Position numbers and translations under genes: made by a program | In this document: in pieces, positions 1 to 64,000 of the stretch | Position numbering within the stretch: position 1 is the first letter of the stretch | Layout: every line of letters starts with the position of its first letter | NCBI RefSeq assembly: GCF_003426735.1 | Contig: NZ_QVON01000003.1 | Location: 310,001 to 374,000, forward strand | From: Arenibacter sp. P308M17 | Lineage (GTDB): Bacteria > Bacteroidota > Bacteroidia > Flavobacteriales > Flavobacteriaceae | Direction of reading: 5' to 3' | Length of the DNA: 64,000 nt | Notes under the pieces: model-generated | Seen by the model: the letters and a program-made list of their open reading frames with translations, nothing else | Told to the model about the DNA's origin: nothing | Databases searched by the model: none

Positions 1-461
1 TCGTTTCGGCAACCCTGGCCATTGCTCCGTTTTTTGCCGTTTTTGTATATTACAAAAACTTTGACACTGTGATTTTTGTACATGCCCTTTTTCTTTTCCT
101 ATTGATTTTGGCCAGGGAAATGATAAAAGACCTGGAAAACATGGCCGGGGATATGGCACAGAACTATAAGACCATCCCCATATTGTACGGTGCCAAATTT
201 TCCAAGACCTGTATCTCCGTTTTGATTGGCCTAACGCTGCTTCCCGCCTTTCTCCTCATAAAGTATTTTGATGTAGGCTATATGTACCTCTATTTTATAG
301 GCTGTATTTTTTTGCTTTTTGGTTTTCTGTTGCTTTTGGTAAAATCCAATAGCAAAAAACACTACGTTTGGCTGCATAACATTCTAAAATTGATCATCAT
401 ACTCGGAGTTTTCAGTATTTTACTGATCAATGTTGACCTGGTTTTGAACAGAATTCTCTAA
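1..461 (+). CDS. UbiA-family prenyltransferase, C-terminal part (likely geranylgeranylglycerol-phosphate geranylgeranyltransferase)
   Basis: The reading frame is open from the left edge (first full codon at position 3), so the N-terminal part lies outside the window. The visible part has several hydrophobic membrane segments and the sequence REMIKDLENMAGD, which resembles the second Asp-rich, prenyl-diphosphate-binding motif of the UbiA superfamily, followed by an IPILYGAKFSK stretch typical of the cytoplasmic loop after that motif. UbiA enzymes join a polyprenyl chain to an acceptor at the inner membrane. In Flavobacteriia the copy beside an rluB-like gene is usually annotated as a geranylgeranylglycerol-phosphate geranylgeranyltransferase; that substrate is inference from the family, not visible here. 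Confidence 0.8.
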   Translation, partial: VSATLAIAPFFAVFVYYKNFDTVIFVHALFLFLLILAREMIKDLENMAGDMAQNYKTIPILYGAKFSKTCISVLIGLTLLPAFLLIKYFDVGYMYLYFIGCIFLLFGFLLLLVKSNSKKHYVWLHNILKLIIILGVFSILLINVDLVLNRIL

Positions 462-509
462 GAATCACTAATAAGGGCCACAATAGCGTATACATACGAT
501 TTCCTTTGC

Positions 510-517
510 TACCTTTG
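510..517 (+). promoter_or_regulatory. Bacteroidota -7 promoter box for the pseudouridine synthase gene
   Basis: TACCTTTG matches the Bacteroidota -7 consensus TAnnTTTG and lies 18 bases before the ATG at 536, which implies a very short leader. No convincing -33 TTTG was assigned. Confidence 0.5.
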
Positions 518-535
518 CGATAAATTACAGTACAT

Positions 536-1378
536 ATGAGTAGGTCAGATTCCAATAACGACAGGAAAGCATCAGGAAGACAAGGGGGCAGTTTTAGAAA
601 AAAGAGCCAAGCAAGGGGCAATGCACCTATAAAAAAGAATGCGGAAGCAAAACCGCCTTCCGATCCCAATGTAATGCGTCTAAATCGTTATGTAGCCAAT
701 TCGGGAGTATGTTCGCGTAGGGATGCAGATATTTATATCTCTGCCGGAAACATCACTGTAAATGGCAAGCCAATTACCGAAATGGGATACAAGGTAAAAC
801 TTACCGATGAAGTAAAATTTGATGGTCGCTTGCTAAATCCGGAGAAAAAGGAATACGTACTCCTGAACAAACCCAAAGATTTTGTAACCTCAGCAAAGGA
901 TGAGCACGGCAAAAGAACCGTGGCCTCCCTAATTTCCAATGCATCCAAATCCAAACTTTCGGCTGTGGGGAGAATGGAGAAGAACACCACTGGTCTGTTG
1001 TTATTTACGAATGACGGAGAAATGACGAAGCGACTTACAAAACCGAAAAACGGACTCCGAAAAATCTACCATGTGGAGTTGAACAAAAACTTAAGGGGCG
1101 AAGATCTCCTTAAGATCAAGGAAGGCATTACTATAGATGAGAGCGTGGTTAGGGTAGATGACATCAGTTTTATTGAAAACGCCCCTAAGCGGGAAATAGG
1201 AATTGAACTTAAGAGCACCCGAAACAAAATTGTGCGGCGTATTTTCGAAGAATTGGAATACGAGGTCGTAAAATTGGATAGGGTAGTCTATGCCGGACTC
1301 ACCAAAAAAGATCTGCCTCGTGGGCATTGGAGGCATTTGACCCCACAGGAAGTCATTAATCTAGGAATGATCAAATAA
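536..1378 (+). CDS. rluB: RsuA/RluB-type 23S rRNA pseudouridine synthase
   Basis: The 280-residue protein has a basic, low-complexity N-terminal tail (residues 1-45), an S4 RNA-binding domain (about 47-100, starting MRLNRYVANSGVCSRRDAD) and a RsuA-type catalytic domain (about 105-275). These enzymes isomerise a uridine in rRNA. The motif that normally reads GRLDxxTxGLLLxTNDG is here VGRMEKNTTGLLLFTNDG, so the catalytic Asp position is Glu148. All other motif residues are kept and the length is normal, so it is either an active Glu variant or impaired. The ATG at 536 is preceded by a TAnnTTTG promoter box. The gene stands alone, downstream of the UbiA gene. Assignment to RluB rather than RluE/F is by overall similarity only. 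Confidence 0.88.
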   Translation: MSRSDSNNDRKASGRQGGSFRKKSQARGNAPIKKNAEAKPPSDPNVMRLNRYVANSGVCSRRDADIYISAGNITVNGKPITEMGYKVKLTDEVKFDGRLLNPEKKEYVLLNKPKDFVTSAKDEHGKRTVASLISNASKSKLSAVGRMEKNTTGLLLFTNDGEMTKRLTKPKNGLRKIYHVELNKNLRGEDLLKIKEGITIDESVVRVDDISFIENAPKREIGIELKSTRNKIVRRIFEELEYEVVKLDRVVYAGLTKKDLPRGHWRHLTPQEVINLGMIK

Positions 1379-1814
1379 ACTAATCCCGATGACTATTGGA
1401 AACAATTAAATTACATCCCTGCAGGCAGGAACGTGTTATAAGTTGATAAGTTATAATGTTGAAAGTTTCAGGTTTAAGTTGAGTTCAGGTTTGATCTAAC
1501 ATCTAGCATCCAACGTCTTACATCCACTATTTTATTTTAATTAATAATATTCACGCCTATATGTCCGTTATGTTAATAATAATCTAAATAATTGACTATC
1601 TGGCTTTATAAAAATATTCACTTTGTTGCATATCAATTTTGCCCAGATTTAAGAATTAATATACAACTGATTATTAAGTAAATTAATTTATTGCACTTTC
1701 ATGGCAGGCCACCTTGATCCTGTTTAAGAACTTGTCCCAAAGAATATTCTATGACAGTCGCACTTAAATTATGTTACGGAATTCTAAATCTGAGTTGTTG
1801 TTAACCTACATATC
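1379..1814. other. Intergenic stretch without a recognised gene
   Basis: A/T-rich DNA of 436 bases between the pseudouridine synthase and the hybrid kinase. I see no open frame with coding character, no strong terminator and no exact repeat shared with the other spacers. It presumably holds the kinase promoter, which I could not place. Confidence 0.5.
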
Positions 1815-4214
1815 ATGAAAAAAGCCCCGAACCAACTTTCATGTCTTTTTGGTATTTTATTATCCCTGCTTTGTTGGGATACGGCAGAAGGGCAGTTAAT
1901 ATTATCCGATCCAAACCAAGAATCAATTTCATTAAGGCCCTATGCTGAGCTATTTATTGCCGGCCAACAATCTTTATCGTACGAAACCATTAGTGGGTCC
2001 AATTCCTCCATTCAATTTTTGCCCATTACTGATTATAATGAAAATTATGGGTTCTCCGATGATCAATTTTGGATCCGTTTCGAGTTAAAGAATGAAACAG
2101 GAGTCGCAATGCATTATATCCTGGAGACAGGAAGGCCCATTACAGACTTTATCACCCTATATTTAAAGGATTCCCAAAATAAGGCCCAAGTCCAGAGAAG
2201 CGGGGATGGTATTCCCTTTTGGGAAAAGAGCGTACTACATAGAAAATCGGTTTTTACAATAGCCATAGCTCCCAATGAAACAATAACGGGATACGTACAT
2301 TTACAAAGTGATGGGGAAGTAGTACAATTGCCTTTACAACTTATTACCCAAAATGATTTTTTATATCAAACCTATAGGGAACAAATATTTTATGGCTTGT
2401 TTTACGGGGTATTATTATTGGCCTGCATAGTTTATATTTTCTTTTATTCGGCCATGCGCGATATAACCTTTATATATTATGGCCTTTACGTACTTTTTAT
2501 AGCTTTTCTGCAATTTTCCTTGGACGGACTTTTCCACCAGTATATCACTCCCATGGCCGGATACCTTTCCAATCGTTCCGTGTTGGCATCGGCTCTTCTT
2601 TCCCTTTATTTCTTTGGGAAATACGGTAAGGAATTTCTTGACATTAACACCCATTCCCCTATTCTGGGAAGTTCCTTTAAGATTATGTCCATTATAATTA
2701 TCGGTAGTATAATTGGGTTGTTCCTATTACCGGGACAACTTGCCCATTTTTATCCCATAGCCAACTTTATAGGCCTGGTAGTTCTGCTCCAAATTGTGAT
2801 ATCGATAGTTTATTTAAGGAAAATAAAAGTAGTTGTGGACATCTATTTTATTATAGGTATCAGTTTTCTAATAATGGGGTTTATTGTCTTCATTCTAAAT
2901 AACCTCAATATTATTTCCAATTCTTTCTTCACGGACAACGGGGCCAAATTTGGAATAGGCCTGGAAATTATTTTCCTTTCCCTTTCCATGAGTAACAGGA
3001 TAAGAAACCTGCGAATGGAGAACGAGCTCAACCAACAACTGGTATTGCAGCGGTCAGAAGATATGAACGAAATAAAATCTTCGTTAATTTCCAACCTTAG
3101 CCATGAATTAAGGACCCCGTTGAATTTGATCATGGGAATGGCCAACTCCATCACAGAAACCGAAAAGGGCGATGTTAACGAAAAATGTAAATTGATCTTA
3201 AATTCATCGGAAAATTTATTGGGGCAAATAGATGATATATTGGATTTTACAGTTATAGAAAAAGGTGATCACAGCTTAAAGGAAAAGTCCTTTAATTTAA
3301 ATCGGACTTTAAGCAAAGTTGTGGAAGCCAATAATAACAAGGCTTCCATCAAAAACTTGGATTTCATATTCACCCAAGACCCCGGACTACCGGAAACAAT
3401 TATTGGGGATCGTGCCAAACTAGTCCAGATTTTGGATAATTTATTGGACAATGCCATTAAATTTACTCTTGAAGGCCACATAAAATTGCATGTGGCCCAT
3501 TCAAAGAAGGAGAAAGATTCCATAGTTATCCATTTTTCAATATTGGATTCGGGAATTGGCATCTCTGAAGAAAAAATGAGTACCGTGTTCGAGTCGTTTA
3601 CCAAAAAATCCTTTAAGGACAAACGGGAGTTTTACGGCTTGGGACTGGGATTGTATATAGTAAAATCTTATGTGGATCTACACGGTGGCAGTGTACAATT
3701 ACAAAACGCTTCCAATGGGGGCACCATCTGTGAGGTAAATCTACCTTTTAAGACAGTGGAAGACCATCTTTTACCAAGACCCGGTACCGTAACCCCAAGT
3801 GAAAAAATTGATGGGATGTATAAGATTCTATTGGTCGAGGATAACAAAATGAACCAGCATGTTATATCCCATATGTTGAAAAAATGGCAGAACATTAGCC
3901 TAAGTATCGCTAATAACGGACAGGAAGCCATTGAACGCATTTCTGAAGAAACCTTTGACCTAGTATTGATGGATCTGCAAATGCCCATCATGGATGGTTT
4001 TGAAACTACGGCCATAATAAGGGGAGGAAAGCTTAACAACATTGATGCCGAGGTCCCTATATTGGTAATAACTGCGGATTGCACCTATGAGACCATGAAG
4101 GAAATATTTCGCCTAGGAGCAAATGACTATATGACCAAGCCATTGAATGCCCAAACACTTTTTAATAAAATAACCCCACACCTGCAATTATTGGAAACCC
4201 CCCTCTCCCGATAG
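1815..4214 (+). CDS. Hybrid sensor histidine kinase with 7TMR-DISM sensor and receiver domain
   Basis: The 799-residue protein begins with a signal peptide (about 1-26), then a periplasmic 7TMR-DISMED2-like domain (about 40-180) and seven membrane helices (about 190-395), an architecture known for sensing carbohydrates or other small ligands. The kinase core follows: H-box SNLSHELRTPLN with phosphoacceptor His430, N-box DNLLDNAIKFT near 541-551, and G-boxes DSGIGIS and GLGLGLYIV. A C-terminal receiver domain (about 666-790) starts KILLVEDNKMN and has its phosphoacceptor in LMDLQMPIMDG (Asp720). No separate DNA-binding output domain is present, so phosphotransfer to a partner elsewhere is likely. 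It is flanked on both sides by long gene-free DNA, which gives no clue to its regulon. Confidence 0.93.
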   Translation: MKKAPNQLSCLFGILLSLLCWDTAEGQLILSDPNQESISLRPYAELFIAGQQSLSYETISGSNSSIQFLPITDYNENYGFSDDQFWIRFELKNETGVAMHYILETGRPITDFITLYLKDSQNKAQVQRSGDGIPFWEKSVLHRKSVFTIAIAPNETITGYVHLQSDGEVVQLPLQLITQNDFLYQTYREQIFYGLFYGVLLLACIVYIFFYSAMRDITFIYYGLYVLFIAFLQFSLDGLFHQYITPMAGYLSNRSVLASALLSLYFFGKYGKEFLDINTHSPILGSSFKIMSIIIIGSIIGLFLLPGQLAHFYPIANFIGLVVLLQIVISIVYLRKIKVVVDIYFIIGISFLIMGFIVFILNNLNIISNSFFTDNGAKFGIGLEIIFLSLSMSNRIRNLRMENELNQQLVLQRSEDMNEIKSSLISNLSHELRTPLNLIMGMANSITETEKGDVNEKCKLILNSSENLLGQIDDILDFTVIEKGDHSLKEKSFNLNRTLSKVVEANNNKASIKNLDFIFTQDPGLPETIIGDRAKLVQILDNLLDNAIKFTLEGHIKLHVAHSKKEKDSIVIHFSILDSGIGISEEKMSTVFESFTKKSFKDKREFYGLGLGLYIVKSYVDLHGGSVQLQNASNGGTICEVNLPFKTVEDHLLPRPGTVTPSEKIDGMYKILLVEDNKMNQHVISHMLKKWQNISLSIANNGQEAIERISEETFDLVLMDLQMPIMDGFETTAIIRGGKLNNIDAEVPILVITADCTYETMKEIFRLGANDYMTKPLNAQTLFNKITPHLQLLETPLSR

Positions 4215-4831
4215 TACAAAAGATTTATAAATTATTTAAGCACTGCTGTGCAAAGTCTCTTTACTTTGAACTTTATACAACCATTTACACAAAACAACCT
4301 TAGCTCGTGCGGACGTCACGCCCGTGCTTACAAAAACTTAAATAACATCTGTACAAAACCCCAGCAGGCGTGAGCGTCACGCTCGTGATTATACCTTTTC
4401 CCAAGCCAAACAACAAGTCTATGGCATCAATCCCTTCCTTCTTTTTTTGATTTCTTCATTGCGAGCCCGCCAAACCGTCGGGCAGGCGCAGGACAACAAT
4501 CTGTTTTTTTAACCTTGAGAAACAAAGAATTGCTATATTGGACTACGATCAAGAATTTTATTCTTCAAATTCAAAGCGGTGTCATTTAAAGAAAAAATAA
4601 TCAAAAAAATAGCCTATTCCCAAATTTCCAATGCCGAAAAAAATCAAGCGCTTTTTCAAGTATCCTATTAAGACTGATTTATTGGGTGTTACGGTTTTTC
4701 TTCCTTAACTTAAATGCATTTCTATATTCAAAATAGGGATATCCCCATTAGAGAAGTCTGGGTTTCATGGGGCAAGGAAATATAAAAGTACAGTTGGTAT
4801 AAAAAATACATTAGCAAAACAGAATAGGAAA
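4215..4831. repeat. Repeat-bearing intergenic region with palindromic families A and B
   Basis: This 617-base spacer holds two copies of family A, hairpins built on GACGTCACGCCCGTG (about 4303-4330) and GAGCGTCACGCTCGTG (about 4361-4390), followed by A-rich DNA. A degraded copy of family B (CATTGCGAG ... CAATCTGTTTTTT) lies at about 4457-4511. The same families recur in the spacers at 8.4, 9.9, 10.1, 11.1, 13.6 and 17.4 kb. The remaining 300 bases before the BNR gene are A/T-rich with no clear feature. Confidence 0.75.
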
Positions 4832-6244
4832 ATGATCAGTATTAAAACTCGAACAAACTTCAAAATTCTATCGCTGGTTTTTATTGGTCTTTGCGTTGGA
4901 AATTCCTTTGGCCAAAGTCTGAACAACACTAAGATCAACGGCTATAGGGGCATTTGGTTCCAATTAAATCAGAAGTACAAGTACGGGGACAAATATTCCG
5001 GAGCACTGGGAACCTATACTGCAAAACATATTCCTCTGGCCATTTATGCCCCAGAAGTTGAAAAAACCTTCTTTGTCTATGGTGGCACCCCCTCTGAAGA
5101 CCAACGTTACTTGCTCTGCATGATCGGGGAGTTCGACCATAAAACGGAAGTGCTTTCAAAACCCACAGTGGTCCATGATAAAAATGGGGTAGACGACCCT
5201 CATGACAACCCCTCCATATTATTGGATAGTTCGGGTCATATTTGGGTATTCATTAGTGGTAGGGGCACCACAAGACCCGGTTATAAATACAAAAGCAAGA
5301 GGCCCTACTCCATTAAGGAATTTGTACGGATTACGGAAGAAGAAATGACCTACCCACAACCCCGGTATACCGATTATGGTTTCTTTCATTTTTTTACTAA
5401 ATACAGCGGTGTACGCCAGCTGTATTTCGAGACCAGTAAGGACGGAATCAATTGGACGGAGGATACCTTGCTTGCGGCCATCCCGGAAAAGAAAGGGGAA
5501 AAATCTGGCCACTACCAAGTAAGCGATATTTATAATGGTAAGCTGTTAGGAACGTTTTTTAACCGGCACCCCAACGGCAATGTAGATAAAAGAACCGACC
5601 TTTATTATATTCAGTCTATCGATTTCGGCTCCACCTGGACTACAGTAAATGATATAAAAATAGACCTACCGGTGGAAGATTTGAACAGTCCCGCCAAAGC
5701 GGTAGATTATGCCTCCCTGGAAAAAAATGTGTACCTCAAAGATATGGGCTATGATGCCAAAGGAAATCCTGCCTGCCTGTATATAAGAAGTAACGGTCAT
5801 GAACCCGGCCCTAAAAGCGCCCCTTATGAATGGTGCATTACCAAATGGAACGGCGTGCAATGGCAAACTACAGTGGTGACCCATTCCGACCATAATTATG
5901 ATATGGGGAGTCTCTTTATTGGGGAGGGCGACTGGAAAATTGTAGGGCCTACGGAAAAAGGTGCCCAAGATTGGGGCGTTGGCGGGGAATTGGCCGTATG
6001 GCAATCCGAAGACCAAGGGGCTACTTGGAAAAAAATCAAAGTAATAACGGAGCACAGTGCCATGAGTCAGTCCTATGTGCGAAGACCCGTAAATTATAAA
6101 GCGCCGTTTTCCTTTTTCTGGGCAGATGGAGATTCGCACCAACCCAGTAGGTCCGAACTCTATTTTGGCAATTTTGAAGGTAAAATTTGGAAAATGCCAT
6201 ATAATATGACCAAAGAATATGAACTACCAATTAGGGTCAAATGA
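4832..6244 (+). CDS. Secreted BNR-repeat (sialidase-fold) family protein
   Basis: The 470-residue product has a clear signal peptide (residues 1-28, ending NSFGQ). The mature part has beta-propeller character with Asp-box-like turns such as SKDGINWTED, SIDFGSTWTT and SEDQGATWKK, matching BNR-4/BNR-repeat families. Many relatives occur with polysaccharide degradation genes and some act as lyases or hydrolases, but no catalytic set can be assigned here. There is no T9SS sorting domain or lipobox, so a periplasmic location is the simplest reading. It lies 13 bases before the dehydrogenase gene on the same strand and may share its transcript. Confidence 0.8.
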   Translation: MISIKTRTNFKILSLVFIGLCVGNSFGQSLNNTKINGYRGIWFQLNQKYKYGDKYSGALGTYTAKHIPLAIYAPEVEKTFFVYGGTPSEDQRYLLCMIGEFDHKTEVLSKPTVVHDKNGVDDPHDNPSILLDSSGHIWVFISGRGTTRPGYKYKSKRPYSIKEFVRITEEEMTYPQPRYTDYGFFHFFTKYSGVRQLYFETSKDGINWTEDTLLAAIPEKKGEKSGHYQVSDIYNGKLLGTFFNRHPNGNVDKRTDLYYIQSIDFGSTWTTVNDIKIDLPVEDLNSPAKAVDYASLEKNVYLKDMGYDAKGNPACLYIRSNGHEPGPKSAPYEWCITKWNGVQWQTTVVTHSDHNYDMGSLFIGEGDWKIVGPTEKGAQDWGVGGELAVWQSEDQGATWKKIKVITEHSAMSQSYVRRPVNYKAPFSFFWADGDSHQPSRSELYFGNFEGKIWKMPYNMTKEYELPIRVK

Positions 6245-6257
6245 TTAACTTAGGGCA

Positions 6258-7232
6258 ATGAAAACCATTACATGCAAATCCTATGGCCCGCCTTTAAAGG
6301 TAGTTAGGACAACCCAAGTGCCCACACCCACGCCCAAGGACAATGAAATCCTGATAAAGATCCATGCCACAGCTGTTAACGACTACGACTGGAGCCTTAC
6401 TTTGGGCAAACCCTATTTGTACCGATTAATGTTCGGGCTTTTTAAACCCAAACATGGCCTTTTGGGAATGGAATTATCGGGTACTGTTGTGGCCCTGGGA
6501 ACAAAGGCCAACAAATTTAAGATAGGGGATGAAGTAATGGGCGACACCTCGGAATATGGTTTTGGCACCTTTGCAGAATATATCAGTATCAACGAAAAGG
6601 CGGTTATCCCGAAGCCCCAAGCGCTAAATTTTGAAGAAGCTGCTGCCCTTCCACATGCCTCTTGCCTGGCTTTACAGGCCTTAAGGGACCTAGGCCGAAT
6701 ACAGGATGGTCAAAAAATTCTGATCAACGGCGGTGGTGGTGGTGTAGGGACCATTGGCCTGCAATTGGCCAAACTTTATAATTGCGAGGTAACAGGGGTG
6801 GATGCCCAAGAAAAATTGGGCATGATGACCGCATTAGGTTATGACCATGTAATGGACTATAAAAAAGTAAATTTCACCCAGGCCGGCAATCGGTACGACC
6901 TTATCCTGGATTGTAAATCCAACAAGGCCTCACTTACCTATCTAAACGCTTTAAACCCCTCAGGACAATATATAAGCATTGGCGGCAAACCTTTCAATCT
7001 TATTGGACTGCTGCTGTGGGGCAAGCTTGTACCCCTGTTCAGCTCCAAGAGGTTAAAGATACTCGCCCTAAAACCGAATATAGGGTTGGATTATATCTGT
7101 GACCTGATAGCGCAGCAGAAAATACGATCCCAGATAGATGGTCCTTATACGTTGGAAGATGCGGGACGATTGATCCAATATTTTGGAGAGGGAAGGCATG
7201 AAGGGAAAATAGTAATGAACATCAAACCCTAA
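6258..7232 (+). CDS. Zinc-less medium-chain dehydrogenase, quinone oxidoreductase-like
   Basis: The 324-residue protein fits the medium-chain dehydrogenase/reductase family in length and order: an N-terminal GroES-like domain (about 1-125) and a Rossmann domain with the nucleotide-binding glycine run GGGGGVG at 158-164. The Cys/His ligands of the catalytic zinc in alcohol dehydrogenases are not apparent, which favours the NADPH:quinone oxidoreductase / zeta-crystallin-like subgroup. The natural substrate cannot be read from sequence. The gene is 13 bases after the BNR gene and 10 bases before the Crp-type regulator, so an operon with the regulator is likely. Confidence 0.85.
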   Translation: MKTITCKSYGPPLKVVRTTQVPTPTPKDNEILIKIHATAVNDYDWSLTLGKPYLYRLMFGLFKPKHGLLGMELSGTVVALGTKANKFKIGDEVMGDTSEYGFGTFAEYISINEKAVIPKPQALNFEEAAALPHASCLALQALRDLGRIQDGQKILINGGGGGVGTIGLQLAKLYNCEVTGVDAQEKLGMMTALGYDHVMDYKKVNFTQAGNRYDLILDCKSNKASLTYLNALNPSGQYISIGGKPFNLIGLLLWGKLVPLFSSKRLKILALKPNIGLDYICDLIAQQKIRSQIDGPYTLEDAGRLIQYFGEGRHEGKIVMNIKP

Positions 7233-7242
7233 TCCGCATGAA

Positions 7243-7779
7243 ATGAATCCAATTACCGACCTCGTAGGGAACATAGAACGTAAGGGATTATGGACCAAAG
7301 ACCTGGAACTGGATAGAAACCAATTCTTAAAGGTAAAGGGAAGTATAGATACCAACCTCTACTGGGTGGTGCAGGGCAGTTTAAGAATTTATGTGGTGGA
7401 GGAAAATGAGGAACACACCATTAGATTTGGGTATACCCATAATTTTATTGTCGCACTGGATTCCTTTTTGGATGAAAAACCTTCCGATCTCTATATACAG
7501 GCACTTAAAAAAACCAATGTAAAAATCATTGACAAGGCCACTTTTATAAAGTTTATGCAATCCTCTCCGGAAAACATTAAAACCTGGCAGTTAATGTTGG
7601 AACAATTGGTACTGCAGCAAATGGAAAGGGAACGCGATATTCTGACCATGTCCCCTTTGGAAAGATATAAACGTGTCCTGAATCGCTCTCCCCAACTTTT
7701 TCAGGAAATACCGCACAAATACATAGCCTCCTATTTACGCATGACCCCTGAAACACTTTCCAGGATCAAAAAATCTTGA
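7243..7779 (+). CDS. Crp/Fnr-family transcription regulator
   Basis: At 178 residues it has the usual Bacteroidota Crp/Fnr layout: a cyclic-nucleotide-binding-type beta-roll (about 15-120, containing LYWVVQGSLRIYVVEENEEHTIRFG), a dimer helix, and a short C-terminal helix-turn-helix (about 150-178, IPHKYIASYLRMTPETLSRIKK). No Cys cluster for an Fe-S centre is present, so it is not an Fnr-type oxygen sensor. It sits 10 bases after the dehydrogenase gene; a role in controlling that gene or a redox/quinone response is a guess from position. Confidence 0.88.
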   Translation: MNPITDLVGNIERKGLWTKDLELDRNQFLKVKGSIDTNLYWVVQGSLRIYVVEENEEHTIRFGYTHNFIVALDSFLDEKPSDLYIQALKKTNVKIIDKATFIKFMQSSPENIKTWQLMLEQLVLQQMERERDILTMSPLERYKRVLNRSPQLFQEIPHKYIASYLRMTPETLSRIKKS

Positions 7780-7836
7780 TTTCGATCAATGTTTTGAAAT
7801 TTTATAAGAGCCACTTTTGCCATAAAAAACAAAGAC

Positions 7837-8373
7837 ATGCTTTCTAAGGATTTATTACAGGATTTATTGGAGCGTACCCAGCAAAACAAAAACAAGGCCG
7901 AGGGTTTTAATACCTTGCCCTTAGAAACCTTGAATTGGAAATCCTCTTCTGAGAGTTGGAGTGTTTTGGAATGTTTGGAACATTTAAACCGATATGGGGA
8001 CTACTATATTCCTGAAATTGAAAAGCGGATAACAGCTTCAACACGTGGACCTTCCAAAATATTCAAAAGTGGTTGGCTGGGCAACTATTTTGCTAAGACC
8101 ATGCTTCCCAAGGAAAAGCTGAACAAGATGAAAACTTTTAAGTCCATGGATCCCAATGGCAGTAGCCTGGATAAGGGAGTCCTCACCAAATTTATTGTCC
8201 AACAACAAGACTTGATCCAACTATTGACACTGGCCTCACAAGTAGACCTTAGCAAAACCAAAACCGGTATTTCCATTTCTAAATGGATCAAACTAAGACT
8301 GGGCGATACCTTTAGGGTGGTCATCTACCATAATCAAAGGCACATGGCCCAGGCGGAAAGGGTATTGAAATAG
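7837..8373 (+). CDS. DinB-superfamily protein
   Basis: The 178-residue protein resembles the DinB/YfiT four-helix bundle. The three expected metal-binding histidines can be placed: His49 in ECLEHLNRYGDYY, and His165 and His169 in YHNQRHMAQAE near the C terminus. Family members bind nickel or zinc and some act as thiol-dependent transferases; the substrate here is unknown. It lies 57 bases after the Crp-type regulator, with CACTTTTG resembling a -7 box in the gap, so it may have its own promoter. Downstream is the first repeat-dense spacer. Confidence 0.85.
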   Translation: MLSKDLLQDLLERTQQNKNKAEGFNTLPLETLNWKSSSESWSVLECLEHLNRYGDYYIPEIEKRITASTRGPSKIFKSGWLGNYFAKTMLPKEKLNKMKTFKSMDPNGSSLDKGVLTKFIVQQQDLIQLLTLASQVDLSKTKTGISISKWIKLRLGDTFRVVIYHNQRHMAQAERVLK

Positions 8374-8400
8374 GCTGGTAGCAGGTCATCTTTTTAGAAA

Positions 8401-8491
8401 GAATAGAGGTCTCACCTTATAGGTCTCGACTAAGCTGGACCGGACATCGGTTAGGTCATTGCGAGTGTAGCGCGGCAATCTGTTTTTTGAT
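8401..8491. repeat. Palindromic repeat families E and B
   Basis: Two recognisable units: AGGTCTCGACTAAGCTGGA (family E, also near 17453 and 42308 as AGGTCTCGACTCCGCTCG) and a family B half, GTCATTGCGAG...GCGGCAATCTG (about 8455-8488), whose full palindromic copy is at about 17484-17583. Confidence 0.7.
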
Positions 8492-8511
8492 TGAATTATC
8501 CTTCCATAAAG

Positions 8512-8686
8512 TCCTCCCCCTAGCCCCCTCCCAAGGAGGGGGAACATGATTCTTAACATAATTATCCCATACGCTCACACTTCATGAAGAAAGTAATCTT
8601 TTAAAAGTGTAATAAAATTTCTAATATGTGTGGAACGTCGATTACCAGTTGCTCCCCCTCCTTGGGAGGGGGTTGGGGGGAGGTCA
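8512..8686. mobile_element. Non-autonomous inverted-arm element, family C (MITE-like)
   Basis: About 175 bp bounded by inverted arms: left GTCCTCCCCCTAGCCCCC followed by TCCCAAGGAGGGGGA, right TCCCCCTCCTTGGGAGGGGG followed by TTGGGGGGAGGTC. Each arm is itself an imperfect palindrome. The interior is A/T-rich and non-coding. The arms are almost identical, in the same order, to those bounding the DUF559-coding insertion in leuS (59144-59602), so I read this as a nuclease-less member of the same family. Confidence 0.75.
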
Positions 8687-8692
8687 ACCCAT

Positions 8693-9679
8693 TTATTCCA
8701 CAAAAGAATCCGGCCAGGTACAGGGGTAGACCTTTTTCCCGTTTACCTCCCTAATCCATGTGTCAAAGCGGCGTTCCCCCTCCTTTAAAACAATTATTCT
8801 TGCCCCTTCTATAGGTGCTTTGTTATAGGTTTTTGTTTTGGTAACCCTACCATAGGCCAGGGCCAAATTGTAATGCACCCCAATATAATCGTTATTGTGG
8901 TCGTGGCCCACAAAGGTGCCCATCACATCCTTGGCTTCCAACATGGCGGCAAACATGCCCGTATTAATTTCAGGACCGCATTCCTGTTCTTTGCGCTTTC
9001 CTATGGCCTTTACTTTTTTGTTCTTCCATGCCTGGTAATACTCGGGTAAAGGAATATGAAAAAAAGCAATGGCCGGCAGGGGCTGGTTGCTGTTCAATTG
9101 GGTAAATTCCTTGCTTTTTTTCTTGTACCATCCCACCTGACTATGATCAAACCAGCCCCATCCGCCCACTTCGGGTTTTAGGGTACTGTAGGCATTGGAA
9201 TCCATGACGTAAATAAGTGCTTCGTTCTTATTATCGCTGCTGCGGACAGGATATACAAAATTGGAGTTGCCATAGGTATCCCCTTGATCATTATTTAAAC
9301 AGTAATTTAAACTCTGAAGGAAGTGGGCCACTTCCTTCCTGGATAGATCGGCCTGGGAATCATGATTTCCAAGGGTAACGATCCAGGGCATTTTGGCTTC
9401 GGTAAAAATAGCTTCAAATTCCTTATATGTTTTTTCCGGATTGCTATCTGTGGCAATATCCCCCGTTAAGACCACCAAATCGGGCTTTTCAAGGGACAAT
9501 ATTTTTTTAATGGTGGTAAAGGCATCCACATTTTTACCGCTCTCTACATTAATATGGGTATCCGTAAACTGCAGCACTTTAAATTCCTTATTGCCATTAA
9601 ATTGTAAGTGGGAAATGTCTTGGGAAAATACCGGGGTGGATAAAATAATTGTAAACAATAAAATAAATCTAAAACTCAT
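8693..9679 (-). CDS. Exported calcineurin-like metallophosphoesterase
   Basis: The 328-residue protein has a signal peptide (1-20, ending PVFSQ) and the metallophosphoesterase motif series in order: D40-x-H42 (FTDTHIN), GD at 73-74 (LTGDIATDS), GNHD 104-107, a late His in FFHIPLPEY, and GHDHNND. This is the dinuclear metal site of the calcineurin-like superfamily; overall it resembles the purple-acid-phosphatase-like, periplasmic Bacteroidota group. Substrates in the group vary (phosphomonoesters, diesters), so I do not name one. It is a single gene, with a family C element abutting its 3' end and a repeat-rich spacer upstream. Confidence 0.88.
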   Translation of the reverse strand: MSFRFILLFTIILSTPVFSQDISHLQFNGNKEFKVLQFTDTHINVESGKNVDAFTTIKKILSLEKPDLVVLTGDIATDSNPEKTYKEFEAIFTEAKMPWIVTLGNHDSQADLSRKEVAHFLQSLNYCLNNDQGDTYGNSNFVYPVRSSDNKNEALIYVMDSNAYSTLKPEVGGWGWFDHSQVGWYKKKSKEFTQLNSNQPLPAIAFFHIPLPEYYQAWKNKKVKAIGKRKEQECGPEINTGMFAAMLEAKDVMGTFVGHDHNNDYIGVHYNLALAYGRVTKTKTYNKAPIEGARIIVLKEGERRFDTWIREVNGKKVYPCTWPDSFVE

Positions 9680-10359
9680 ATGTAAAGGCAGTAATTGTGG
9701 TTAACAGTTTACAATAATAAGAAAGTAATTTCCTTTGGCATAATGGCATGATTATCTTTTTGTTATTATTGGGATTATAACCCAGCAATCCGTTTTTGTT
9801 TGAAAAAATAGATCGTCAAAGTTGGTGATTATCCTATCCTAAAGTCCTCCCCCTAGCCTCACCGTTGACGCGAGCGTCACGCTCGTGTTTATAAACTTTC
9901 CGCATAAAACAACTGGCCTTTGGTTTCAATCCCTTCCGTCTTCTCCTCCTAAGGTCGGAGAATCCACCTTCCCTTATAATTCGACTCCGCACAGCATAGG
10001 TCCAAAGGAAGTAGCTTTTACTTAAATCATTACAATTTACTTATTGAATTATGAACCCCTTTAGTAGCTCCCCCTCCTTGGGAGGGGGTTGGGGGGAGGC
10101 CCCAGCTGGCGCGAGCCTGCCTTAGTCGGCAGACAGGCGTCACGCCCGTGCCTACAAAAGCCCTTTAGCTCCCCATCCTTAGGGATAACTGTCCCGCTTT
10201 TGGGCAGGTAGGTTGGGAGGGGGGGGGGGTAGGGCTGTCCAGAAAACTATTTTTTATCTTGAATCTTATGCTTTGAAAATTAGGGTATTAAATAAATTTA
10301 GAGTGCAAGTATTTATTATATTAGAACTATCATTAACAACCACCTAAACAAAATAAAAT
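9680..10359. repeat. Composite repeat-rich spacer upstream of aqpZ
   Basis: This 680-base region holds a second family C arm pair (left arm from 9842, right arm about 10067-10101), with a family A hairpin (CGCGAGCGTCACGCTCGTG, about 9868-9886) and a TCCCTTCCGTCTTCTCCTCC unit nested between. Next comes a longer family A copy (about 10104-10160) containing GCCTGCCTTAGTCGGCAGAC, then a G-run of about eleven bases near 10219. The last 100 bases are A/T-rich and probably carry the aqpZ promoter. No gene is apparent. Confidence 0.75.
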
Positions 10360-11049
10360 ATGAAAAAATTGGTCGCAGAATTTATTGGAACCTTATGGTT
10401 AGTATTAGGGGGGTGTGGAAGTGCCGTGTTGGCCGCCGCATATCCAGAATTGGGAATTGGCTTCGTAGGCGTTGCCATGGCCTTTGGATTAACCGTGCTT
10501 ACCATGGCTTATGCTATTGGCCATATTTCGGGATGTCATTTAAATCCGGCCGTATCCATTGGGTTATGGATAGGCGGCAGGTTCGATAAAAAAGAACTGC
10601 TTCCCTATATGGTGGCCCAGGTATTGGGAGGTATTGCGGGAGCTGGCATTTTATATCTTATAGCTAGTGGAAAATCCGGATTTGAAATTGGAGGCTTTGC
10701 TGCCAACGGATACGGCGAACATTCCCCGGATGGATATAATATGATGTCCGCCCTTATTACGGAAGTGGTGATGACCTTTATGTTTCTCATCATCATCTTG
10801 GGAGCTACGCACTCCAAGGCCCCTAAAGGTTTTGCCGGACTCGCCATAGGTCTGGGCCTGACCCTCATACATTTAATAAGTATCCCTGTAACCAACACCT
10901 CTGTAAACCCGGCAAGAAGTACAAGTCAGGCTTTATTTGTGGGGGATTGGGCCATGGGCCAATTATGGCTATTTTGGGTGGCCCCAATTGTAGGGGCTAT
11001 TTTGGCCGGATTGGTATACAAGTATATTTCCCCGGAAAAAACAGCCTAG
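10360..11049 (+). CDS. aqpZ: Aquaporin Z, water channel
   Basis: The 229-residue protein has six predicted membrane helices and the two half-helix NPA motifs of aquaporins, HLNPAVS (NPA 62-64) and SVNPARS (NPA 183-185). The selectivity-filter Arg186 directly after the second NPA and His171 in the fifth helix favour a water-selective AqpZ type over a glycerol facilitator. Length matches E. coli AqpZ. It probably equilibrates water across the inner membrane under osmotic change. It is a single gene enclosed by repeat-rich spacers; the next gene is also a membrane channel. Confidence 0.95.
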
Positions 11050-11476
11050 CACATTTTAAAGTAAAAATATAGGTTTCACTGGTAAGTTGCTCCCGATAGA
11101 AATATCGGGACATTTCTCCAGTTGGCGCGAGCCTGCCTTAGTCGGCAGACAGGCGTCACGCCCGTGCCTACAAAACTTTCAAATGCACTTTATAAATCCA
11201 TTCCGCACAAAATACCTTTGTTTGGGCTTGCAATCCCTTCCGTCTTCTCCTCCTTTGGTCGGAGAATCCACCTTGTCCTCCCGCAAAAAAGCGGGACAGG
11301 CTCTCTCAAGAGGGGAATTTAGTTGAAACCTTGAACTTTGAACCTTTACCCCCTTTACACTTATGCCAAACACTGATTAATATATCAAATAAAAAGGGAA
11401 TTATTATATTTAGGGGCAGTATAGAACATTCTATACTACCGCTGACCTTTATTGGAACTATACAAAACAACCACCT
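11050..11476. repeat. Composite repeat-rich spacer between aqpZ and bestrophin gene
   Basis: The spacer carries a family A unit at about 11118-11176 almost identical to the one at 10104-10160, then CAATCCCTTCCGTCTTCTCC, a small palindrome TTGTCCTCCCGC...GCGGGACAGG (about 11272-11302) and a CCTTGAACTTTGAACC unit. The same order of units recurs at 13630-13850, so these modules move or are copied together. Short open frames here are repeat-derived and not credible genes. Confidence 0.72.
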
Positions 11477-12448
11477 ATGTATACAGGAAAAGTATATCGA
11501 ATTATCACCATGGCAAAATGGACACGGTTTGAAACCCTCCGGTTTATTTTCATAATTGTTTTATGGGTACTGGCCTATTATTTTCTGGATATGAACTGGT
11601 TCAGAATTCCATGGACACCAATGGCCCTTATAGGTACGGCCGTAGCTTTCGTCATCGGATTTCAAAATAATGCCGTCTACGATCGTATTTGGGAAGCTAG
11701 AAAAATTTGGGGCGGAATTGTCAACACCTCCCGCACCTTTGGCATTTTTGTTCAGGATATGCTCTCCAAAGAGAATGCCAAAGAGGCTATAACAGAAGAA
11801 GCCGTCCAAGCAGAGGTGAAAATCCTGACCTATAGGCATATTGCCTGGATGACCGCATTAAGACACGCTATGCGGCAACCAAAGCAGTGGGAAACGACCA
11901 GCAATGACAAAACCAATAGGGAATGGGGCATTCAACCTCCGGAAAAAAAATCTTCCCTAAAGGAAGATCTAGGTGCCTACCTCTCCCAGGACGATCTTGA
12001 ATATGTAATATCCAAGGACAATGCCCAGACTGCTATATTATATCTGCAATCCCATCATCTGAGAAAATTAAAGGAAAACGGTATGCTCTGGGAATTTTCA
12101 TTTCTAGAACTGGAAGGCCTTATCCAAGAACTCCTAACCGTGCAAGGGCAGACGGAACGGATTAAAAACTTTCCATACCCCAGACAATATGCTTCCCTTA
12201 ACCACTATTTTATGTGGCTTTTATTACTGCTTATACCTATGGCCATGGTGCCCCAATTTGTTGAAATAGGCCAGGGATTTGCTGACAAACACCCATTGTT
12301 GGGCGACCTGTTCATATTGTTCTCCATTCCAGTGTATACCTCCGTGGCCTGGATGTTCCATACCATGGAAAGAATTGGCCGTACAGGAGAAAATCCTTTT
12401 GAGGGCACTGCCAATGACGTTCCCATCTACTATTGCAAGGGGAATTGA
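11477..12448 (+). CDS. Bestrophin-family ion channel (RFP-TM)
   Basis: The 323-residue protein matches bacterial bestrophins: four membrane segments with hydrophobic stretches at about 18-60 and 235-290, an early WTRFETLRF segment, the VAFVIGFQNNAVYDRIWEAR region seen in bacterial homologues, and a charged cytoplasmic middle (about 90-225). Bacterial members form pentameric cation- or anion-conducting channels; ion preference is not readable. I chose ATG 11477 because the following residues already align with the family start. Aquaporin lies upstream, separated by repeats, so co-regulation is uncertain. Confidence 0.9.
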   Translation: MYTGKVYRIITMAKWTRFETLRFIFIIVLWVLAYYFLDMNWFRIPWTPMALIGTAVAFVIGFQNNAVYDRIWEARKIWGGIVNTSRTFGIFVQDMLSKENAKEAITEEAVQAEVKILTYRHIAWMTALRHAMRQPKQWETTSNDKTNREWGIQPPEKKSSLKEDLGAYLSQDDLEYVISKDNAQTAILYLQSHHLRKLKENGMLWEFSFLELEGLIQELLTVQGQTERIKNFPYPRQYASLNHYFMWLLLLLIPMAMVPQFVEIGQGFADKHPLLGDLFILFSIPVYTSVAWMFHTMERIGRTGENPFEGTANDVPIYYCKGN

Positions 12449-13172
12449 AATTGATCTTAGGCAAAACCTTGGTGAAGACAAAAAGGACGTTCCTTCCCAA
12501 TTTCCGGCAGAACAAGGGGTTCAATTTTAATTCTGAAGGAACCTGCTGAGCAAAATCTCCCGACTTTCGCGTTAAACAACAAGCCTTCGGTCTCAATGTT
12601 GGTGAGTATCCTGCCATAAAATCCTCCCCTAGCCCCTCCCAGGGAGAGGGATATGGTTCTCAATAAAATTTTCCGATTTATTCCTATCAATGATCTTTTT
12701 AGTCACTTCGACAGAGTCCCTTTTCGGGACGACGAGAAGTCACATATACTTGCCGGGAGCTAGATGTGCCATTTAGCTCATGTTATATTTATTTTAGGGG
12801 TAGTCGTGAACCTTCGGATTAGCTTCGCTGAATCTTCGATTTCTCAAATGCATTCGAAATGACGGCCTGGAAACCTTCGATTTATATATAACAGAAACCT
12901 TTAACTATCCCCCTACCAGTATCGTATTTGTTATGCACCTCAAAATTAAATTTTTGAAATAATGTCATTTTATCCACATGAAGAATAAAATTTCTTGGGT
13001 GTCGAGGAGACAGAAGAAATTTTTTAATTTACATCAAATCAATGTCTTGTAATTATTTTTATGTGGAACTCACGTTAAGTAAGATTAGAAAAAAATCTCA
13101 ATCTTAAACCAGTTTAAGTTTATTCCAAACTAAGCATCTGATCTTTGTAAGGTAATATTAAACGTTTTAAAA
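12449..13172. repeat. Spacer of 724 bases with families C and D
   Basis: A family C half element (ATCCTCCCCTAGCCCCTCCC and onward) sits at about 12619-12652 beside a GCCTTCGGTCTCAAT unit. A family D palindrome (GTCACTTCGAC...ACGAGAAGTCAC) spans about 12702-12742, and a related CTTCGGATTAGC / TTCGAAATGACGG hairpin lies at about 12808-12870. The last 270 bases before the AhpD-like gene are A/T-rich with no repeat; GATCTTTG near 13139 loosely resembles a -7 box. Confidence 0.65.
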
Positions 13173-13613
13173 ATGGAAAAAAGAATCAATATCAACGAAA
13201 CGGAACCTCAGGCATATAAGGCCATGTATGCGTTGGATGGATATTTAAGTACCACCCAATTGTCCAAGATCCAGAAGGAATTAATTAAAATCCGTGCCTC
13301 ACAAATCAACAAGTGCGCTTTTTGCATAGATATGCATACCAAAGACGCCCTTAAACATGGGGAAAGCATGCAAAGGATCTTTTTGTTGAACGCCTGGCGG
13401 GAGACAAATCTCTTTACAGAGGAAGAAAAAGTAATTCTGGACATTACGGAGCAAGTCACTTTGATCCATAATGGTGGTTTATCCGATAACACCTACAAAA
13501 ATGCAGCGCAATTTTTTAACAAAAACCAGATCACTCAAATAATAATGGCTATCGTTACCATAAATGCCTGGAATAGAATTGCCATTAGTACGCATTTGGA
13601 GCTGCCAAAATGA
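13173..13613 (+). CDS. Carboxymuconolactone decarboxylase / AhpD-like protein
   Basis: The 146-residue protein has the AhpD core motif with Cys48-x-x-Cys51 and His55 (KCAFCIDMHTKDA), the redox pair that gives alkylhydroperoxidase-type or disulfide-reductase activity in this family. It matches single-domain members in length. A role in peroxide defence is plausible from the family, but no peroxiredoxin partner is nearby. ATG 13173 is supported by the family-like N terminus. It is a single gene between repeat-rich spacers. Confidence 0.88.
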   Translation: MEKRININETEPQAYKAMYALDGYLSTTQLSKIQKELIKIRASQINKCAFCIDMHTKDALKHGESMQRIFLLNAWRETNLFTEEEKVILDITEQVTLIHNGGLSDNTYKNAAQFFNKNQITQIIMAIVTINAWNRIAISTHLELPK

Positions 13614-13882
13614 TACCCGTCCCCCTCCCCGCTGTCACGAGCCTGCCTTAATCGGCGTCACGCTCGTGCTTAAATAATTTGGGACAAAAAGAACCTGGGC
13701 TTAGATTTTCAATCCCTTCCGTCTCCTCCTCCTTGTCCTCCCGCGGAAAACGCGGGACAGGCTTAACCAAGGGAAGGAGCTATTATTCACGTCATTATGG
13801 ATGTGACTTAACAATCCGTTTTTGAACCTTGAACTTTGAACCTTAACCCACTGTGAACTGTTTACTGGCCACTGTTCACTAT
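13614..13882. repeat. Composite palindromic spacer at the 3' end of argH
   Basis: It contains a family A copy (about 13630-13672, CACGAGCCTGCCTTAATCGG then CGTCACGCTCGTG), CAATCCCTTCCGTCTCC, the TTGTCCTCCCGC/GCGGGACAGG palindrome (about 13732-13763), GAACCTTGAACTTTGAACC, and an ACTGTGAACTG/CACTGTTCACTA pair reaching the argH stop. It is the same module order as at 11118-11346. It may act as transcription stop for argH, but no simple U-tract hairpin is present. Confidence 0.68.
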
Positions 13883-15163
13883 TTAAGAGATCTTATCCAT
13901 TTTCTTTCTGATCTCTGCCAGGCAAAGATTGCCAAAACTGCCCTCGTGGGTATGCCTAACGTCTCTTTTGGGAGTAAAGGTACCCTCGTTGATCTCTTTG
14001 CCCATTTTTTTGTAGGCATCACGGAAGGGCATACCACTCAGCACAAGTTCATTCAGGGTATCCACACTAAACAGATAGTCATATTTGGGATCGTCCAAGA
14101 TATTTTCGTTTACCCGTATCTCCTTTAAACTGAAGGTCATAATCGCCAAACAGGCCTTTAGGTCCTGAATAGCAGGTACAATCACCTCCTTTACCAATTG
14201 CAGGTCCCGATGATAGCCACTGGGTAAGTTGTTGGTGATAAGAATCAATTGGTTGGGTACGGTCTGGAGTCGGTTGCACTTACCGCGTACCAGCTCAAAC
14301 ACATCCGGGTTCTTTTTATGGGGCATAATGCTGGAACCTGTGGTAAGCTCATCCGGAAAGGAGACAAAATTAAAGTTCTGGCTCATATACAGGCAGATGT
14401 CCATCGCCATCTTGGAAAGTGTGGCGGCAATACTGGCCATACCAAAGGCGGCTGCCTTTTCTACCTTGCCACGGCCCATTTGAGCGGCCACCACATTATA
14501 TTTCATAGTCTCGAACCCCATTTCCTCTGTAGTAAAACTACGGTCTATTGGGAAGGAACTTCCATACCCCGCAGCACTTCCCAAGGGATTTTGGTCGGCT
14601 ACCTTATAGGCGGCATCCACAAAATAAAGATCGTCTACCAAACTTTCGGCATAGGCGGAGAACCATAGTCCAAAGGAAGAGGGCATGGCAATCTGTAAAT
14701 GGGTATAGCCCGGCAACATCACCTTTTTATGTTTGTCTGCCAAATTTAATAGGAGGTGGAACAAATCCTTGGTCTGTTCCTTGATCTCTGTCAATTCATT
14801 TTTAAGGTACAAATGCATGGCCACCAAAACCTGATCGTTCCTGGAACGGGCAGTGTGTATCTTTTTACCGGCATCACCCAACCTTAGGGTCAGTAAGAAC
14901 TCGATTTTGGAATGCATATCCTCAAAGCTATCCTCTATGGTAAAAGTGCCGTTTTCGATGGTCTTGGCAATTTTATCCAGCTCGGTCACCAGGGAATCGG
15001 TTTCCTTAAGGGTCAACAAACCTATTTTGCCCAGCATTTTGGCATGTGCCTTGGAGGCAATTACGTCGTATTTTGCCAAAAGCAAATCCAGTTCCCTATC
15101 ATTGCCCACAGTGAAATGGTCTATCTTTTTGTCGGTGCTAAATCCTTTGTCCCAAAGTTTCAT
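13883..15163 (-). CDS. argH: Argininosuccinate lyase
   Basis: The enzyme splits argininosuccinate into arginine and fumarate, the last step of arginine synthesis. The 426-residue product has the fumarase/aspartase superfamily signature GSSIMPHKKNPD carrying the catalytic serine loop, as well as HTARSRNDQV and GYTHLQIAMP for substrate binding. I start at the ATG whose complement is at 15161-15163 (MKLWDKGFSTDKK), which matches the family N terminus; the longer in-frame start at 15202 adds 13 atypical hydrophobic residues. It is the distal gene of the cluster, with about 290 bases including a small repeat between it and the deacylase gene. Confidence 0.95.
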   Translation of the reverse strand: MKLWDKGFSTDKKIDHFTVGNDRELDLLLAKYDVIASKAHAKMLGKIGLLTLKETDSLVTELDKIAKTIENGTFTIEDSFEDMHSKIEFLLTLRLGDAGKKIHTARSRNDQVLVAMHLYLKNELTEIKEQTKDLFHLLLNLADKHKKVMLPGYTHLQIAMPSSFGLWFSAYAESLVDDLYFVDAAYKVADQNPLGSAAGYGSSFPIDRSFTTEEMGFETMKYNVVAAQMGRGKVEKAAAFGMASIAATLSKMAMDICLYMSQNFNFVSFPDELTTGSSIMPHKKNPDVFELVRGKCNRLQTVPNQLILITNNLPSGYHRDLQLVKEVIVPAIQDLKACLAIMTFSLKEIRVNENILDDPKYDYLFSVDTLNELVLSGMPFRDAYKKMGKEINEGTFTPKRDVRHTHEGSFGNLCLAEIRKKMDKIS

Positions 15164-15408
15164 TTTTATATCAATTATCAATAAACAATAAGCAATAAAC
15201 AATGCTTTTGTTAACGGGTTAATTCAATATTTACTATTCTCGTTTAAGATCCAATTTTTTATAGGTCAAATGTAATTCGCCTTTAAACTCTCTATTAGAT
15301 TGGTAAGTCTGTTTTGGCTCGGTTCATTTGATGATTTTTATTCCCTCCTGTCAAGGCCGGAAGCTATTTATTAATATTTCATTTTTAAAAGATCGGGCAA
15401 TACACCCC

Positions 15409-15430
15409 TAAGGTCCCCTCAAGGGGACAA
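15409..15430. repeat. Short family C-like palindrome within the arginine cluster
   Basis: AAGGTCCCCTCAAGGGGACA is a compact palindrome between the deacylase and argH. Its CCCTCAAGGGG core recurs, extended, inside leuS at 57335-57350. Confidence 0.5.
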
Positions 15431-15451
15431 TCTATTGATTTTACACTGGAA

Positions 15452-16516
15452 CTACTTCAAAAATCCTTGTAAAATTTGAATATACAAATCTATTCCCTCT
15501 TCAATTTCGGCTATATATATAAATTCGTCCGCGGAGTGACTACGGGTGCTATCGCCAGGCCCCAATTTGAGCGACTGGCAGTTTAATGCCGCCTGATCGG
15601 ATAAGGTAGGTGAACCATAGCTGCTTCGGCCCAAGGCCAAGCCCGACTTTACCAAGGGATGGTCCTTGTTGATGGAAGAGGAATTTAAGCGCAACGAACG
15701 TGGCCTTACCTCACAAGGGGCTTCGGCAGTAAGTATATCCGCAATTTCCCTATTGGTATAGCAGTCATTTACCCGCACGTCTATCACCAAATCCACATGA
15801 CCCGGCACAACGTTGTGCTGACTCCCCCCACTGATCTGGGTTACCGTAAGCTTTACTTCTCCCAGTACTTCCGATACCTTGGGGAACTTATAGTCCTTAA
15901 ACCACTGCAATACCTCTATGGAATTGTAAATGGCATTATTATGGTTGGGATGGGCGGCGTGTGAGGGTGTCCCACTTACCTTGCCCTCAAACACCACCAG
16001 GCCCTTTTCGGCGATGGCCAAATTCATCAAGGTGGGTTCGCCTACTATGGCCACATCTATTTTCGGAAGGATGGGCAACATACTGTTCAGGCCATTGGGG
16101 CCAGAGCTTTCCTCTTCCCCAGAGGCCACTAGCACTATATTATGGCTCAGATTTTTCTGGGAATAAAAATGGGTGAAGGTAGCGATCAAGGATACTAGGC
16201 AGCCCCCGGCATCGTTACTGCCCAGACCAAATAATTTCCCATCCTCAATATGTGGATGAAAGGGATCCTTGGTATAGGCCGAATTGGGCTTTACCGTATC
16301 GTGGTGGGAGTTGAGCAACAGCAAAGGCTTGTTCCCATCATAGTATTTGTTAAAGGCATATACATTGTTCTTCTCCCGTTTAAAAGGGATGTCGAAATGT
16401 TTGAACCAGGCTTCAATAGCATCGGCCGTCTTATCTTCTTCGGAGGAAAACGACCGGATTGAAATCAGTTCCTGTAACAATGCAATAGCCTTTTCCGTAA
16501 GTTGTAGTTGATCCAT
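15452..16516 (-). CDS. M20-family deacylase of acylated arginine intermediates (ArgE-like)
   Basis: The 354-residue M20 peptidase-family protein shows the dinuclear zinc ligands in order: H71/D73 in NSHHDTVKPN, bridging D102 in GSNDAGG, and the catalytic/metal Glu run in SGEEESSG (134-136). By position in the arginine cluster it should remove the N-acyl (acetyl or succinyl) group from N-acylcitrulline or N-acylornithine. Because the carbamoyltransferase here is the N-acyl type, N-acylcitrulline is the more likely substrate. Its start is 2 bases from the argB stop, which implies co-transcription. The exact acyl group is unresolved. Confidence 0.87.
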   Translation of the reverse strand: MDQLQLTEKAIALLQELISIRSFSSEEDKTADAIEAWFKHFDIPFKREKNNVYAFNKYYDGNKPLLLLNSHHDTVKPNSAYTKDPFHPHIEDGKLFGLGSNDAGGCLVSLIATFTHFYSQKNLSHNIVLVASGEEESSGPNGLNSMLPILPKIDVAIVGEPTLMNLAIAEKGLVVFEGKVSGTPSHAAHPNHNNAIYNSIEVLQWFKDYKFPKVSEVLGEVKLTVTQISGGSQHNVVPGHVDLVIDVRVNDCYTNREIADILTAEAPCEVRPRSLRLNSSSINKDHPLVKSGLALGRSSYGSPTLSDQAALNCQSLKLGPGDSTRSHSADEFIYIAEIEEGIDLYIQILQGFLK

Positions 16517-16518
16517 GT

Positions 16519-17298
16519 TTATAAGGTAATGGTGGTAAACAAAGTAGCATTGGGGTTTAACATATCCAAATCCCCAATACAGACCTTGCCCACATTTTTA
16601 TGTAGCGCATGGAAACAATTTTCCAATTTGGGAAGCATGCCATCCGCAATAATTTTTTGTTCCAATAATTCCTGATAGTTCTTAGGTTCCAGATGTTTTA
16701 CTACCGAGGTTTCGTCCGAAATATCCATCAGCACCCCTTTCTTTTCAAAGCAATAGTAGAGGGTGGTGTCATAATTTCCGCTCATCCCAATGGCCACTTC
16801 AGAGGCGATGGTGTCGGCATTGGTATTCAGCAACTGCCCTTCCCTATTGTGGGTTATGGCACAAAACACCGGAACAAAGTGGGCCTGCAATAATTTGTCT
16901 ATAGCTTCTGCATTTACTTCCTCCACATCCCCCGCAAACCCGTAGTCGATTTCCCGAACCGGTCTTTTTATGGCACGGATGGTATTGCCATCGGCCCCGC
17001 TGAGTCCTATGGCATTCGTACCCCTGGCCTGCAATTGGGCCACAATATTCTTGTTGGCCAGGCCGCCATAGACCATGGTGATTACTTTTAGCCCTTCCTC
17101 ATCGGTAATGCGCCTTCCTCCTACCAATTTGGATACTATCCCTAATTTTTCGGCGATCTGGGTCGCTAATTTGCCTCCCCCGTGCACCAATATTTTAGGT
17201 CCTTGCATGGCCGAAAAGGAATCCAGGAATTTGTTGAGCTCCACTTCGTTCTCAATAACGTTCCCTCCAATTTTTATTATAGATAGTTTTTGTTTCAT
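16519..17298 (-). CDS. argB: N-acetylglutamate kinase
   Basis: The 259-residue amino-acid kinase has KIGGNVIE and HGGGKLATQI, the glycine-rich ATP- and phosphate-binding motifs, and the C-terminal KLENCFHAL region of acetylglutamate kinases. It phosphorylates the acylated glutamate carboxylate, the second committed step of the pathway. The length is that of arginine-insensitive short forms lacking the extra N-terminal helix. A family C-like palindrome (17297-17331) touches its start codon, so the leader is repeat DNA. Confidence 0.93.
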   Translation of the reverse strand: MKQKLSIIKIGGNVIENEVELNKFLDSFSAMQGPKILVHGGGKLATQIAEKLGIVSKLVGGRRITDEEGLKVITMVYGGLANKNIVAQLQARGTNAIGLSGADGNTIRAIKRPVREIDYGFAGDVEEVNAEAIDKLLQAHFVPVFCAITHNREGQLLNTNADTIASEVAIGMSGNYDTTLYYCFEKKGVLMDISDETSVVKHLEPKNYQELLEQKIIADGMLPKLENCFHALHKNVGKVCIGDLDMLNPNATLFTTITL

Positions 17299-17331
17299 AG
17301 GCCCCTCCTAACCTTCCCCAAGGGGAGGAAT
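17297..17331. repeat. Family C variant palindrome at the argB start
   Basis: AGGCCCCTCCTAACCTTCCC then CAAGGGGAGGAATTATCC forms an imperfect hairpin. A close variant (AGGCCCCTCCTAAATCCTCC onward) is found in frame inside leuS at 57590-57631. Confidence 0.7.
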
Positions 17332-17633
17332 TATCCTCTATTTAGTTTTACAATTACTGTGTTTCATTTTCCCCCGATGGCGTGAACGTCACGCTCGTGC
17401 CTATAAACCTTTCATTTAATCAACCAGCCTTCGGTTGTAATTCCTTCATTGAGGTCTCGACTCCGCTCGGACCGGACAATAATTCGTCATTGCGAGCTTG
17501 CCTACCGATAGGTAGGTGCAGCGTGGCAATCTGTTGATATATTCAAGAGATTGCTTCGTCCCTTTCGCTCCTCGCAATGACGGACATTAGACATTTGCCA
17601 TTGTTCACTGACAACTGTTCACTGTTCACTGTG
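17332..17633. repeat. Repeat-filled spacer inside the arginine cluster
   Basis: Between argF' and argB lie a family A hairpin (GCGTGAACGTCACGCTCGTG, about 17380-17399), a CCAGCCTTCGGTTGTAATTC unit, family E (AGGTCTCGACTCCGCTCGGA, about 17452), and a complete family B palindrome of about 100 bases (17484-17583) whose ends are CGTCATTGCGAG and CTCGCAATGACGG. It ends in ACTGTTCACTG tandem units abutting the argF' stop. The spacer interrupts an otherwise tight operon. Confidence 0.75.
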
Positions 17634-18578
17634 CTAAGCACCAAGGCTCTCCAACAACTTTTTCAACACGATCTGGGCGGAATAGGTCCTGTTGTTGGCC
17701 TGTTGGATGACCAAGGAATTGGAACCGTCCAAAACCTCGTCGGCTACTATTACATTGCGCCTAACGGGCAGACAGTGCATAAATTTAGCATTGCCCAACT
17801 TCTTATTGGTAATCGTCCAATTTTTATCCTGGTTTACCACCTTGCCGTAATCCTGATAGCTGCTCCAGTTTTTAACATAGACAAAATCTGCATCTTCCAA
17901 AGCCCTGTCCTGATCGTATTCAATTTTTGCCCCCTTGGTTACTTCAGGGTTTAAATCATATCCTTTGGGATGGGTAATTACAAAATCGGCCTCCTGCAAA
18001 TGCATCATTTCCACAAAGGAATTGGCCACTGCATGCGGTAATGCCTTGGGGTGTGGTGCCCAGGACAGGACCACCTTGGGTCTTTTCTTGGTATTGTTCT
18101 CCGACAAGGTAATGGCATCGGCCAAGGCCTGTAACGGATGGCCCACAGAACTTTCCATATTCACCACCGGTATGCCTGCATATTTTTTAAAACCGTTCAT
18201 GACCACTTCCGCCTCGTCCTGTTTCTTATCGGTCAAGGAAGCAAAGGCCCTTATGGCCACTATATCACAATATTGCGCCACTACCTGGGCCGCTTCCTTG
18301 ATGTGTTCGGAAGTGCCCTGGTCCATAATAGTCCCATCGCCATATTCCAATGCCCATCCTTCGCTTCCAAAGTTCATCACAATAACCTCCATCCCCAAAT
18401 TCATGGCCGCCTTTTGCGTACTTAGACGGGTTCTAAGGCTATTGTTGAAGAACAGTAAACATATGGTCTTGGTCTGTCCCAAGGCTTTGTGTTTTAGCGG
18501 ATTCGCCTTTAATGATCTAGCTTCTTCTACCCATTGCGGTAGGGAATCGATATCTTTTAAGGATAAATAGTGTTGCAT
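17634..18578 (-). CDS. argF': N-acylornithine carbamoyltransferase (acetyl- or succinyl-ornithine type)
   Basis: The 314-residue transcarbamylase has the carbamoyl-phosphate loop as FFNNSLRTRLST and the C-terminal HCLPVRRN motif, with Arg-Arg in place of the HCLPA.R of ordinary ornithine carbamoyltransferase. WAPHPKALPHAVANSF and the overall layout match the N-acetylornithine / N-succinylornithine group known from Xanthomonas and Bacteroides. It carbamoylates the acylated ornithine, so deacylation follows later through the M20 enzyme. I cannot assign acetyl versus succinyl with confidence from memory. It starts 4 bases after proB ends. Confidence 0.9.
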   Translation of the reverse strand: MQHYLSLKDIDSLPQWVEEARSLKANPLKHKALGQTKTICLLFFNNSLRTRLSTQKAAMNLGMEVIVMNFGSEGWALEYGDGTIMDQGTSEHIKEAAQVVAQYCDIVAIRAFASLTDKKQDEAEVVMNGFKKYAGIPVVNMESSVGHPLQALADAITLSENNTKKRPKVVLSWAPHPKALPHAVANSFVEMMHLQEADFVITHPKGYDLNPEVTKGAKIEYDQDRALEDADFVYVKNWSSYQDYGKVVNQDKNWTITNKKLGNAKFMHCLPVRRNVIVADEVLDGSNSLVIQQANNRTYSAQIVLKKLLESLGA

Positions 18579-18582
18579 TTCT

Positions 18583-19344
18583 TTATTTTATGGTTGTAAA
18601 AGCGGTTTTGTTTTCTAGGGCATCAACAATAAAATTGTCCTTTAGCCCATTAACGATCCAGGTCTCCACATGGGCCTGCCTGGCTATATTGGCGGCCTCG
18701 ATCTTGGATTCCATACCTCCGGTACCATGGGAAGATTTGGAACTGCTGACCTCCTTTTGCAGATCGGCCAAGTTGCTCACCATGCGAATGGTTTCCGGCT
18801 TCTTATTAACGAAGGATTCCTTAGTGTAAATACCATCGGTATTGGTAGCGATGATCAGGAGATCTACCTTCATCAAGGCTGCGGTCAATGCTGCCAATTT
18901 ATCATTGTCGCCAAATTTGATCTCATCGGTAGCTACCGTATCGTTCTCATTGATGATCGGGATAAAATTATTGGCCACCAGTACGTTGATGGTATTGCAT
19001 ATATTTTCCTTGGAGACTTCCCTTTCAAAATCGGAATAGGACAAAAGGCATTGGGAAGTAAACAATCCCAGCTCCCTGAAATTCTCCTGAAAAATTCGCA
19101 TTAGATGGGGTTGGCCTATGGATGCCAAGGCCTGTTTAACGGTAATCTCCTGCCCGTTGTGTTCCAATTTTACAAATTGCTTGGCAGCGGCAATGGCTCC
19201 GGAACTCACAATGATGAATTCGTAATTCTCCTTCAATTTTGCGATCTGCCTACCAATATCCTCGATTTTTCCCCTAGAAATATGATCCGTTTCCTTGGTA
19301 AGGGTATTGGATCCTATTTTTAATAATATTCTTTTCTTCTGCAT
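18583..19344 (-). CDS. proB: Glutamate 5-kinase
   Basis: A 253-residue amino-acid kinase starting KKRILLKIGSNTLT, with IVSSGAIAAAK and FGDNDKLAALTAALMKVDLLII, matching gamma-glutamyl kinase. It catalyses the first step of proline synthesis. It lacks the C-terminal PUA domain of the E. coli enzyme, as is common in compact forms. It is embedded between proA and argF', so proline and arginine synthesis from glutamate are expressed together. Confidence 0.93.
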   Translation of the reverse strand: MQKKRILLKIGSNTLTKETDHISRGKIEDIGRQIAKLKENYEFIIVSSGAIAAAKQFVKLEHNGQEITVKQALASIGQPHLMRIFQENFRELGLFTSQCLLSYSDFEREVSKENICNTINVLVANNFIPIINENDTVATDEIKFGDNDKLAALTAALMKVDLLIIATNTDGIYTKESFVNKKPETIRMVSNLADLQKEVSSSKSSHGTGGMESKIEAANIARQAHVETWIVNGLKDNFIVDALENKTAFTTIK

Positions 19345-19380
19345 GCTCTTTTTTTTTGACCTATTGTCCAGGTCTGGCCG

Positions 19381-20577
19381 TTATCGTATTTGTCCATCGC
19401 CCTTTACGTACCATTTGTTGGTCACCAAATGTTGTAGGCCAATGGGCCCTCTTTGATGCAATTTATCCGTACTGATGGCCAATTCTCCCCCCAATCCAAA
19501 TTGCCCGCCATCCGTAAAACGGGTGGACACGTTATGGTAAACTGCGGCCGAATCTACCGAATTCATAAATAGGTCGGCCTCTTGTTCCTCTTCGGTAACG
19601 ATTACCGCGGAATGTCCCCCACCATAGGTATTTATTTTCTCAATGGCCTCTTCAGTGCCATCCACTTTCCCAATTAGGATCTTGTAATCCAAAAATTCTT
19701 CAAACCAGGTATCCTCTTCAGTAATTTCTGAAGTGCCCTCTGTATTGGCAAGGCTGTTATCGACCAATATTTCGACCTTCTTCGCTTTTAATTCAGCTAT
19801 CAATTCTTTTATAAAAACTTCTTTGTTGGGCAGATCACTATCTATCAGCACCTTGTCCAATGCATTACAGGCCGATATCTTTGTGGTCTTGGCGTTTAGG
19901 ATAATGGACATTGCCTTTTTTAGGTCCGCCTGGGGGTGTACATAAAGAAAGTTATTCCCCCTTCCACTCACGATTACCGGACAGCTGGCGTGCTTTTTGG
20001 TAAAGGAGATCAACTTTTCCCCACCACGAGGCACGATCAGGTCCAATTTTTGGGTCGGTTTTTCCAAAAAGGCCTGGGTCTGCTCCCTATTAAACTCTAA
20101 ATAAGTGACCCAATCCCTGGTAATACCGTGCTGCTCCAAGGATTTATGCCAGAAATTCACCAAAACCAAATTACTTTGTAGGGATTCCTTCCCGCCCTTC
20201 AACAAAATCTTATTGCCCGATTTAAAGGCGATGGCTGCCGCTTCTATGGTAACATCGGGCCTGGATTCATAAATGATCAGAATCGTCCCAAAGGGTGCGG
20301 TTTTATTGCTTACCTGCATTCCATTTTCATGGGTAAAACTAAAACGCTCCAAACCCAAGGGATCTTCCTGCCCTGCCAACTGTTGCAGGGATAGGACCAT
20401 ACCATCAATTTTGGCACCGTCCACTTTGAGTCGGTCGTACATTGCCAAATCATCGCCCTTATAGGCCTCCAAGTCTTTTTTATTGACCTCAAGAATGGCA
20501 TTTCGTTCCCCATCTATTAGCTGTGCCATGGTATTTAGCACCGCATTCCTTTGGGCTATGTCCAAATACAAACTCAT
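19381..20577 (-). CDS. proA: Glutamate-5-semialdehyde dehydrogenase (gamma-glutamyl phosphate reductase)
   Basis: The 398-residue aldehyde-dehydrogenase-fold enzyme reduces gamma-glutamyl phosphate to the semialdehyde, the second proline step. Recognisable segments are NKTAPFGTILIIYESRPDVT, LKGGKESLQSN, the active-site Cys segment KISACNALDKVL and the C-terminal FTDGGQFGLGGELAIST. Its start codon overlaps the argD stop by 4 bases, indicating translational coupling. Confidence 0.95.
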   Translation of the reverse strand: MSLYLDIAQRNAVLNTMAQLIDGERNAILEVNKKDLEAYKGDDLAMYDRLKVDGAKIDGMVLSLQQLAGQEDPLGLERFSFTHENGMQVSNKTAPFGTILIIYESRPDVTIEAAAIAFKSGNKILLKGGKESLQSNLVLVNFWHKSLEQHGITRDWVTYLEFNREQTQAFLEKPTQKLDLIVPRGGEKLISFTKKHASCPVIVSGRGNNFLYVHPQADLKKAMSIILNAKTTKISACNALDKVLIDSDLPNKEVFIKELIAELKAKKVEILVDNSLANTEGTSEITEEDTWFEEFLDYKILIGKVDGTEEAIEKINTYGGGHSAVIVTEEEQEADLFMNSVDSAAVYHNVSTRFTDGGQFGLGGELAISTDKLHQRGPIGLQHLVTNKWYVKGDGQIR

Positions 20578-21701
20578 GCCAATTCTTTTTTTAGGGCATC
20601 AAAAAACTGATCCAGATTTTCCTTGGTAATGTTCAATGCCGGCAATACCCTCAAAACATGTTTATCGCTGGCACCGCCTGTAAACATAAACTGGTTGTGA
20701 ATGAGTTTCTTCCGTAGCTCTGCCACTTCAAAATCAAATTCCAACCCCAGCATAAGCCCCATTCCCTTTACTCTTTTTACCTGTGGAATGGCAGCAGCCT
20801 TTGCTTTAAAGTATTCAAAGAGCGCTGCGGCATTTTCAATTAAATTTTCTTTTTCGATCACTTCCAAAACCGCCAATCCTGCGGCACAGGCCAAATGATT
20901 GCCCCCAAAGGTGGTACCCAACATTCCGTAGGAGGCCTTGATGCTTTCATGGATCAGGACCCCACCTATGGGAAATCCGTTCCCCATTCCCTTGGCTACC
21001 GTAATAATATCCGGTTTAATCCCGTAATGCTGAAAGGCAAAGAACTTTCCACTTCTTCCGTAACCACATTGCACCTCATCAGCAATAAGCATGACACCAT
21101 TTTCCTTACAAAGTGCCGCTATGCTTTGATAAAACTCTTGGGACGGTTGATCCAGACCCCCGACGCCTTGAATGGTTTCTATAATTACACCACACACATC
21201 CCCTTTGGAAATTTCGTTCTTAAAAGCGGCCAAATCCTCGAAAGGAAGTATGGTTACTTTTTGTTGTTTGTTGATGGGTGCGTTTATTTTTTCATTGTCG
21301 GTGGCGGCCACAGCGGCAGAGGTTCTCCCATGAAATCCGTGCTTAAAGGCAATTACCCTTGATTTTTCGGTTTGGAACGATGCCAACTTTAAAGCATTTT
21401 CGTTGGCCTCTGCCCCAGAATTGCAAAGGAACAGATTGTAATCCCCACAGCCCGAAAGTTCTCCCAGTTTATGTGCCAAGGCCTCCTGAACGGGATTCTG
21501 TATGGCATTGCTATAAAAACCGATCTTATCCAACTGTTCCTTTAATCGCTGCACATAATGCGGATGGGAATGTCCTATGGAAATTACGGCGTGACCCCCG
21601 TAAAAATCCAAATACTCCTGGCCTTTTTCGTCGGTAACCACGATTCCCTTGGCCGAAACGGGAGTAACGTTATATAATGGGTATACATCAAATAATTCCA
21701 T
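20574..21701 (-). CDS. argD: Acetylornithine/succinylornithine aminotransferase
   Basis: A class III PLP aminotransferase of 375 residues. The segment IADEVQCGYGRSGKFFAFQHY and the Schiff-base lysine in ITVAKGMGNGFPIGG are clear, and NSGAEANENALKLA binds the cofactor phosphate. In this cluster it converts the acylated glutamate semialdehyde into acylated ornithine. It overlaps proA by 4 bases. Confidence 0.94.
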   Translation of the reverse strand: MELFDVYPLYNVTPVSAKGIVVTDEKGQEYLDFYGGHAVISIGHSHPHYVQRLKEQLDKIGFYSNAIQNPVQEALAHKLGELSGCGDYNLFLCNSGAEANENALKLASFQTEKSRVIAFKHGFHGRTSAAVAATDNEKINAPINKQQKVTILPFEDLAAFKNEISKGDVCGVIIETIQGVGGLDQPSQEFYQSIAALCKENGVMLIADEVQCGYGRSGKFFAFQHYGIKPDIITVAKGMGNGFPIGGVLIHESIKASYGMLGTTFGGNHLACAAGLAVLEVIEKENLIENAAALFEYFKAKAAAIPQVKRVKGMGLMLGLEFDFEVAELRKKLIHNQFMFTGGASDKHVLRVLPALNITKENLDQFFDALKKELA

Positions 21702-21760
21702 CTTCTATATTGTATTATAAACCTCCCTTTTCTTAGAACCATGTAGGTTTAAGATAGAGG

Positions 21761-22555
21761 TTATCCTTTTTTTATTTCGTTTATCTTGTCAAATGAGGCC
21801 ACCATTCCCCTGATCAGGGAGGAGCTTAGTCCCTGATGTTCCATTTCGTTCAATCCGGAAATAGTACATCCCCTAGGGGTAGTTACCTTATCTATTTCAT
21901 TTTCTGGGTGACTGTCAGATTCTATCAACAAACTAGCAGCCCCATTACAGGTATGCATGGCCAATTCCTGTGCTTCCTTGGCATCGAATCCCAATTGAAT
22001 GGCCCCTTGGGTGGTGGCCCGTATCAATCGCATCCAAAACGCAATTCCACTGGCACAAATAACGGTAGCGGCCTGCATCTGGTCTTCCGGAATTTGCATG
22101 GAATGCCCCATACGATTAAAGATGGCCTTGGCCAGGTCTACCCTCTTGGTGCCTTTCTCATTGCTACAGATACAGGTCATGGATTTCCCTACGGAAATAG
22201 CGGTATTGGGCATGGCACGTATAATATAGTGGTCCGGTCCAATTACCTCCTCCATCCTGGCAATACTAAATCCGGTTATGGTGGAAATAATGACATGCTT
22301 CTCCGTAAGAATGTCCTTCACCTCTCCCAAAATCTTTACAAATTGCCCGGGCTGTACCGCAAAAATAAGGATATCCGATTTGGCCACCGCTTCCCTATTA
22401 TCGGTAGTGGTGGTAACAATTCCATATTTTTCAATTTCCTTAAGGCCGTTAAGATTTCTTTTGGTAAGGACCATAGAAGTGGCCCCATTAGTGCTCAAAA
22501 TACCTTTGGCGATGGAAAGACCTAAATTACCTGCTCCAATAATGGCTATTTTCAT
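21761..22555 (-). CDS. proC: Pyrroline-5-carboxylate reductase
   Basis: The 264-residue protein begins MKIAIIGAGNLGLSIAKGI, a Rossmann NAD(P)-binding motif, and ends with the helical dimer domain containing TTPRGCTISGLNEMEHQG, the P5C reductase signature region. It makes proline from pyrroline-5-carboxylate, completing the proline branch together with proB and proA of this cluster. Confidence 0.94.
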   Translation of the reverse strand: MKIAIIGAGNLGLSIAKGILSTNGATSMVLTKRNLNGLKEIEKYGIVTTTTDNREAVAKSDILIFAVQPGQFVKILGEVKDILTEKHVIISTITGFSIARMEEVIGPDHYIIRAMPNTAISVGKSMTCICSNEKGTKRVDLAKAIFNRMGHSMQIPEDQMQAATVICASGIAFWMRLIRATTQGAIQLGFDAKEAQELAMHTCNGAASLLIESDSHPENEIDKVTTPRGCTISGLNEMEHQGLSSSLIRGMVASFDKINEIKKG

Positions 22556-22666
22556 TCCTTATTCGTTATTTGTATCATTCCCTAAACTAGGGAATCTTAT
22601 GATTGGTAAAATTGTTTTTTGATCTATTTATAAATTACTCCAGGGTTGATCCACATCCCACCAATA

Positions 22667-23641
22667 TTAAAACACCCCTGCCTTTAATTGCAGGCCCTCC
22701 GTTTCCTTAAAGCCGAACGCCAAGTTCATATTCTGTACCGCCTGGCCAGATGCCCCTTTCAACAAATTATCTATTGCCGAGGTGATCAGCAGGGTATTAT
22801 TGTACTTGTGCAAATGAATATGGCATTGGTTGGTATTCACCACCTGTTTTAGGTTGATATCCTCTTCCGTCACCTGGGTAAAAGCGGCATTCTTATAAAA
22901 CTCGTTATACAGTTCATAGGCCTCTTCCAAACTACCTTCATAATCGGTGTAGGCCGTAGCCAAAATCCCCCTGGTAAAATTTCCCCTGTTGGGCAGGAAG
23001 AAAATTTCCCCCGTATTTTCCTGAAGGCTGTGAAGACTTTCATTGATTTCCCCAAGGTGCTGATGCGTAAATGGCTTGTACCAGGATACATTGTTGTTCC
23101 TCCAACTAAAATGTGAAGTAGCTGAAAGGCCTACCCCCGCCCCTGTACTTCCGGTAACTGCATTGACATGCACCGGCCTACCCAATTTATGGACCTTTGC
23201 CAAGGGCAGTAGCGCCAACTGAATGGCAGTGGCAAAACAACCTGGGTTGGCAATATATTTTGCTTTTTTAATGGCCTCCCTATTTAGTTCTGGCAAGCCG
23301 TAAACAAATGTTTTTCCATCCAGAACAGCATCGGCCTCCAACCTAAAATCATTGCTCAAATCTATGATCCTGGTGTTTTTGGAAAACTCGTTTTCCTTTA
23401 AAAAACTAGTGGAATTCCCATGGCCAAGACAAAGAAATACTACATCCACATCCTTGTTTACCTCCCCGGTAAATACCAGATCGGTAACCCCCAGTAGGTC
23501 CGGATGGGCCGTGGTAATCCTTTTACCTGCCCGGGTGGTACTAAATACAAAATCTATGGTTGCATTGGAATGGTTCAAGAGGATTCTGATGAGTTCCCCA
23601 CCAGTATATCCAGAACCACCAATAATTCCTACCTTAATCAT
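22667..23641 (-). CDS. argC: N-acetyl-gamma-glutamyl-phosphate reductase
   Basis: The 324-residue protein starts IKVGIIGGSGYTGGELIRIL (NADP-binding) and has the active-site cysteine in YIANPGCFATAIQLAL. It reduces the acyl-glutamyl phosphate made by ArgB. The short type-2-like length agrees with other Bacteroidota. It overlaps the argG stop by 8 bases, so translation is probably coupled. Confidence 0.95.
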   Translation of the reverse strand: MIKVGIIGGSGYTGGELIRILLNHSNATIDFVFSTTRAGKRITTAHPDLLGVTDLVFTGEVNKDVDVVFLCLGHGNSTSFLKENEFSKNTRIIDLSNDFRLEADAVLDGKTFVYGLPELNREAIKKAKYIANPGCFATAIQLALLPLAKVHKLGRPVHVNAVTGSTGAGVGLSATSHFSWRNNNVSWYKPFTHQHLGEINESLHSLQENTGEIFFLPNRGNFTRGILATAYTDYEGSLEEAYELYNEFYKNAAFTQVTEEDINLKQVVNTNQCHIHLHKYNNTLLITSAIDNLLKGASGQAVQNMNLAFGFKETEGLQLKAGVF

Positions 23642-24824
23642 TATTCTGATTTACGTGGTTGTATATTTTTCCAGCATTGGAAAGTATTTTAATAAAGCCT
23701 TTGGCGTCATCCGCAGTCCATCCTTTGTTCATCTCCCCGTAGCTTCCGAAAGAGGCGTTCATAAGATCGTGCGGAGAGGATATTCCGTCCAATTCAAAAC
23801 GATATGGGTGTAGGCTAACAAAGACATCACCACTTACATTCTTCTGGGTATCGGTTAGGAAAGCCTCGATATTTCTCATAACCTCATCCAAATAATTCCC
23901 TTCGTGCAACAGCATGCCATAGAAATTGCCCTGCATTTCCTTTTGGTACTGTTGCCATTTGGTCAAGGTATGCTTTTCCAACAAATGATGGGCTTTGATA
24001 ATAATCAAGGAGGCAGGGGCTTCAAATCCTACCCTGCCCTTTATGCCAATAATGGTATCCCCAACGTGTATATCCCTACCAATGGCGTATTTGGAAGCAA
24101 TGGCCTCCAATTTTATGATGTTGCTTACAGGGGTATCGTTATCGCCATCCAAAGCAATCAATTCCCCCTTGTGGAAAGTAAGTTTCAATTGGGTAGGTTC
24201 GGTTTGTTGCAATTGGCTTGGATAGGCAGAATCCGGTAAGGACTTGTGCGAGGTAAGTGTTTCCTCTCCCCCTACGGAAGTTCCCCATAACCCTCTATTG
24301 ATAGAGTATTTTGCCTTCTCCCATGGATAATCTACCCCGTTCTGTTTTAAATATGCTATTTCAGCTTCCCTAGCCAATTTGTTATCCCGTATCGGGGTAA
24401 TGATTTCAATCTCCGGCGCAATGATCTGGAAAATCATATCAAATCTAACCTGATCGTTCCCCGCCCCTGTACTACCGTGGGCAATATATTTTGCCCCCAC
24501 TTTTTTGGCGTAGTTTACAATTTCAATGGCCTGAACAATTCGTTCGGCACTTACCGATAAGGGATAGGTATTGTTCTTTAATACATTACCGAAAATTAAG
24601 TACTTTACCACTTTTTCATAAAAAGTGTTTACAGCATCTATGGAAGTGTAGGAAGTGGCCCCCAATTCCAAGGCCTTTTTATGAATACTCTCTATTTCTT
24701 CCTTTGAAAACCCCCCGGTATTTACACTTACGGCATGTACCTCAAAACCTTGATCTTTGGACAAATACTTGGCGCAATAGGAAGTATCCAAACCACCACT
24801 ATATGCTAAAACTAATTTCTTCAT
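23634..24824 (-). CDS. argG: Argininosuccinate synthase
   Basis: The 396-residue enzyme joins citrulline and aspartate with ATP. The PP-loop AYSGGLDTSYC is at the N terminus and the substrate-binding YIAHGSTGAGNDQVRF follows. It is the second gene of the cluster, after the GNAT gene by 42 bases, and overlaps argC by 8 bases. Confidence 0.95.
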   Translation of the reverse strand: MKKLVLAYSGGLDTSYCAKYLSKDQGFEVHAVSVNTGGFSKEEIESIHKKALELGATSYTSIDAVNTFYEKVVKYLIFGNVLKNNTYPLSVSAERIVQAIEIVNYAKKVGAKYIAHGSTGAGNDQVRFDMIFQIIAPEIEIITPIRDNKLAREAEIAYLKQNGVDYPWEKAKYSINRGLWGTSVGGEETLTSHKSLPDSAYPSQLQQTEPTQLKLTFHKGELIALDGDNDTPVSNIIKLEAIASKYAIGRDIHVGDTIIGIKGRVGFEAPASLIIIKAHHLLEKHTLTKWQQYQKEMQGNFYGMLLHEGNYLDEVMRNIEAFLTDTQKNVSGDVFVSLHPYRFELDGISSPHDLMNASFGSYGEMNKGWTADDAKGFIKILSNAGKIYNHVNQNND

Positions 24825-24866
24825 GCTTAATTATTGTTATTATATTTTCACAGTAGTCCATTACCA

Positions 24867-25496
24867 CTACTTTGTTTTCTTATTTAAAAACAGACTTTCC
24901 TTTATACTTTTTAATCTTTGAAAAGCTTTGGAATTCAATTTTTCCTTGGGCTCCTTTATGGCTTCCTTGGCTTTGATCTCAGGATCGTACAACATTCCGG
25001 TACAAAGACACATTTTTTGTTCCGTTCTGGTAAGGATATCGAAGTTTTTACAGGTCTGACAGCCTTTCCAAAACTCTGGATCCGTGGTAAGTTCCGAAAA
25101 AGTGACCGGTTTATAGCCCAATTCATAGTTCATTTTCATCACGGCCAATCCCGTAGTGATTCCGAAAATTTTGGCATTGGGAAATTTGCTTCTAGAAAGT
25201 TCAAAAATCTCTTTTTTTATTTTCTTGGCCAAACCTTGATTTCTGTAATCAGGATGCACTATAAGGCCGGAATTGGCTACAAATTTTTCATGTCCCCATA
25301 CCTCAATATAACAGAAACCGGCAAACTTGTCGCCATCCAGGGCAATAATGGCATTGCCATTATGCAGTCTTTTTTGAATATACTCTGGAGTACGCTTGGC
25401 AATCCCGGTACCACGTACTTTGGCCGACTCTGCAATGGTTTCGCAAATGATCTCGGCATATTTAAAATGGGAATCGTTAGCAATAACAATCTTCAT
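24867..25496 (-). CDS. GNAT acetyltransferase with C-terminal four-cysteine motif; candidate acylglutamate synthase of the arginine cluster
   Basis: The 209-residue protein has a GNAT fold with acetyl-CoA motif HPDYRNQGLAKKI (about 81-93). Unusually it carries Cys146-x-x-Cys149 and Cys163-x-Cys165 (GCQTCK and KMCLCTG) in its second half, a spacing that could bind zinc or iron. It is the first gene of the arginine cluster. The cluster uses a hydrolytic deacylase and shows neither argJ nor a classical argA in view, so an N-acyltransferase for glutamate is needed and this protein is the local candidate. That role is inference from context. Confidence 0.8.
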   Translation of the reverse strand: MKIVIANDSHFKYAEIICETIAESAKVRGTGIAKRTPEYIQKRLHNGNAIIALDGDKFAGFCYIEVWGHEKFVANSGLIVHPDYRNQGLAKKIKKEIFELSRSKFPNAKIFGITTGLAVMKMNYELGYKPVTFSELTTDPEFWKGCQTCKNFDILTRTEQKMCLCTGMLYDPEIKAKEAIKEPKEKLNSKAFQRLKSIKESLFLNKKTK

Positions 25497-25617
25497 TGAA
25501 TGTTGCTTTTAAAATTAAAATTATAATTTATTTTTTTTGAGAGGGAAATGGACTCACCTATTTCCATAAAAGAAACGCACCCTTACGGGCGACGACGTGT
25601 AGGCGTAAATGAATAAG

Positions 25618-25634
25618 CAAGGTTGGAAACCTTG
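25618..25634 (-). terminator. Weak hairpin after the mannosyltransferase gene
   Basis: CAAGGTTGGAAACCTTG is a perfect 7-bp stem with a 3-base loop. It lies between the end of the mannosyltransferase gene and the start of the arginine cluster. The following minus-strand sequence is A/T-rich but not a clean U-tract. Confidence 0.35.
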
Positions 25635-25713
25635 TTTATGCTAAGTATGTTATTGAAGTTATTCATTCTACCATCAAAAGTACGAATAAAAATGAATTTT
25701 TGATATTGATGTG

Positions 25714-27075
25714 TCAATTTTTACTAAAAAGTATCTTTTTGTTATGTAATCTAACAATTTCATAAAACATGAAACCATATACTGCAATATATTCAACTGT
25801 TAACAGCCAATAATTTTCCTTAAACCCTTCATTGGAATAGGCCCAGTAACTCAAGATGATGCCCAAGGACCAAACCATGGGAAATCTAAACTCGGTAAAC
25901 AGACCTAAAGCTACCAAAAAAATAATATACCAGGGGTGCACGGTGGTCGACAAAAAATAATAAAGGGTGAGCATCCATAGCATAGAGACCAACAAGTTTG
26001 AAATCTTTTTATTCTCCCTGAAAAAGGTAAAGAGTGCCACAGCGGCAATGACGATTAGCGGCATAATTCTTCCATAATCCTTGATAAGTTCCCAGGGCTT
26101 GGCCCCAAAATTCATAGCTACTTTTTTTACCATATTATAGAAACCGGCATTGAATTCAAAATTCGAAAACCAAAGCCCTACGGTCTGTACGTAATTATTG
26201 GTAAATTCCGGGGAATAGAAGGGGAGCAACAGCAGGAGCGTTACAGTTGCCACCACCCCATAAAAGAGGATACTTTTCTTTAGTCCGAAATATTTTAGGA
26301 ACAAGGGCAGAAACAGTAACGGGACCAATTTTATAGAAATCGATAACGCATATACAATAGCTGCCAACAGCCATTTTTTATTGCATAAAAGATACATGGA
26401 CCATATAAAGAAGAACAACATTACCCCTTCAAAATGAAGGTTCCCCGTAAGTTCCAAAATAACCAATGGATTTAAAAAATACCAAAAGATGAGATGGGTG
26501 GATTTATTAAGCTTTTGCAATAATTTGCGACCGAAATACAGGATTCCCAAATCGGACAAAATTATAATGGTTCTCATGGCCAATACACTTCCCACCACGC
26601 TCTTTCCGGACACCCATGTGGACAGCGCAAAAATAAACTGGTTCAAAGGAGGGTAATTACTGTAATTTGATGCACTGAGGCTTCCCATACCACTTATCAA
26701 CTCGGTAGCATTGCGCATGAGACGGCCATGCTGAATTATCAAATCCTTGGGAAGATGTAGGTAAGGACTCATTCCATTGTTGATCAATTGTCCATCCCAT
26801 ATAAATCTATAAAAGTCCTGGGAAAGATTGGGTTCGGCAAAAAGCAGGGTTAGCCGGAAAAGTGTCCCTGAAATGGCCAAAAATTTAAAATTCCATTTTT
26901 CAAATTGAACCAGCTTATAGCATAAAAAGAACAAAGCCAAATAAAGGCTTAGCAGCTTTATAAAATCTGTTCGAGCCAAATGATACCCAAAGGAAACATA
27001 GAAGAGGATGCTTACCAGCACCATTAAAATCGGAACCCTGTGAAGATTCCAATAAGAAATGGTCCTTTGGATCAT
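25714..27075 (-). CDS. Polytopic membrane glycosyltransferase (GT87/MptB-like mannosyltransferase)
   Basis: The 453-residue protein has about ten to twelve hydrophobic segments and the early acidic loop LSQDFYRFIWDGQLINNGMS, which resembles the catalytic DxxR..WDG region of GT-C polyprenol-phosphate-dependent sugar transferases. The NYPPLNQFIFALS segment is also common in that group. Such enzymes move a sugar from a lipid-linked donor on the outer face of the inner membrane. Two GT2 enzymes follow upstream on the same strand, one resembling a polyprenol-phosphate sugar transferase that could provide the donor. The sugar identity is not known. Confidence 0.78.
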   Translation of the reverse strand: MIQRTISYWNLHRVPILMVLVSILFYVSFGYHLARTDFIKLLSLYLALFFLCYKLVQFEKWNFKFLAISGTLFRLTLLFAEPNLSQDFYRFIWDGQLINNGMSPYLHLPKDLIIQHGRLMRNATELISGMGSLSASNYSNYPPLNQFIFALSTWVSGKSVVGSVLAMRTIIILSDLGILYFGRKLLQKLNKSTHLIFWYFLNPLVILELTGNLHFEGVMLFFFIWSMYLLCNKKWLLAAIVYALSISIKLVPLLFLPLFLKYFGLKKSILFYGVVATVTLLLLLPFYSPEFTNNYVQTVGLWFSNFEFNAGFYNMVKKVAMNFGAKPWELIKDYGRIMPLIVIAAVALFTFFRENKKISNLLVSMLWMLTLYYFLSTTVHPWYIIFLVALGLFTEFRFPMVWSLGIILSYWAYSNEGFKENYWLLTVEYIAVYGFMFYEIVRLHNKKILFSKN

Positions 27076-27311
27076 AGTGTTTGGTGGTTTTTGGTCACTT
27101 TATTAATTCAGCAATCTCCCAAATTTAAATGAAATTATCAAATAATGGCGCTTTCTATTTTGATTTTGGCAATGACCTCCCTGTTTTTTTTGAAATTCAA
27201 AAATGCAGGAAAATCAAAGCGCCCCTTCTATTTCTACACTGGAAAAGCCCTATCCCTTTCTAATCCAATAATTTAATGGTACAAACCCGTTTAACGATTT
27301 TCAAAGAAATA

Positions 27312-27337
27312 GCCCTGCTCTTTTTAAGGAACAGGGC
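27312..27337 (-). terminator. Candidate terminator after the GT2 gene pair
   Basis: On the minus strand GCCCTGTTCC...GAGCAGGGC forms a hairpin followed by TATTTCTTTG. It lies 26 bases after the stop of the processive GT2 gene. The 287-base spacer between this gene and the GT87 gene holds nothing else recognised. Confidence 0.5.
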
Positions 27338-27362
27338 CATTAAAACACTTTCAAATATTTAT

Positions 27363-28847
27363 TTAGGCCCTTGCCATAAGGGATTTAAAAAATACATAAC
27401 CGAAGCCCAAAAACAACATAAAATGAAATGGAAAAAGTCCAAAATCGTTCAAAGGTATGGCACTATACATTCCAAAAAGGAAGTAAAGCATCAGGGCGGC
27501 TTCCAAAATCATATTGGGAGAAAGTTTGGTAGCCAAATATTTATTCCCCTTCCAGCTGTCCTTTATACTGTTCAAATTAAATTTTGGGGTCCTGACAAAC
27601 TCGGACCTTTTACCCATATGCCCTTCCAGCACCGCAATGGTGTTGTGCAATGAAAATCCCAGTGCCACGGAGAAAAAAGTAAAGAAAATGGATATATAGT
27701 CCACAAAATTATCAAAACCACTGCCCTGTATGCTCTTATAGGTAAACCAATAACAGACGAAAAGGATAATGGTACTCAAAATGAAGAATTTGGTGGCTTC
27801 AAAAATCCATCCCAAATGGTCAAAGGTGTTTTTTATGTACATCATGGGAATACTCAGCAAGGCTACCAAAAATACGCAGAGGAACATAGAACTGTTCAAC
27901 AAGTGCATCACCCCATGAAACTTGGTCTTGAAAGAGATGTTCTTGGCGGAAATAACGCTCCAAACCGATTTTTTAAAGTTTTCGGCCCCACCTTTGTTCC
28001 AACGAAATTGCTGGGAACGGGCAGCACTGATTACCACAGGAAGTTCTGCAGGTGTCTCTACATCCTCCAAATATTTAAATTTCCAGTTTTTTAATTGGGC
28101 CCGGTAGCTTAGATCCAAATCCTCGGTAAGGGTATCGCCCTCCCAGTTTCCTGCGTCAAGAATACATTCCTTTCTCCAAATACCAGCGGTACCATTAAAA
28201 TTAATAAAATGCCCCTTGGCATTTCGTCCTACCTGTTCCAAAGTAAAGTGGGCGTCCAAGGCGAAGGCCTGAATCCGGGTCAATGTAGAATATTCCCTGT
28301 TGATATGTCCCCACCTTGTTTGAACTACGCCAATTTCCTTATCCTTAAAATAAATGACCGTTTTCTTCAACCAATCACTGGAAGGCAAAAAATCTGCATC
28401 AAAAATGGCAATAAATTCACCTTTGGCCATATCCAGGCCTTCCTTTAAAGCTCCGGCCTTATAGCCTTGCCTATTGGTCCTTCTTATATGTTGAATGTCC
28501 AATCCTGTTTCCTGAAGCGCTTTTATTCTCTTGGCCGTATCCAGTACGGAATCGTCCGTGGAATCGTCCAAAACCTGGATTTCCAATTTGCTCATTGGGT
28601 ATTCTATTTTCGAAATATTCTCCAGCAAACGCTCCACTACATACTCCTCATTATAAATTGGGAGTTGTATGGTAACAAAAGGAATTTCTTTTGGATCCAA
28701 TAAATTGAATTTTGGAGCTTCCTTGATTCTCCTTTTATACCCCAGATAATTGATCAGCAAATTAAGTTGGGCCAAGCTATAAAAGAATATTAACAGTAAG
28801 GAAATACTGTAAATTGTAATGATAAAATAAGTAATTGTTAGTCCCAT
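27363..28847 (-). CDS. Processive-type family 2 glycosyltransferase (cellulose-synthase-like)
   Basis: The 494-residue membrane protein has one N-terminal membrane helix, a GT-A domain with VLDDSTDDS, IFDADF and TEDLDLSYR, the QQFRWNKG motif near residue 281 (QxxRW, typical of processive beta-glycosyltransferases), and four C-terminal helices. It lacks a PilZ domain. It probably polymerises or transfers a sugar at the inner membrane; the product is unknown. It lies 1 base after the second GT2 gene, so they form an operon. Confidence 0.87.
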   Translation of the reverse strand: MGLTITYFIITIYSISLLLIFFYSLAQLNLLINYLGYKRRIKEAPKFNLLDPKEIPFVTIQLPIYNEEYVVERLLENISKIEYPMSKLEIQVLDDSTDDSVLDTAKRIKALQETGLDIQHIRRTNRQGYKAGALKEGLDMAKGEFIAIFDADFLPSSDWLKKTVIYFKDKEIGVVQTRWGHINREYSTLTRIQAFALDAHFTLEQVGRNAKGHFINFNGTAGIWRKECILDAGNWEGDTLTEDLDLSYRAQLKNWKFKYLEDVETPAELPVVISAARSQQFRWNKGGAENFKKSVWSVISAKNISFKTKFHGVMHLLNSSMFLCVFLVALLSIPMMYIKNTFDHLGWIFEATKFFILSTIILFVCYWFTYKSIQGSGFDNFVDYISIFFTFFSVALGFSLHNTIAVLEGHMGKRSEFVRTPKFNLNSIKDSWKGNKYLATKLSPNMILEAALMLYFLFGMYSAIPLNDFGLFPFHFMLFLGFGYVFFKSLMARA

Positions 28848-28848
28848 A

Positions 28849-29538
28849 TTATTTTAAACTGTATTTAAATATCCAACCTAGGATTTTTACGCCTGCAAAT
28901 ATAGTACCTTTTACCGTACCTGATACTTTTGATATGCCAATTCTTTTTTTGTAACGCACTGGTACTTCGGTATATGTAAATCCTTTTTTTAATACCTTCA
29001 ACTGCATTTCTACGGTCCAACCGTAGGTCTTATCCTCCATTTCCAGTGCCAAAAGCCTGTTGTACTTTATGGCCCTAAATGGCCCCAAATCGGTAAAGAA
29101 AGCGCCAAAGAACCATTTCATTAAAGTGGTGGCCAATGCATTTCCAAAAACCTGTTGTGGGGTCATAGATCCCTCTTCCCTCAATGCCTTTGACCGGGCT
29201 CCAATAACGAAATCCAAATCATTTTCCACTATGGGCGATACCACTTTGGAAAGTTCTTCGGGATAATCCGAATAGTCTCCATCCATAAATACGATAATAT
29301 CGGGTGTTTTGGATTGTTGGGAAATGTAATTAATTCCCTTAAGGCAGGCATAGCCATATCCCATACTCCCTTCGTGGAGCACCGTGGCTCCGGCCTCCCT
29401 TGCCTTAAGGGCAGTATCGTCCGTAGAATTATTGTTTACCACAATTATTTCAGAAACAATTTTTGGGATTTCCCGTATAACACTGGCAATGGAATCGGCT
29501 TCGTTATAGGCAGGGATAATTACTTTTATACAGGTCAT
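28849..29538 (-). CDS. Family 2 glycosyltransferase (polyprenyl-phosphate sugar transferase-like)
   Basis: The 229-residue GT-A protein has VIIPAYNEADSIASVI, NNNSTDDTA and FMDGDYSDYPEE (DxD), then the GPFRAIKYNRLLAL region seen in DPM1/GtrB-like enzymes. One C-terminal hydrophobic segment could anchor it. It likely loads a sugar from a nucleotide donor onto a lipid phosphate, which may feed the membrane glycosyltransferases beside it. Confidence 0.83.
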   Translation of the reverse strand: MTCIKVIIPAYNEADSIASVIREIPKIVSEIIVVNNNSTDDTALKAREAGATVLHEGSMGYGYACLKGINYISQQSKTPDIIVFMDGDYSDYPEELSKVVSPIVENDLDFVIGARSKALREEGSMTPQQVFGNALATTLMKWFFGAFFTDLGPFRAIKYNRLLALEMEDKTYGWTVEMQLKVLKKGFTYTEVPVRYKKRIGISKVSGTVKGTIFAGVKILGWIFKYSLK

Positions 29539-29698
29539 TGGCGTAGATAAAAGATAGTCCTTTATTATACAATATAGTGTAACTTGGGCATCCGTATTTT
29601 TAATATCCCTTGGAACGGCGCAAAGGTATCAATACTTTCATCAATCTATGGTGTCTCCCTTTTATATTGCAACAATAATTTAGGCAACCCCCAAAGGC

Positions 29699-31279
29699 TT
29701 ATTTTTTATTGACCAATTCCATTAGGTCCACATCGTTCCCCAGTAGCACTTCGGTGGGATTTATCCTTCCCCTTAGCGGTCCGTTTTCCAATTTTAACAC
29801 CCCTCTTGGACAAACCGCGGAACAAATGCCACAACCTACACAACTGGACCTGATAATATTTTCACCCTTTTGGGCGTAGGCCCTGACGTCTATCCCCTGC
29901 TCACAATAAGTAGAACAATTGCCACAGGAAATACATTGGCCGCCATTGGTGGTAATCCTAAAGCGCGATTTGAACCGCTGAACGAAACCTAAATAAGCGG
30001 CTAAGGGACACCCAAACCTGCACCATACCCTATTTCCAAAAATGGGATAAAATCCGGTCCCGATCACCCCTGCAAAAAATGCCCCGATCAACAAGCTATA
30101 GGAACTTTGAACACTCTGGGTTTTTAAACCCAATACAGTGCCAGACTCCGAAAAGAAACTGTAGAGTGTCATCAAAGTCATTCCCACAGCAAAGACCAAC
30201 ACCCCGTGCACCAACCACCTTTCCACTTTCCATGAAAATAGGGACTTGCTGGAATGCTGCCTGTAGGGGTCCCCCAGGGTCTCGGCCAGGCCACCACAGC
30301 CACAAACCCAGGAACAATACCATCGTTTTCCAAAAAAATAGACCATTACGGGTACAATTACCAAAGTAAGTACAATACCCCAAACTAAGATGAAAAGTCC
30401 TATTCCCCCACTGTTCATCAAGGATTTTAAATTCCATTGAAAAAAGAAATCATAATCCAACGGAAAGGCATTTTTAAAGTCGTAATACGGCATTTGGAGC
30501 CTTACCATTATTTCCGGAATAAGAAAGGCAAAGACGATTTGAAAGAATAGGACCGAAGTGGTACGTATTGTTTGATACCTGCTATGTCTATATTTAATAT
30601 ACATTCGCACGGCCATAACGGTCATCACCGTACAATACATAAATCCGTATACAAACCAATGACCTGCGGGATTTCCACTTAGAAATTCGCTGATAGGATC
30701 CACTAAGTAAGTCCAGTTTAAGGCATATTCCGGGCGAAAATAAAGTACCAAATAAAAGGAAACCAAAAAAACGAAGACCAGCCAGGCAATCCATCCCCTA
30801 TTAGTGGCATTTTCTAGATAAATACCATTGTTCTTAATCCCTTTATTGCCCAATAAAACTATATTGGGAACAATAAAAAGCAAGGACCCCAAAATGCCCA
30901 TACCAAAGGTCAAAAACCACATAAGTCCCTTATTTTCAACGATAAAACCACTTCCAGATGCTTTGCCCACCGCGGCAGCCATATCATGCGACCCTATATA
31001 GATCACTTTTTTGTATTCCTTCTCCTTTCTGTGACGGGCATTGGCAGCTTCCATTATCCGGATTATTTGGGGCGATAGTGCAAGCATTCCCTGAAACTTT
31101 TTCCCAACCACATTTTCTTGCACCCCTTCAATAAAAAGTTCACTGGAAATTCCCTTTTCCTGGATTATTAGATCCATTGTGGCCCGGGTAACCTTAAACT
31201 CTCCTATAAAAGGCAGGATGGTAAATATGGCAAGGCCAATTAAAAAAATGAGGAGCCCTATTTTTTTTATTATCTGCAT
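29699..31279 (-). CDS. Polytopic ferredoxin-type membrane protein (NosR/NapH-like)
   Basis: The 526-residue protein has about eight membrane helices. On the cytoplasmic side it carries two Fer4_5-type cysteine clusters, WYCSWVCGCGG (about 320-330) and WCRFGCPLAAY (about 418-428), then a C-terminal two-cluster ferredoxin: CISCGNCSTYCEQG and CVGCGICSAVCPRG (about 445-505). This is the build of NosR/NapH/RdxA-type electron-transfer proteins. No nos, nap or cco genes are nearby. The adjacent FAD oxidoreductase, 9 bases upstream on the same strand, is the natural electron partner. The reaction served is unknown. Confidence 0.86.
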   Translation of the reverse strand: MQIIKKIGLLIFLIGLAIFTILPFIGEFKVTRATMDLIIQEKGISSELFIEGVQENVVGKKFQGMLALSPQIIRIMEAANARHRKEKEYKKVIYIGSHDMAAAVGKASGSGFIVENKGLMWFLTFGMGILGSLLFIVPNIVLLGNKGIKNNGIYLENATNRGWIAWLVFVFLVSFYLVLYFRPEYALNWTYLVDPISEFLSGNPAGHWFVYGFMYCTVMTVMAVRMYIKYRHSRYQTIRTTSVLFFQIVFAFLIPEIMVRLQMPYYDFKNAFPLDYDFFFQWNLKSLMNSGGIGLFILVWGIVLTLVIVPVMVYFFGKRWYCSWVCGCGGLAETLGDPYRQHSSKSLFSWKVERWLVHGVLVFAVGMTLMTLYSFFSESGTVLGLKTQSVQSSYSLLIGAFFAGVIGTGFYPIFGNRVWCRFGCPLAAYLGFVQRFKSRFRITTNGGQCISCGNCSTYCEQGIDVRAYAQKGENIIRSSCVGCGICSAVCPRGVLKLENGPLRGRINPTEVLLGNDVDLMELVNKK

Positions 31280-31288
31280 CTTAAAATC

Positions 31289-32635
31289 TTAATTGTGGCT
31301 AAAAATCCGTTTCCAACTTTTCTTCCTGGAGGTAATACTGGCGCCATAAAGTGCATTGTAATGGGAAACGATATCCTCCTCAAATTGCACATAGAATTCA
31401 GGGTCAAAATTGGCATCCTTCAAATATTCCATTACGTAGGCGATACTCCTTTTCTCCCTAAGCCATCGGTCCAAAATTTCGTGACGCATCCGAATACCAA
31501 AGGTATTGATCCCCAAAAACTGTTTTGTGTCTTTGTGAAAGGCGATGGTAACACATATTTTTTCCTTGGGGTGCCGCCAATGAAAATGGTGTTCCTGTTC
31601 TTTTTTGGATTTTTCACTAAATACCCAGCCATACGTTTGATACTCTATGTCCAAAAATTTGGCGGAATTAAACCAGTGTCCAGGATTATAGGCCGTTTTG
31701 TTTCCGCAAATGGTCTGGGCCAAGGCTTCCCCCATCATTCTTCCGGTATACCAAACGGCCTCCACGGGCCTGCGGTTGCCAATGGCCCCATATTGTTCTG
31801 CACAGTCCCCAATGGCATAGACATCGGGAATATTGGTTTCCAAAAAGTTATTGACCTTTACCCCCTTCCCTGTCTCTATTCCCGAACCATTTAGAAAACC
31901 AATGTTAGGAACCACCCCGGCGGTCAAACCTACCAGGGTACATTGGATAGTCTCCCCCTTATCTGTAACCACAGCCTTTGCCCAACCCTTTTCATCCGAA
32001 ATAATTTCCTTCAGATTGGTATCCAATTTCAGGTCTATATGATGTTCCAAAATGTGTTCATTGATCATTTGGGATTCCCCTTCGGGCAAGACCCCGTTCC
32101 AAAAACTGCTTTCCCGCACCAAAAAAGTAACGGGGATATTCCTACTCCCAAGCATTTCCGCCAATTCGATCCCAATTAATCCGCCGCCAACAATTACCGC
32201 TCTTTTACATACTTCATTATTTGGCGCATTGGCCTCCAGCATTTCCAGATCCTGTTTGGAGTACAATCCCTGCACCCCCTTCAAATCCTGTCCCGGCCAC
32301 CCAAACTTATTGGGTCTGGAGCCTGTGGCGATGATCAGTTTATCGTACTTGATCTCCTTGGAGCTATTTAATATCAGCTTTTTATGGGCCGTATCTACTT
32401 TGGATACATAGGCGTTGACCAAATTCAAACGATTTTTTTTCCAGAACCAATTTTCGTACGGCTGTGTATGCTCAAACTTCATATGGCCCATATACACATA
32501 CATCAGTGCTGTTCTGGAGAAAAAATATTGGCTCTCAGCGGAAATAATAGTGATCTTTTTATCGGATAATTTTCGAATATGGCGTGCTGCCGTAATTCCT
32601 GAGATTCCATTACCAATAATAACAATATGTTCCAT
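31289..32635 (-). CDS. NAD(P)/FAD-dependent pyridine nucleotide-disulfide-type oxidoreductase
   Basis: The 448-residue flavoprotein has an N-terminal FAD motif IVIIGNGISGITAAR, a central NAD(P) motif AVIVGGGLIGIELAEML (about 165-185), and the second FAD-binding segment VYAIGDCAEQ. The active-site CxxC of disulfide reductases is absent, so it is more like nitrite reductase NirB/ferredoxin reductase flavodomains. It precedes the NosR-like gene by 9 bases and begins 5 bases after the histidine kinase stop, so the kinase, flavoprotein and ferredoxin could share one transcript. Confidence 0.87.
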   Translation of the reverse strand: MEHIVIIGNGISGITAARHIRKLSDKKITIISAESQYFFSRTALMYVYMGHMKFEHTQPYENWFWKKNRLNLVNAYVSKVDTAHKKLILNSSKEIKYDKLIIATGSRPNKFGWPGQDLKGVQGLYSKQDLEMLEANAPNNEVCKRAVIVGGGLIGIELAEMLGSRNIPVTFLVRESSFWNGVLPEGESQMINEHILEHHIDLKLDTNLKEIISDEKGWAKAVVTDKGETIQCTLVGLTAGVVPNIGFLNGSGIETGKGVKVNNFLETNIPDVYAIGDCAEQYGAIGNRRPVEAVWYTGRMMGEALAQTICGNKTAYNPGHWFNSAKFLDIEYQTYGWVFSEKSKKEQEHHFHWRHPKEKICVTIAFHKDTKQFLGINTFGIRMRHEILDRWLREKRSIAYVMEYLKDANFDPEFYVQFEEDIVSHYNALYGASITSRKKSWKRIFSHN

Positions 32636-32640
32636 AGGAT

Positions 32641-33699
32641 CTAGGTTGATAGGTGCTGGGTCGCTTTCTCTAAGGTAAAGGAAAATTCGGACCCGATATC
32701 AAGGACGCTTTCCACGTAGATCTTCTCGTTGTGGGCCTCTATAATATGTTTTACAATTGCCAATCCCAGGCCGGAACCCCCTTCGGCCCTACTCCCACTT
32801 TTATCGACCCTATAAAACCTTTCAAAAATTCGGGCAAGGTGTTGTTTGGAAATCCCCTCACCGTTGTCTGTCACCCGGATAATGACCTTGTTTTTAATTA
32901 AATTCTCCACACTTAGCTCAGTGGTGCCGTTCTGCTGTCCATACTTAATGGAATTCACCACCAAATTGGTAAGGACCTGTTGTATTTTTTCCTTATCGCC
33001 CTTAACATAGATGGGTTTCGTATAATCCATATCGAAGGTTAAGGTTATATTCTTTTTAGCGGCCTTCATTTCCAAAAGCTCAAAAACGTTCCTCACCAGT
33101 TCCACAATGTCGAAATCCCCGACCTCCAAATTAAGGTCCCCAACTTCCAATTTGGTTATCAGATCCAAATCCTTAACAATGTAAATAAGTCGCTCCACCC
33201 CCTTATTGGCCCGTTGAAGATACTTTTTTCTTAGACTTTTATCCTCCATGGCACCATCCAAGAGTGTTAAAATATAACCTTGGACCGTAAATAGGGGTGT
33301 TTTTAATTCATGCGAAACGTTGCCCAAAAAATCCTTTCTATATTCTTCCCGGATTTTTAGGGTATCTATTTCAATCTTTTTGTCCTTGGCAAACTTTTCA
33401 ATTTCATCTGTCAGGGACCGCATGTCCGTTGTAATGGTCTTGGGGGCCAAAGAGGTCGACTCCAAAAGGGAAACATCGTTATAAATGCGCTCTATATTAC
33501 GGTAGATGAATTTTTCTATCCTCAATTGCACTACGAGAAAAGAAATAAGGGAGGAAGTTACCAAAAGGACCGCTAGGAGCTGCCAATCCATGGAACCGCT
33601 GTTCCACAAAAATAGTCCCAAAACTGTAGTTAAAAGAAATGAAATTAGAATTGTGGTACGTAGGGCAAACCTATACGATTTTTTAATCCTCCTTACCAT
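32641..33699 (-). CDS. phoR: PhoR-like sensor histidine kinase
   Basis: The 352-residue kinase has two N-terminal membrane helices (about 18-34 and 41-58) with almost no periplasmic loop, then HisKA with His130 in DFLGNVSHELKTPLF and a HATPase domain with the N-box NLVVNSIKYG, DNGEGIS and GGSGLGLAIVKHI. The near-absent sensor loop is typical of PhoR, which senses through membrane partners. Its start codon shares one base with the stop codon of the response-regulator gene. The phosphate role is inferred from family resemblance and from the neighbouring receptor genes. Confidence 0.85.
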   Translation of the reverse strand: MVRRIKKSYRFALRTTILISFLLTTVLGLFLWNSGSMDWQLLAVLLVTSSLISFLVVQLRIEKFIYRNIERIYNDVSLLESTSLAPKTITTDMRSLTDEIEKFAKDKKIEIDTLKIREEYRKDFLGNVSHELKTPLFTVQGYILTLLDGAMEDKSLRKKYLQRANKGVERLIYIVKDLDLITKLEVGDLNLEVGDFDIVELVRNVFELLEMKAAKKNITLTFDMDYTKPIYVKGDKEKIQQVLTNLVVNSIKYGQQNGTTELSVENLIKNKVIIRVTDNGEGISKQHLARIFERFYRVDKSGSRAEGGSGLGLAIVKHIIEAHNEKIYVESVLDIGSEFSFTLEKATQHLST

Positions 33700-34385
33700 T
33701 ATAGCACAAACTTATACCCTACTCCTTTTACCGTTTTAAAATGATCATCCCCAATTTTTTCCCTAAGTTTTCTGATATGGACATCAATGGTCCTACCCCC
33801 TACTACCACTTCATTGCCCCAAACCTTGTCCAGGATAACCTCCCTTTTAAAGACTTTGTTCGGCTTGGAAGTAAGCAGTGCCAAGAGTTCGAACTCTTTT
33901 CTGGGAAGGATAATTTCCTCTCCCTGATTAACAATTTTATATTCCTCCCTGTTTATGGTAATCTCCCCTACCTTAAAGATATCCTCTACCTCTTGCTCCT
34001 CGTTCTTAAGCCTTCTAAGCAGGGCCTTTACTTTGCTAACCAAAACCTTGGGCTTAATAGGCTTTGTTATATAATCGTCCGCGCCTGCATCAAATCCGGC
34101 CATTTGGGAATAATCCTCGCCCCTGGCAGTAAGAAAGGTAATTATGGTATCCTCCAACCCTTCGGTACGCCTAATAATCTCGCAGGCTTCAATACCGTCC
34201 ATTTCCGGCATCATTACATCCAAAATAATTAAGTGGGGCTTCCTCTTTTTTGCCTTCGCAACCCCTTCCAAACCATTTTTCGCAGTAAAAACCTCGTATC
34301 CCTCGGCAGATAAATTATACCCTACAATTTCTAAAATATCCGGTTCATCATCTACCAGGAGTATCTTAATATCCTTCTTTTTCAT
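33699..34385 (-). CDS. phoB: PhoB-like OmpR-family response regulator
   Basis: The 228-residue regulator has a receiver domain starting IKILLVDDEPD with phosphoacceptor Asp56 (LIILDVMMPEMDG) and Lys in DYITKPIKP, followed by a winged helix-turn-helix (about 130-228, ending VWGNEVVVGGRTIDVHIRKL and VKGVGYKF). It is coupled to the kinase gene by a one-base overlap. It is transcribed away from the lipoprotein/TonB-receptor genes, and the shared spacer holds 11-bp-spaced repeats of the kind bound by PhoB-type regulators. Confidence 0.88.
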   Translation of the reverse strand: MKKKDIKILLVDDEPDILEIVGYNLSAEGYEVFTAKNGLEGVAKAKKRKPHLIILDVMMPEMDGIEACEIIRRTEGLEDTIITFLTARGEDYSQMAGFDAGADDYITKPIKPKVLVSKVKALLRRLKNEEQEVEDIFKVGEITINREEYKIVNQGEEIILPRKEFELLALLTSKPNKVFKREVILDKVWGNEVVVGGRTIDVHIRKLREKIGDDHFKTVKGVGYKFVL

Positions 34386-34480
34386 TCCTTATTTTTTCTA
34401 TACATGGTCATCCAAAACCTATAATTATGACGCTTTAACACAGGGTGGTCCAATCCAAATAATTATTTGGTAATCTGCGC

Positions 34481-34488
34481 CAAAAGTA
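34481..34488 (-). promoter_or_regulatory. -7 promoter box of the response-regulator gene
   Basis: The minus strand reads TACTTTTG, a TAnnTTTG match, about 95 bases before the phoB-like start codon. Confidence 0.5.
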
Positions 34489-34534
34489 AAGATAATACTA
34501 TTACACGAGACCGCTTAACGCGGATTTAATATAG

Positions 34535-34562
34535 TAACATTTAGATAACATTAAGCCAACAA
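34535..34562 (+). promoter_or_regulatory. Candidate PhoB-type binding site (11-bp direct repeats)
   Basis: TAACAT at 34535-34540 repeats exactly at 34546-34551, and CAACAA follows at 34557, a period of 11 bases as in PhoB half-sites. The site lies about 50-70 bases upstream of a near-consensus -7 box (TTTATTTG, 34604-34611) and 100-130 bases before the lipoprotein start, in the spacer divergent from phoB. Function is inference. Confidence 0.5.
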
Positions 34563-34664
34563 ACTATTAATCTGAGGGTAACAGGACTTTTACAGTTGGG
34601 GGGTTTATTTGCAATGTTAAATAAAACAGTGAACTCAAAAATGAAACCAAAAAATTCAGTTGAA

Positions 34665-36083
34665 ATGAAAAAACTATTATTATCCGCATTGGCCATAGGT
34701 GCTTTGGCTTTTGCTTCTTGCAGTGATGACGACGAACCGCCAATTGCAGAGGTAGTTGCCACCTGTAATGACGGCATTAAGAACCAAGGCGAAACAGAAA
34801 TTGATTGTGGTGGACCAAACTGCCAACCATGTACCGAAGCAACGGCTACCTGTGAGGATGGCATCCAGAACGGAGACGAAACCGGAGTGGACATAGGAGG
34901 TTCCTGTGCGGAAATCATTACCGTATCAGGGGAATTAACTGCCGATACCAGATGGACAGCAGACAATATATATGTCTTGGCAGGAAAGGTAGTTGTTGGG
35001 GTAGGAAAAACCTTGACCATAGATCCAGGTACGATTATCAAAGGTAAGGCAGGTTCTGGCTCCTTGGCTTCTGCCCTAATTGTGCAAAGAGGATCCAAGA
35101 TTATGGCGGTAGGTACTCCCGAAAAGCCAATTATCTTTACTGCAGAGGAAGATAACATTGGTGTTGGGCAAACTGCCGGAACCAATTTGGATGAAACCGC
35201 TAGAGGAAAATGGGGCGGATTAATTGTATTGGGAAGAGCTACCGGTTCTTTTAAAAATGATGTTACCGAGGTACAGATAGAAGGTATTCCTGCCGATGAT
35301 ATTTTTGGACTTTACGGCCCAGGTGATGCCTTGAACGACGATGACAATTCCGGCGAATTGGAATACATCTCCATACGTCATGGCGGTGCCTTGATAGGGG
35401 AAGGAAACGAAATCAACGGTTTAACTCTGGGATCTGTAGGTCGTGGTACAAAAATCAACCATATAGAAGTTGTAGGAAACGTTGATGATGGTGTTGAGTT
35501 CTTTGGTGGAACCGTTGATGCATCCAACCTATTGGTTTGGGCCCAAGGAGATGACGCCTTGGATATAGATCAGGCATATTCCGGAACTATAGACAATGCT
35601 TTGGTAGTTTCTGGTGAGGCATCCGACCACGCCTTCGAAATAGATGGTCCCGAAGGTTCCATTACAGGTTCTTTCACCCTTCAGAACACTACTATTGTTG
35701 GAAGCGCAACAGCGGCAGACGGTGAATATGCAGATTACAGAAGTAATGCTATGGGTACTACCAAGAATATCTATGCCATTGGATTCCAAGCCGGTAAAGA
35801 TGTGGAATTGGATGCCAACGATGTGGCCCAGAATTTCTTGGATGGCGAGTTGACCTTCGAAGCTTGGCAAGTGGTAGGTTTCAACAACAGTATTTTCTCC
35901 GAGAAAGTATTGAAGGATGAGGCCGATAACGATTTGGAAACGACCATCATTTTGGCTCCAACATTTACGGAAAGAGCTGCTGATTGGACTACCCAAGTTA
36001 CTGCTGGTGACCAAACCGTTGGTGCAGACATTAGCGTTTTTTCTTGGACCTATGCCTTTGCCAAAACAGGTTTAAGTTTTTAA
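34665..36083 (+). CDS. Lipoprotein with Cys-rich repeats and beta-helix-like domain
   Basis: From ATG 34665 the 472-residue product begins MKKLLLSALAIGALAFASCS, a lipoprotein signal with the lipobox cysteine in FASC; upstream in-frame starts at 34641 and 34596 only add a tail before this signal. Next come an acidic linker (SDDDE) and two related Cys-rich units, CNDGIKNQGETEIDCGG with CQPC, and CEDGIQNGDETGVDIGG with a single Cys, then a repetitive, Gly/Asp-rich beta-helix-like region (about 60-470). It has no recognised enzyme motif. It lies upstream of the TonB-dependent receptor gene on the same strand and probably works with it at the outer membrane. Confidence 0.82.
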   Translation: MKKLLLSALAIGALAFASCSDDDEPPIAEVVATCNDGIKNQGETEIDCGGPNCQPCTEATATCEDGIQNGDETGVDIGGSCAEIITVSGELTADTRWTADNIYVLAGKVVVGVGKTLTIDPGTIIKGKAGSGSLASALIVQRGSKIMAVGTPEKPIIFTAEEDNIGVGQTAGTNLDETARGKWGGLIVLGRATGSFKNDVTEVQIEGIPADDIFGLYGPGDALNDDDNSGELEYISIRHGGALIGEGNEINGLTLGSVGRGTKINHIEVVGNVDDGVEFFGGTVDASNLLVWAQGDDALDIDQAYSGTIDNALVVSGEASDHAFEIDGPEGSITGSFTLQNTTIVGSATAADGEYADYRSNAMGTTKNIYAIGFQAGKDVELDANDVAQNFLDGELTFEAWQVVGFNNSIFSEKVLKDEADNDLETTIILAPTFTERAADWTTQVTAGDQTVGADISVFSWTYAFAKTGLSF

Positions 36084-36118
36084 TAACAGGATTCATACAC
36101 CCCATTAAAATAAAGACC

Positions 36119-36147
36119 ATGCTCGCCCCATATCCAGTGGCGGGCAT
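36119..36147 (+). terminator. Hairpin after the lipoprotein gene
   Basis: ATGCTCGCC and GGCGGGCAT pair (one G-U) around an 11-base loop, followed by TTGGTTTATT. It could give partial termination before the receptor gene. Confidence 0.5.
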
Positions 36148-36269
36148 TTGGTTTATTACGGTTTAACTATTGTTTACTTATGAAATGAGCATATACAAAA
36201 TTAATTTTTTGCATATTAACCGAAATAATTAAATTTTTTTATGCGAAAGCGCAGCGGTTGATCTATGCA

Positions 36270-36312
36270 GAAAATTTTTATTACCCTCATTTTCAGATTA
36301 ATAAAAATTTTC
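36270..36312 (+). promoter_or_regulatory. Perfect 14-bp inverted repeat just before the receptor start codon
   Basis: GAAAATTTTTATTA (36270-36283) and TAATAAAAATTTTC (36299-36312) are exact complements around a 15-base spacer, ending 6 bases before the ATG at 36319. It could be an operator or an RNA hairpin that hides the ribosome landing site. Confidence 0.5.
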
Positions 36313-36318
36313 AAATAG

Positions 36319-39147
36319 ATGAAATATTCACTTAGACTCTCAATCATTACTTTTCTTTTTTTTCAATTCATATTTTCACAAAGTGGCGAGGTAACAGGAA
36401 ATTTGATCGATGCCGATTTTCAGGATCCGGTACCTTTTGCCAACATTCTGGTCAAAGGCACCACTATAGGCACTACTTCCGATTTTGACGGTAACTATAA
36501 GCTGACCCTGGAGGAGGGCATCCACACCCTAAGCTTTTCATTCCTCGGTTATAAAACCGTAGAAATAACCGATGTGGTCGTTAAGGCCAACGAGATTACC
36601 ACCATAAACGTAACTATGGAAACCCTGGCCGAAGGACTGGATGAAGTGGTGGTATCCGTAAGCGTTAAAAAAAATACCGAAACCGCGGTATTGGGCATCC
36701 AAAAAAAAGCGGTAAACCTTTTGGACGGTCTGTCGGCCGAAGCCTTCAAAAAATCGGGATCCAGTGACGTGGCCAGTGCCATCAAATCGGTGCCCGGGGT
36801 ATCGGTTCAAGGAGGTAAATACGTGTACGTTAGAGGCTTGGGCGATCGTTATACCAAATCCATTTTGAACGGAGTGGACATTCCCGGATTGGATCCGGAC
36901 AGAAACACGATTCAATTGGACATTTTTCCCACCAATATTATTGATAACATCTTGGTACTTAAATCGGCTTCTGCAGATTTGCCCGCAGACTTTACGGGTG
37001 GTATCGTTGATATCGTTACCAAGGACTATCCCACCAAAAAAGAGCACAGTATTTCCCTGGGAGGCAACTATAACCCAGATATGCACTTCAATGAAAACTA
37101 TTTGGACTATAAAGGAAGTTCTACAGATTTCCTAGGTTTCGACAATGGAAACCGAAGTGTTCCCATTAACCGAAATCAGGACATTCCAAGTACCTTTGAA
37201 TACAATCCACTATTGACGGCCATTACCAAAAAGTTCAATCCCGTACTATCTTCAATGAAATCAAATAGTGCAATGGACTATAGTTTTGGATTCACCACCG
37301 GCAATCAATACAATGTAGGCGAAGGCGAGAACAGATTGGGCTTTTTGGCCTCCCTTTCCTATAAAAATACCACCACTTTCTACGAAGATGCAGAAAACAA
37401 TTTCTACAGAAGAAATGCGGATACTTCAGTGTTCGAATTGGAAACGGATAGGACACAAACTGGTGATATAGGCAGAAACAACGTACTGGTGAGCGGTCTT
37501 TTGGGTACTTCGTTCAAGACCGAAAAATCCAAGTACAAACTAAATCTACTTCATATTCAGAACGGAGAATCTACGGCAGGTTATTTTAGCCAGACTCTGA
37601 ACTTCACGGATTTTATCAATTTCTCGAAAGATAACCTGGAATATACCCAGCGTTCCATCACCAACGCCTTGCTTAGTGGAATACACTCCAGCGAAGATGC
37701 TTCATGGACAACCGAATGGGCACTTTCCCCTACCCTTTCCAAAATTCAGGACAAGGACATTAGAACAACCTCTTTTAGGGTAGAGGATGGGGTATACTCC
37801 ATCCCACAGAATAACCAGCCAAAAAGAATCTGGAGGGACCTGGAAGAGATTAATGCCGTTGCCAAAGTGGATCTTACCAAAAAATACAACTTTCTGAAAA
37901 AAGATGCCAAATTAAAATTTGGCGCCTATGGCTCGTACAAGAACAGGGATTTTAGCATATTGAACTTCGAGATTGAGAACAATGGATCTACCACCAGGTT
38001 CAATGGTGTTGCGGACAATATTCTTTTGGAAGAAAACCTTTGGACCGTTAACAACAACTCTGGTTCCTATATTGATCCCGACATCTCGGTCGCGGAACCT
38101 GCCAACACCTATGAGGCAGTACAACAAAATATAGCAGGCTATGTATCGAATGAGTTTAAACTTGGACAAAAATTACGAACCATCCTTGGCCTAAGGGCAG
38201 AAAAATTTGAATCCAAATACACAGGTGAGGACAATAAGGATATCAATGACCCTGAAAAGGTTATTTATGATAATGAAACCATAATAGATAAGTTTGACCT
38301 TTTTCCTACGGCCAATTTAATTTATGAACTTACCGAAGAGGTAAACCTTAGGGGGTCCTATTCCCGTACTACAGCCAGACCTTCCTTTAAGGAAGCATCG
38401 ATTGCCAAGATATTCGATCCTTTGTCCAATAACACCTTTATCGGAAATATTGATTTGGATCCAACTTACATCAACAATTTCGATTTTAGGGTGGAATGGT
38501 TTGGTGAAAGTGCAGAGATGATCGCACTGAGCAGCTTTTATAAAAAATTCACCGACCCCATAGAGCTCACCTACTTTGAGTCCTCGTCGGATAACTTCAC
38601 CCCACAAAACCTTGGGGATGCAGACGTAATCGGATTGGAATTTGAACTAAGGAAAAACCTAGGGTTCCTTGCTGCCGCACTTCAGAATTTCAGCTTAAAT
38701 GTAAACACCTCCATCATTAAATCTACCCAGGTTTATAGTGAAAGTGAACGCAATCTTAGAACGTTGGGGCTTAGGGATGGCGAAACATTGGGAAAGGATA
38801 GGGAATTACAGGGGCAATCGCCTTACCTTGTCAATTCCGGGCTAAACTATGAAGGTGCCGAAAACGGTATCCAAATGGGCCTTAACTACAATGTACAGGG
38901 AAAAACATTGCAGGTAGTGGGCAACGGATTTGTACCTGACGTATATACCATGCCCTTTCACAATCTAAACTTTAACTTCTCAAAAAGTTTTGGCGAAAAC
39001 CAAAATCAGAGTGTTAGTTTTAAAATAAGCAATCTTTTGGATGATGATGTAGAAAGTGAATATGAATCCTATAAGGCAGAAAATAAGGCCTTTTCTAAAA
39101 GAAGTCCCGGAAGATCGTTCTCATTGGGCTACAACATAAAGTTTTAA
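36319..39147 (+). CDS. TonB-dependent outer-membrane receptor
   Basis: The 942-residue protein has a signal peptide (1-20, ending FIFSQ), a carboxypeptidase-regulatory-like domain (about 22-105, GEVTGNLIDADFQDPVPFAN), a plug domain (about 125-240 with GVSVQGGKYVYVRGLGDRYT and FTGGIVDIVTKDYP) and a beta-barrel ending in FSLGYNIKF with the terminal aromatic expected of barrel proteins. It imports an unknown ligand. Next to PhoR/PhoB-like genes and a lipoprotein, uptake of phosphate-bearing compounds is a reasonable guess. No SusD partner is present, so the upstream lipoprotein may substitute. Confidence 0.9.
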   Translation: MKYSLRLSIITFLFFQFIFSQSGEVTGNLIDADFQDPVPFANILVKGTTIGTTSDFDGNYKLTLEEGIHTLSFSFLGYKTVEITDVVVKANEITTINVTMETLAEGLDEVVVSVSVKKNTETAVLGIQKKAVNLLDGLSAEAFKKSGSSDVASAIKSVPGVSVQGGKYVYVRGLGDRYTKSILNGVDIPGLDPDRNTIQLDIFPTNIIDNILVLKSASADLPADFTGGIVDIVTKDYPTKKEHSISLGGNYNPDMHFNENYLDYKGSSTDFLGFDNGNRSVPINRNQDIPSTFEYNPLLTAITKKFNPVLSSMKSNSAMDYSFGFTTGNQYNVGEGENRLGFLASLSYKNTTTFYEDAENNFYRRNADTSVFELETDRTQTGDIGRNNVLVSGLLGTSFKTEKSKYKLNLLHIQNGESTAGYFSQTLNFTDFINFSKDNLEYTQRSITNALLSGIHSSEDASWTTEWALSPTLSKIQDKDIRTTSFRVEDGVYSIPQNNQPKRIWRDLEEINAVAKVDLTKKYNFLKKDAKLKFGAYGSYKNRDFSILNFEIENNGSTTRFNGVADNILLEENLWTVNNNSGSYIDPDISVAEPANTYEAVQQNIAGYVSNEFKLGQKLRTILGLRAEKFESKYTGEDNKDINDPEKVIYDNETIIDKFDLFPTANLIYELTEEVNLRGSYSRTTARPSFKEASIAKIFDPLSNNTFIGNIDLDPTYINNFDFRVEWFGESAEMIALSSFYKKFTDPIELTYFESSSDNFTPQNLGDADVIGLEFELRKNLGFLAAALQNFSLNVNTSIIKSTQVYSESERNLRTLGLRDGETLGKDRELQGQSPYLVNSGLNYEGAENGIQMGLNYNVQGKTLQVVGNGFVPDVYTMPFHNLNFNFSKSFGENQNQSVSFKISNLLDDDVESEYESYKAENKAFSKRSPGRSFSLGYNIKF

Positions 39148-39404
39148 ATTGAGCTACCTTGACGCAAAGCGTACGAGGTATCCGAGAGGCAAAACCGCTA
39201 CGCCACAAGAATTAGGATACAGGACAAAATCAACTCCTCAAAATTTTCCTTAATTTTTCACCCCAGATCCTAAAATCCACCTGAACGCAGTAGTCGGGCA
39301 GGGGAAAAATCGAGGAAAATCAGGCCCCCTTTAGGGCTTGGGGTATAACGGATTTTCCGAGAAGTTAAGACAATTTTTGTCATGTACTTAGCATTATAAT
39401 CAAT
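39148..39404. repeat. Inverted-end repeat element, family F, copy 1 (about 39214-39388)
   Basis: The spacer after the receptor gene holds an element with ends ATACAGGACAAAAT and ATTTTTGTCATGTACT and interior blocks AAAATTTTCCTTAATTTTTC, GAGGAAAATCAGGCCCC and TTTAGGGCTTGGGG. A second copy with better-preserved ends is at 42483-42654. Both lie at 3' ends of genes. Confidence 0.7.
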
Positions 39405-39407
39405 ATA

Positions 39408-39456
39408 AAAGAGGCTGGGTTCTTTGTTAAAAAACAAAGAACCCAGCCTCTTTTTT
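39408..39456 (+). terminator. Strong intrinsic terminator
   Basis: GAGGCTGGGTTCTTTGTT (39411-39428) pairs perfectly with 39433-39450 around an AAAA loop, and six T follow. It closes the receptor operon and separates it from the small T9SS genes. Confidence 0.9.
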
Positions 39457-39478
39457 GCATTTCATCGAATTTTTAAGT

Positions 39479-39518
39479 ATAATTTTAGCTACCGCCCAGC
39501 TGCTGCAGCTAAAATTAT
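39479..39518 (+). promoter_or_regulatory. 12-bp inverted repeat before the first mini-T9SS gene
   Basis: ATAATTTTAGCT (39479-39490) and AGCTAAAATTAT (39507-39518) are exact complements with a 16-base spacer. They lie just upstream of a near-consensus -7 box (ATTATTTG, about 39533-39540), so an operator is plausible. Confidence 0.4.
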
Positions 39519-39553
39519 TACATTTACGGTATATTATTTGCTGTTAAGTTTCT

Positions 39554-39871
39554 ATGAAGCAACTCTACTTAGTAGTAGCCTTACTTTTTTTCTCTTTTGG
39601 TTTTGGACAGGAACCCAAAACTAATGGGAGCGGAGCGGATATTCCTGGGTTTAAGATATATCCCAATCCTGTTACCAACGGAAGGGTGTATATCAGTACT
39701 TCCCTAAATGCTCCGAAACAAATTTTGGTTTTTGATATTTTTGGATCCCAAGTACTGGAAACCACCATTATTGGTTCCGAACTAAATGTCAGTGATCTGG
39801 ATGCCGGGGTTTATGTGTTAAGGGTAAACGAGAAAAACAAAATTGCTACAAGAAAGCTGATCATTAAATAG
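39554..39871 (+). CDS. Minimal T9SS type A sorting-domain protein, copy 1
   Basis: The 105-residue protein is a signal peptide (1-18, ending SFGFG), a short linker of about 15 residues, and a complete type A T9SS C-terminal domain: FKIYPNPV, ILVFDIFGSQV, LNVSDLDAGVYVLRV and the terminal TRKLIIK. There is no cargo domain. Such domains normally direct large proteins through the type IX system to the cell surface. A stand-alone copy could be a small surface or released protein, a competitor for the secretion machinery, or a remnant. A related gene follows 183 bases downstream. Position suggests it belongs to the PhoB-like regulon. Confidence 0.85.
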   Translation: MKQLYLVVALLFFSFGFGQEPKTNGSGADIPGFKIYPNPVTNGRVYISTSLNAPKQILVFDIFGSQVLETTIIGSELNVSDLDAGVYVLRVNEKNKIATRKLIIK

Positions 39872-40027
39872 TGTTTTCCCTCTTATAATAGCTGCGCGAA
39901 TTCCCTAATCACCTGATTTACAAGCGTTATTAAAGCAATAACAACACATTAAACAAGGTTTCACATACAAAAAACGCCCGTATACAACATTTAATACCAT
40001 TTTCCTAGCTGTTTTCCTATATTTACT

Positions 40028-40048
40028 GTATTGATCCCAAATCAATAC
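40028..40048 (+). promoter_or_regulatory. 8-bp inverted repeat before the second mini-T9SS start codon
   Basis: GTATTGAT and ATCAATAC are exact complements around CCCAA, ending 6 bases before the ATG at 40055. This is the same distance from the start codon as the larger repeat before the receptor gene. Confidence 0.4.
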
Positions 40049-40054
40049 TAACCT

Positions 40055-40378
40055 ATGAAGATATTTTACACCCTACTGTTCATGGTATTTTCTATGGCCA
40101 TTTCTGCACAGGAATTTGCTAAGGAGCCAGAAGACGGAAATATCCAAAACAACACTTTCAAATTATATCCCAATCCGGCCTATCAGGAGGTGGTCCATAT
40201 TACCACAAAGCATAATGGGGTAAAGGATGTAGTAATCTATGATGTTTTCGGAACCATAGTGCTACAGGACCGGATAACCAATACGCTTTTAAACATATCC
40301 AAATTGGCCCCGGGGGTTTACGTGCTACAAATTACCGAAAACCGGGTAACGATGACCAGAAAGTTGGTCGTGAAATAA
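40055..40378 (+). CDS. Minimal T9SS type A sorting-domain protein, copy 2
   Basis: The 107-residue paralogue has the same build as its neighbour: signal peptide (1-18, ending SAQ), a linker rich in E/D/N, and a sorting domain with FKLYPNPAYQ, VVIYDVFGTIV, LNISKLAPGVYVLQI and TRKLVVK. The two proteins differ clearly in sequence but are collinear, consistent with an old duplication. No cargo domain is present. Confidence 0.85.
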   Translation: MKIFYTLLFMVFSMAISAQEFAKEPEDGNIQNNTFKLYPNPAYQEVVHITTKHNGVKDVVIYDVFGTIVLQDRITNTLLNISKLAPGVYVLQITENRVTMTRKLVVK

Positions 40379-41036
40379 CCGCTCTTGGCAGCTTATTTTA
40401 TTTTCCGACCCCCCCATACACCATTACACATTCATTTCTTCTTAAAAGGCAATACTCGGAATACGGTTAAGTGGACTTCATACTTTTCCTCCATTGATTG
40501 GGAAGTTGAGGGATCAGTAACAATTGCTGTGTTTATGCCAATATTCTAATGGAAAAAATAGCTTCATAAAGACACTGCTTTTTAGCTTCATTTTCCGCAA
40601 GGGATCCCGGAGCGTATTTTGCCGTCCATGAAAGGTAAAAAGTGGCTTGAAAAGGAGCTATTTTAGCGCGTCAAAAAAGGGTTGGATCCAGCCTGTTTTT
40701 CCCTATTTTCATTTACGGCCTAACTATGGACTATCTATGGAGTATCTATGGAGTATCTATGGCTTATCCCCGGACAAGAAATTTGTTTTTATTGGTATTC
40801 ATGAATGCGCTGCATTTGGGCGATGCAAAAAATGAACAGAACACGAATTTGGGATAGAAAATTCTATCTTATTCCTATTCATACACAACTTTTGAGATTG
40901 ATCCAAGTTTAGCCCTATATCAATAAAACCATAAAATAGGAGCTCCACTCTGTTGTTATCATTGAACCCATCTTGGCTTTTCCAATTGGCTAAAAAATCG
41001 CTCTTTTGTCACCCTTGCGCCAGCCGGCCCGTTCAC
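40379..41036. other. Long spacer without a supported gene
   Basis: After the second mini-T9SS gene there are about 800 bases without a credible gene before the LuxE-like gene. The only features I can support are the 11-bp tandem array at 40725-40768 and the hairpin at 41037-41063. Confidence 0.55.
40725..40768 (+). repeat. Four tandem 11-bp units
   Basis: TATGGACTATC, TATGGAGTATC, TATGGAGTATC and TATGGCTTATC lie head to tail. The 11-base period is not a multiple of three, which argues against selection on coding; it is close to one helical turn, as in arrays of protein-binding sites. Confidence 0.75.
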
Positions 41037-41063
41037 TAAAATAACCCACCGGGTTATTTTTAT
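41037..41063 (+). terminator. Hairpin terminator upstream of the LuxE-like gene
   Basis: AAAATAACCC and GGGTTATTTTT pair around a short loop and end in a T-run. It may terminate an unseen transcript from the preceding spacer. Confidence 0.6.
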
Positions 41064-41180
41064 ACGCTTCGTCCTGTCTTTTTCTCCTTCCGTAGCCCTG
41101 CTATGCAACTTAAAAAAGCCTTCAATCAGACTCAATATAGCTAATTTTCACTTCAATCAAAAAAGTCAAGATGAGTTCAT

Positions 41181-41188
41181 TACTTTTG
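41181..41188 (+). promoter_or_regulatory. -7 promoter box of the LuxE-like gene
   Basis: TACTTTTG matches TAnnTTTG, 18 bases before the preferred ATG at 41206. Confidence 0.55.
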
Positions 41189-41205
41189 CAGTAGTGATCT
41201 ACAAT

Positions 41206-42183
41206 ATGCCTCTCGATACTATTTTTACAATAACAACGGACGAAGGGTTCAATGCCATGGCATTGAAAACGTTTCAGGCCCAATTTCATGAAAACGTGGT
41301 GTATAGGGAATTTTGCGGCCACATAGGAAAAAATGTATCCTCGGTTAAAACCATTGAAGAAATTCCCTTTCTGCCCATAGAATTTTTTAAATCCAAAAAA
41401 GTAATTTGCGGTTCATTTACGCCCCAGATTACCTTTACCAGCAGTGGCACTACTGGAAGTGAGGTAAGCAGGCATTCCGTAAAAAGTGTTGCCCTGTATG
41501 AAAATAGTTACCTTACTGCATTCAGGCAATTTTATGGGGATATAGAGGACTATTGCGTCCTGGCATTACTGCCCTCCTATCTGGAAAGGGAAGGTTCTTC
41601 CTTAATCCATATGGCCAACGACCTTATCAAAAAAAGTAAGCACCCCGAAAGTGGATTTTATTTGGATGATATTGGCCATTTAAAAAAGACCTTGATAGCA
41701 TTGGATGGCCACAATACCAAAATATTGTTACTGGGTGTTTCCTTTGCCCTATTGGACATGGCGGAAAAATACCGGTTGGAGCTAAAAAATACCATAGTTA
41801 TGGAAACCGGTGGTATGAAGGGACGAAAAAAGGAATTGATCCGGGAGGAATTGCACCAACGGCTAAAAAAAGGATTTGGAGTACAGGCCATCCATTCAGA
41901 ATATGGGATGACAGAGCTTTTGTCGCAAGCCTATTCCCAGGGCAACGGACGTTTCTTTGCCCCTAAATGGATGAAAGTCCTGACACGTGAAACCGAAGAC
42001 CCTTTTACCTTGCAGAACATGGGTAAAACGGGAGGGGTAAATATCATTGACCTGGCCAACAGGTACTCCTGCAGCTTTATAGCCACCCAAGATTTGGGAA
42101 AGGTGCATCCTGACGGAAGTTTTGAGATACTGGGCAGGTTTGACCATTCCGATATCAGGGGCTGTAATTTAATGGTGTTATAG
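41206..42183 (+). CDS. LuxE-like acyl-protein synthetase / acyl-activating enzyme
   Basis: The 325-residue protein resembles the LuxE/phenylacetate-CoA-ligase-like adenylate-forming group: TFTSSGTTGSEVSRH is the AMP-binding P-loop, LLLGVSFALLDMAE and MKGRKKELIREEL follow, and IHSEYGMTELLSQAY is the adenine-binding segment. It likely activates an acyl group; substrate unknown. I prefer ATG 41206 over GTG 41194 because the -7 box at 41181 would leave almost no leader for the latter. It is a single gene with its own promoter. Confidence 0.83.
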   Translation: MPLDTIFTITTDEGFNAMALKTFQAQFHENVVYREFCGHIGKNVSSVKTIEEIPFLPIEFFKSKKVICGSFTPQITFTSSGTTGSEVSRHSVKSVALYENSYLTAFRQFYGDIEDYCVLALLPSYLEREGSSLIHMANDLIKKSKHPESGFYLDDIGHLKKTLIALDGHNTKILLLGVSFALLDMAEKYRLELKNTIVMETGGMKGRKKELIREELHQRLKKGFGVQAIHSEYGMTELLSQAYSQGNGRFFAPKWMKVLTRETEDPFTLQNMGKTGGVNIIDLANRYSCSFIATQDLGKVHPDGSFEILGRFDHSDIRGCNLMVL

Positions 42184-42482
42184 GCCCATTATCCGGGTAG
42201 CTACAGGAAGGGAAGGTTATATGACTTTTAATTCATTCATCAATACTTGATGATTAGTGTATTATTAGACTAGTGTTATGTTTAAGGATGTTATGTTATT
42301 AAATTCAGGTCTCGACTCCGCTCGACCAGACAAACTATCGTCACTTCGAGCGCCCGCCCGTACCGAACGGCCCGTTCGGGCGGGCAGTCGAGAAGTCATT
42401 TAACGGTTAACTTAACACTAGTCCAAAGGGTATCTCCTATTTTAATTGGGGACAACGGGGAAAATTATAGTGTTTAATTCTG
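42184..42482. repeat. Spacer with families E and D
   Basis: AGGTCTCGACTCCGCTCG (family E, 42308) precedes a large G/C-rich family D palindrome at 42341-42399, TCACTTCGAGCGCCCGCCCG pairing with CGGGCGGGCAGTCGAGAAGT. Another D copy lies at 12702-12742. Confidence 0.7.
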
Positions 42483-42654
42483 AGTACATGACAAAATTCA
42501 ATTCCGTAAGATTTTCCCCAATTTTTAACCCCGACCCTAAAGGGAGAAATTGAGGAAAATCAGGCTCCCCTGCCTACCGGACAGGCAGGCTTTAGGGCTT
42601 GGGGTAAAACGGATTTTCCAAGAAACTTTGTTAAGACAATTTTTGTCATGTACT
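42483..42654. mobile_element. Inverted-end repeat element, family F, copy 2
   Basis: 172 bases with terminal inverted repeats AGTACATGACAAAATT and AATTTTTGTCATGTACT and imperfect subterminal complementarity (TTAACCCCGACCCTAAAG against CTTTAGGGCTTGGGGTAAAA). A small palindrome GCCTACCGGACAGGCAGGC interrupts it. AGTGTTTA occurs on both sides (42469 and 42656), a possible target-site duplication. No coding capacity. It ends 6 bases from the tyrS stop. Confidence 0.7.
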
Positions 42655-42660
42655 AAGTGT

Positions 42661-43956
42661 TTATTTAATCACCAGCACAAAATAATTCTTCTTCCCGCGC
42701 TGCAACAAAACAAACTTATTGTTGATAAGGTCTTCGGTGGTAATGATATAATCTTCCTTGACCTTTTCCTTATTTACCGAAATGGAATTTTGCTTCAATT
42801 CCCGTCTAGCCTCCCCGTTGGAAGCTAAAAAACCGGTTTTTGCCGCCAGGGCCCCGATCATATCCAAGCCGTTATCAATGTCTTCCTTGGATACCTCTGC
42901 CTGGGGAACGCCTTCAAACATTTCCAAAAATGTCTTTTCATCGAGCTTTTTTAAGTCGCTCGAAGTGGATTTTCCAAAGAGGATATCACTTGCCCTCACC
43001 GCATTGTCCAAATCTTCCTGCGAATGTACCATTACCGTGACCTCATCGGCCAAACGCTTTTGAAGCACCCTTAAATGCGGGGATTCCTTATGTGCCTGTA
43101 TCAAATTTTCTATTTCTTCCTTCGGTAAAAAGGTGAAGATTTTAATATATTTTTCGGCATCCCCATCCGAGGTGTTCAACCAATACTGATAAAACTTATA
43201 AGGAGATGTCCTTTCCGGATCCAACCAGATATTACCGCCTTCGGACTTCCCGAATTTGGTGCCATCCGCCTTGGTAATCAAAGGACAGGTAAGGGCAAAC
43301 CCTTTGCCCCCGCCAATTCTGCGAATAAGTTCCGTACCAGTGGTAATATTTCCCCACTGATCGCTACCGCCCATTTGCAGGGTACAATGGTATTCCTTGT
43401 ACAGGTGCAAAAAATCATATCCCTGCACCAGTTGATAGGTAAATTCCGTAAAGGACATACCTTCCTTGGCTTCGGCGGACAAACGCTTTTTTACAGAATC
43501 CTTGGCCATCATATAATTTACGGTAATATGCTTTCCTACATCCCGTATAAATGCCAAAAAGGAAAAATCCTTCATCCAATCATAGTTGTTCACCAGTACC
43601 GCACTATTGTCCTTTCCGCTATTAAAATCCAAAAAACGGGAAAGTTGTGCCTTTATGGCGGCCTGGTTATGGGCCAATGTGGCCTCATCCAGCAAATTTC
43701 GTTCGGTAGATTTACCCGAAGGGTCGCCGATCATCCCTGTGGCCCCACCGATCAACGCTAAAGGTTTATGGCCTGCCAACTGAAAATGGCGCAGCATCAT
43801 CACCCCTACCAAATGTCCTATGTGCAGGGAGTCTGCCGTTGGGTCTATTCCCACATAGGCAGATTGCATTCCGCTCAACAAATGTTCTTCCGTACCGGGC
43901 ATTGCATCGTGCAACATTCCTCTCCAAGTCAGTTCCTCTACAAAGTTCGTAGTCAT
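42661..43956 (-). CDS. tyrS: Tyrosyl-tRNA synthetase
   Basis: The 431-residue class I synthetase has HIGHL at 45-49, TyrRS-specific [10 protein letters not shown], the KMSKS-equivalent KFGKSEG, and a C-terminal S4-like domain starting about residue 360 ([19 protein letters not shown]). It charges tRNA-Tyr. Length fits the bacterial TyrS. It has its own TAnnTTTG promoter box upstream. Confidence 0.96.
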
Positions 43957-43986
43957 GCCGTAATTCTTCTAATTCAATAATAGTCG

Positions 43987-43994
43987 CAAATATA
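43987..43994 (-). promoter_or_regulatory. -7 promoter box of tyrS
   Basis: The minus strand reads TATATTTG, matching TAnnTTTG, about 30 bases before the tyrS ATG. Confidence 0.55.
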
Positions 43995-44061
43995 AAATAA
44001 TAGGTGGTTTAACTCCTTTCAAAAACGGAATAAATTGGAGACAATTGAGTAAATTTACCCC

Positions 44062-45069
44062 ATGATTTTAGTCACAGGAGGAACTGGATTGCTGGGAGCG
44101 CACCTTCTCTTGCATTTATTGCAATCGGGTACCACGGTAAAAGCCATACATAGGGAAAAGAGCAACCTAAAAGAGGTGGAAAAGGTATTTGGGTACTATA
44201 CCGACCAATCCCATACGCTTTTTCAAAAAATTATTTGGGTAAAGGCCGATCTCAACGACCTCCCGGCCTTGGAAATTGCTTTTGAAAATGTGACCCATGT
44301 GTACCACTGCGCGGCCTTAATTTCTTTTAACCCCAATGATTACGACCTATTGCGTGCGGTAAACTATGAAGGCACCAAAAATATTGTCAATCTTTGCATT
44401 GCCAACGGTGTTAAAAAATTGTGCTACTCCAGTTCCATTGGTACCATAGGGAGAACGATAGGCAACCAAATGGCTACCGAAGAAACGGATTGGAACGCTC
44501 AACCAAGCAACGTATACGCCATGTCCAAGATGGATGCCGAACTGGAAGTTTGGAGGGGCGCGCAAGAAAACGTTCCTGTGGTCATTGTAAATCCGGGGGT
44601 TATTCTTGGGCCTGGATTCTGGGAAACCGGAACCGGGATTCTATTTAAAACCGCATATAAGGCCAGTAAATATTATCCGCCGGGAGGAACAGGTTTCGTT
44701 ACCGTCTCTGATGTAGTGAAAATAATGACCCAATTAATGCAGTCTTCCATAACCAATGAAAGATATATCCTTGTGGCCAAAAATATGACCTACAAAGAAA
44801 TTCTAAACATGATTACGGAGGCCTTCGGCAAACCAGGTCCAAGCAAAGCCCTTAAATTTTGGCAATTGGAGGTGTTTAGGCGGTTGGATTGGCTTAGAAA
44901 CATTTTTTGGAACAGCGGAAGAAAACTGACCAAAAACTCGATCCAATCCCTAAAAAAAAACCAATTGTTCACGGCTAACAAAGTCCAAAAAGAACTAGGC
45001 TATTCCTTTGAAGCCCTGGATGGCGCCATAGAACTGTCCTGCAAAAAGTTTATGGAAGGGAATCCTTAG
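44062..45069 (+). CDS. NAD-dependent epimerase/dehydratase (extended SDR)
   Basis: The 335-residue protein starts with the Rossmann motif MILVTGGTGLLGAHL and has the SDR catalytic set: Ser in CYSSSIGTIGR and Tyr-x-x-x-Lys in VYAMSKMDAE. It resembles the dihydroflavonol-4-reductase-like branch of extended SDRs; substrate unknown. Its last 20 bases overlap the 3' end of the convergent DUF4296 gene. Confidence 0.88.
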   Translation: MILVTGGTGLLGAHLLLHLLQSGTTVKAIHREKSNLKEVEKVFGYYTDQSHTLFQKIIWVKADLNDLPALEIAFENVTHVYHCAALISFNPNDYDLLRAVNYEGTKNIVNLCIANGVKKLCYSSSIGTIGRTIGNQMATEETDWNAQPSNVYAMSKMDAELEVWRGAQENVPVVIVNPGVILGPGFWETGTGILFKTAYKASKYYPPGGTGFVTVSDVVKIMTQLMQSSITNERYILVAKNMTYKEILNMITEAFGKPGPSKALKFWQLEVFRRLDWLRNIFWNSGRKLTKNSIQSLKKNQLFTANKVQKELGYSFEALDGAIELSCKKFMEGNP

Positions 45070-45478
45070 TGTTCTCCGGTTTTTTATTAAGGTTCGGGTT
45101 CAACTTTTCTTTGGTCTTATTTATAGAATCCTGCTTCTGCTGCCTTTCTTCTTCAAAAAATTTTTCCCGCTTCTCCAATCTATCCTTGACCTTGGTATAG
45201 ATGGACTCATATACCGTGGGAATAGAGGCATAATAGGTATCACTTTTTACAAATTGAAGGCTATCTATTCCATACTTGTCATAAATATACCCCATAGGTT
45301 TTATGTCATATTCGTTTAAAACGCCTTCATTAATAATTTTACCGGCATTTATTAATGAAATGTCGTATAAAATGCTGGCCATCTTGGCTTCCGGAATAAG
45401 ATTTTCCGGTTTTTCCACCACCTTTTCATTACAAGAAAAAAACAGCCCTAGGAAAATGGCAACAATATATTTTTGCAT
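45050..45478 (-). CDS. DUF4296 lipoprotein
   Basis: The 142-residue protein starts with a lipoprotein signal (MQKYIVAIFLGLFFSC, lipobox Cys16), then a DUF4296 core (about 25-100, LIPEAKMASILYDISLINAG) and a charged, Lys/Glu-rich tail. The family is Bacteroidota-specific and of unknown function, and is commonly encoded next to dihydroorotase as here. Its start shares one base with the pyrC stop. Confidence 0.85.
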   Translation of the reverse strand: MQKYIVAIFLGLFFSCNEKVVEKPENLIPEAKMASILYDISLINAGKIINEGVLNEYDIKPMGYIYDKYGIDSLQFVKSDTYYASIPTVYESIYTKVKDRLEKREKFFEEERQQKQDSINKTKEKLNPNLNKKPENTKDSLP

Positions 45479-46818
45479 TAGCTTCTATTAAAAGTTAACC
45501 TCATGGCTTTTCGTTCCTTGGAGAAATTACCGTCCCAATAGGCCAAATGGCCGTTTACAAAGGTATGGCTTATCCTGGATTTGAACGTGTTTCCTTCAAA
45601 GGGAGACCATCCACATTTATAAGCGATATTTTCCTTGGTCACTTTCCAGGGATTGTTAATATCCAGCACCACCAAATCGGCATAAAAACCTTCCCGAATA
45701 TAACCACGTTTTTTTATTTGGAATAATTTGGCCGGATTATGGCACATTTTCTCCACAATTTTTTCCAGGCTTATCTGTCCGCTATTGTACCTTTCCAACA
45801 TTGCCGGCAGGGCATGTTGCACCAAAGGGCCTCCAGAGGGAGCGGAAGTGTAAACATTGTTCTTCTCATCTAAGGTATGCGGGGCATGGTCCGTGGCAAC
45901 AACATCTATTCGGTCGTCCAATAAGGCCTTCCAAAGTTGATCCCTATCCGATGCCGTTTTAACGGCAGGATTCCATTTAATCAAGCTACCTTTGGTATCG
46001 TAATCCGCTTCTGAAAACCAAAGGTGGTGAATACAGACCTCCGCTGTAATTTTTTTATCCTCCAAGGGAATATCGTTCCTAAAAAGTTCGGTTTCCTTTC
46101 CTGTAGACAGGTGAAAGACATGAAATCTTGCCCCGGTCTTTTTGGCTAGGGCTATGGCCCTGGAGGAAGAAAGGTAACAGGCTTCGGCACTCCGTATCAA
46201 AGGATGGTATTTTACAGGAATATCGTCTCCATACTGCGCCATATAAATGGCCAAATTTGCCTTGATGGTAGACTCGTCCTCGCAATGTGCGGAAATGACC
46301 ATCTCCGTATTCCTAAATATTTTTTCTATCACCGCTTCATTGTCTACCAACATATTGCCCGTAGAGGACCCTAAAAAGAGTTTGATCCCAGAACAGGCAT
46401 TCTTATCCAATTTTTTTATCTCTTCCAAATTATCATTGGTACCTCCGAACAAAAAGGAGTAATTGGCAAAGGCAGTGTTTTTGGCCATTTCAAACTTTTG
46501 TTCCAAGGCCTCGATAGTGGTTGTCTGTGGATTGGTATTGGGCTGTTCCATAAAGGAGGTTATTCCGCCGGCAACCGCCGCCCTACTTTCCGTAGCAATG
46601 GTCCCCTTATGGGTCAGACCAGGTTCCCTAAAATGCACTTGATCGTCTATGGCCCCCGGTATTACATACTTACCTTCCAAATCCATGACCTTGGTAGCGC
46701 TATCGGATGAAATTACAGTTTCAATCTTAAGAATAATATCGTCTTCCAGCAGTATATCGGCAGGGAATATTTTATTGTCATTGACAATTTTAGCGTTCTT
46801 TAAAAGTAATCTTCCCAT
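45478..46818 (-). CDS. pyrC: Dihydroorotase
   Basis: The 446-residue amidohydrolase carries DDQVHFREPGLTHKG, IKLFLGSSTGNM, ISAHCED, CIHHLWF and ATDHAPHTLDEK, the metal and substrate positions of class I dihydroorotase, which interconverts carbamoyl-aspartate and dihydroorotate in pyrimidine synthesis. The first His of the usual HxH is Gln60, with His62 kept; I recall this variant as usual in Bacteroidota copies, so activity is probably retained. It lies 1 base after the mannosyltransferase gene and overlaps the DUF4296 gene. Confidence 0.9.
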   Translation of the reverse strand: MGRLLLKNAKIVNDNKIFPADILLEDDIILKIETVISSDSATKVMDLEGKYVIPGAIDDQVHFREPGLTHKGTIATESRAAVAGGITSFMEQPNTNPQTTTIEALEQKFEMAKNTAFANYSFLFGGTNDNLEEIKKLDKNACSGIKLFLGSSTGNMLVDNEAVIEKIFRNTEMVISAHCEDESTIKANLAIYMAQYGDDIPVKYHPLIRSAEACYLSSSRAIALAKKTGARFHVFHLSTGKETELFRNDIPLEDKKITAEVCIHHLWFSEADYDTKGSLIKWNPAVKTASDRDQLWKALLDDRIDVVATDHAPHTLDEKNNVYTSAPSGGPLVQHALPAMLERYNSGQISLEKIVEKMCHNPAKLFQIKKRGYIREGFYADLVVLDINNPWKVTKENIAYKCGWSPFEGNTFKSRISHTFVNGHLAYWDGNFSKERKAMRLTFNRS

Positions 46819-46819
46819 C

Positions 46820-47548
46820 TTAAAATTTCTTTTTGTGAAACAAACTGCGCAACTTCATCTGCACTACCCCGAACACGGCCTCATTGATAATGGAAGCGCT
46901 CATTTTTGATTTTCCCCTTATTCTATCCGTAAAAATAATTGGAACCTCCTCAATTTTATAATTTTGAAGATGGGCCCTGAACTTCATCTCGATTTGAAAG
47001 GCATAACCTATAAATTTAATGGAATCCAAATTGATGGTTTCCAAGACCTCTCTCCTATAACAAACAAATCCGGCCGTAGGATCGTGCACCTTCATCCCGG
47101 TTATCAACTTTACATAAAATGAGGCCCCATAGGACAACAATATCCTATGTAAGGGCCAATTTACCACATTAATTCCCTTTTTGTAACGCGATCCCACGGC
47201 CACATCCGCCCCATCAATACAGGCTTGGCGCAATCTTATAAGGTCTGAAGGGGCGTGTGAGAAATCCGCATCCATCTCAAAAATATATTCATACTTTCTT
47301 TCAATGGCCCATTTAAATCCATGGATATAGGCTGTTCCCAATCCAGACTTACCGTGTCTTATCTCTAGGAACAAACGATCGGAATAGTGTTCCTGCAAAA
47401 TTGTTACCGCCTCCGCTGTACCGTCCGGGGAATTGTCATCTACAACTAGGATATGAAAATTCCCCTCCAAAGCAAAGACGGAATGAATAATGGGCTCAAT
47501 GTTTTCAATTTCATTGAAGGTAGGAATAATGACCAAGCTATCCGCCAT
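46820..47548 (-). CDS. Polyprenol-monophosphomannose synthase-like GT2
   Basis: The 242-residue GT-A enzyme has LVIIPTFNEIENIEPII, VVDDNSPDGTAE, the FEMDADFSHAP DxD motif and the TAGFVCYRREVLE and IRGKSKMS segments of DPM1-type enzymes, without C-terminal membrane helices. It should transfer mannose (or a similar hexose) from a nucleotide donor to a lipid phosphate. First gene of a three-gene run with pyrC and the DUF4296 gene. Confidence 0.87.
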   Translation of the reverse strand: MADSLVIIPTFNEIENIEPIIHSVFALEGNFHILVVDDNSPDGTAEAVTILQEHYSDRLFLEIRHGKSGLGTAYIHGFKWAIERKYEYIFEMDADFSHAPSDLIRLRQACIDGADVAVGSRYKKGINVVNWPLHRILLSYGASFYVKLITGMKVHDPTAGFVCYRREVLETINLDSIKFIGYAFQIEMKFRAHLQNYKIEEVPIIFTDRIRGKSKMSASIINEAVFGVVQMKLRSLFHKKKF

Positions 47549-47874
47549 CTAGGTATCGTAATTTTAACAAAAATAGTATTTTAAAAACTGTAGTGAAATA
47601 TGGGGGAAGATTTATGATTTTTTTAATGATTCCATATTTTGGCGCATATTTGATTTCTTATCTTTTTACATGGATTTGGTCCCAAAAAAGCTTAGGTTTG
47701 GGATGATTTTTTCTCGACCTAAAAAATATTTGGTCCCCATACTTAAATTATAAGGGCCCAATGGCATTACTTTAACACTAAAGTGGATGAAATGTACGTT
47801 GTTAGCAATAACATCGCCCAAGTATAAGAAGGTAGGCATTGGGTAATTTTTATATTAAAAACTGTACCGTATAA
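47549..47874. promoter_or_regulatory. Divergent promoter region; -7 box at 47568-47575 (minus)
   Basis: The minus strand has TATTTTTG at 47568-47575, about 20 bases before the mannosyltransferase ATG. ATTTGGTCCC occurs twice (about 47674 and 47729) in the same orientation. No gene is apparent in the 326 bases. Confidence 0.5.
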
Positions 47875-48540
47875 ATGGACGCCATATTAAGAAATGAGTA
47901 TACTGCAGATTGGATAACCATTATCCTATTTTCCAGTATCTTTTTTATGGTACTGGCCAAAACTGCTTTTTATGGCCGTTTCCTGAACTATATCATCTTA
48001 CCTTTCAATAACAAATATATCTTCCTTTACCAAAAGAAGGACAAACCATTCAATTGGTTCAATATTTTTTTCAGCATTTTCCAATTACTCAATTTTTCCC
48101 TTTTCCTGTATTTTGCACATACCATTTTTTTCAAAGTTCCGGACGGACAACAGCTTCTGACCTACGGTAGTATCTTAGTATCGCTTCTTTTATTTTTTAC
48201 ATTTAAAATACTCTTGCAATTGGGCAACGGTTTTATATTTAATAGCAAGAAGATCATTTCGGAAATAATTTTCAAAAAACTCTCCTACCTGAACTATAGT
48301 GGCCTTGTGATGCTCTTTGCCAATCTTCTATTGAATTATGTTGTCAAGGGATCCAAAACAGTAGTTATTATAGGTCTTTTAATGGTATTCCTCATAAATG
48401 CCATTGGTTGGACAACAACATTACGAAATCATCAAAATTTCATAGCCAACAATTTTGTGTATTTTATTTTGTACCTTTGCGCTCTTGAAATAGCACCAAT
48501 TATTATAGTTGGGAACTATCTAATAGATCGAAACCTATGA
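47875..48540 (+). CDS. DUF4271 membrane protein
   Basis: The 221-residue protein has about five to six membrane helices and no soluble domain. It matches the Bacteroidota DUF4271 family, which is regularly encoded directly before uroporphyrinogen-III synthase. Function unknown. Its stop overlaps the hemD start by 4 bases, implying coupled translation. Confidence 0.85.
   Translation: MDAILRNEYTADWITIILFSSIFFMVLAKTAFYGRFLNYIILPFNNKYIFLYQKKDKPFNWFNIFFSIFQLLNFSLFLYFAHTIFFKVPDGQQLLTYGSILVSLLLFFTFKILLQLGNGFIFNSKKIISEIIFKKLSYLNYSGLVMLFANLLLNYVVKGSKTVVIIGLLMVFLINAIGWTTTLRNHQNFIANNFVYFILYLCALEIAPIIIVGNYLIDRNL
48472..48479 (+). promoter_or_regulatory. Possible internal -7 box for hemD
   Basis: TACCTTTG inside the end of the DUF4271 gene, about 58 bases before the hemD start, matches TAnnTTTG. 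Confidence 0.35.
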
Positions 48541-49283
48541 AAGTAAAAACGATTTTGGTTTCACAGCCAGAACCCAAGATGGAAAACTCCCCTTATTCCA
48601 AGTTGATCGATAAGGAGAAAATAAAGGTTGATTTTAGACCTTTTATCCACGTGGAAGGTGTTGATGCGAAAATGGTCCGACAACAAAAAATTGACCTTAA
48701 AAATTTTACCGCCATTATCCTTACCAGTAGGAATGCCGTAGATCATTTCTTCAGGATCGCAGAGGAAATGAGGTTTAAGGTTCCCGATACGATGAAATAT
48801 TTTTGCCAATCAGAGGCAGTGGCCTACTATTTGCAAAAGTATGTTGTATACCGAAAGCGTAAAATATATGTCGGGAAAATGAATTTCCCCGATCTAAGTA
48901 CTTTGTTCAAAAAATACAAGGACGAAAAATTTTTATTGCCCTCCTCTGACGTACTTAAACCGATAGTTCCCGAAACGCTTAATAGTCTGGGAATAGATTG
49001 GACCAGGGGCATTTTTTACAAAACGGTCATTAGCGATCTTTCGGACCTAAGGGATGTGTACTATGATGTATTGGTGTTCTTTAGCCCTTCTGGGATAGAA
49101 TCCTTGTTAAAGAATTTCCCCGATTTTAAACAGAACGAGACCAGAATAGCGGTTTTTGGAAATTCAACGGTAAAAGCGGCTACGGAGGCAGGGTTGCGAA
49201 TAGACATTCAGGCCCCCACCCCGGAAACGCCTTCCATGACCATGGCACTGCAGCGATACATTACCAGTGTAAACAAAAAATAA
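48537..49283 (+). CDS. hemD: Uroporphyrinogen-III synthase
   Basis: The 248-residue protein has the two-lobed HemD pattern with weak overall conservation: TILVSQPEP at the N terminus, IILTSRNAVDHFF in the first lobe, and VLVFFSPSGIESLLKNF and IAVFGNSTVKAATEAG in the second. It closes hydroxymethylbilane to uroporphyrinogen III in haem synthesis. Other haem genes are not in view. Confidence 0.87.
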   Translation: MKVKTILVSQPEPKMENSPYSKLIDKEKIKVDFRPFIHVEGVDAKMVRQQKIDLKNFTAIILTSRNAVDHFFRIAEEMRFKVPDTMKYFCQSEAVAYYLQKYVVYRKRKIYVGKMNFPDLSTLFKKYKDEKFLLPSSDVLKPIVPETLNSLGIDWTRGIFYKTVISDLSDLRDVYYDVLVFFSPSGIESLLKNFPDFKQNETRIAVFGNSTVKAATEAGLRIDIQAPTPETPSMTMALQRYITSVNKK

Positions 49284-49320
49284 TTATTGCCTAAGTATTA
49301 ATTAGGCGATTACCTCCTTA

Positions 49321-49350
49321 TAAAAATCCCGGGCATGCCCGGGATTTTTA
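49321..49350. terminator. Bidirectional terminator between hemD and pckA
   Basis: AAAAATCCCGGG CATG CCCGGGATTTTT is a perfect palindrome flanked by A- and T-runs, placed between convergent genes. Confidence 0.92.
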
Positions 49351-49352
49351 TG

Positions 49353-50969
49353 TTAGAACGCATAGCGTTGCGGTCCTCCACGTCTTATTTCCTCATTGGC
49401 ATAGACTTCAAATTTCTTAAAGTTCTCGCGAAAGGCATTGGTCAATTTAAAGGCCGTTTTGTAATAGGCATCATCATTGTTCCAGGTGGCCCGTGGACTT
49501 AGCACACTTGTAGGGACTCCAGGACATTCCCTGGGCTGTGCCACTCCAAAAACGGAGTGGATATGGTATTTATCATAACTGTAGAGTCCCAGTTCACCAC
49601 TTAATGCTGCATGGATCATGGCCCTGGTATATTTCAATTTCATTCTGGTACCCACTCCGTAAGGGCCACCGGTCCAACCCGTATTTACCAACCATACGTT
49701 TACTCCCGCGTCCAACATTTTTTTACTGAGCATTTCTGCATACTTGGTTGGATGTAACGGCATAAACGGCGCCCCAAAACAGGCCGAAAAACTGGGTACC
49801 GGTTCCACCACCCCCGCCTCGGTGCCGGCCACCTTGGCAGTATATCCCGAAATAAAATGATAAGCGGCCTGACTAGGGGTAAGCTTGGATATTGGGGGCA
49901 ATACCCCAAAGGCATCGGCAGTTAAAAAGAAAATATTTTTTGGATCCTTGCCTATAGAGGGCATCTGTATATTATCTATATTATAAATGGGATAACTTAC
50001 CCTGGTATTTTGGGTAATAGAGGTATTTTCAAAGTCTACCACCCCATTGGCGTCCAGGACCACATTCTCCAAAAGCGCCCCTTTCCTGATAGCTCCATAA
50101 ATTTCAGGTTCGTTTTCTTCCGAAAGATTAATGACCTTGGCATAACAGCCCCCTTCAAAATTAAACACCGTATTCTCTTTGGTCCAACCATGTTCATCAT
50201 CCCCTATCAATTTTCTAAGGGGATCTGCCGATAAGGTAGTCTTTCCCGTTCCTGACAGTCCAAAAAAGATGGCAGTATCCCCATCCTTGCCCACATTTGC
50301 CGAACAATGCATGGGAAGGCAATTCTTAAATACCGGAAGAATAAAATTAAGCGCAGAGAATATCCCCTTTTTAATTTCTCCAGTATAACCGGTACCTCCT
50401 ATCAAGGCAATTTTTCGGGTAAAATTTAAGATGGCAAAATTATGCTGCCTAGTCCCATCCTCCGCTGCCTTTACCATAAATCCAGGGGCATTGATCACCG
50501 TCCATTCCGGGTCAAAACCAGCCAACTGCTCTTCTGTAGGCCTTAAAAACATATTATAGGCAAACATATTGGACCAAGGATATTCATTAATGACCCTAAT
50601 GTTCATCCTATAATCCTCGTCCGCACATGCATAACAATCCCTTACATAAAGCTCCTTTTCGTTGAGATATGTAATGACCTTGTTGTACAGGGCATCAAAC
50701 CTTTCGCTGTCAAAAGGTATATTCACATTGCCCCACCAAATTTTATCGGCCGTAATATCATCCTTAACAATAAACCTGTCCAGGGGCGACCTCCCTGTAA
50801 ATTCGCCTGTATTTATGGCCAAAGCTCCGGTGGAAGAGGTGAGTCCCATACCCTTTTCTACTGTAATTTCATGTAGTTTGGATGGTGACAATTGGTAATG
50901 GATTGTTTTAGCGGTTATACCATAATTTTCCAACGCAATCGATTTCGTTGACAGTGTTGATGAATTCAT
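49353..50969 (-). CDS. pckA: Phosphoenolpyruvate carboxykinase (ATP)
   Basis: The 538-residue enzyme converts oxaloacetate and ATP to PEP and CO2 in gluconeogenesis. The kinase-1 P-loop FGLSGTGKTTLS, the metal-binding IGDDEHGW and the R-binding TGRSPLDRF segment are all present, and length matches ATP-type PEPCK. It is a single gene closed by the shared terminator. Confidence 0.96.
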   Translation of the reverse strand: MNSSTLSTKSIALENYGITAKTIHYQLSPSKLHEITVEKGMGLTSSTGALAINTGEFTGRSPLDRFIVKDDITADKIWWGNVNIPFDSERFDALYNKVITYLNEKELYVRDCYACADEDYRMNIRVINEYPWSNMFAYNMFLRPTEEQLAGFDPEWTVINAPGFMVKAAEDGTRQHNFAILNFTRKIALIGGTGYTGEIKKGIFSALNFILPVFKNCLPMHCSANVGKDGDTAIFFGLSGTGKTTLSADPLRKLIGDDEHGWTKENTVFNFEGGCYAKVINLSEENEPEIYGAIRKGALLENVVLDANGVVDFENTSITQNTRVSYPIYNIDNIQMPSIGKDPKNIFFLTADAFGVLPPISKLTPSQAAYHFISGYTAKVAGTEAGVVEPVPSFSACFGAPFMPLHPTKYAEMLSKKMLDAGVNVWLVNTGWTGGPYGVGTRMKLKYTRAMIHAALSGELGLYSYDKYHIHSVFGVAQPRECPGVPTSVLSPRATWNNDDAYYKTAFKLTNAFRENFKKFEVYANEEIRRGGPQRYAF

Positions 50970-51013
50970 AATAGTTGAGTTTTATTAAAGAATATATGTG
51001 TTCCCTGGGTTTG

Positions 51014-51412
51014 TTAATTTGGATTCGATGGTTCCCTACGAAGCACCTTAATGCCCAAAAGTATCCAACCAATAACAAGGAGAATTCCTCCTAGGGGAGT
51101 TAAAAGTGCCAGTTTCTTAAAATCAAAGCCGGAAAGTTCATTGGTGGCCAAGAGGTAAATTGAAAAAGAGAAGCATACCACACCGGCTACGATAAAATAA
51201 TACACTATCTTTTTGTTTGCGTTTCCCAAGAGGTTACAACCCCCTAAAATCATCAGGAACAAAGCGTGGTACATTTGATATTTCACTCCCGTTTCAAAGG
51301 TAACGATTGCCTTGGCATCAATCATTTTTTCCAAACCATGTGCCCCAAAGGCCCCCAAAAGAATTGCGGTTATACCGAAAAATATACCCGTGCCAAAAAT
51401 TGTTTTGTTCAT
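51014..51412 (-). CDS. DUF423 small membrane protein
   Basis: The 132-residue protein has four membrane helices and the N-terminal GAFGAHGLEK motif with a downstream YQMYHALFL segment, both characteristic of DUF423 (YgdD-like). Function unknown. It is just upstream of pckA on the same strand, 44 bases away, so shared transcription is possible. Confidence 0.88.
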   Translation of the reverse strand: MNKTIFGTGIFFGITAILLGAFGAHGLEKMIDAKAIVTFETGVKYQMYHALFLMILGGCNLLGNANKKIVYYFIVAGVVCFSFSIYLLATNELSGFDFKKLALLTPLGGILLVIGWILLGIKVLRREPSNPN

Positions 51413-51489
51413 AACTTATTAATGCTTATTTTTTACAAATATAACAATTTGATACCTTAGTATCCGTGAAATAGAAAAGGAAAAAACCA

Positions 51490-52863
51490 ATGCGCAGAAA
51501 AATACTTGTTGCGGGTACCGGAAAATCCACTACCTACTTATTTGATTATTTATTACAAAAAGCGGATGCGGAGAATTTACATATTACTATCTGCGACCTA
51601 AATCCTGAGATCCTTTCCGATAAAATAAAATTACATAATTCCTGTACTATTTTAAAATTGGACATTTTAAATGACCGGGAAAGAAGTAGGGCCATAAAAA
51701 ATTCGGACATTGTCATTTCAATGCTCCCTGCCAAATTTCATATCCAGGTCGCAGAAGACTGTATCCGCTTTTCAAAACATTTGGTCACCGCCTCCTATAT
51801 AAGCGATGAAATAAAGGCCTTGGACCAACAGGCCAAAGAAAAAGGCTTGGTCTTTATGAACGAAATTGGTTTGGACCCGGGTATAGACCACATGAGTGCC
51901 ATGCAGGTTATAGACAACATAAGGGAAAAAGGCGGAAAAATTATTCTCTTCGAATCCTTCACCGGTGGGTTGGTGGCCCCTGAAAGCGACAACAACCTGT
52001 GGAACTATAAATTTACATGGAACCCCAGAAATGTGGTGGTGGCCGGGCAGGGCGGGGTCGCTAAATTTATTCAGGAAGGCACTTACAAATATATTCCCTA
52101 CCACAAGCTATTTAGAAGAACCGAATTTCTGGATATAGAAGGTTACGGGAAATTTGAAGTATACGCCAACAGGGACTCCCTTAAATATAGGGAAGCCTAT
52201 GGCCTGGAAAAAGTACTTACCTTATATAGGGGCACTATGCGTAGGGTAGGCTTCTCTAAGGCATGGAATATGTTCGTACAATTGGGAATGACCGATGACA
52301 GCTATACCATTGGGAATTCTGAAGGAATGTCTTATCGCGAATATGTTAACCTATTTCTCCCATATTCGCCCACCAACACGGTAGAACTGAAATTGCGACA
52401 TTATCTTAAAATAGACCAGGATGATATTATGTGGGAAAAATTAATGGAATTGCACTTATTTGATTCCAATAGGAAAATAGCATTGAAAAACGCCACTCCA
52501 GCCCAAATTTTGCAAAGAATACTGGAGGACAGTTGGACCCTGGCCAGTACGGACAAGGATATGATAGTGATGTACCACAAATTTGGGTACGAACTTAACG
52601 GAAAAAGGGAACAGTTGGATGCCAATACAGTGGTCATTGGCAAGGACCGTACCTATACCGCCATGGCCAAAACCGTTGGGTTGCCGGTTGCCATGGCCAC
52701 CTTATTGATATTAAACAAAAAAATTACCACTCCAGGAGTACAATTACCTATTAAACGTGAGGTCTACGAACCTATTTTGAAGCAACTTAAAAGCCATGGC
52801 ATCCACTTTAAGGAATACCAGGTACCCTACCTTGGGTACAATCCCGACTCTGTTGCTAGCTAA
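51490..52863 (+). CDS. Saccharopine dehydrogenase-family protein
   Basis: The 457-residue protein has an N-terminal Rossmann domain (KILVAGTGKSTTYLFDYLL) and the saccharopine-reductase-type middle, including VTASYISDEIKALD, MNEIGLDPGIDHMSA and YRGTMRRVGFSKAWNMF. Family members reduce or oxidise saccharopine in lysine metabolism; the direction and substrate here are not fixed. An Lrp/AsnC regulator gene follows 48 bases later, which fits amino-acid metabolism. Confidence 0.88.
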   Translation: MRRKILVAGTGKSTTYLFDYLLQKADAENLHITICDLNPEILSDKIKLHNSCTILKLDILNDRERSRAIKNSDIVISMLPAKFHIQVAEDCIRFSKHLVTASYISDEIKALDQQAKEKGLVFMNEIGLDPGIDHMSAMQVIDNIREKGGKIILFESFTGGLVAPESDNNLWNYKFTWNPRNVVVAGQGGVAKFIQEGTYKYIPYHKLFRRTEFLDIEGYGKFEVYANRDSLKYREAYGLEKVLTLYRGTMRRVGFSKAWNMFVQLGMTDDSYTIGNSEGMSYREYVNLFLPYSPTNTVELKLRHYLKIDQDDIMWEKLMELHLFDSNRKIALKNATPAQILQRILEDSWTLASTDKDMIVMYHKFGYELNGKREQLDANTVVIGKDRTYTAMAKTVGLPVAMATLLILNKKITTPGVQLPIKREVYEPILKQLKSHGIHFKEYQVPYLGYNPDSVAS

Positions 52864-52911
52864 GATATAAAACCATTTTGGTATCTTTATATGGAAATTG
52901 AAGTATAACCG

Positions 52912-53382
52912 ATGAAATCCAATAGCGAAAACATAAAAATTGACGGTATCGATAAGAAGATACTACGATTTTTAATGGCCGATGCCAGAAAGCCAGTTCT
53001 GGAAATTGCCAGAAAAATCGGGATTTCCGGCGCTGCCATTCATCAGAGGCTGCGAAAATTGGAAGCTTCAGGTTTAATTGCAGGCTCAAAATTCATTATC
53101 AACCCTAAGGTTTTGGGGTACACTACCATGGCCTATATCGGGATATACCTGGACAAGGCCATGAGCAATCCGTTGGCCGTTAAAGAGCTGCAAAAAATTC
53201 CCGAGGTCCTGGAATGCCATTATACCACAGGAAACTGGTCCATTCTCATAAAAGTGCTCTGCCGGGACAACGAACATCTGATGCATGTACTCAACAGGGA
53301 TATACAGCAGATAGAAGGGGTTTCCAGAACAGAGACCTTTATTTCCTTGGAGCAGCAAATAGACCGACAAATTACAATTTAA
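52912..53382 (+). CDS. Lrp/AsnC-family regulator
   Basis: The 156-residue protein has an N-terminal winged helix-turn-helix (about 10-60, LEIARKIGISGAAIHQRLRKL) and a C-terminal RAM effector domain (about 75-150) with the AYIGIYLDKA and GNWSILIKVLCRD strands. Lrp-type regulators bind amino acids and form octamers. Position suggests control of the saccharopine dehydrogenase gene. Confidence 0.92.
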   Translation: MKSNSENIKIDGIDKKILRFLMADARKPVLEIARKIGISGAAIHQRLRKLEASGLIAGSKFIINPKVLGYTTMAYIGIYLDKAMSNPLAVKELQKIPEVLECHYTTGNWSILIKVLCRDNEHLMHVLNRDIQQIEGVSRTETFISLEQQIDRQITI

Positions 53383-53408
53383 TATTTGGATTGAATCTAA
53401 ATAAGTGC

Positions 53409-53416
53409 TATTTTTG
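53409..53416 (+). promoter_or_regulatory. -7 promoter box of the unknown 106-residue gene
   Basis: TATTTTTG matches TAnnTTTG and lies only 5 bases before the ATG at 53422, so the transcript would have almost no leader. Confidence 0.45.
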
Positions 53417-53421
53417 CCCTT

Positions 53422-53742
53422 ATGACCACAGTTTTCAGTTCAAAATTCTATACCCTATATCAATCCGATGTTGATCGGTGTTTTTATATAGATTTCGGAC
53501 AAAAGACGGTTAAATTATCTTTTTGCCAATTACTTGCCCTGCGTCAAAAAGTACATTCCATTTCTATTGAGGACCATTTTGATTCCGACATGAACAAACA
53601 TGGCTTTGAAGTCTTAATGCTCTGCAACAAGGAGCATTTATTTCTCTTGAACACCTTTGAAATTTTGGACCTTATGGATCTTGTACAGCATAGCTTTGCC
53701 CTTTTGGGCATATCTTCCGAAATACCTATGATTACTTCATAA
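53422..53742 (+). CDS. Small conserved-looking protein of unknown function
   Basis: The 106-residue soluble protein has no signal peptide or membrane helix. It is rich in aromatic residues and has three Cys residues (in DRCFYID, LSFCQLL and MLCNKEH) without a metal-site spacing. I do not recognise the family with certainty; small proteins of this sort are often found next to ferritin in Flavobacteriia, possibly DUF6686. Normal codon use and a promoter box support it as real. Confidence 0.7.
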   Translation: MTTVFSSKFYTLYQSDVDRCFYIDFGQKTVKLSFCQLLALRQKVHSISIEDHFDSDMNKHGFEVLMLCNKEHLFLLNTFEILDLMDLVQHSFALLGISSEIPMITS

Positions 53743-53883
53743 TTCCATGTATAATTGAACTTAGACCAATTATAAATTAGTTGGCCAATTATTAATTGCC
53801 CCCCCTATTTAGTATCTTTATATCTATCTAAAGGATACGTCCATTTTAGGATGCGATCCAAGTTTAACCATAAAAATTATACC

Positions 53884-54396
53884 ATGAAAGATATAGCCAG
53901 ACAAAGAATGAGCATTAAGGTCAGTACAATGGATCTGCTGAACAGTCAAATAAAAATGGAAGCCCATGCATCGGCCTCTTATTTGGCCATGGCTTCCTGG
54001 TGCGAACAACATGCCTTTTTAAACAGTGCGGAATTCTTTTATCAACAAGCAGAGGAGGAAAGGGAGCATATGATGAAAATATTCAAATTTGTGGCGGATT
54101 GCGGGGGAATTTCCATTTCTCCACAGGTAGACCAGATCAACCACGATTTTTCCCATTTGGAAGAAGTTTTCGAAACCGCCCTGGATCAGGAAATTAAGGT
54201 TACCAAGTCTATCTATAACATATTATCCGTTGCCAGGAAAGATCAGGACTATCTGGTGGAGAATTTCCTTCAATGGTTTATTAACGAGCAATTGGAGGAA
54301 GAGAAAACCTTTAGGGATATATTGGACCTTTTTGATGTTATGGGAAGGGACGGAATAGCCCTTAAATTTATCGACGAGCGCATTAAGACCGAATAG
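53884..54396 (+). CDS. ftnA: Non-haem ferritin
   Basis: From ATG 53884 the 170-residue protein is a four-helix ferritin with the ferroxidase ligands Glu26 (IKMEAHASASYLAMA), Glu59 and His62 (QAEEEREHMMKIF), and a later helix with FINEQLEEE. It forms a 24-mer that oxidises and stores iron. The in-frame ATG 53851 adds 11 residues not expected in the family. The gene ends before a bidirectional terminator. Confidence 0.92.
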   Translation: MKDIARQRMSIKVSTMDLLNSQIKMEAHASASYLAMASWCEQHAFLNSAEFFYQQAEEEREHMMKIFKFVADCGGISISPQVDQINHDFSHLEEVFETALDQEIKVTKSIYNILSVARKDQDYLVENFLQWFINEQLEEEKTFRDILDLFDVMGRDGIALKFIDERIKTE

Positions 54397-54522
54397 ACAC
54401 TAGGCAAAAAAATAAAAATTTCTTGAAACAGACTATCCTTTAAACAGACTTCAGGGAATTATTTAGATTAAACTAGGCCATGACGCTTTAAAATATAGCG
54501 GCATGGAACATTCCAATCATAA

Positions 54523-54554
54523 AAAAAGGGAGATGTACGTACATCTCCCTTTTT
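54523..54554. terminator. Bidirectional terminator after ferritin
   Basis: AAAAAGGGAGATGTAC and its exact complement GTACATCTCCCTTTTT form a 16-bp palindrome between the convergent ferritin and Zn-peptidase genes. Confidence 0.92.
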
Positions 54555-54578
54555 ATTTTCTTTATTCCCCGTGCTTGG

Positions 54579-55274
54579 TTAATCCCTATTTCCCAAAACT
54601 TGCATGGCCCAATAGACCAAGGTGGCCAAAGACCCTATGGCCGCAACCAAATAAGTACGGGCAGCCCATTTTAATGCATCCTCAGATCCTTTGTATTCTT
54701 CTTGGCTCACCATGTTTTTGTTCTTTAACCAAGCCAAGGCGCGGTTACTGGCATCGTATTCTACCGGTAGGGTAATAAAACTGAACAAGGTAGCAAGTCC
54801 CATCATGATCAGACCTGCCACGGCCACCCAATATCCCAGGCCAACTCCTGCTGCTGCCCCCAGCATAATACCGCCGAAGACCACCCACATGGACATTCCT
54901 GAGGTTACACTTACCACCGGTACCAATTTGGAACGCAGGGTCAACCATTCATAGGCCGTAGCATGTTGTACGGCATGTCCACATTCGTGGGCCGCAACGG
55001 CTGCTGCCGAAGCATTTCTTTGATTGTATACCCCTTCACTTAAATTTACCGTTTTATTTACCGGATTGTAGTGGTCCGTAAGCATTCCCGGTGTAGAAAT
55101 AACCTTTACATCCCTTATTCCATGGTCTGCCAACATTTTTTCGGCAATCTCGGCACCGCTCATCCCGTTACGCAAATGCACCTTGGAATAGTGCTTAAAT
55201 TTGCTCTTTAATTTATTACTGACCAACCAACTTACCAGAGCTATGGCACCTAGCAATATATAATACATCATCAT
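54579..55274 (-). CDS. Membrane zinc metallopeptidase, YugP-like (Zn_peptidase_2)
   Basis: The 231-residue protein has an N-terminal membrane helix, the zinc motif HECGH in AAVAAHECGHAVQHA (HExxH-type), and two to three C-terminal membrane helices, with NRALAWLKNKNMVS near the end. This is the layout of the YugP-like neutral zinc peptidases. The substrate is unknown; a membrane quality-control role is a guess. Confidence 0.9.
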   Translation of the reverse strand: MMMYYILLGAIALVSWLVSNKLKSKFKHYSKVHLRNGMSGAEIAEKMLADHGIRDVKVISTPGMLTDHYNPVNKTVNLSEGVYNQRNASAAAVAAHECGHAVQHATAYEWLTLRSKLVPVVSVTSGMSMWVVFGGIMLGAAAGVGLGYWVAVAGLIMMGLATLFSFITLPVEYDASNRALAWLKNKNMVSQEEYKGSEDALKWAARTYLVAAIGSLATLVYWAMQVLGNRD

Positions 55275-55420
55275 AACAATTCTCTTTTTAAAATTAATCC
55301 AATATACTAAGAAACTGTTTAAGTTTTATCCTTCTAAATATCAGGTAATTCTTTCTTTTCTACCCAAGCAAAAACCCCGCCAAATTATATCTGGTTCGGA
55401 TATATGACAAAATGTACTTT

Positions 55421-56521
55421 CTAAAGATCAATAGATTCCCATTTAAAAGCTTCCAAAATCGCCTTAGAGACCACTTTTCCCTTAACTATACTGAGCCCCT
55501 TGTGTAGGGATGCGTCCAATTGGCAGGCCTCTTCCCAACCTAAATTGGCCAATTTCAACACGTAGGGCAAAGTTACATTGGTCAAAGCCATGGTAGAAGT
55601 ATACGGCACTGCCCCTGGCATATTGGTAACACAGTAATGCACCACATCCTCTACAATATATACGGGATTCTCGTGCGTAGTGGGCCTTGTGGTCTCCACA
55701 CATCCTCCCTGGTCTACGGCAACATCTACGATTACACTCCCTGGACGCATATCCTTAAGCATATCGCGAGTAATGATCTTAGGGGTTTTGGCCCCCTTTA
55801 CCAGGATACCCCCAACAATTAGATCATGGTCCCTGATGTGTTTCCTTATATTGTATTCATTTGAAAATTCGGTCACTACATGGCTAGGCATTACGTCGTT
55901 TACATGGCGAAGCCGTTTCATATTGATATCCAAAATAGTAACATGGGCCCCTAGTCCGGCTGCCATTTTAGCAGCTTGAATCCCTACGACACCTGCCCCA
56001 AGTACCAGCACCCTTCCAGGCGCCACCCCAGGTACCCCTCCCAATAGCACTCCCCGGCCCTTTGCGGGTTTTTCCAAGTATTTGGCCCCTTGTTGAATGG
56101 CCATTCTGCCCGCAACTTCGGACATGGGCGTTAGCAATGGCAATGTCCCGTCTTCATCCTCTACGGTTTCATAGGCAATACAAATAGCCTTACGATGCAT
56201 CATGGCTTCGGTAAGGACTTCATTGGAGGCAAAATGAAAATAGGTAATTACTACCTGCCCCCTTTGAACAAGGCCATACTCCTCCTTTATAGGTTCCTTT
56301 ACCTTAACGATCAGTTCGCTCATGGCATAGACCTGACCAATGGTATCCAGAACAATGGCACCTACCTGTTGATAATCGGCATTTGAAAACCCACTGCCAT
56401 CCCCGGCACCGGTCTGCACGTATACCGTATGGTTATTTCTCACTAGTTCAAAAACCCCGGCAGGCGTCATGCCCACCCTACTCTCGTTATTTGCGATTTC
56501 TTTTGGAATCCCGACTTTCAT
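55421..56521 (-). CDS. ald: Alanine dehydrogenase
   Basis: The start is set at the ATG at 56519-56521 (MKVGIPKEIANNESRVGMTP), which is the family N terminus; the in-frame extension to 56641 is atypical. The 366-residue enzyme has the NAD-binding VLVLGAGVVGIQAAKMAAGLG and the substrate-binding KEP and H-bearing segments of alanine/PNT dehydrogenases. It interconverts alanine and pyruvate plus ammonia, with NAD. A bifunctional pyridine transhydrogenase is excluded by length. Confidence 0.93.
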   Translation of the reverse strand: MKVGIPKEIANNESRVGMTPAGVFELVRNNHTVYVQTGAGDGSGFSNADYQQVGAIVLDTIGQVYAMSELIVKVKEPIKEEYGLVQRGQVVITYFHFASNEVLTEAMMHRKAICIAYETVEDEDGTLPLLTPMSEVAGRMAIQQGAKYLEKPAKGRGVLLGGVPGVAPGRVLVLGAGVVGIQAAKMAAGLGAHVTILDINMKRLRHVNDVMPSHVVTEFSNEYNIRKHIRDHDLIVGGILVKGAKTPKIITRDMLKDMRPGSVIVDVAVDQGGCVETTRPTTHENPVYIVEDVVHYCVTNMPGAVPYTSTMALTNVTLPYVLKLANLGWEEACQLDASLHKGLSIVKGKVVSKAILEAFKWESIDL

Positions 56522-56848
56522 TTTCAATGCTATTTTAGACCTAATACAAAAAAACACCTCTTCCGGGCTACATGATGATAAGAACTCCAAAAATGGAACA
56601 AATAAATATAAGAAAATCCCCCAAATGAAGGGCAGAAACATTCATTATTACGTTTTTCACTTCAGTGTACTACCATTTATTAGCTGTATGAAGTATGCCG
56701 TAGGTAAAAAAGAATTTTTGCAAGGCAGGAAAATGTCAAGGGACCAAATATATGACCCTTAGGTTTGGGCCTGACCGGACACCAAACACCATTTGGACTT
56801 AAATCCAAACTATTCCCCAAAAGCAACGGAAGTCTTGGGACAATCGTT
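56522..56848. other. Spacer between ald and leuS
   Basis: The 327 bases hold no recognised gene or repeat. They include the ald promoter region; no clear TAnnTTTG box was seen. Confidence 0.5.
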
Positions 56849-59800
56849 TTAACCCACTATATTGACGATCTTTCCGGGAACCACAATCACCTTCTTAGGG
56901 GTACGGCCCTGTAACTGTTCCTGTGTTTTGTCATGGGCCATGACGGCGGCCTCTATTTCCTCTTTGGATAGATCTGCCGGCAATTCCACTTTAAAGCGCA
57001 CCTTCCCATTGAAGGAAATAGGGTACTCCTTACTGCTCTCTACCAAATACTTCCCTTCAAACTTGGGGAAGGGAGCGTTTGCAATGGAGGTCGTATGTCC
57101 CAATTTACTCCAAAGTTCCTCGGCTATATGGGGCGCATAGGGAGAGACCAATACGGCCAAGGGTTCCAAAATGGCCCTGCTGGTACATTTTTGGGCAGAC
57201 AATTCATTTACGGCAATCATAAAGGTAGATACAGAGGTATTAAAGGAGAAATTCTCTATATCTTCCTCTACTTTTTTAATAGTCCTGTGTAGGGTTTTCA
57301 GACTTTCTTTCAATGGTTCGGCAACACCCCCCTCGCCCCCCTCAAGGGGGGAATTATCCACTTTAAACTGGCCCTCCCGCCCGGAATGGTACAAACGCCA
57401 TAATTTCTTTAAGAAACCATGTGTTCCGGTAATCCCAGCCGTATTCCAAGGTTTGGATTGCTCCAAAGGCCCTAGGAACATCTCATACAATCGCAGACTA
57501 TCCGCCCCGTATTCCTCGCAGATAGCATCCGGACTTACCACATTGTATTTGGACTTGGACATTTTTTCTACTTCGCGAGAGACTTTGAAGGCCCCTCCTA
57601 AATCCTCCCCAAAAGGGAGGACTTCCCCCTTCTCTCCTATAAAAATGGCATCTTTGTATTCTTCTCCAAATTCACTATCTCTTTTTAATTCTTCAATATC
57701 CAATTCATCTGAAGCATTAACGTATTGAACTTTTACATGGATTGGTGAAAATTTAAGCCCGTGTACAATTGCTCCAACATTTTGAGTACGAATATCATTC
57801 TGGACATATTCAAACAACCTCATAAAGATTTTCAAAGTATCTTTTTTACCTCCATCAAGTAAATTATAAAAAACTGTGTCCTCAATTACACTTGCCAATC
57901 CTTTTGTGAACCCATTGCCGTTAGCAAAAATATTTTTATCCTGAGCTGATATTTCAGAAGATAAAATAAATTTATATAAATCATCTATTTCCTTAAAACA
58001 ATCATAAGAAACATACATGGGTTTGGTTAGAGAAGGTTCTTTAATTTTCTTGTTTAATGACCAACTTGCTTCAAAATCGACTCTATAAACAAAAGCACTG
58101 GTCCCCGTAATCATTCCCTGGTTGATGAGTTTTTTGGCAAACTCGGGTTTGGGCACCACTCCCTTATCGAACAGGAACTTCTGCCAAAAACGGGAATACA
58201 GCAAATGTCCGGTGGCATGCTCGCTACCCCCAATGTAGAGATCCACATCCTGCCAATAGTCCATCGCCTCCTTAGAAAAAATTTCCTTTTCATTATGGGG
58301 ATCCATATAACGGTTGAAGTAATACGAACTCCCCGCCCAACCGGGCATGGTGTTCAGTTCCAAGGGAAATACGGTTACATCATCAATTAACTGATTACTG
58401 ACTACTGCCGACTTCCCAACGTCCCAGGCCCAGATCGTGGCATTGCCCAAGGGCGGTTCCCCGGTTTCCGTAGGCAGGTATTTCTCCACCTCGGGCAGTA
58501 TAATGGGCAAATGTTCGGCACTAATCATTTGGGGCATCCCGTCCACATAATATACTGGAAAGGGTTCTCCCCAATAGCGTTGTCGACTAAATACGGCATC
58601 CCGCAACCTGTAATTGATCTTGCCTTTTCCCTGTCCCAATTGTTCCAATTCGGAAATGACACGCTTAACGGCTTCCTTATAGGGGAGTCCGTTCAAGAAG
58701 TCGGAATTGGCGATAACCGTCTTTTCCTTATCGGCAAAGGCCAATTCGGAAATATCCACTCCCTCAAATATATTGGGAATGGGAATATTAAAATGCTTTG
58801 CAAAGTCGTAATCGCGTTGATCCCCACAGGGAACGGACATTACCGCCCCGGTACCATATCCGGCCAACACATAATCCCCTATCCAAATTGGAATGGGCTC
58901 CTTGCTGAACGGGTGTTCTGCGTAAGCTCCCGTAAAGGCTCCCGTTATGGTCTTTACATCGGCCATACGATCGCGCTCACTGCGTTTGGCCGTAGCCGCA
59001 ATATAAGCCTCTACTTCCTCCTTTTGGCCGGAAGTGGTTATTTTGGACACCAATTCGTGCTCCGGGGCCAGGGTCATAAAACTTACCCCAAAAATGGTAT
59101 CGGGCCGGGTGGTGAATACCGAAATTTCCTGGGCTTGCGAATTGACCTCCCCCCTGCCCCCTCCCAAGGAGGGGGAGTTTAGTGCCGTCTCAATTTTATA
59201 AACTACCTCATCAATATCATTAAGAACTTCATCATTGGTAAATCTGATAACGGTATACCCCTTTTTCTGCTCCAACAACAATTGCCTTTCCGCATCCTCG
59301 TTCAACTGATATTGGTGAATTTCTCCATCCACCTCCACGATCAATTCTTTTTCCAAGCAAACAAAATCTACTATATACCTAGAAATTGGATGTTGTATTC
59401 TAAATTTTGAATCCAGATTTCTATTTCTTAGGGCCTCCCATAGCTTAGCTTCTGCCTTGGTGGGGTTCTTGCGCATATCTTTGGCCCTTTCCAATAGAAC
59501 TCCATAAATATCCGAATCGGCAGTATGAAATTTCGGTGAAGACGAATCCCTATTAAGATCAGAAGTCGTTCCCCCTCCTTGGGGAGGGGCTAGGGGGAGG
59601 ACCCTAAACGTCACTTCCGCCCCTTCGGACCTGCCTATCCAATTGGTTTGGGAATCCTTTAAGGGTTGGGGCCAATCTACCATGGCCAGATCGTCCAACA
59701 ACCGCTGGGCATAGGCAGAGATCCGCATGCTCCACTGCGTCATTTTTTTGCGGATAACAGGATGCCCCCCTCGTTCCGAAACCCCGTTGACAATCTCGTC

Positions 59801-60475
59801 GTTGGCCAAAACGGTTCCAAGGGCCGGACACCAATTTACTTCGGTCTCCGCCAAATATGTTAACCTATATTGCAACAACACTTCCTGTTGTTGCTTTGCC
59901 GTAAAGGCCTGCCAATCGGCCGCTGAAAATAGCGCAACATCTTCATCACAAACCGCATTTACACTTTGGTTGCCCTCTTTTTCAAAAATAGCGATCAACC
60001 TGGAAATATCTTCCGCCCTATCGGCATCCTTATTGTACCAGGAATTAAAAAGTTGGATAAAGATCCACTGTGTCCATTTATAATAGTTGGGATCGGAGGT
60101 ACGCACTTCCCTGCTCCAATCGAAAGAAAATCCAATTTTATCCAACTGTTCCCTATACCTGTTGATATTGGTTTCCGTGGTAATGGCTGGATGCTGCCCA
60201 GTCTGAATGGCATATTGCTCCGCAGGCAGGCCAAAGGAATCGTACCCCATAGGATGCAATACATTAAACCCCTTATGCCTTTTGTAGCGCGCATAAATAT
60301 CACTGGCAATATAGCCCAAAGGATGCCCTACGTGCAAACCGGCACCGGAAGGATAGGGAAACATATCCAGTACATAAAACTTTTCTTTTTGGGAATCGTT
60401 ATCCGCCTTAAAAGTTTGGTTTTCCGCCCAAAATTGCTGCCACTTTTCTTCAATCTTCCTGAAATCGTAAGTCAT
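56849..60475 (-). CDS. leuS: Leucyl-tRNA synthetase with multiple in-frame insertions, including a DUF559 nuclease domain
   Basis: The class I synthetase core is intact: HVGH at 48-51 (HIGH), the WIGRSEG entry to the CP1 editing domain, FTTRPDTIFG, the AGYGTGAVMSVPCGD editing segment, EVEKMSKSKYN with KMSKS at 971-975, and the C-terminal anticodon-binding domain. At 1208 residues it is far longer than usual LeuRS (roughly 850-950). The excess maps to residues 292-444 (DUF559 element), about 795-911 (A/T-rich segment near the leucine-specific domain), about 949-962 and about 1039-1051 (short G/C-rich palindromes read in frame). No stop or frameshift is seen, so it should still make an active synthetase. 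It charges tRNA-Leu and edits mischarged products. Confidence 0.92.
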   Translation of the reverse strand: MTYDFRKIEEKWQQFWAENQTFKADNDSQKEKFYVLDMFPYPSGAGLHVGHPLGYIASDIYARYKRHKGFNVLHPMGYDSFGLPAEQYAIQTGQHPAITTETNINRYREQLDKIGFSFDWSREVRTSDPNYYKWTQWIFIQLFNSWYNKDADRAEDISRLIAIFEKEGNQSVNAVCDEDVALFSAADWQAFTAKQQQEVLLQYRLTYLAETEVNWCPALGTVLANDEIVNGVSERGGHPVIRKKMTQWSMRISAYAQRLLDDLAMVDWPQPLKDSQTNWIGRSEGAEVTFRVLPLAPPQGGGTTSDLNRDSSSPKFHTADSDIYGVLLERAKDMRKNPTKAEAKLWEALRNRNLDSKFRIQHPISRYIVDFVCLEKELIVEVDGEIHQYQLNEDAERQLLLEQKKGYTVIRFTNDEVLNDIDEVVYKIETALNSPSLGGGRGEVNSQAQEISVFTTRPDTIFGVSFMTLAPEHELVSKITTSGQKEEVEAYIAATAKRSERDRMADVKTITGAFTGAYAEHPFSKEPIPIWIGDYVLAGYGTGAVMSVPCGDQRDYDFAKHFNIPIPNIFEGVDISELAFADKEKTVIANSDFLNGLPYKEAVKRVISELEQLGQGKGKINYRLRDAVFSRQRYWGEPFPVYYVDGMPQMISAEHLPIILPEVEKYLPTETGEPPLGNATIWAWDVGKSAVVSNQLIDDVTVFPLELNTMPGWAGSSYYFNRYMDPHNEKEIFSKEAMDYWQDVDLYIGGSEHATGHLLYSRFWQKFLFDKGVVPKPEFAKKLINQGMITGTSAFVYRVDFEASWSLNKKIKEPSLTKPMYVSYDCFKEIDDLYKFILSSEISAQDKNIFANGNGFTKGLASVIEDTVFYNLLDGGKKDTLKIFMRLFEYVQNDIRTQNVGAIVHGLKFSPIHVKVQYVNASDELDIEELKRDSEFGEEYKDAIFIGEKGEVLPFGEDLGGAFKVSREVEKMSKSKYNVVSPDAICEEYGADSLRLYEMFLGPLEQSKPWNTAGITGTHGFLKKLWRLYHSGREGQFKVDNSPLEGGEGGVAEPLKESLKTLHRTIKKVEEDIENFSFNTSVSTFMIAVNELSAQKCTSRAILEPLAVLVSPYAPHIAEELWSKLGHTTSIANAPFPKFEGKYLVESSKEYPISFNGKVRFKVELPADLSKEEIEAAVMAHDKTQEQLQGRTPKKVIVVPGKIVNIVG
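57324..57359. repeat. Family C-like palindrome inside leuS (residues about 1039-1051)
   Basis: ACACCCCCCTCGCCCCCCTC then AAGGGGGGAATTATCC. Read in frame it gives NSPLEGGEGGV, a Gly/Pro-rich loop. Its AAGGGGGGAATTATCC end resembles the palindrome at 17297-17331 (AGGGGAGGAATTATCC). Confidence 0.75.
57590..57631. repeat. Family C variant palindrome inside leuS (residues about 949-962)
   Basis: GGCCCCTCCTAAATCCTCCC then CAAAAGGGAGGACTTCCCCC. In frame it encodes GEVLPFGEDLGGAF, directly before the KMSKS region. The close relative at 17297-17331 is non-coding. Confidence 0.75.
57640..58090 (-). other. A/T-rich segment of leuS, probable foreign or recombined tract
   Basis: Residues about 795-945, around the leucine-specific domain, use A/T-rich codons (ATT, TTT, AAT, TTA) unlike the rest of leuS. 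About 115 residues (from DFEASWSLNKK to IVHGLKF) occupy a place where Bacteroidota LeuRS usually has a short linker. The tract ends at the in-frame palindrome at 57590-57631. Confidence 0.6.
59144..59602 (-). mobile_element. Family C element carrying a complete DUF559 endonuclease domain, inserted in frame in leuS
   Basis: 459 bases (153 codons) with inverted arms of about 34 bases at 59144-59177 and 59569-59602, matching those of the intergenic element at 8512-8686. On the coding strand the arms read VLPLAPPQGGG and SPSLGGGRGEV. Between them is a full DUF559 domain: KFHTADSDIYG, the helix RKNPTKAEAKLWEALRNR, YIVDFVCL (Asp), LIVEVDGEIH (ExD plus His) and YTVIRFTNDEVL, the PD-(D/E)XK, Vsr-like layout. 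The insertion lies in the loop before the LeuRS FTTRPD motif. No intein splice motifs are present, so it stays part of LeuRS unless cleaved by other means. Confidence 0.85.
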
Positions 60476-60850
60476 TCTAATCTCTCGTATTTTAATCCAG
60501 TGTACCTACTGCACACACGTGCATTTATTATTAATGTAGCGCAAAAATAAGTTTAATCTATGAAATGAACTATCACAATAGGGTCTAAGATCTAAATTAT
60601 AATGGTGAAAATATGTAAATTGAAAATTGCTCCAAGGAGCTGCAACAACATCCTTTCCAGCTGTTGTTACAACCTAAAAAAAATCTATTCAATACCCTAG
60701 GTCCAAGGGTACAAGGTATGTTTCCGAAAAATATGTTACATTACAAGGGCCGCCTGAACGGGCAGGCAAGCCTAGGGGAATTAAGTGCTGTAAAATGACC
60801 TGCCAACTGTACATATTGCACATTTGGCACAAAATATTTATCTTTCATTT
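60476..60850. promoter_or_regulatory. leuS promoter region; -7 box at 60543-60550 (minus)
   Basis: The minus strand reads TATTTTTG at 60543-60550, about 65 bases before the leuS ATG. The surrounding GCAAAAATAAGTTTAATC and the first leuS codons are duplicated at 62538-62665. The remaining spacer holds no gene; for the T9SS gene, TATCTTTC at 60839-60846 with TTG at 60816-60818 is a candidate promoter with 20-base spacing. Confidence 0.5.
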
Positions 60851-62449
60851 ATGAACCATTTCTCAGGACGACTATTTACTATATGCCTTTTAGTTGTTTG
60901 CTTTTTCAGCAATTTTGTTCATGGAGAATTTAGGTTTGGCGCAATACATACCGGCCTACCCCTATATTCGGTATGGGATGGCACCGAAAACAGCCCTGGC
61001 AGTATTTATCCACACACACTCGCATATTCCCCACATAAGGAGCACATAATAACAATCCCAAAAATGGTGAATACTACTGCCCAGGATTGCTACATTGGGA
61101 CTCAAGTGGCCGATGAACTCAACAATACTAGTTTTCCCCACTGTGAAACATCCACTCCTACCAGTATAAGGCTTCATGCACTTCCTTTGCCTCCTAAAAA
61201 TGCTAAATACGTTTACAAATGGCAGCAAAGTATTGATGGTAAAGATTGGGAAGACAGTGCAGAAGTAATTCTTAGAGAAGACACTGGAGGGATAATTATG
61301 GGTTCAGCTGATGTTATGGGTGCAGAACCAGGAGCCTGGAGTCAATATATTATTCCATCGTCGACGACCAATTATCGTTTTTATAGGTGGATATTAATCG
61401 ATGAGGGTTTCTTGGACCCTCTATGTACTGTGGATTACCAAGTGTACGAGATTTTTGACGTACCCCAGCCCGAGCCCCCTCTAAGCCTTGGAAATATAGA
61501 ATCTTGTAGGGCAGAAAACAGGGTGCTATCTGTAAGCATTGATGAAGAAGTGGAATGGTATGACGATTTAACAGTGGATTGGTATGACGAACCCACAGGC
61601 GGTAATCTGTTGCTGGCCAACAGTTCCACTCTTTTGGCTCTAACATCGGGCACCTATTATGCTGAAGCTCGGGCTTTGCCCGCGCCTTTGGGGCCGCCTG
61701 TCCCTGGCTCCTCCGTTCACGATCCCGATTCCATATTGGGGTGTTCCTCCAGCCAAAGGACACCTGTATCCATTATTATACACGACCCCCCCCCTAAACC
61801 AATAGATGAAACCCTGAGTTTCTGTGAAAATACGACCATCACCTTGTCCTCAGATACAGACAATGTTGACTATGAGTGGAGTACCGGCGAAACTACCTCC
61901 AATATTATTGTTAGTACTCCTGGAATTTATACAGTTACACTGACCAATGGCAACGGTTGTTCTACTACGAAAACGATTACCCTAAATCAAATTGAAGCGC
62001 CTAAAATAAAAACAGCCATTTCGGAGGAATACACCCTTATTATACTCATGGATAATAATGGGGATTTTGAATATTCCCTAGATGGTTATAATTACCAAGA
62101 CGATAATGAGTTTACCAATACTGAGGGCGGATTATATACCCTCTTTGCCCGTGAGAAAAACCACTGTGGCACAACAAATCTCCCTTATGTTCATTTGATA
62201 ATCCCCAAATTTTTCACTCCCAATGGGGATGGTATACATGATACTTTCAAAATTAGCGGGGCCGAAAATTTAAAACCGGTACAATTAAGTATTTTCGACC
62301 GCTATGGCAACCTTTTAAAAACCACCATGAACAATCCTTTCGAATGGGATGGTAGTTATAAAGGGCAGGCGCTTCCCGCCTCTGATTATTGGTTTCAATT
62401 TAAAGTTAACAACAATATAAAAAAAGGTCATTTCGCTTTAAAAAGATAA
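60851..62449 (+). CDS. Secreted adhesin-like protein with T9SS type B sorting domain
   Basis: From ATG 60851 the 532-residue protein has a signal peptide (about 1-25, ending NFVHG), a non-repetitive N-terminal half (with KYVYKWQQSIDGKDW), Ig-like repeats (from GNIESCRAENRVLSV, then SFCENTTITLSS and GNGCSTTKTITL), and a CHU_C gliding-motility-associated domain: PKFFTPNGDGIHDTFKI, LSIFDRYGNLL and YWFQFKV. That C terminus is the type B T9SS signal for surface export. A 24-base in-frame duplication (VEWYD/VDWYD) lies at 61550-61590. It is paralogous to the next gene. The in-frame TTG at 60824 is a poorer start. Confidence 0.88.
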   Translation: MNHFSGRLFTICLLVVCFFSNFVHGEFRFGAIHTGLPLYSVWDGTENSPGSIYPHTLAYSPHKEHIITIPKMVNTTAQDCYIGTQVADELNNTSFPHCETSTPTSIRLHALPLPPKNAKYVYKWQQSIDGKDWEDSAEVILREDTGGIIMGSADVMGAEPGAWSQYIIPSSTTNYRFYRWILIDEGFLDPLCTVDYQVYEIFDVPQPEPPLSLGNIESCRAENRVLSVSIDEEVEWYDDLTVDWYDEPTGGNLLLANSSTLLALTSGTYYAEARALPAPLGPPVPGSSVHDPDSILGCSSSQRTPVSIIIHDPPPKPIDETLSFCENTTITLSSDTDNVDYEWSTGETTSNIIVSTPGIYTVTLTNGNGCSTTKTITLNQIEAPKIKTAISEEYTLIILMDNNGDFEYSLDGYNYQDDNEFTNTEGGLYTLFAREKNHCGTTNLPYVHLIIPKFFTPNGDGIHDTFKISGAENLKPVQLSIFDRYGNLLKTTMNNPFEWDGSYKGQALPASDYWFQFKVNNNIKKGHFALKR

Positions 62450-62784
62450 TTTCTAGTAAAAACAAGAGGCCGCCAAGGGGGCAAATGAAACCGCTGGACC
62501 AAAATACAGCTTCCAATTCGTTAGGAAAGGAGCCTCCGCCCCTTTTCTTCAATCTTCCTGAAATCGTAAGTCATTCTAAATTGTTTGTCTTTAAATCCGC
62601 CCTACTAAGGGTACCCGCTTCATTCATTTTACACTGGGCAAAAAATAAGTTTAATCCATGAAAGCAAAAAGATATTATACATTAACCTGCGGCGACTGCC
62701 AACACCAACGCATAGGTAATCGTCAATATTTACCAATGGTCTTTCCTTTGTTCTTTATTACCTCAAAATATATATCTTTAAAAC
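62450..62784. repeat. Spacer with a duplicated leuS 5' fragment and promoter
   Basis: Bases 62538-62579 match 60440-60481 with one mismatch, and GCAAAAAATAAGTTTAATCC at 62638 onward matches the leuS -7 region. On the minus strand a remnant frame (62574 to 62521) starts MTYDFRKIEEKG and stops after 17 codons. TATCTTTA at about 62773 with an upstream TTTG at 62747 is a candidate promoter for the next gene. Confidence 0.75.
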
Positions 62785-64000
62785 GTGATCAAAATATTAT
62801 GGCGGATTATTGCGCCAATACAACTTTTCTGTCTCCTTGGCACAACCGGCACAAAGGCCCAATTTGGATTTTGCTCCGGAAATACCGGTGAGCCCATCTT
62901 TACGGAAACCTTTGGCGAAGGGCTTTTATACGGCCCCCCTTTGGCCAGTGGAAGTACTTCCTACCAATATGTAGGTGGATCCCCATCAGACGGTAGTTAT
63001 ACGATCTCCAATGCCACCCCTTTTTACAATTGGCACAATATTACGGACCACACCCAAAACGACACCCAAGGAAAGTCTTTTATTGTCAATGCTGATTACA
63101 CCTCCGGAGAATTTTTCAGACGCGAGGTATCAGGGCTTTGCGAAAACACTTCCTACGAATTTTCATCCTGGCTCATTAATTTATTGCCGGCCTCGGGATG
63201 TAGCGGAAATGGAATCCCCATAAATGTTAAATTTCAAATTTGGGATGATACGGAAACCAACTTATTGGCATCGGGCGACACCGGAAACATTCACGGAACG
63301 GCAACTCCCATTTGGCGTCAGTACGGCCTGGTATTCCAAACTTTGCCAGCTCAGACTTCGGTAATCCTGAAAATGTTGAACAACGGCGTTGGCGGCTGTG
63401 GCAATGATCTTGCCATAGATGACATCGTATTTAAAACTTGTGGCGATTATATTGAACTCACCGATGCCCAAAATAGATCCAATCTTACACAGTGTGAAAC
63501 AGATCCCGCAAGCAGTGTACAACTTACGGCCACCCCGGACTTTTCCATTTACAAAACCCATGCCTTTCAATGGCAACAGAGTACCGATAGTATAAATTGG
63601 ACGGATCTTTCAGGGCAGACCAACCCTACCTATACCTCTGGAGTTTTGACCAGTTCCACCTATTTTAGGGTTAAAATGGCCGAAGATGCCATTAATCTGG
63701 CCAATTCTCTATGCAGTACCATTTCCGACGTTTACGAGGTTTTGATAGTTCCCCAACCCGCTCCCCCACAAAGCAATGGCAATATTGCAAGCTGTAGGGA
63801 CCAGAACAGGGCATTATCGGTCTCCGTACCGGAAAACATCCGGGTAAATTGGTACGATGCCCCCATTGGTGGCCAACTTTTGCTATCCAACAGCACCACC
63901 TACAGCTCCCTAACATCCGGTACCTATTACGCCGAGGCCATATCTACCTTGGCTGATTGCTATGCCGATCAACGAACGGCAATTAACATAACTATATACG
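62785..64000 (+). CDS. Secreted T9SS-type surface protein, paralogue, 3' truncated by window edge
   Basis: An open frame runs from GTG 62785 to the right edge. The start gives MIKILWRIIAPIQLFCLLGT and then GTKA/QFGF, a good signal peptide; the frame is closed 4 bases upstream by a stop at 62779. The mature part holds a carbohydrate-binding-like beta-sandwich (about 30-215, with CENTSYEFSSWL and GNDLAIDDIVF), then Ig-like units (FQWQQSTDSINWTDLSG and GNIASCRDQNRALSVSV) collinear with those of the preceding gene. The T9SS signal is expected beyond the window. GTG rather than ATG is the only fitting start. Confidence 0.82.
   Translation, partial: MIKILWRIIAPIQLFCLLGTTGTKAQFGFCSGNTGEPIFTETFGEGLLYGPPLASGSTSYQYVGGSPSDGSYTISNATPFYNWHNITDHTQNDTQGKSFIVNADYTSGEFFRREVSGLCENTSYEFSSWLINLLPASGCSGNGIPINVKFQIWDDTETNLLASGDTGNIHGTATPIWRQYGLVFQTLPAQTSVILKMLNNGVGGCGNDLAIDDIVFKTCGDYIELTDAQNRSNLTQCETDPASSVQLTATPDFSIYKTHAFQWQQSTDSINWTDLSGQTNPTYTSGVLTSSTYFRVKMAEDAINLANSLCSTISDVYEVLIVPQPAPPQSNGNIASCRDQNRALSVSVPENIRVNWYDAPIGGQLLLSNSTTYSSLTSGTYYAEAISTLADCYADQRTAINITIY

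Follow-up and report, generated by a model that had tools for sequence, protein, structure and literature searches.

A DUF559 nuclease between palindromic arms lies in frame within the leucyl-tRNA synthetase gene of Arenibacter sp. P308M17

The leuS insert, its nuclease and its arms

The window analysed here, a stretch of 64,000 nt from the genome of Arenibacter sp. P308M17, carries on its minus strand leuS (56849..60475), which encodes a leucyl-tRNA synthetase (LeuRS) of 1208 residues and is open throughout. The leuS profile matches on either side of an insert, the two parts summing to 895.7 bits, and in a profile search of this 99.98% complete genome a single locus passes the leuS_bact cut-off. 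The insert itself (59144..59602, minus strand, residues 292-444, coding-strand ends GTCCTCCCCC...GGGGGGAGGTC) is 459 bp long, a multiple of three, and the leuS frame is the sole stop-free frame among its six, in agreement with a sequence-only reading that had described an in-frame insertion of this extent. The boundary was placed by comparison with empty leuS alleles, and the host sequence joins perfectly without the insert, as that reading had claimed: close empty alleles hold six residues (e.g. KGREEV) where the window LeuRS holds the insert and the six residues NSQAQE. The loop at the insertion codon reaches up to about 12 residues in some other members of the genus, and in the numbering of Thermus LeuRS the insertion point falls between positions 236 and 240. 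Elsewhere in the same gene, a stretch of about 100 residues (57749-58090, leuS residues ~796-909; VYRVDFEASWSLNKK...VHGLKF) lies between conserved LeuRS blocks; LeuRS matches to relatives skip it, ending near residue 803 and restarting near 908, and no arms were seen within it.

Within the insert, LeuRS residues 329-432 (59180..59491, minus strand) constitute a complete DUF559 (PF04480) nuclease domain, with a Pfam match over profile positions 5-108 of 109 (E 3e-33, 114.4 bits against a cut-off of 20.6) and the conserved E/D/E-x-D/H set present. Scans with Pfam and NCBIfam identified no extra DNA-binding domain in the fusion and no Hint/intein family at E <= 0.001 across the whole LeuRS protein, and no Rfam family reached its gathering score within the 64-kb window, hence no group I or group II intron RNA was found there. 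The nearest solved relatives by sequence are 3hrl (E 1e-29) and 3r3p, entitled 'Mobile intron protein' (E 2.3e-7), the latter of which we take to be the EDxHD homing endonuclease I-Bth0305I. A model of the segment, built from 63 aligned sequences, has a mean pLDDT of 75 and a pTM of 0.51; most of the DUF559 part (112-221) has a pLDDT of 70-89, the arm peptides (84-103 and 223-235) fall below 50, and the editing domain of the host fits 4k47 at 1.9 A across 183 superposed residues. All 50 structure matches listed for the model are LeuRS, with none for the DUF559 part alone, and the viral fold matches of the DUF559 part are DUF559, Vsr-like and homing endonuclease proteins (E 1e-6 to 1e-3, whole-model TM ~0.2). 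The nuclease is predicted from this model to be a separate folded bead on two flexible linkers formed by the arm peptides, and given such linkers the host enzyme may tolerate the insert.

The N-side arm (59570..59602, minus strand) consists of the tail GTCCTCCCCCTAG followed by the hairpin CCCCTCCCCAAGGAGGGGG, translated as VLPLAPPQGGG, and the C-side arm (59144..59176, minus strand) is its inverted copy, in which the hairpin CCCCCTCCTTGGGAGGGGG precedes the tail CAGGGGGGAGGTC, translated within NSPSLGGGRGEV. The two arms, 31 nt each, are 87% complementary, and the inverted arms already noticed at the insert ends stand beyond chance against shuffled and reversed controls. With at most three mismatches allowed, the arm-core pattern gives 12 matches in the window (six places on both strands; shuffled mean 0.66, largest 5) and, genome-wide, 19 forward and 18 reverse ones, where the reversed control gives 0 and 1; a stricter tail-plus-hairpin pattern gives 7 + 8 genome matches with none in the control. 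Sixteen distinct arms from 16 loci of the genome, both leuS arms included, have the common form G[AT]CCTCCCCC-NNN-CCCCCTCC-CAA-GGAGGGGGA, the exceptions being one GG for G[AT], one C-to-T change in a tail and the leuS N-side hairpin, which is a one-base variant. Both leuS arms are members of this dispersed hairpin family.

Some arms of the family stand alone and others form outward inverted pairs that enclose no nuclease, with a spacing of 70-150 bp. One such pair lies in the window, with a plus-strand arm at 8513..8541, its minus-strand partner at 8655..8683 and no nuclease between them (8513-8683); two more pairs lie in the related genome G016, and a single arm at 10071..10099 (minus strand) falls outside the listed ORFs of at least 100 aa. 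In the genome of the window, nuclease-less arms, as singles or as inverted pairs, are more numerous than the composite element. Five same-direction arms with a spacing of about 335 bp occur at one locus of another relative (G007, contig C2, L198 825-2200).

Within leuS itself there are two further arm-like palindromes, both in frame and on the minus strand: a diverged one just before KMSKS (57590..57622; VLPFGEDLGGA, beginning GTCCTCCC) and one in the C-terminal part of the gene (57323..57355; NSPLEGGEGGV). At the place that matches window 57590-57622, a homologous protein, P0002, has another arm-DUF559-arm insert, its second, and arm-like peptides before KMSKS are also present in P0047, P0052, P0054 and P0058; the rows of these five proteins were read directly, as was that of P0011, which is apparently the LeuRS of the window.

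Occupied and empty leuS alleles in related genomes

LeuRS was matched in 60 of 60 related genomes and the insertion site was read in the 30 with listed loci, the window genome included. Three of these sites are occupied, one holds a decayed DUF559 (G019, called by eye), two hold a lone arm or remnant (G006 and G004), one holds another repeat-like insert (G022) and 23 hold none of these. Within the genus (18 genomes), three sites are occupied, two keep a single arm or what remains of one and 13 show neither, so the empty sites anticipated at this codon are found; 'empty' here means no DUF559 and no recognisable arm, in loops of six to about 12 residues, some of which start with VLP and could be worn arms. 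In G006 both outer tails are joined through one central hairpin at the leuS insertion codon, a single-hairpin state that is the product expected if two arms recombine, and this lone arm amounts to a palindromic repeat inserted in frame in a gene. In G022 (L050) the CP1 site of leuS holds a different repeat-like peptide, MTSEMLKLVQHDETERHSELNSESNPYK, in the same LeuRS loop, as though several kinds of repeat favoured this loop as a hot spot.

In a phylogeny built from the LeuRS flanks, the three occupied alleles are not a single clade and at least two changes are needed to account for them; the occupied allele of G013 is sister to the empty allele of G014 (SH-aLRT 96). The inserts of G013 and G007 differ by a dS of only 0.078 (6 of 81 synonymous sites), whereas their leuS flanks differ by a dS of 0.807 (193 of 390; Fisher p 6.5e-14 for insert versus flanks), and the G013 flanks are nearer to those of the empty G014 allele (dS 0.283) than to those of G007. 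Given the low insert dS, the high flank dS and the closeness of the G013 flanks to an empty allele, the alignments indicate that the insert moved horizontally into the same leuS codon. The detailed evidence concerns one species pair and one site, and the distribution there is that of a homing element, with horizontal transfer into one site and with both empty and occupied alleles. It could instead be that the insert was precisely lost from G014, but such a loss leaves the ten-fold lower dS of the insert between G013 and G007 unexplained. A generally slow insert does not account for that low value: in the comparisons with G000 the insert has a dS of 0.667 (flanks 0.686) against G007 and of 0.570 (flanks 0.760, p 0.23) against G013, in neither case significantly lower than that of the flanks; taken alone, these two pairs are compatible with vertical descent. 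The mobility proposed by the sequence-only reading has therefore fared well, since the reverse of a fixed insert in all relatives with no arms elsewhere was found: 15 of the 18 genus members are without the insert, the arms recur and the insert appears to have moved between lineages.

The insert has a dN/dS of 0.08-0.21, which indicates that the nuclease sequence is maintained by purifying selection. Near-identical LeuRS hosts may carry different inserts, as in P0028 and P0057 (host identity 0.95, insert identity 0.66), and across 74 LeuRS proteins the correlation between host and insert identity is 0.43 over 2701 non-independent pairs. Viral contigs provided no vehicle, the best match among the 80 loci kept of 104 having 52% identity, and neither plasmids (38 records) nor phages (3 records) held a close-lineage carrier, each match being below 60% identity.

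DUF559 in other host proteins and between inverted flanks

A search with residues 300-450 against proteins of ~660-2100 aa returned 1076 matches at E <= 1e-3 among 1586 candidates. Among the best 120 of these 1076, the LeuRS editing domain PF13603 is present in 108 and absent in 12. Both LeuRS anchors were found by motif in 81 of the best 120, and in 80 of the 81 the DUF559 domain lies between the anchors in an uninterrupted protein; arm-like peptides, counted with loose patterns and without a control, border the domain on both sides in 67 of these 80, with 74 showing one N-terminally and 72 C-terminally. When smaller hosts were sought in a second search, 56 proteins among 323 candidates were added. 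In total, more than 20 protein families have members with an in-frame DUF559, either internal or terminal, often with arm-like borders, in a host set that includes many metagenome sequences, some of them partial. Family scans place the domain inside MetRS (P0036), IleRS, ValRS, MetH, PurL, RecJ and a second site of LeuRS, and further identify MiaB, TsaB, RibD, WecB, CinA, MurC, RecG and sugar aminotransferases as hosts; at or near an end it occurs in IspF, HemD, RNase P protein, SpoU methylase, guanylate kinase, RNase H, RecQ and a SpoIID-like protein. More than one DUF559 match above 40 bits is seen in 25 proteins, among them P0001, with two tandem copies at the CP1 site, and P0002, with one copy at CP1 and one before KMSKS. 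The element that the earlier reading described in leuS is thus real but its extent was underestimated, as it belongs to a broad class that also appears as lone arms, as a tandem copy, as fusions at the N-terminus and in stand-alone form.

At least 565 relatives were found in named genomes, of which the best 80 were kept; the titles among these 80 name Myxococcales, Anaerolineales, Aggregatilineales, Nomurabacteria, Ignavibacteriales and Chitinispirillum beside Bacteroidota, the six non-Bacteroidota titles being those of metagenome bins and possibly wrong. In the window's own genome, DUF559 is fused in frame N-terminal to the ribonuclease P protein component (PF00825) at one locus (L004 961-1845, contig C25). 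Six genomes of the family carry N-terminal DUF559 fusions to an apparent uroporphyrinogen-III synthase (L140, L145, L147, L153, L154 and L164), an identity confirmed by family scan for L140 only.

DUF559 frames with arm-like borders, a search for which the earlier reading had proposed, do occur in many host genes. The best inverted match between the two flanks exceeds the 99th percentile of 1080 offset controls in 38 of 79 loci (from the best 80 of at least 565 relatives, L110 being left out). With longer flanks, more loci and 1676 offset controls, the 99th percentile is exceeded in 36 of 96 fused and 17 of 42 stand-alone loci and the 95th in 48 of 96 and 25 of 42, which leaves 48 fused and 17 stand-alone loci with no excess over the 95th percentile; for the fused half without significant inversion, our guess is that old inserts have decayed. 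The strongest inverted flanks, compared by eye among the 79 loci, vary in sequence by clade and have in common a C-rich tail and a CCCCTC(T)CC..GG(A)GAGGGG-like hairpin. One stand-alone DUF559 of the window's own genome (L001 ~1370-2090, contig C22) lies between long direct repeats that hold a different palindrome (direct score 79).

The hairpins and the nuclease are associated at the level of whole genomes. Among 149 genomes of the family, DUF559 (E <= 1e-8) is present in 55 and a CCCCTCC hairpin in 32, the reversed control being present in one. The hairpin occurs in 24 of the 55 genomes with DUF559, against 8 of the 94 without it (p 9e-7), and at least two hairpins occur in 14 of 55 against 0 of 94 (p 2.7e-7), these being raw counts uncorrected for genome size, composition or kinship; 31 of the 55 have DUF559 and no such hairpin. 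Within the genus, the number of DUF559 domains correlates with the number of full arms (Spearman 0.59, p 0.010, 18 genomes); the four genomes without DUF559 have zero full arms, and four genomes with DUF559 likewise have zero. A CCCCTCYCC hairpin was found in 15 of the 30 genomes behind the best 80 relatives, in up to 99 copies, with the control found in one.

A tree of the DUF559 domains, with 273 rows, 116 columns and many weak forks, requires 56 changes of host-site labels set by motifs, where the least possible is 13 and the shuffled mean is 130, which indicates that DUF559 lineages tend to keep to a site yet switch repeatedly; its starred branches alone force at least eight changes for the LeuRS CP1 label. 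Of 295 fused domains, 289 have an intact catalytic set; this is an upper estimate, since a profile search is biased towards intact copies and there are near-copies among the domains.

A homing-like element and its alternatives

Taken together, it is suggested that the leuS insert is probably a non-splicing, in-frame, homing-like mobile element with REP-like palindromic ends, whose nuclease is translated within the host protein. By this account the DUF559 nuclease would cut or nick an empty allele, or a locus holding a lone arm, and repair would then copy the occupied allele in, as with intron- and intein-encoded homing endonucleases but without splicing. Through the arms they have in common, the nuclease cassette would be able to recombine into lone arms elsewhere, at new loci, and recombination of one arm with the other would leave a lone arm such as that in G006. 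We infer that the element is selfish and that its mobility enzyme is its own; the nuclease is expected to stay within the host protein and may act either as part of LeuRS or from an internal start.

Alternatively, DUF559 may be cargo: REP-like palindromes may be moved otherwise, by a transposase in trans or by replication slippage, and two of them may by chance have come to enclose a nuclease gene. The excess of nuclease-less arms over the composite element in the genome, the two arm pairs without a nuclease in G016, the long direct repeats around the stand-alone L001 and the 31 of 55 DUF559 genomes that lack the CCCCTCC hairpin are all consistent with this. Nevertheless, we consider it unlikely for three reasons: many loci hold DUF559 between inverted repeats of differing sequence, the number of palindromes tracks the presence of DUF559, and nearly all fused domains (289/295) retain their catalytic residues.

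The insert may also be an accessory domain that LeuRS has inherited vertically and lost many times, and that serves the cell in defence, repair or control. The clustering of DUF559 copies of one host site on the tree, the low dN/dS of the insert, the retained catalytic set and the fit of the G000 comparisons with vertical descent would all be expected of such a domain. This is quite improbable, however, given the conflict between insert and flank dS in G013 and G007, the incongruence of host and insert among LeuRS proteins, the lone arm at the leuS codon in G006 and the presence of this module in host proteins from more than 20 unrelated families. Finally, introns and inteins typically insert precisely and in frame into conserved housekeeping genes, as is seen in leuS, but a spliced element, or one skipped in translation, is highly improbable and was rejected because the insert is open in the host frame only, no intein domain was found in LeuRS by Pfam and NCBIfam scans, no intron RNA matched in the window, and 80 of the best 120 proteins show the DUF559 motif between both LeuRS anchors in one uninterrupted protein.

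The homing-like reading can be extended, tentatively and at somewhat under an even chance, to a major bacterial class of mobile element that has gone unnamed: a Vsr/DUF559 nuclease framed by REP-like hairpins, with a frame open through both arms, that enters housekeeping genes as a tolerated domain. The nuclease would drive both homing and the spread of the hairpins, and the GA/CT-rich palindromes of several phyla would be non-autonomous derivatives. Homing nucleases in conserved genes usually need a self-splicing intron or an intein to spare the host gene, and here the nuclease seems to persist in essential enzymes because it forms a harmless, flexibly linked bead, inside or at an end of proteins from more than 20 families. 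Such an element would explain why aminoacyl-tRNA synthetases and other enzymes receive odd DUF559 annotations, and its insert positions would be natural insertion sites for protein engineering.

The arms resemble REP and REPIN sequences, which are dispersed GC-rich hairpins with a 5' tail, found as singles and as inverted pairs, and with which RAYT transposases are associated. The leuS arm family likewise comprises dispersed hairpins, as singles and inverted pairs, in a genome with a nuclease gene. The enzyme differs, being of Vsr/DUF559 type where RAYT is a Y1 HUH transposase like that of IS200/IS605, and, unlike in REP/RAYT systems, the nuclease lies between two hairpins and here inside a gene. 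Beyond the RAYT transposases, DUF559 is a candidate for the enzyme that mobilises dispersed palindromic repeats. Rickettsia palindromic elements are palindromic repeats inserted in frame in genes, and to our knowledge they encode no nuclease. The in-frame palindromes of leuS, namely the lone arm of G006 and the arm-like palindromes of the window, resemble them by type, and the leuS element differs in encoding a nuclease.

In the open-access literature that was searched (PMC), no paper on DUF559 insertions or on palindrome-flanked DUF559 was found. The nearest precedent found there is the ShiLan domain of actinobacteriophage DNA methylases, described as a stop-free insertion with a nuclease, a homing-like distribution and no detectable splicing (PMC11855218). 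The leuS element matches this description as a stop-free, nuclease-bearing insertion in a protein gene with a homing-like distribution and no splicing detected. According to the same account, the HNH nuclease of ShiLan is out of the host frame and its phage gene is not essential (PMC11855218), whereas the DUF559 nuclease of leuS is in the host frame and elements of the leuS type sit in chromosomal housekeeping genes; the leuS element also has arms from a repeat family, and the string 'palindrom' is absent from the main text of the ShiLan paper (PMC11855218). For the EDxHD homing endonucleases, such as I-Bth0305I, a multi-domain enzyme with an extended DNA-binding region is described (PMC3943268). 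The leuS element shares with them a related nuclease domain (3r3p, as above) and site-specific transfer, but unlike these enzymes, of which 3r3p is titled a mobile intron protein, it was found with neither an intron nor an extra DNA-binding domain. Inteins with homing endonucleases are likewise described as in-frame nuclease insertions in conserved genes (PMC3943268), as is the leuS element; unlike in inteins, no splicing domain was found in the leuS element and its nuclease is expected to remain part of the host synthetase.
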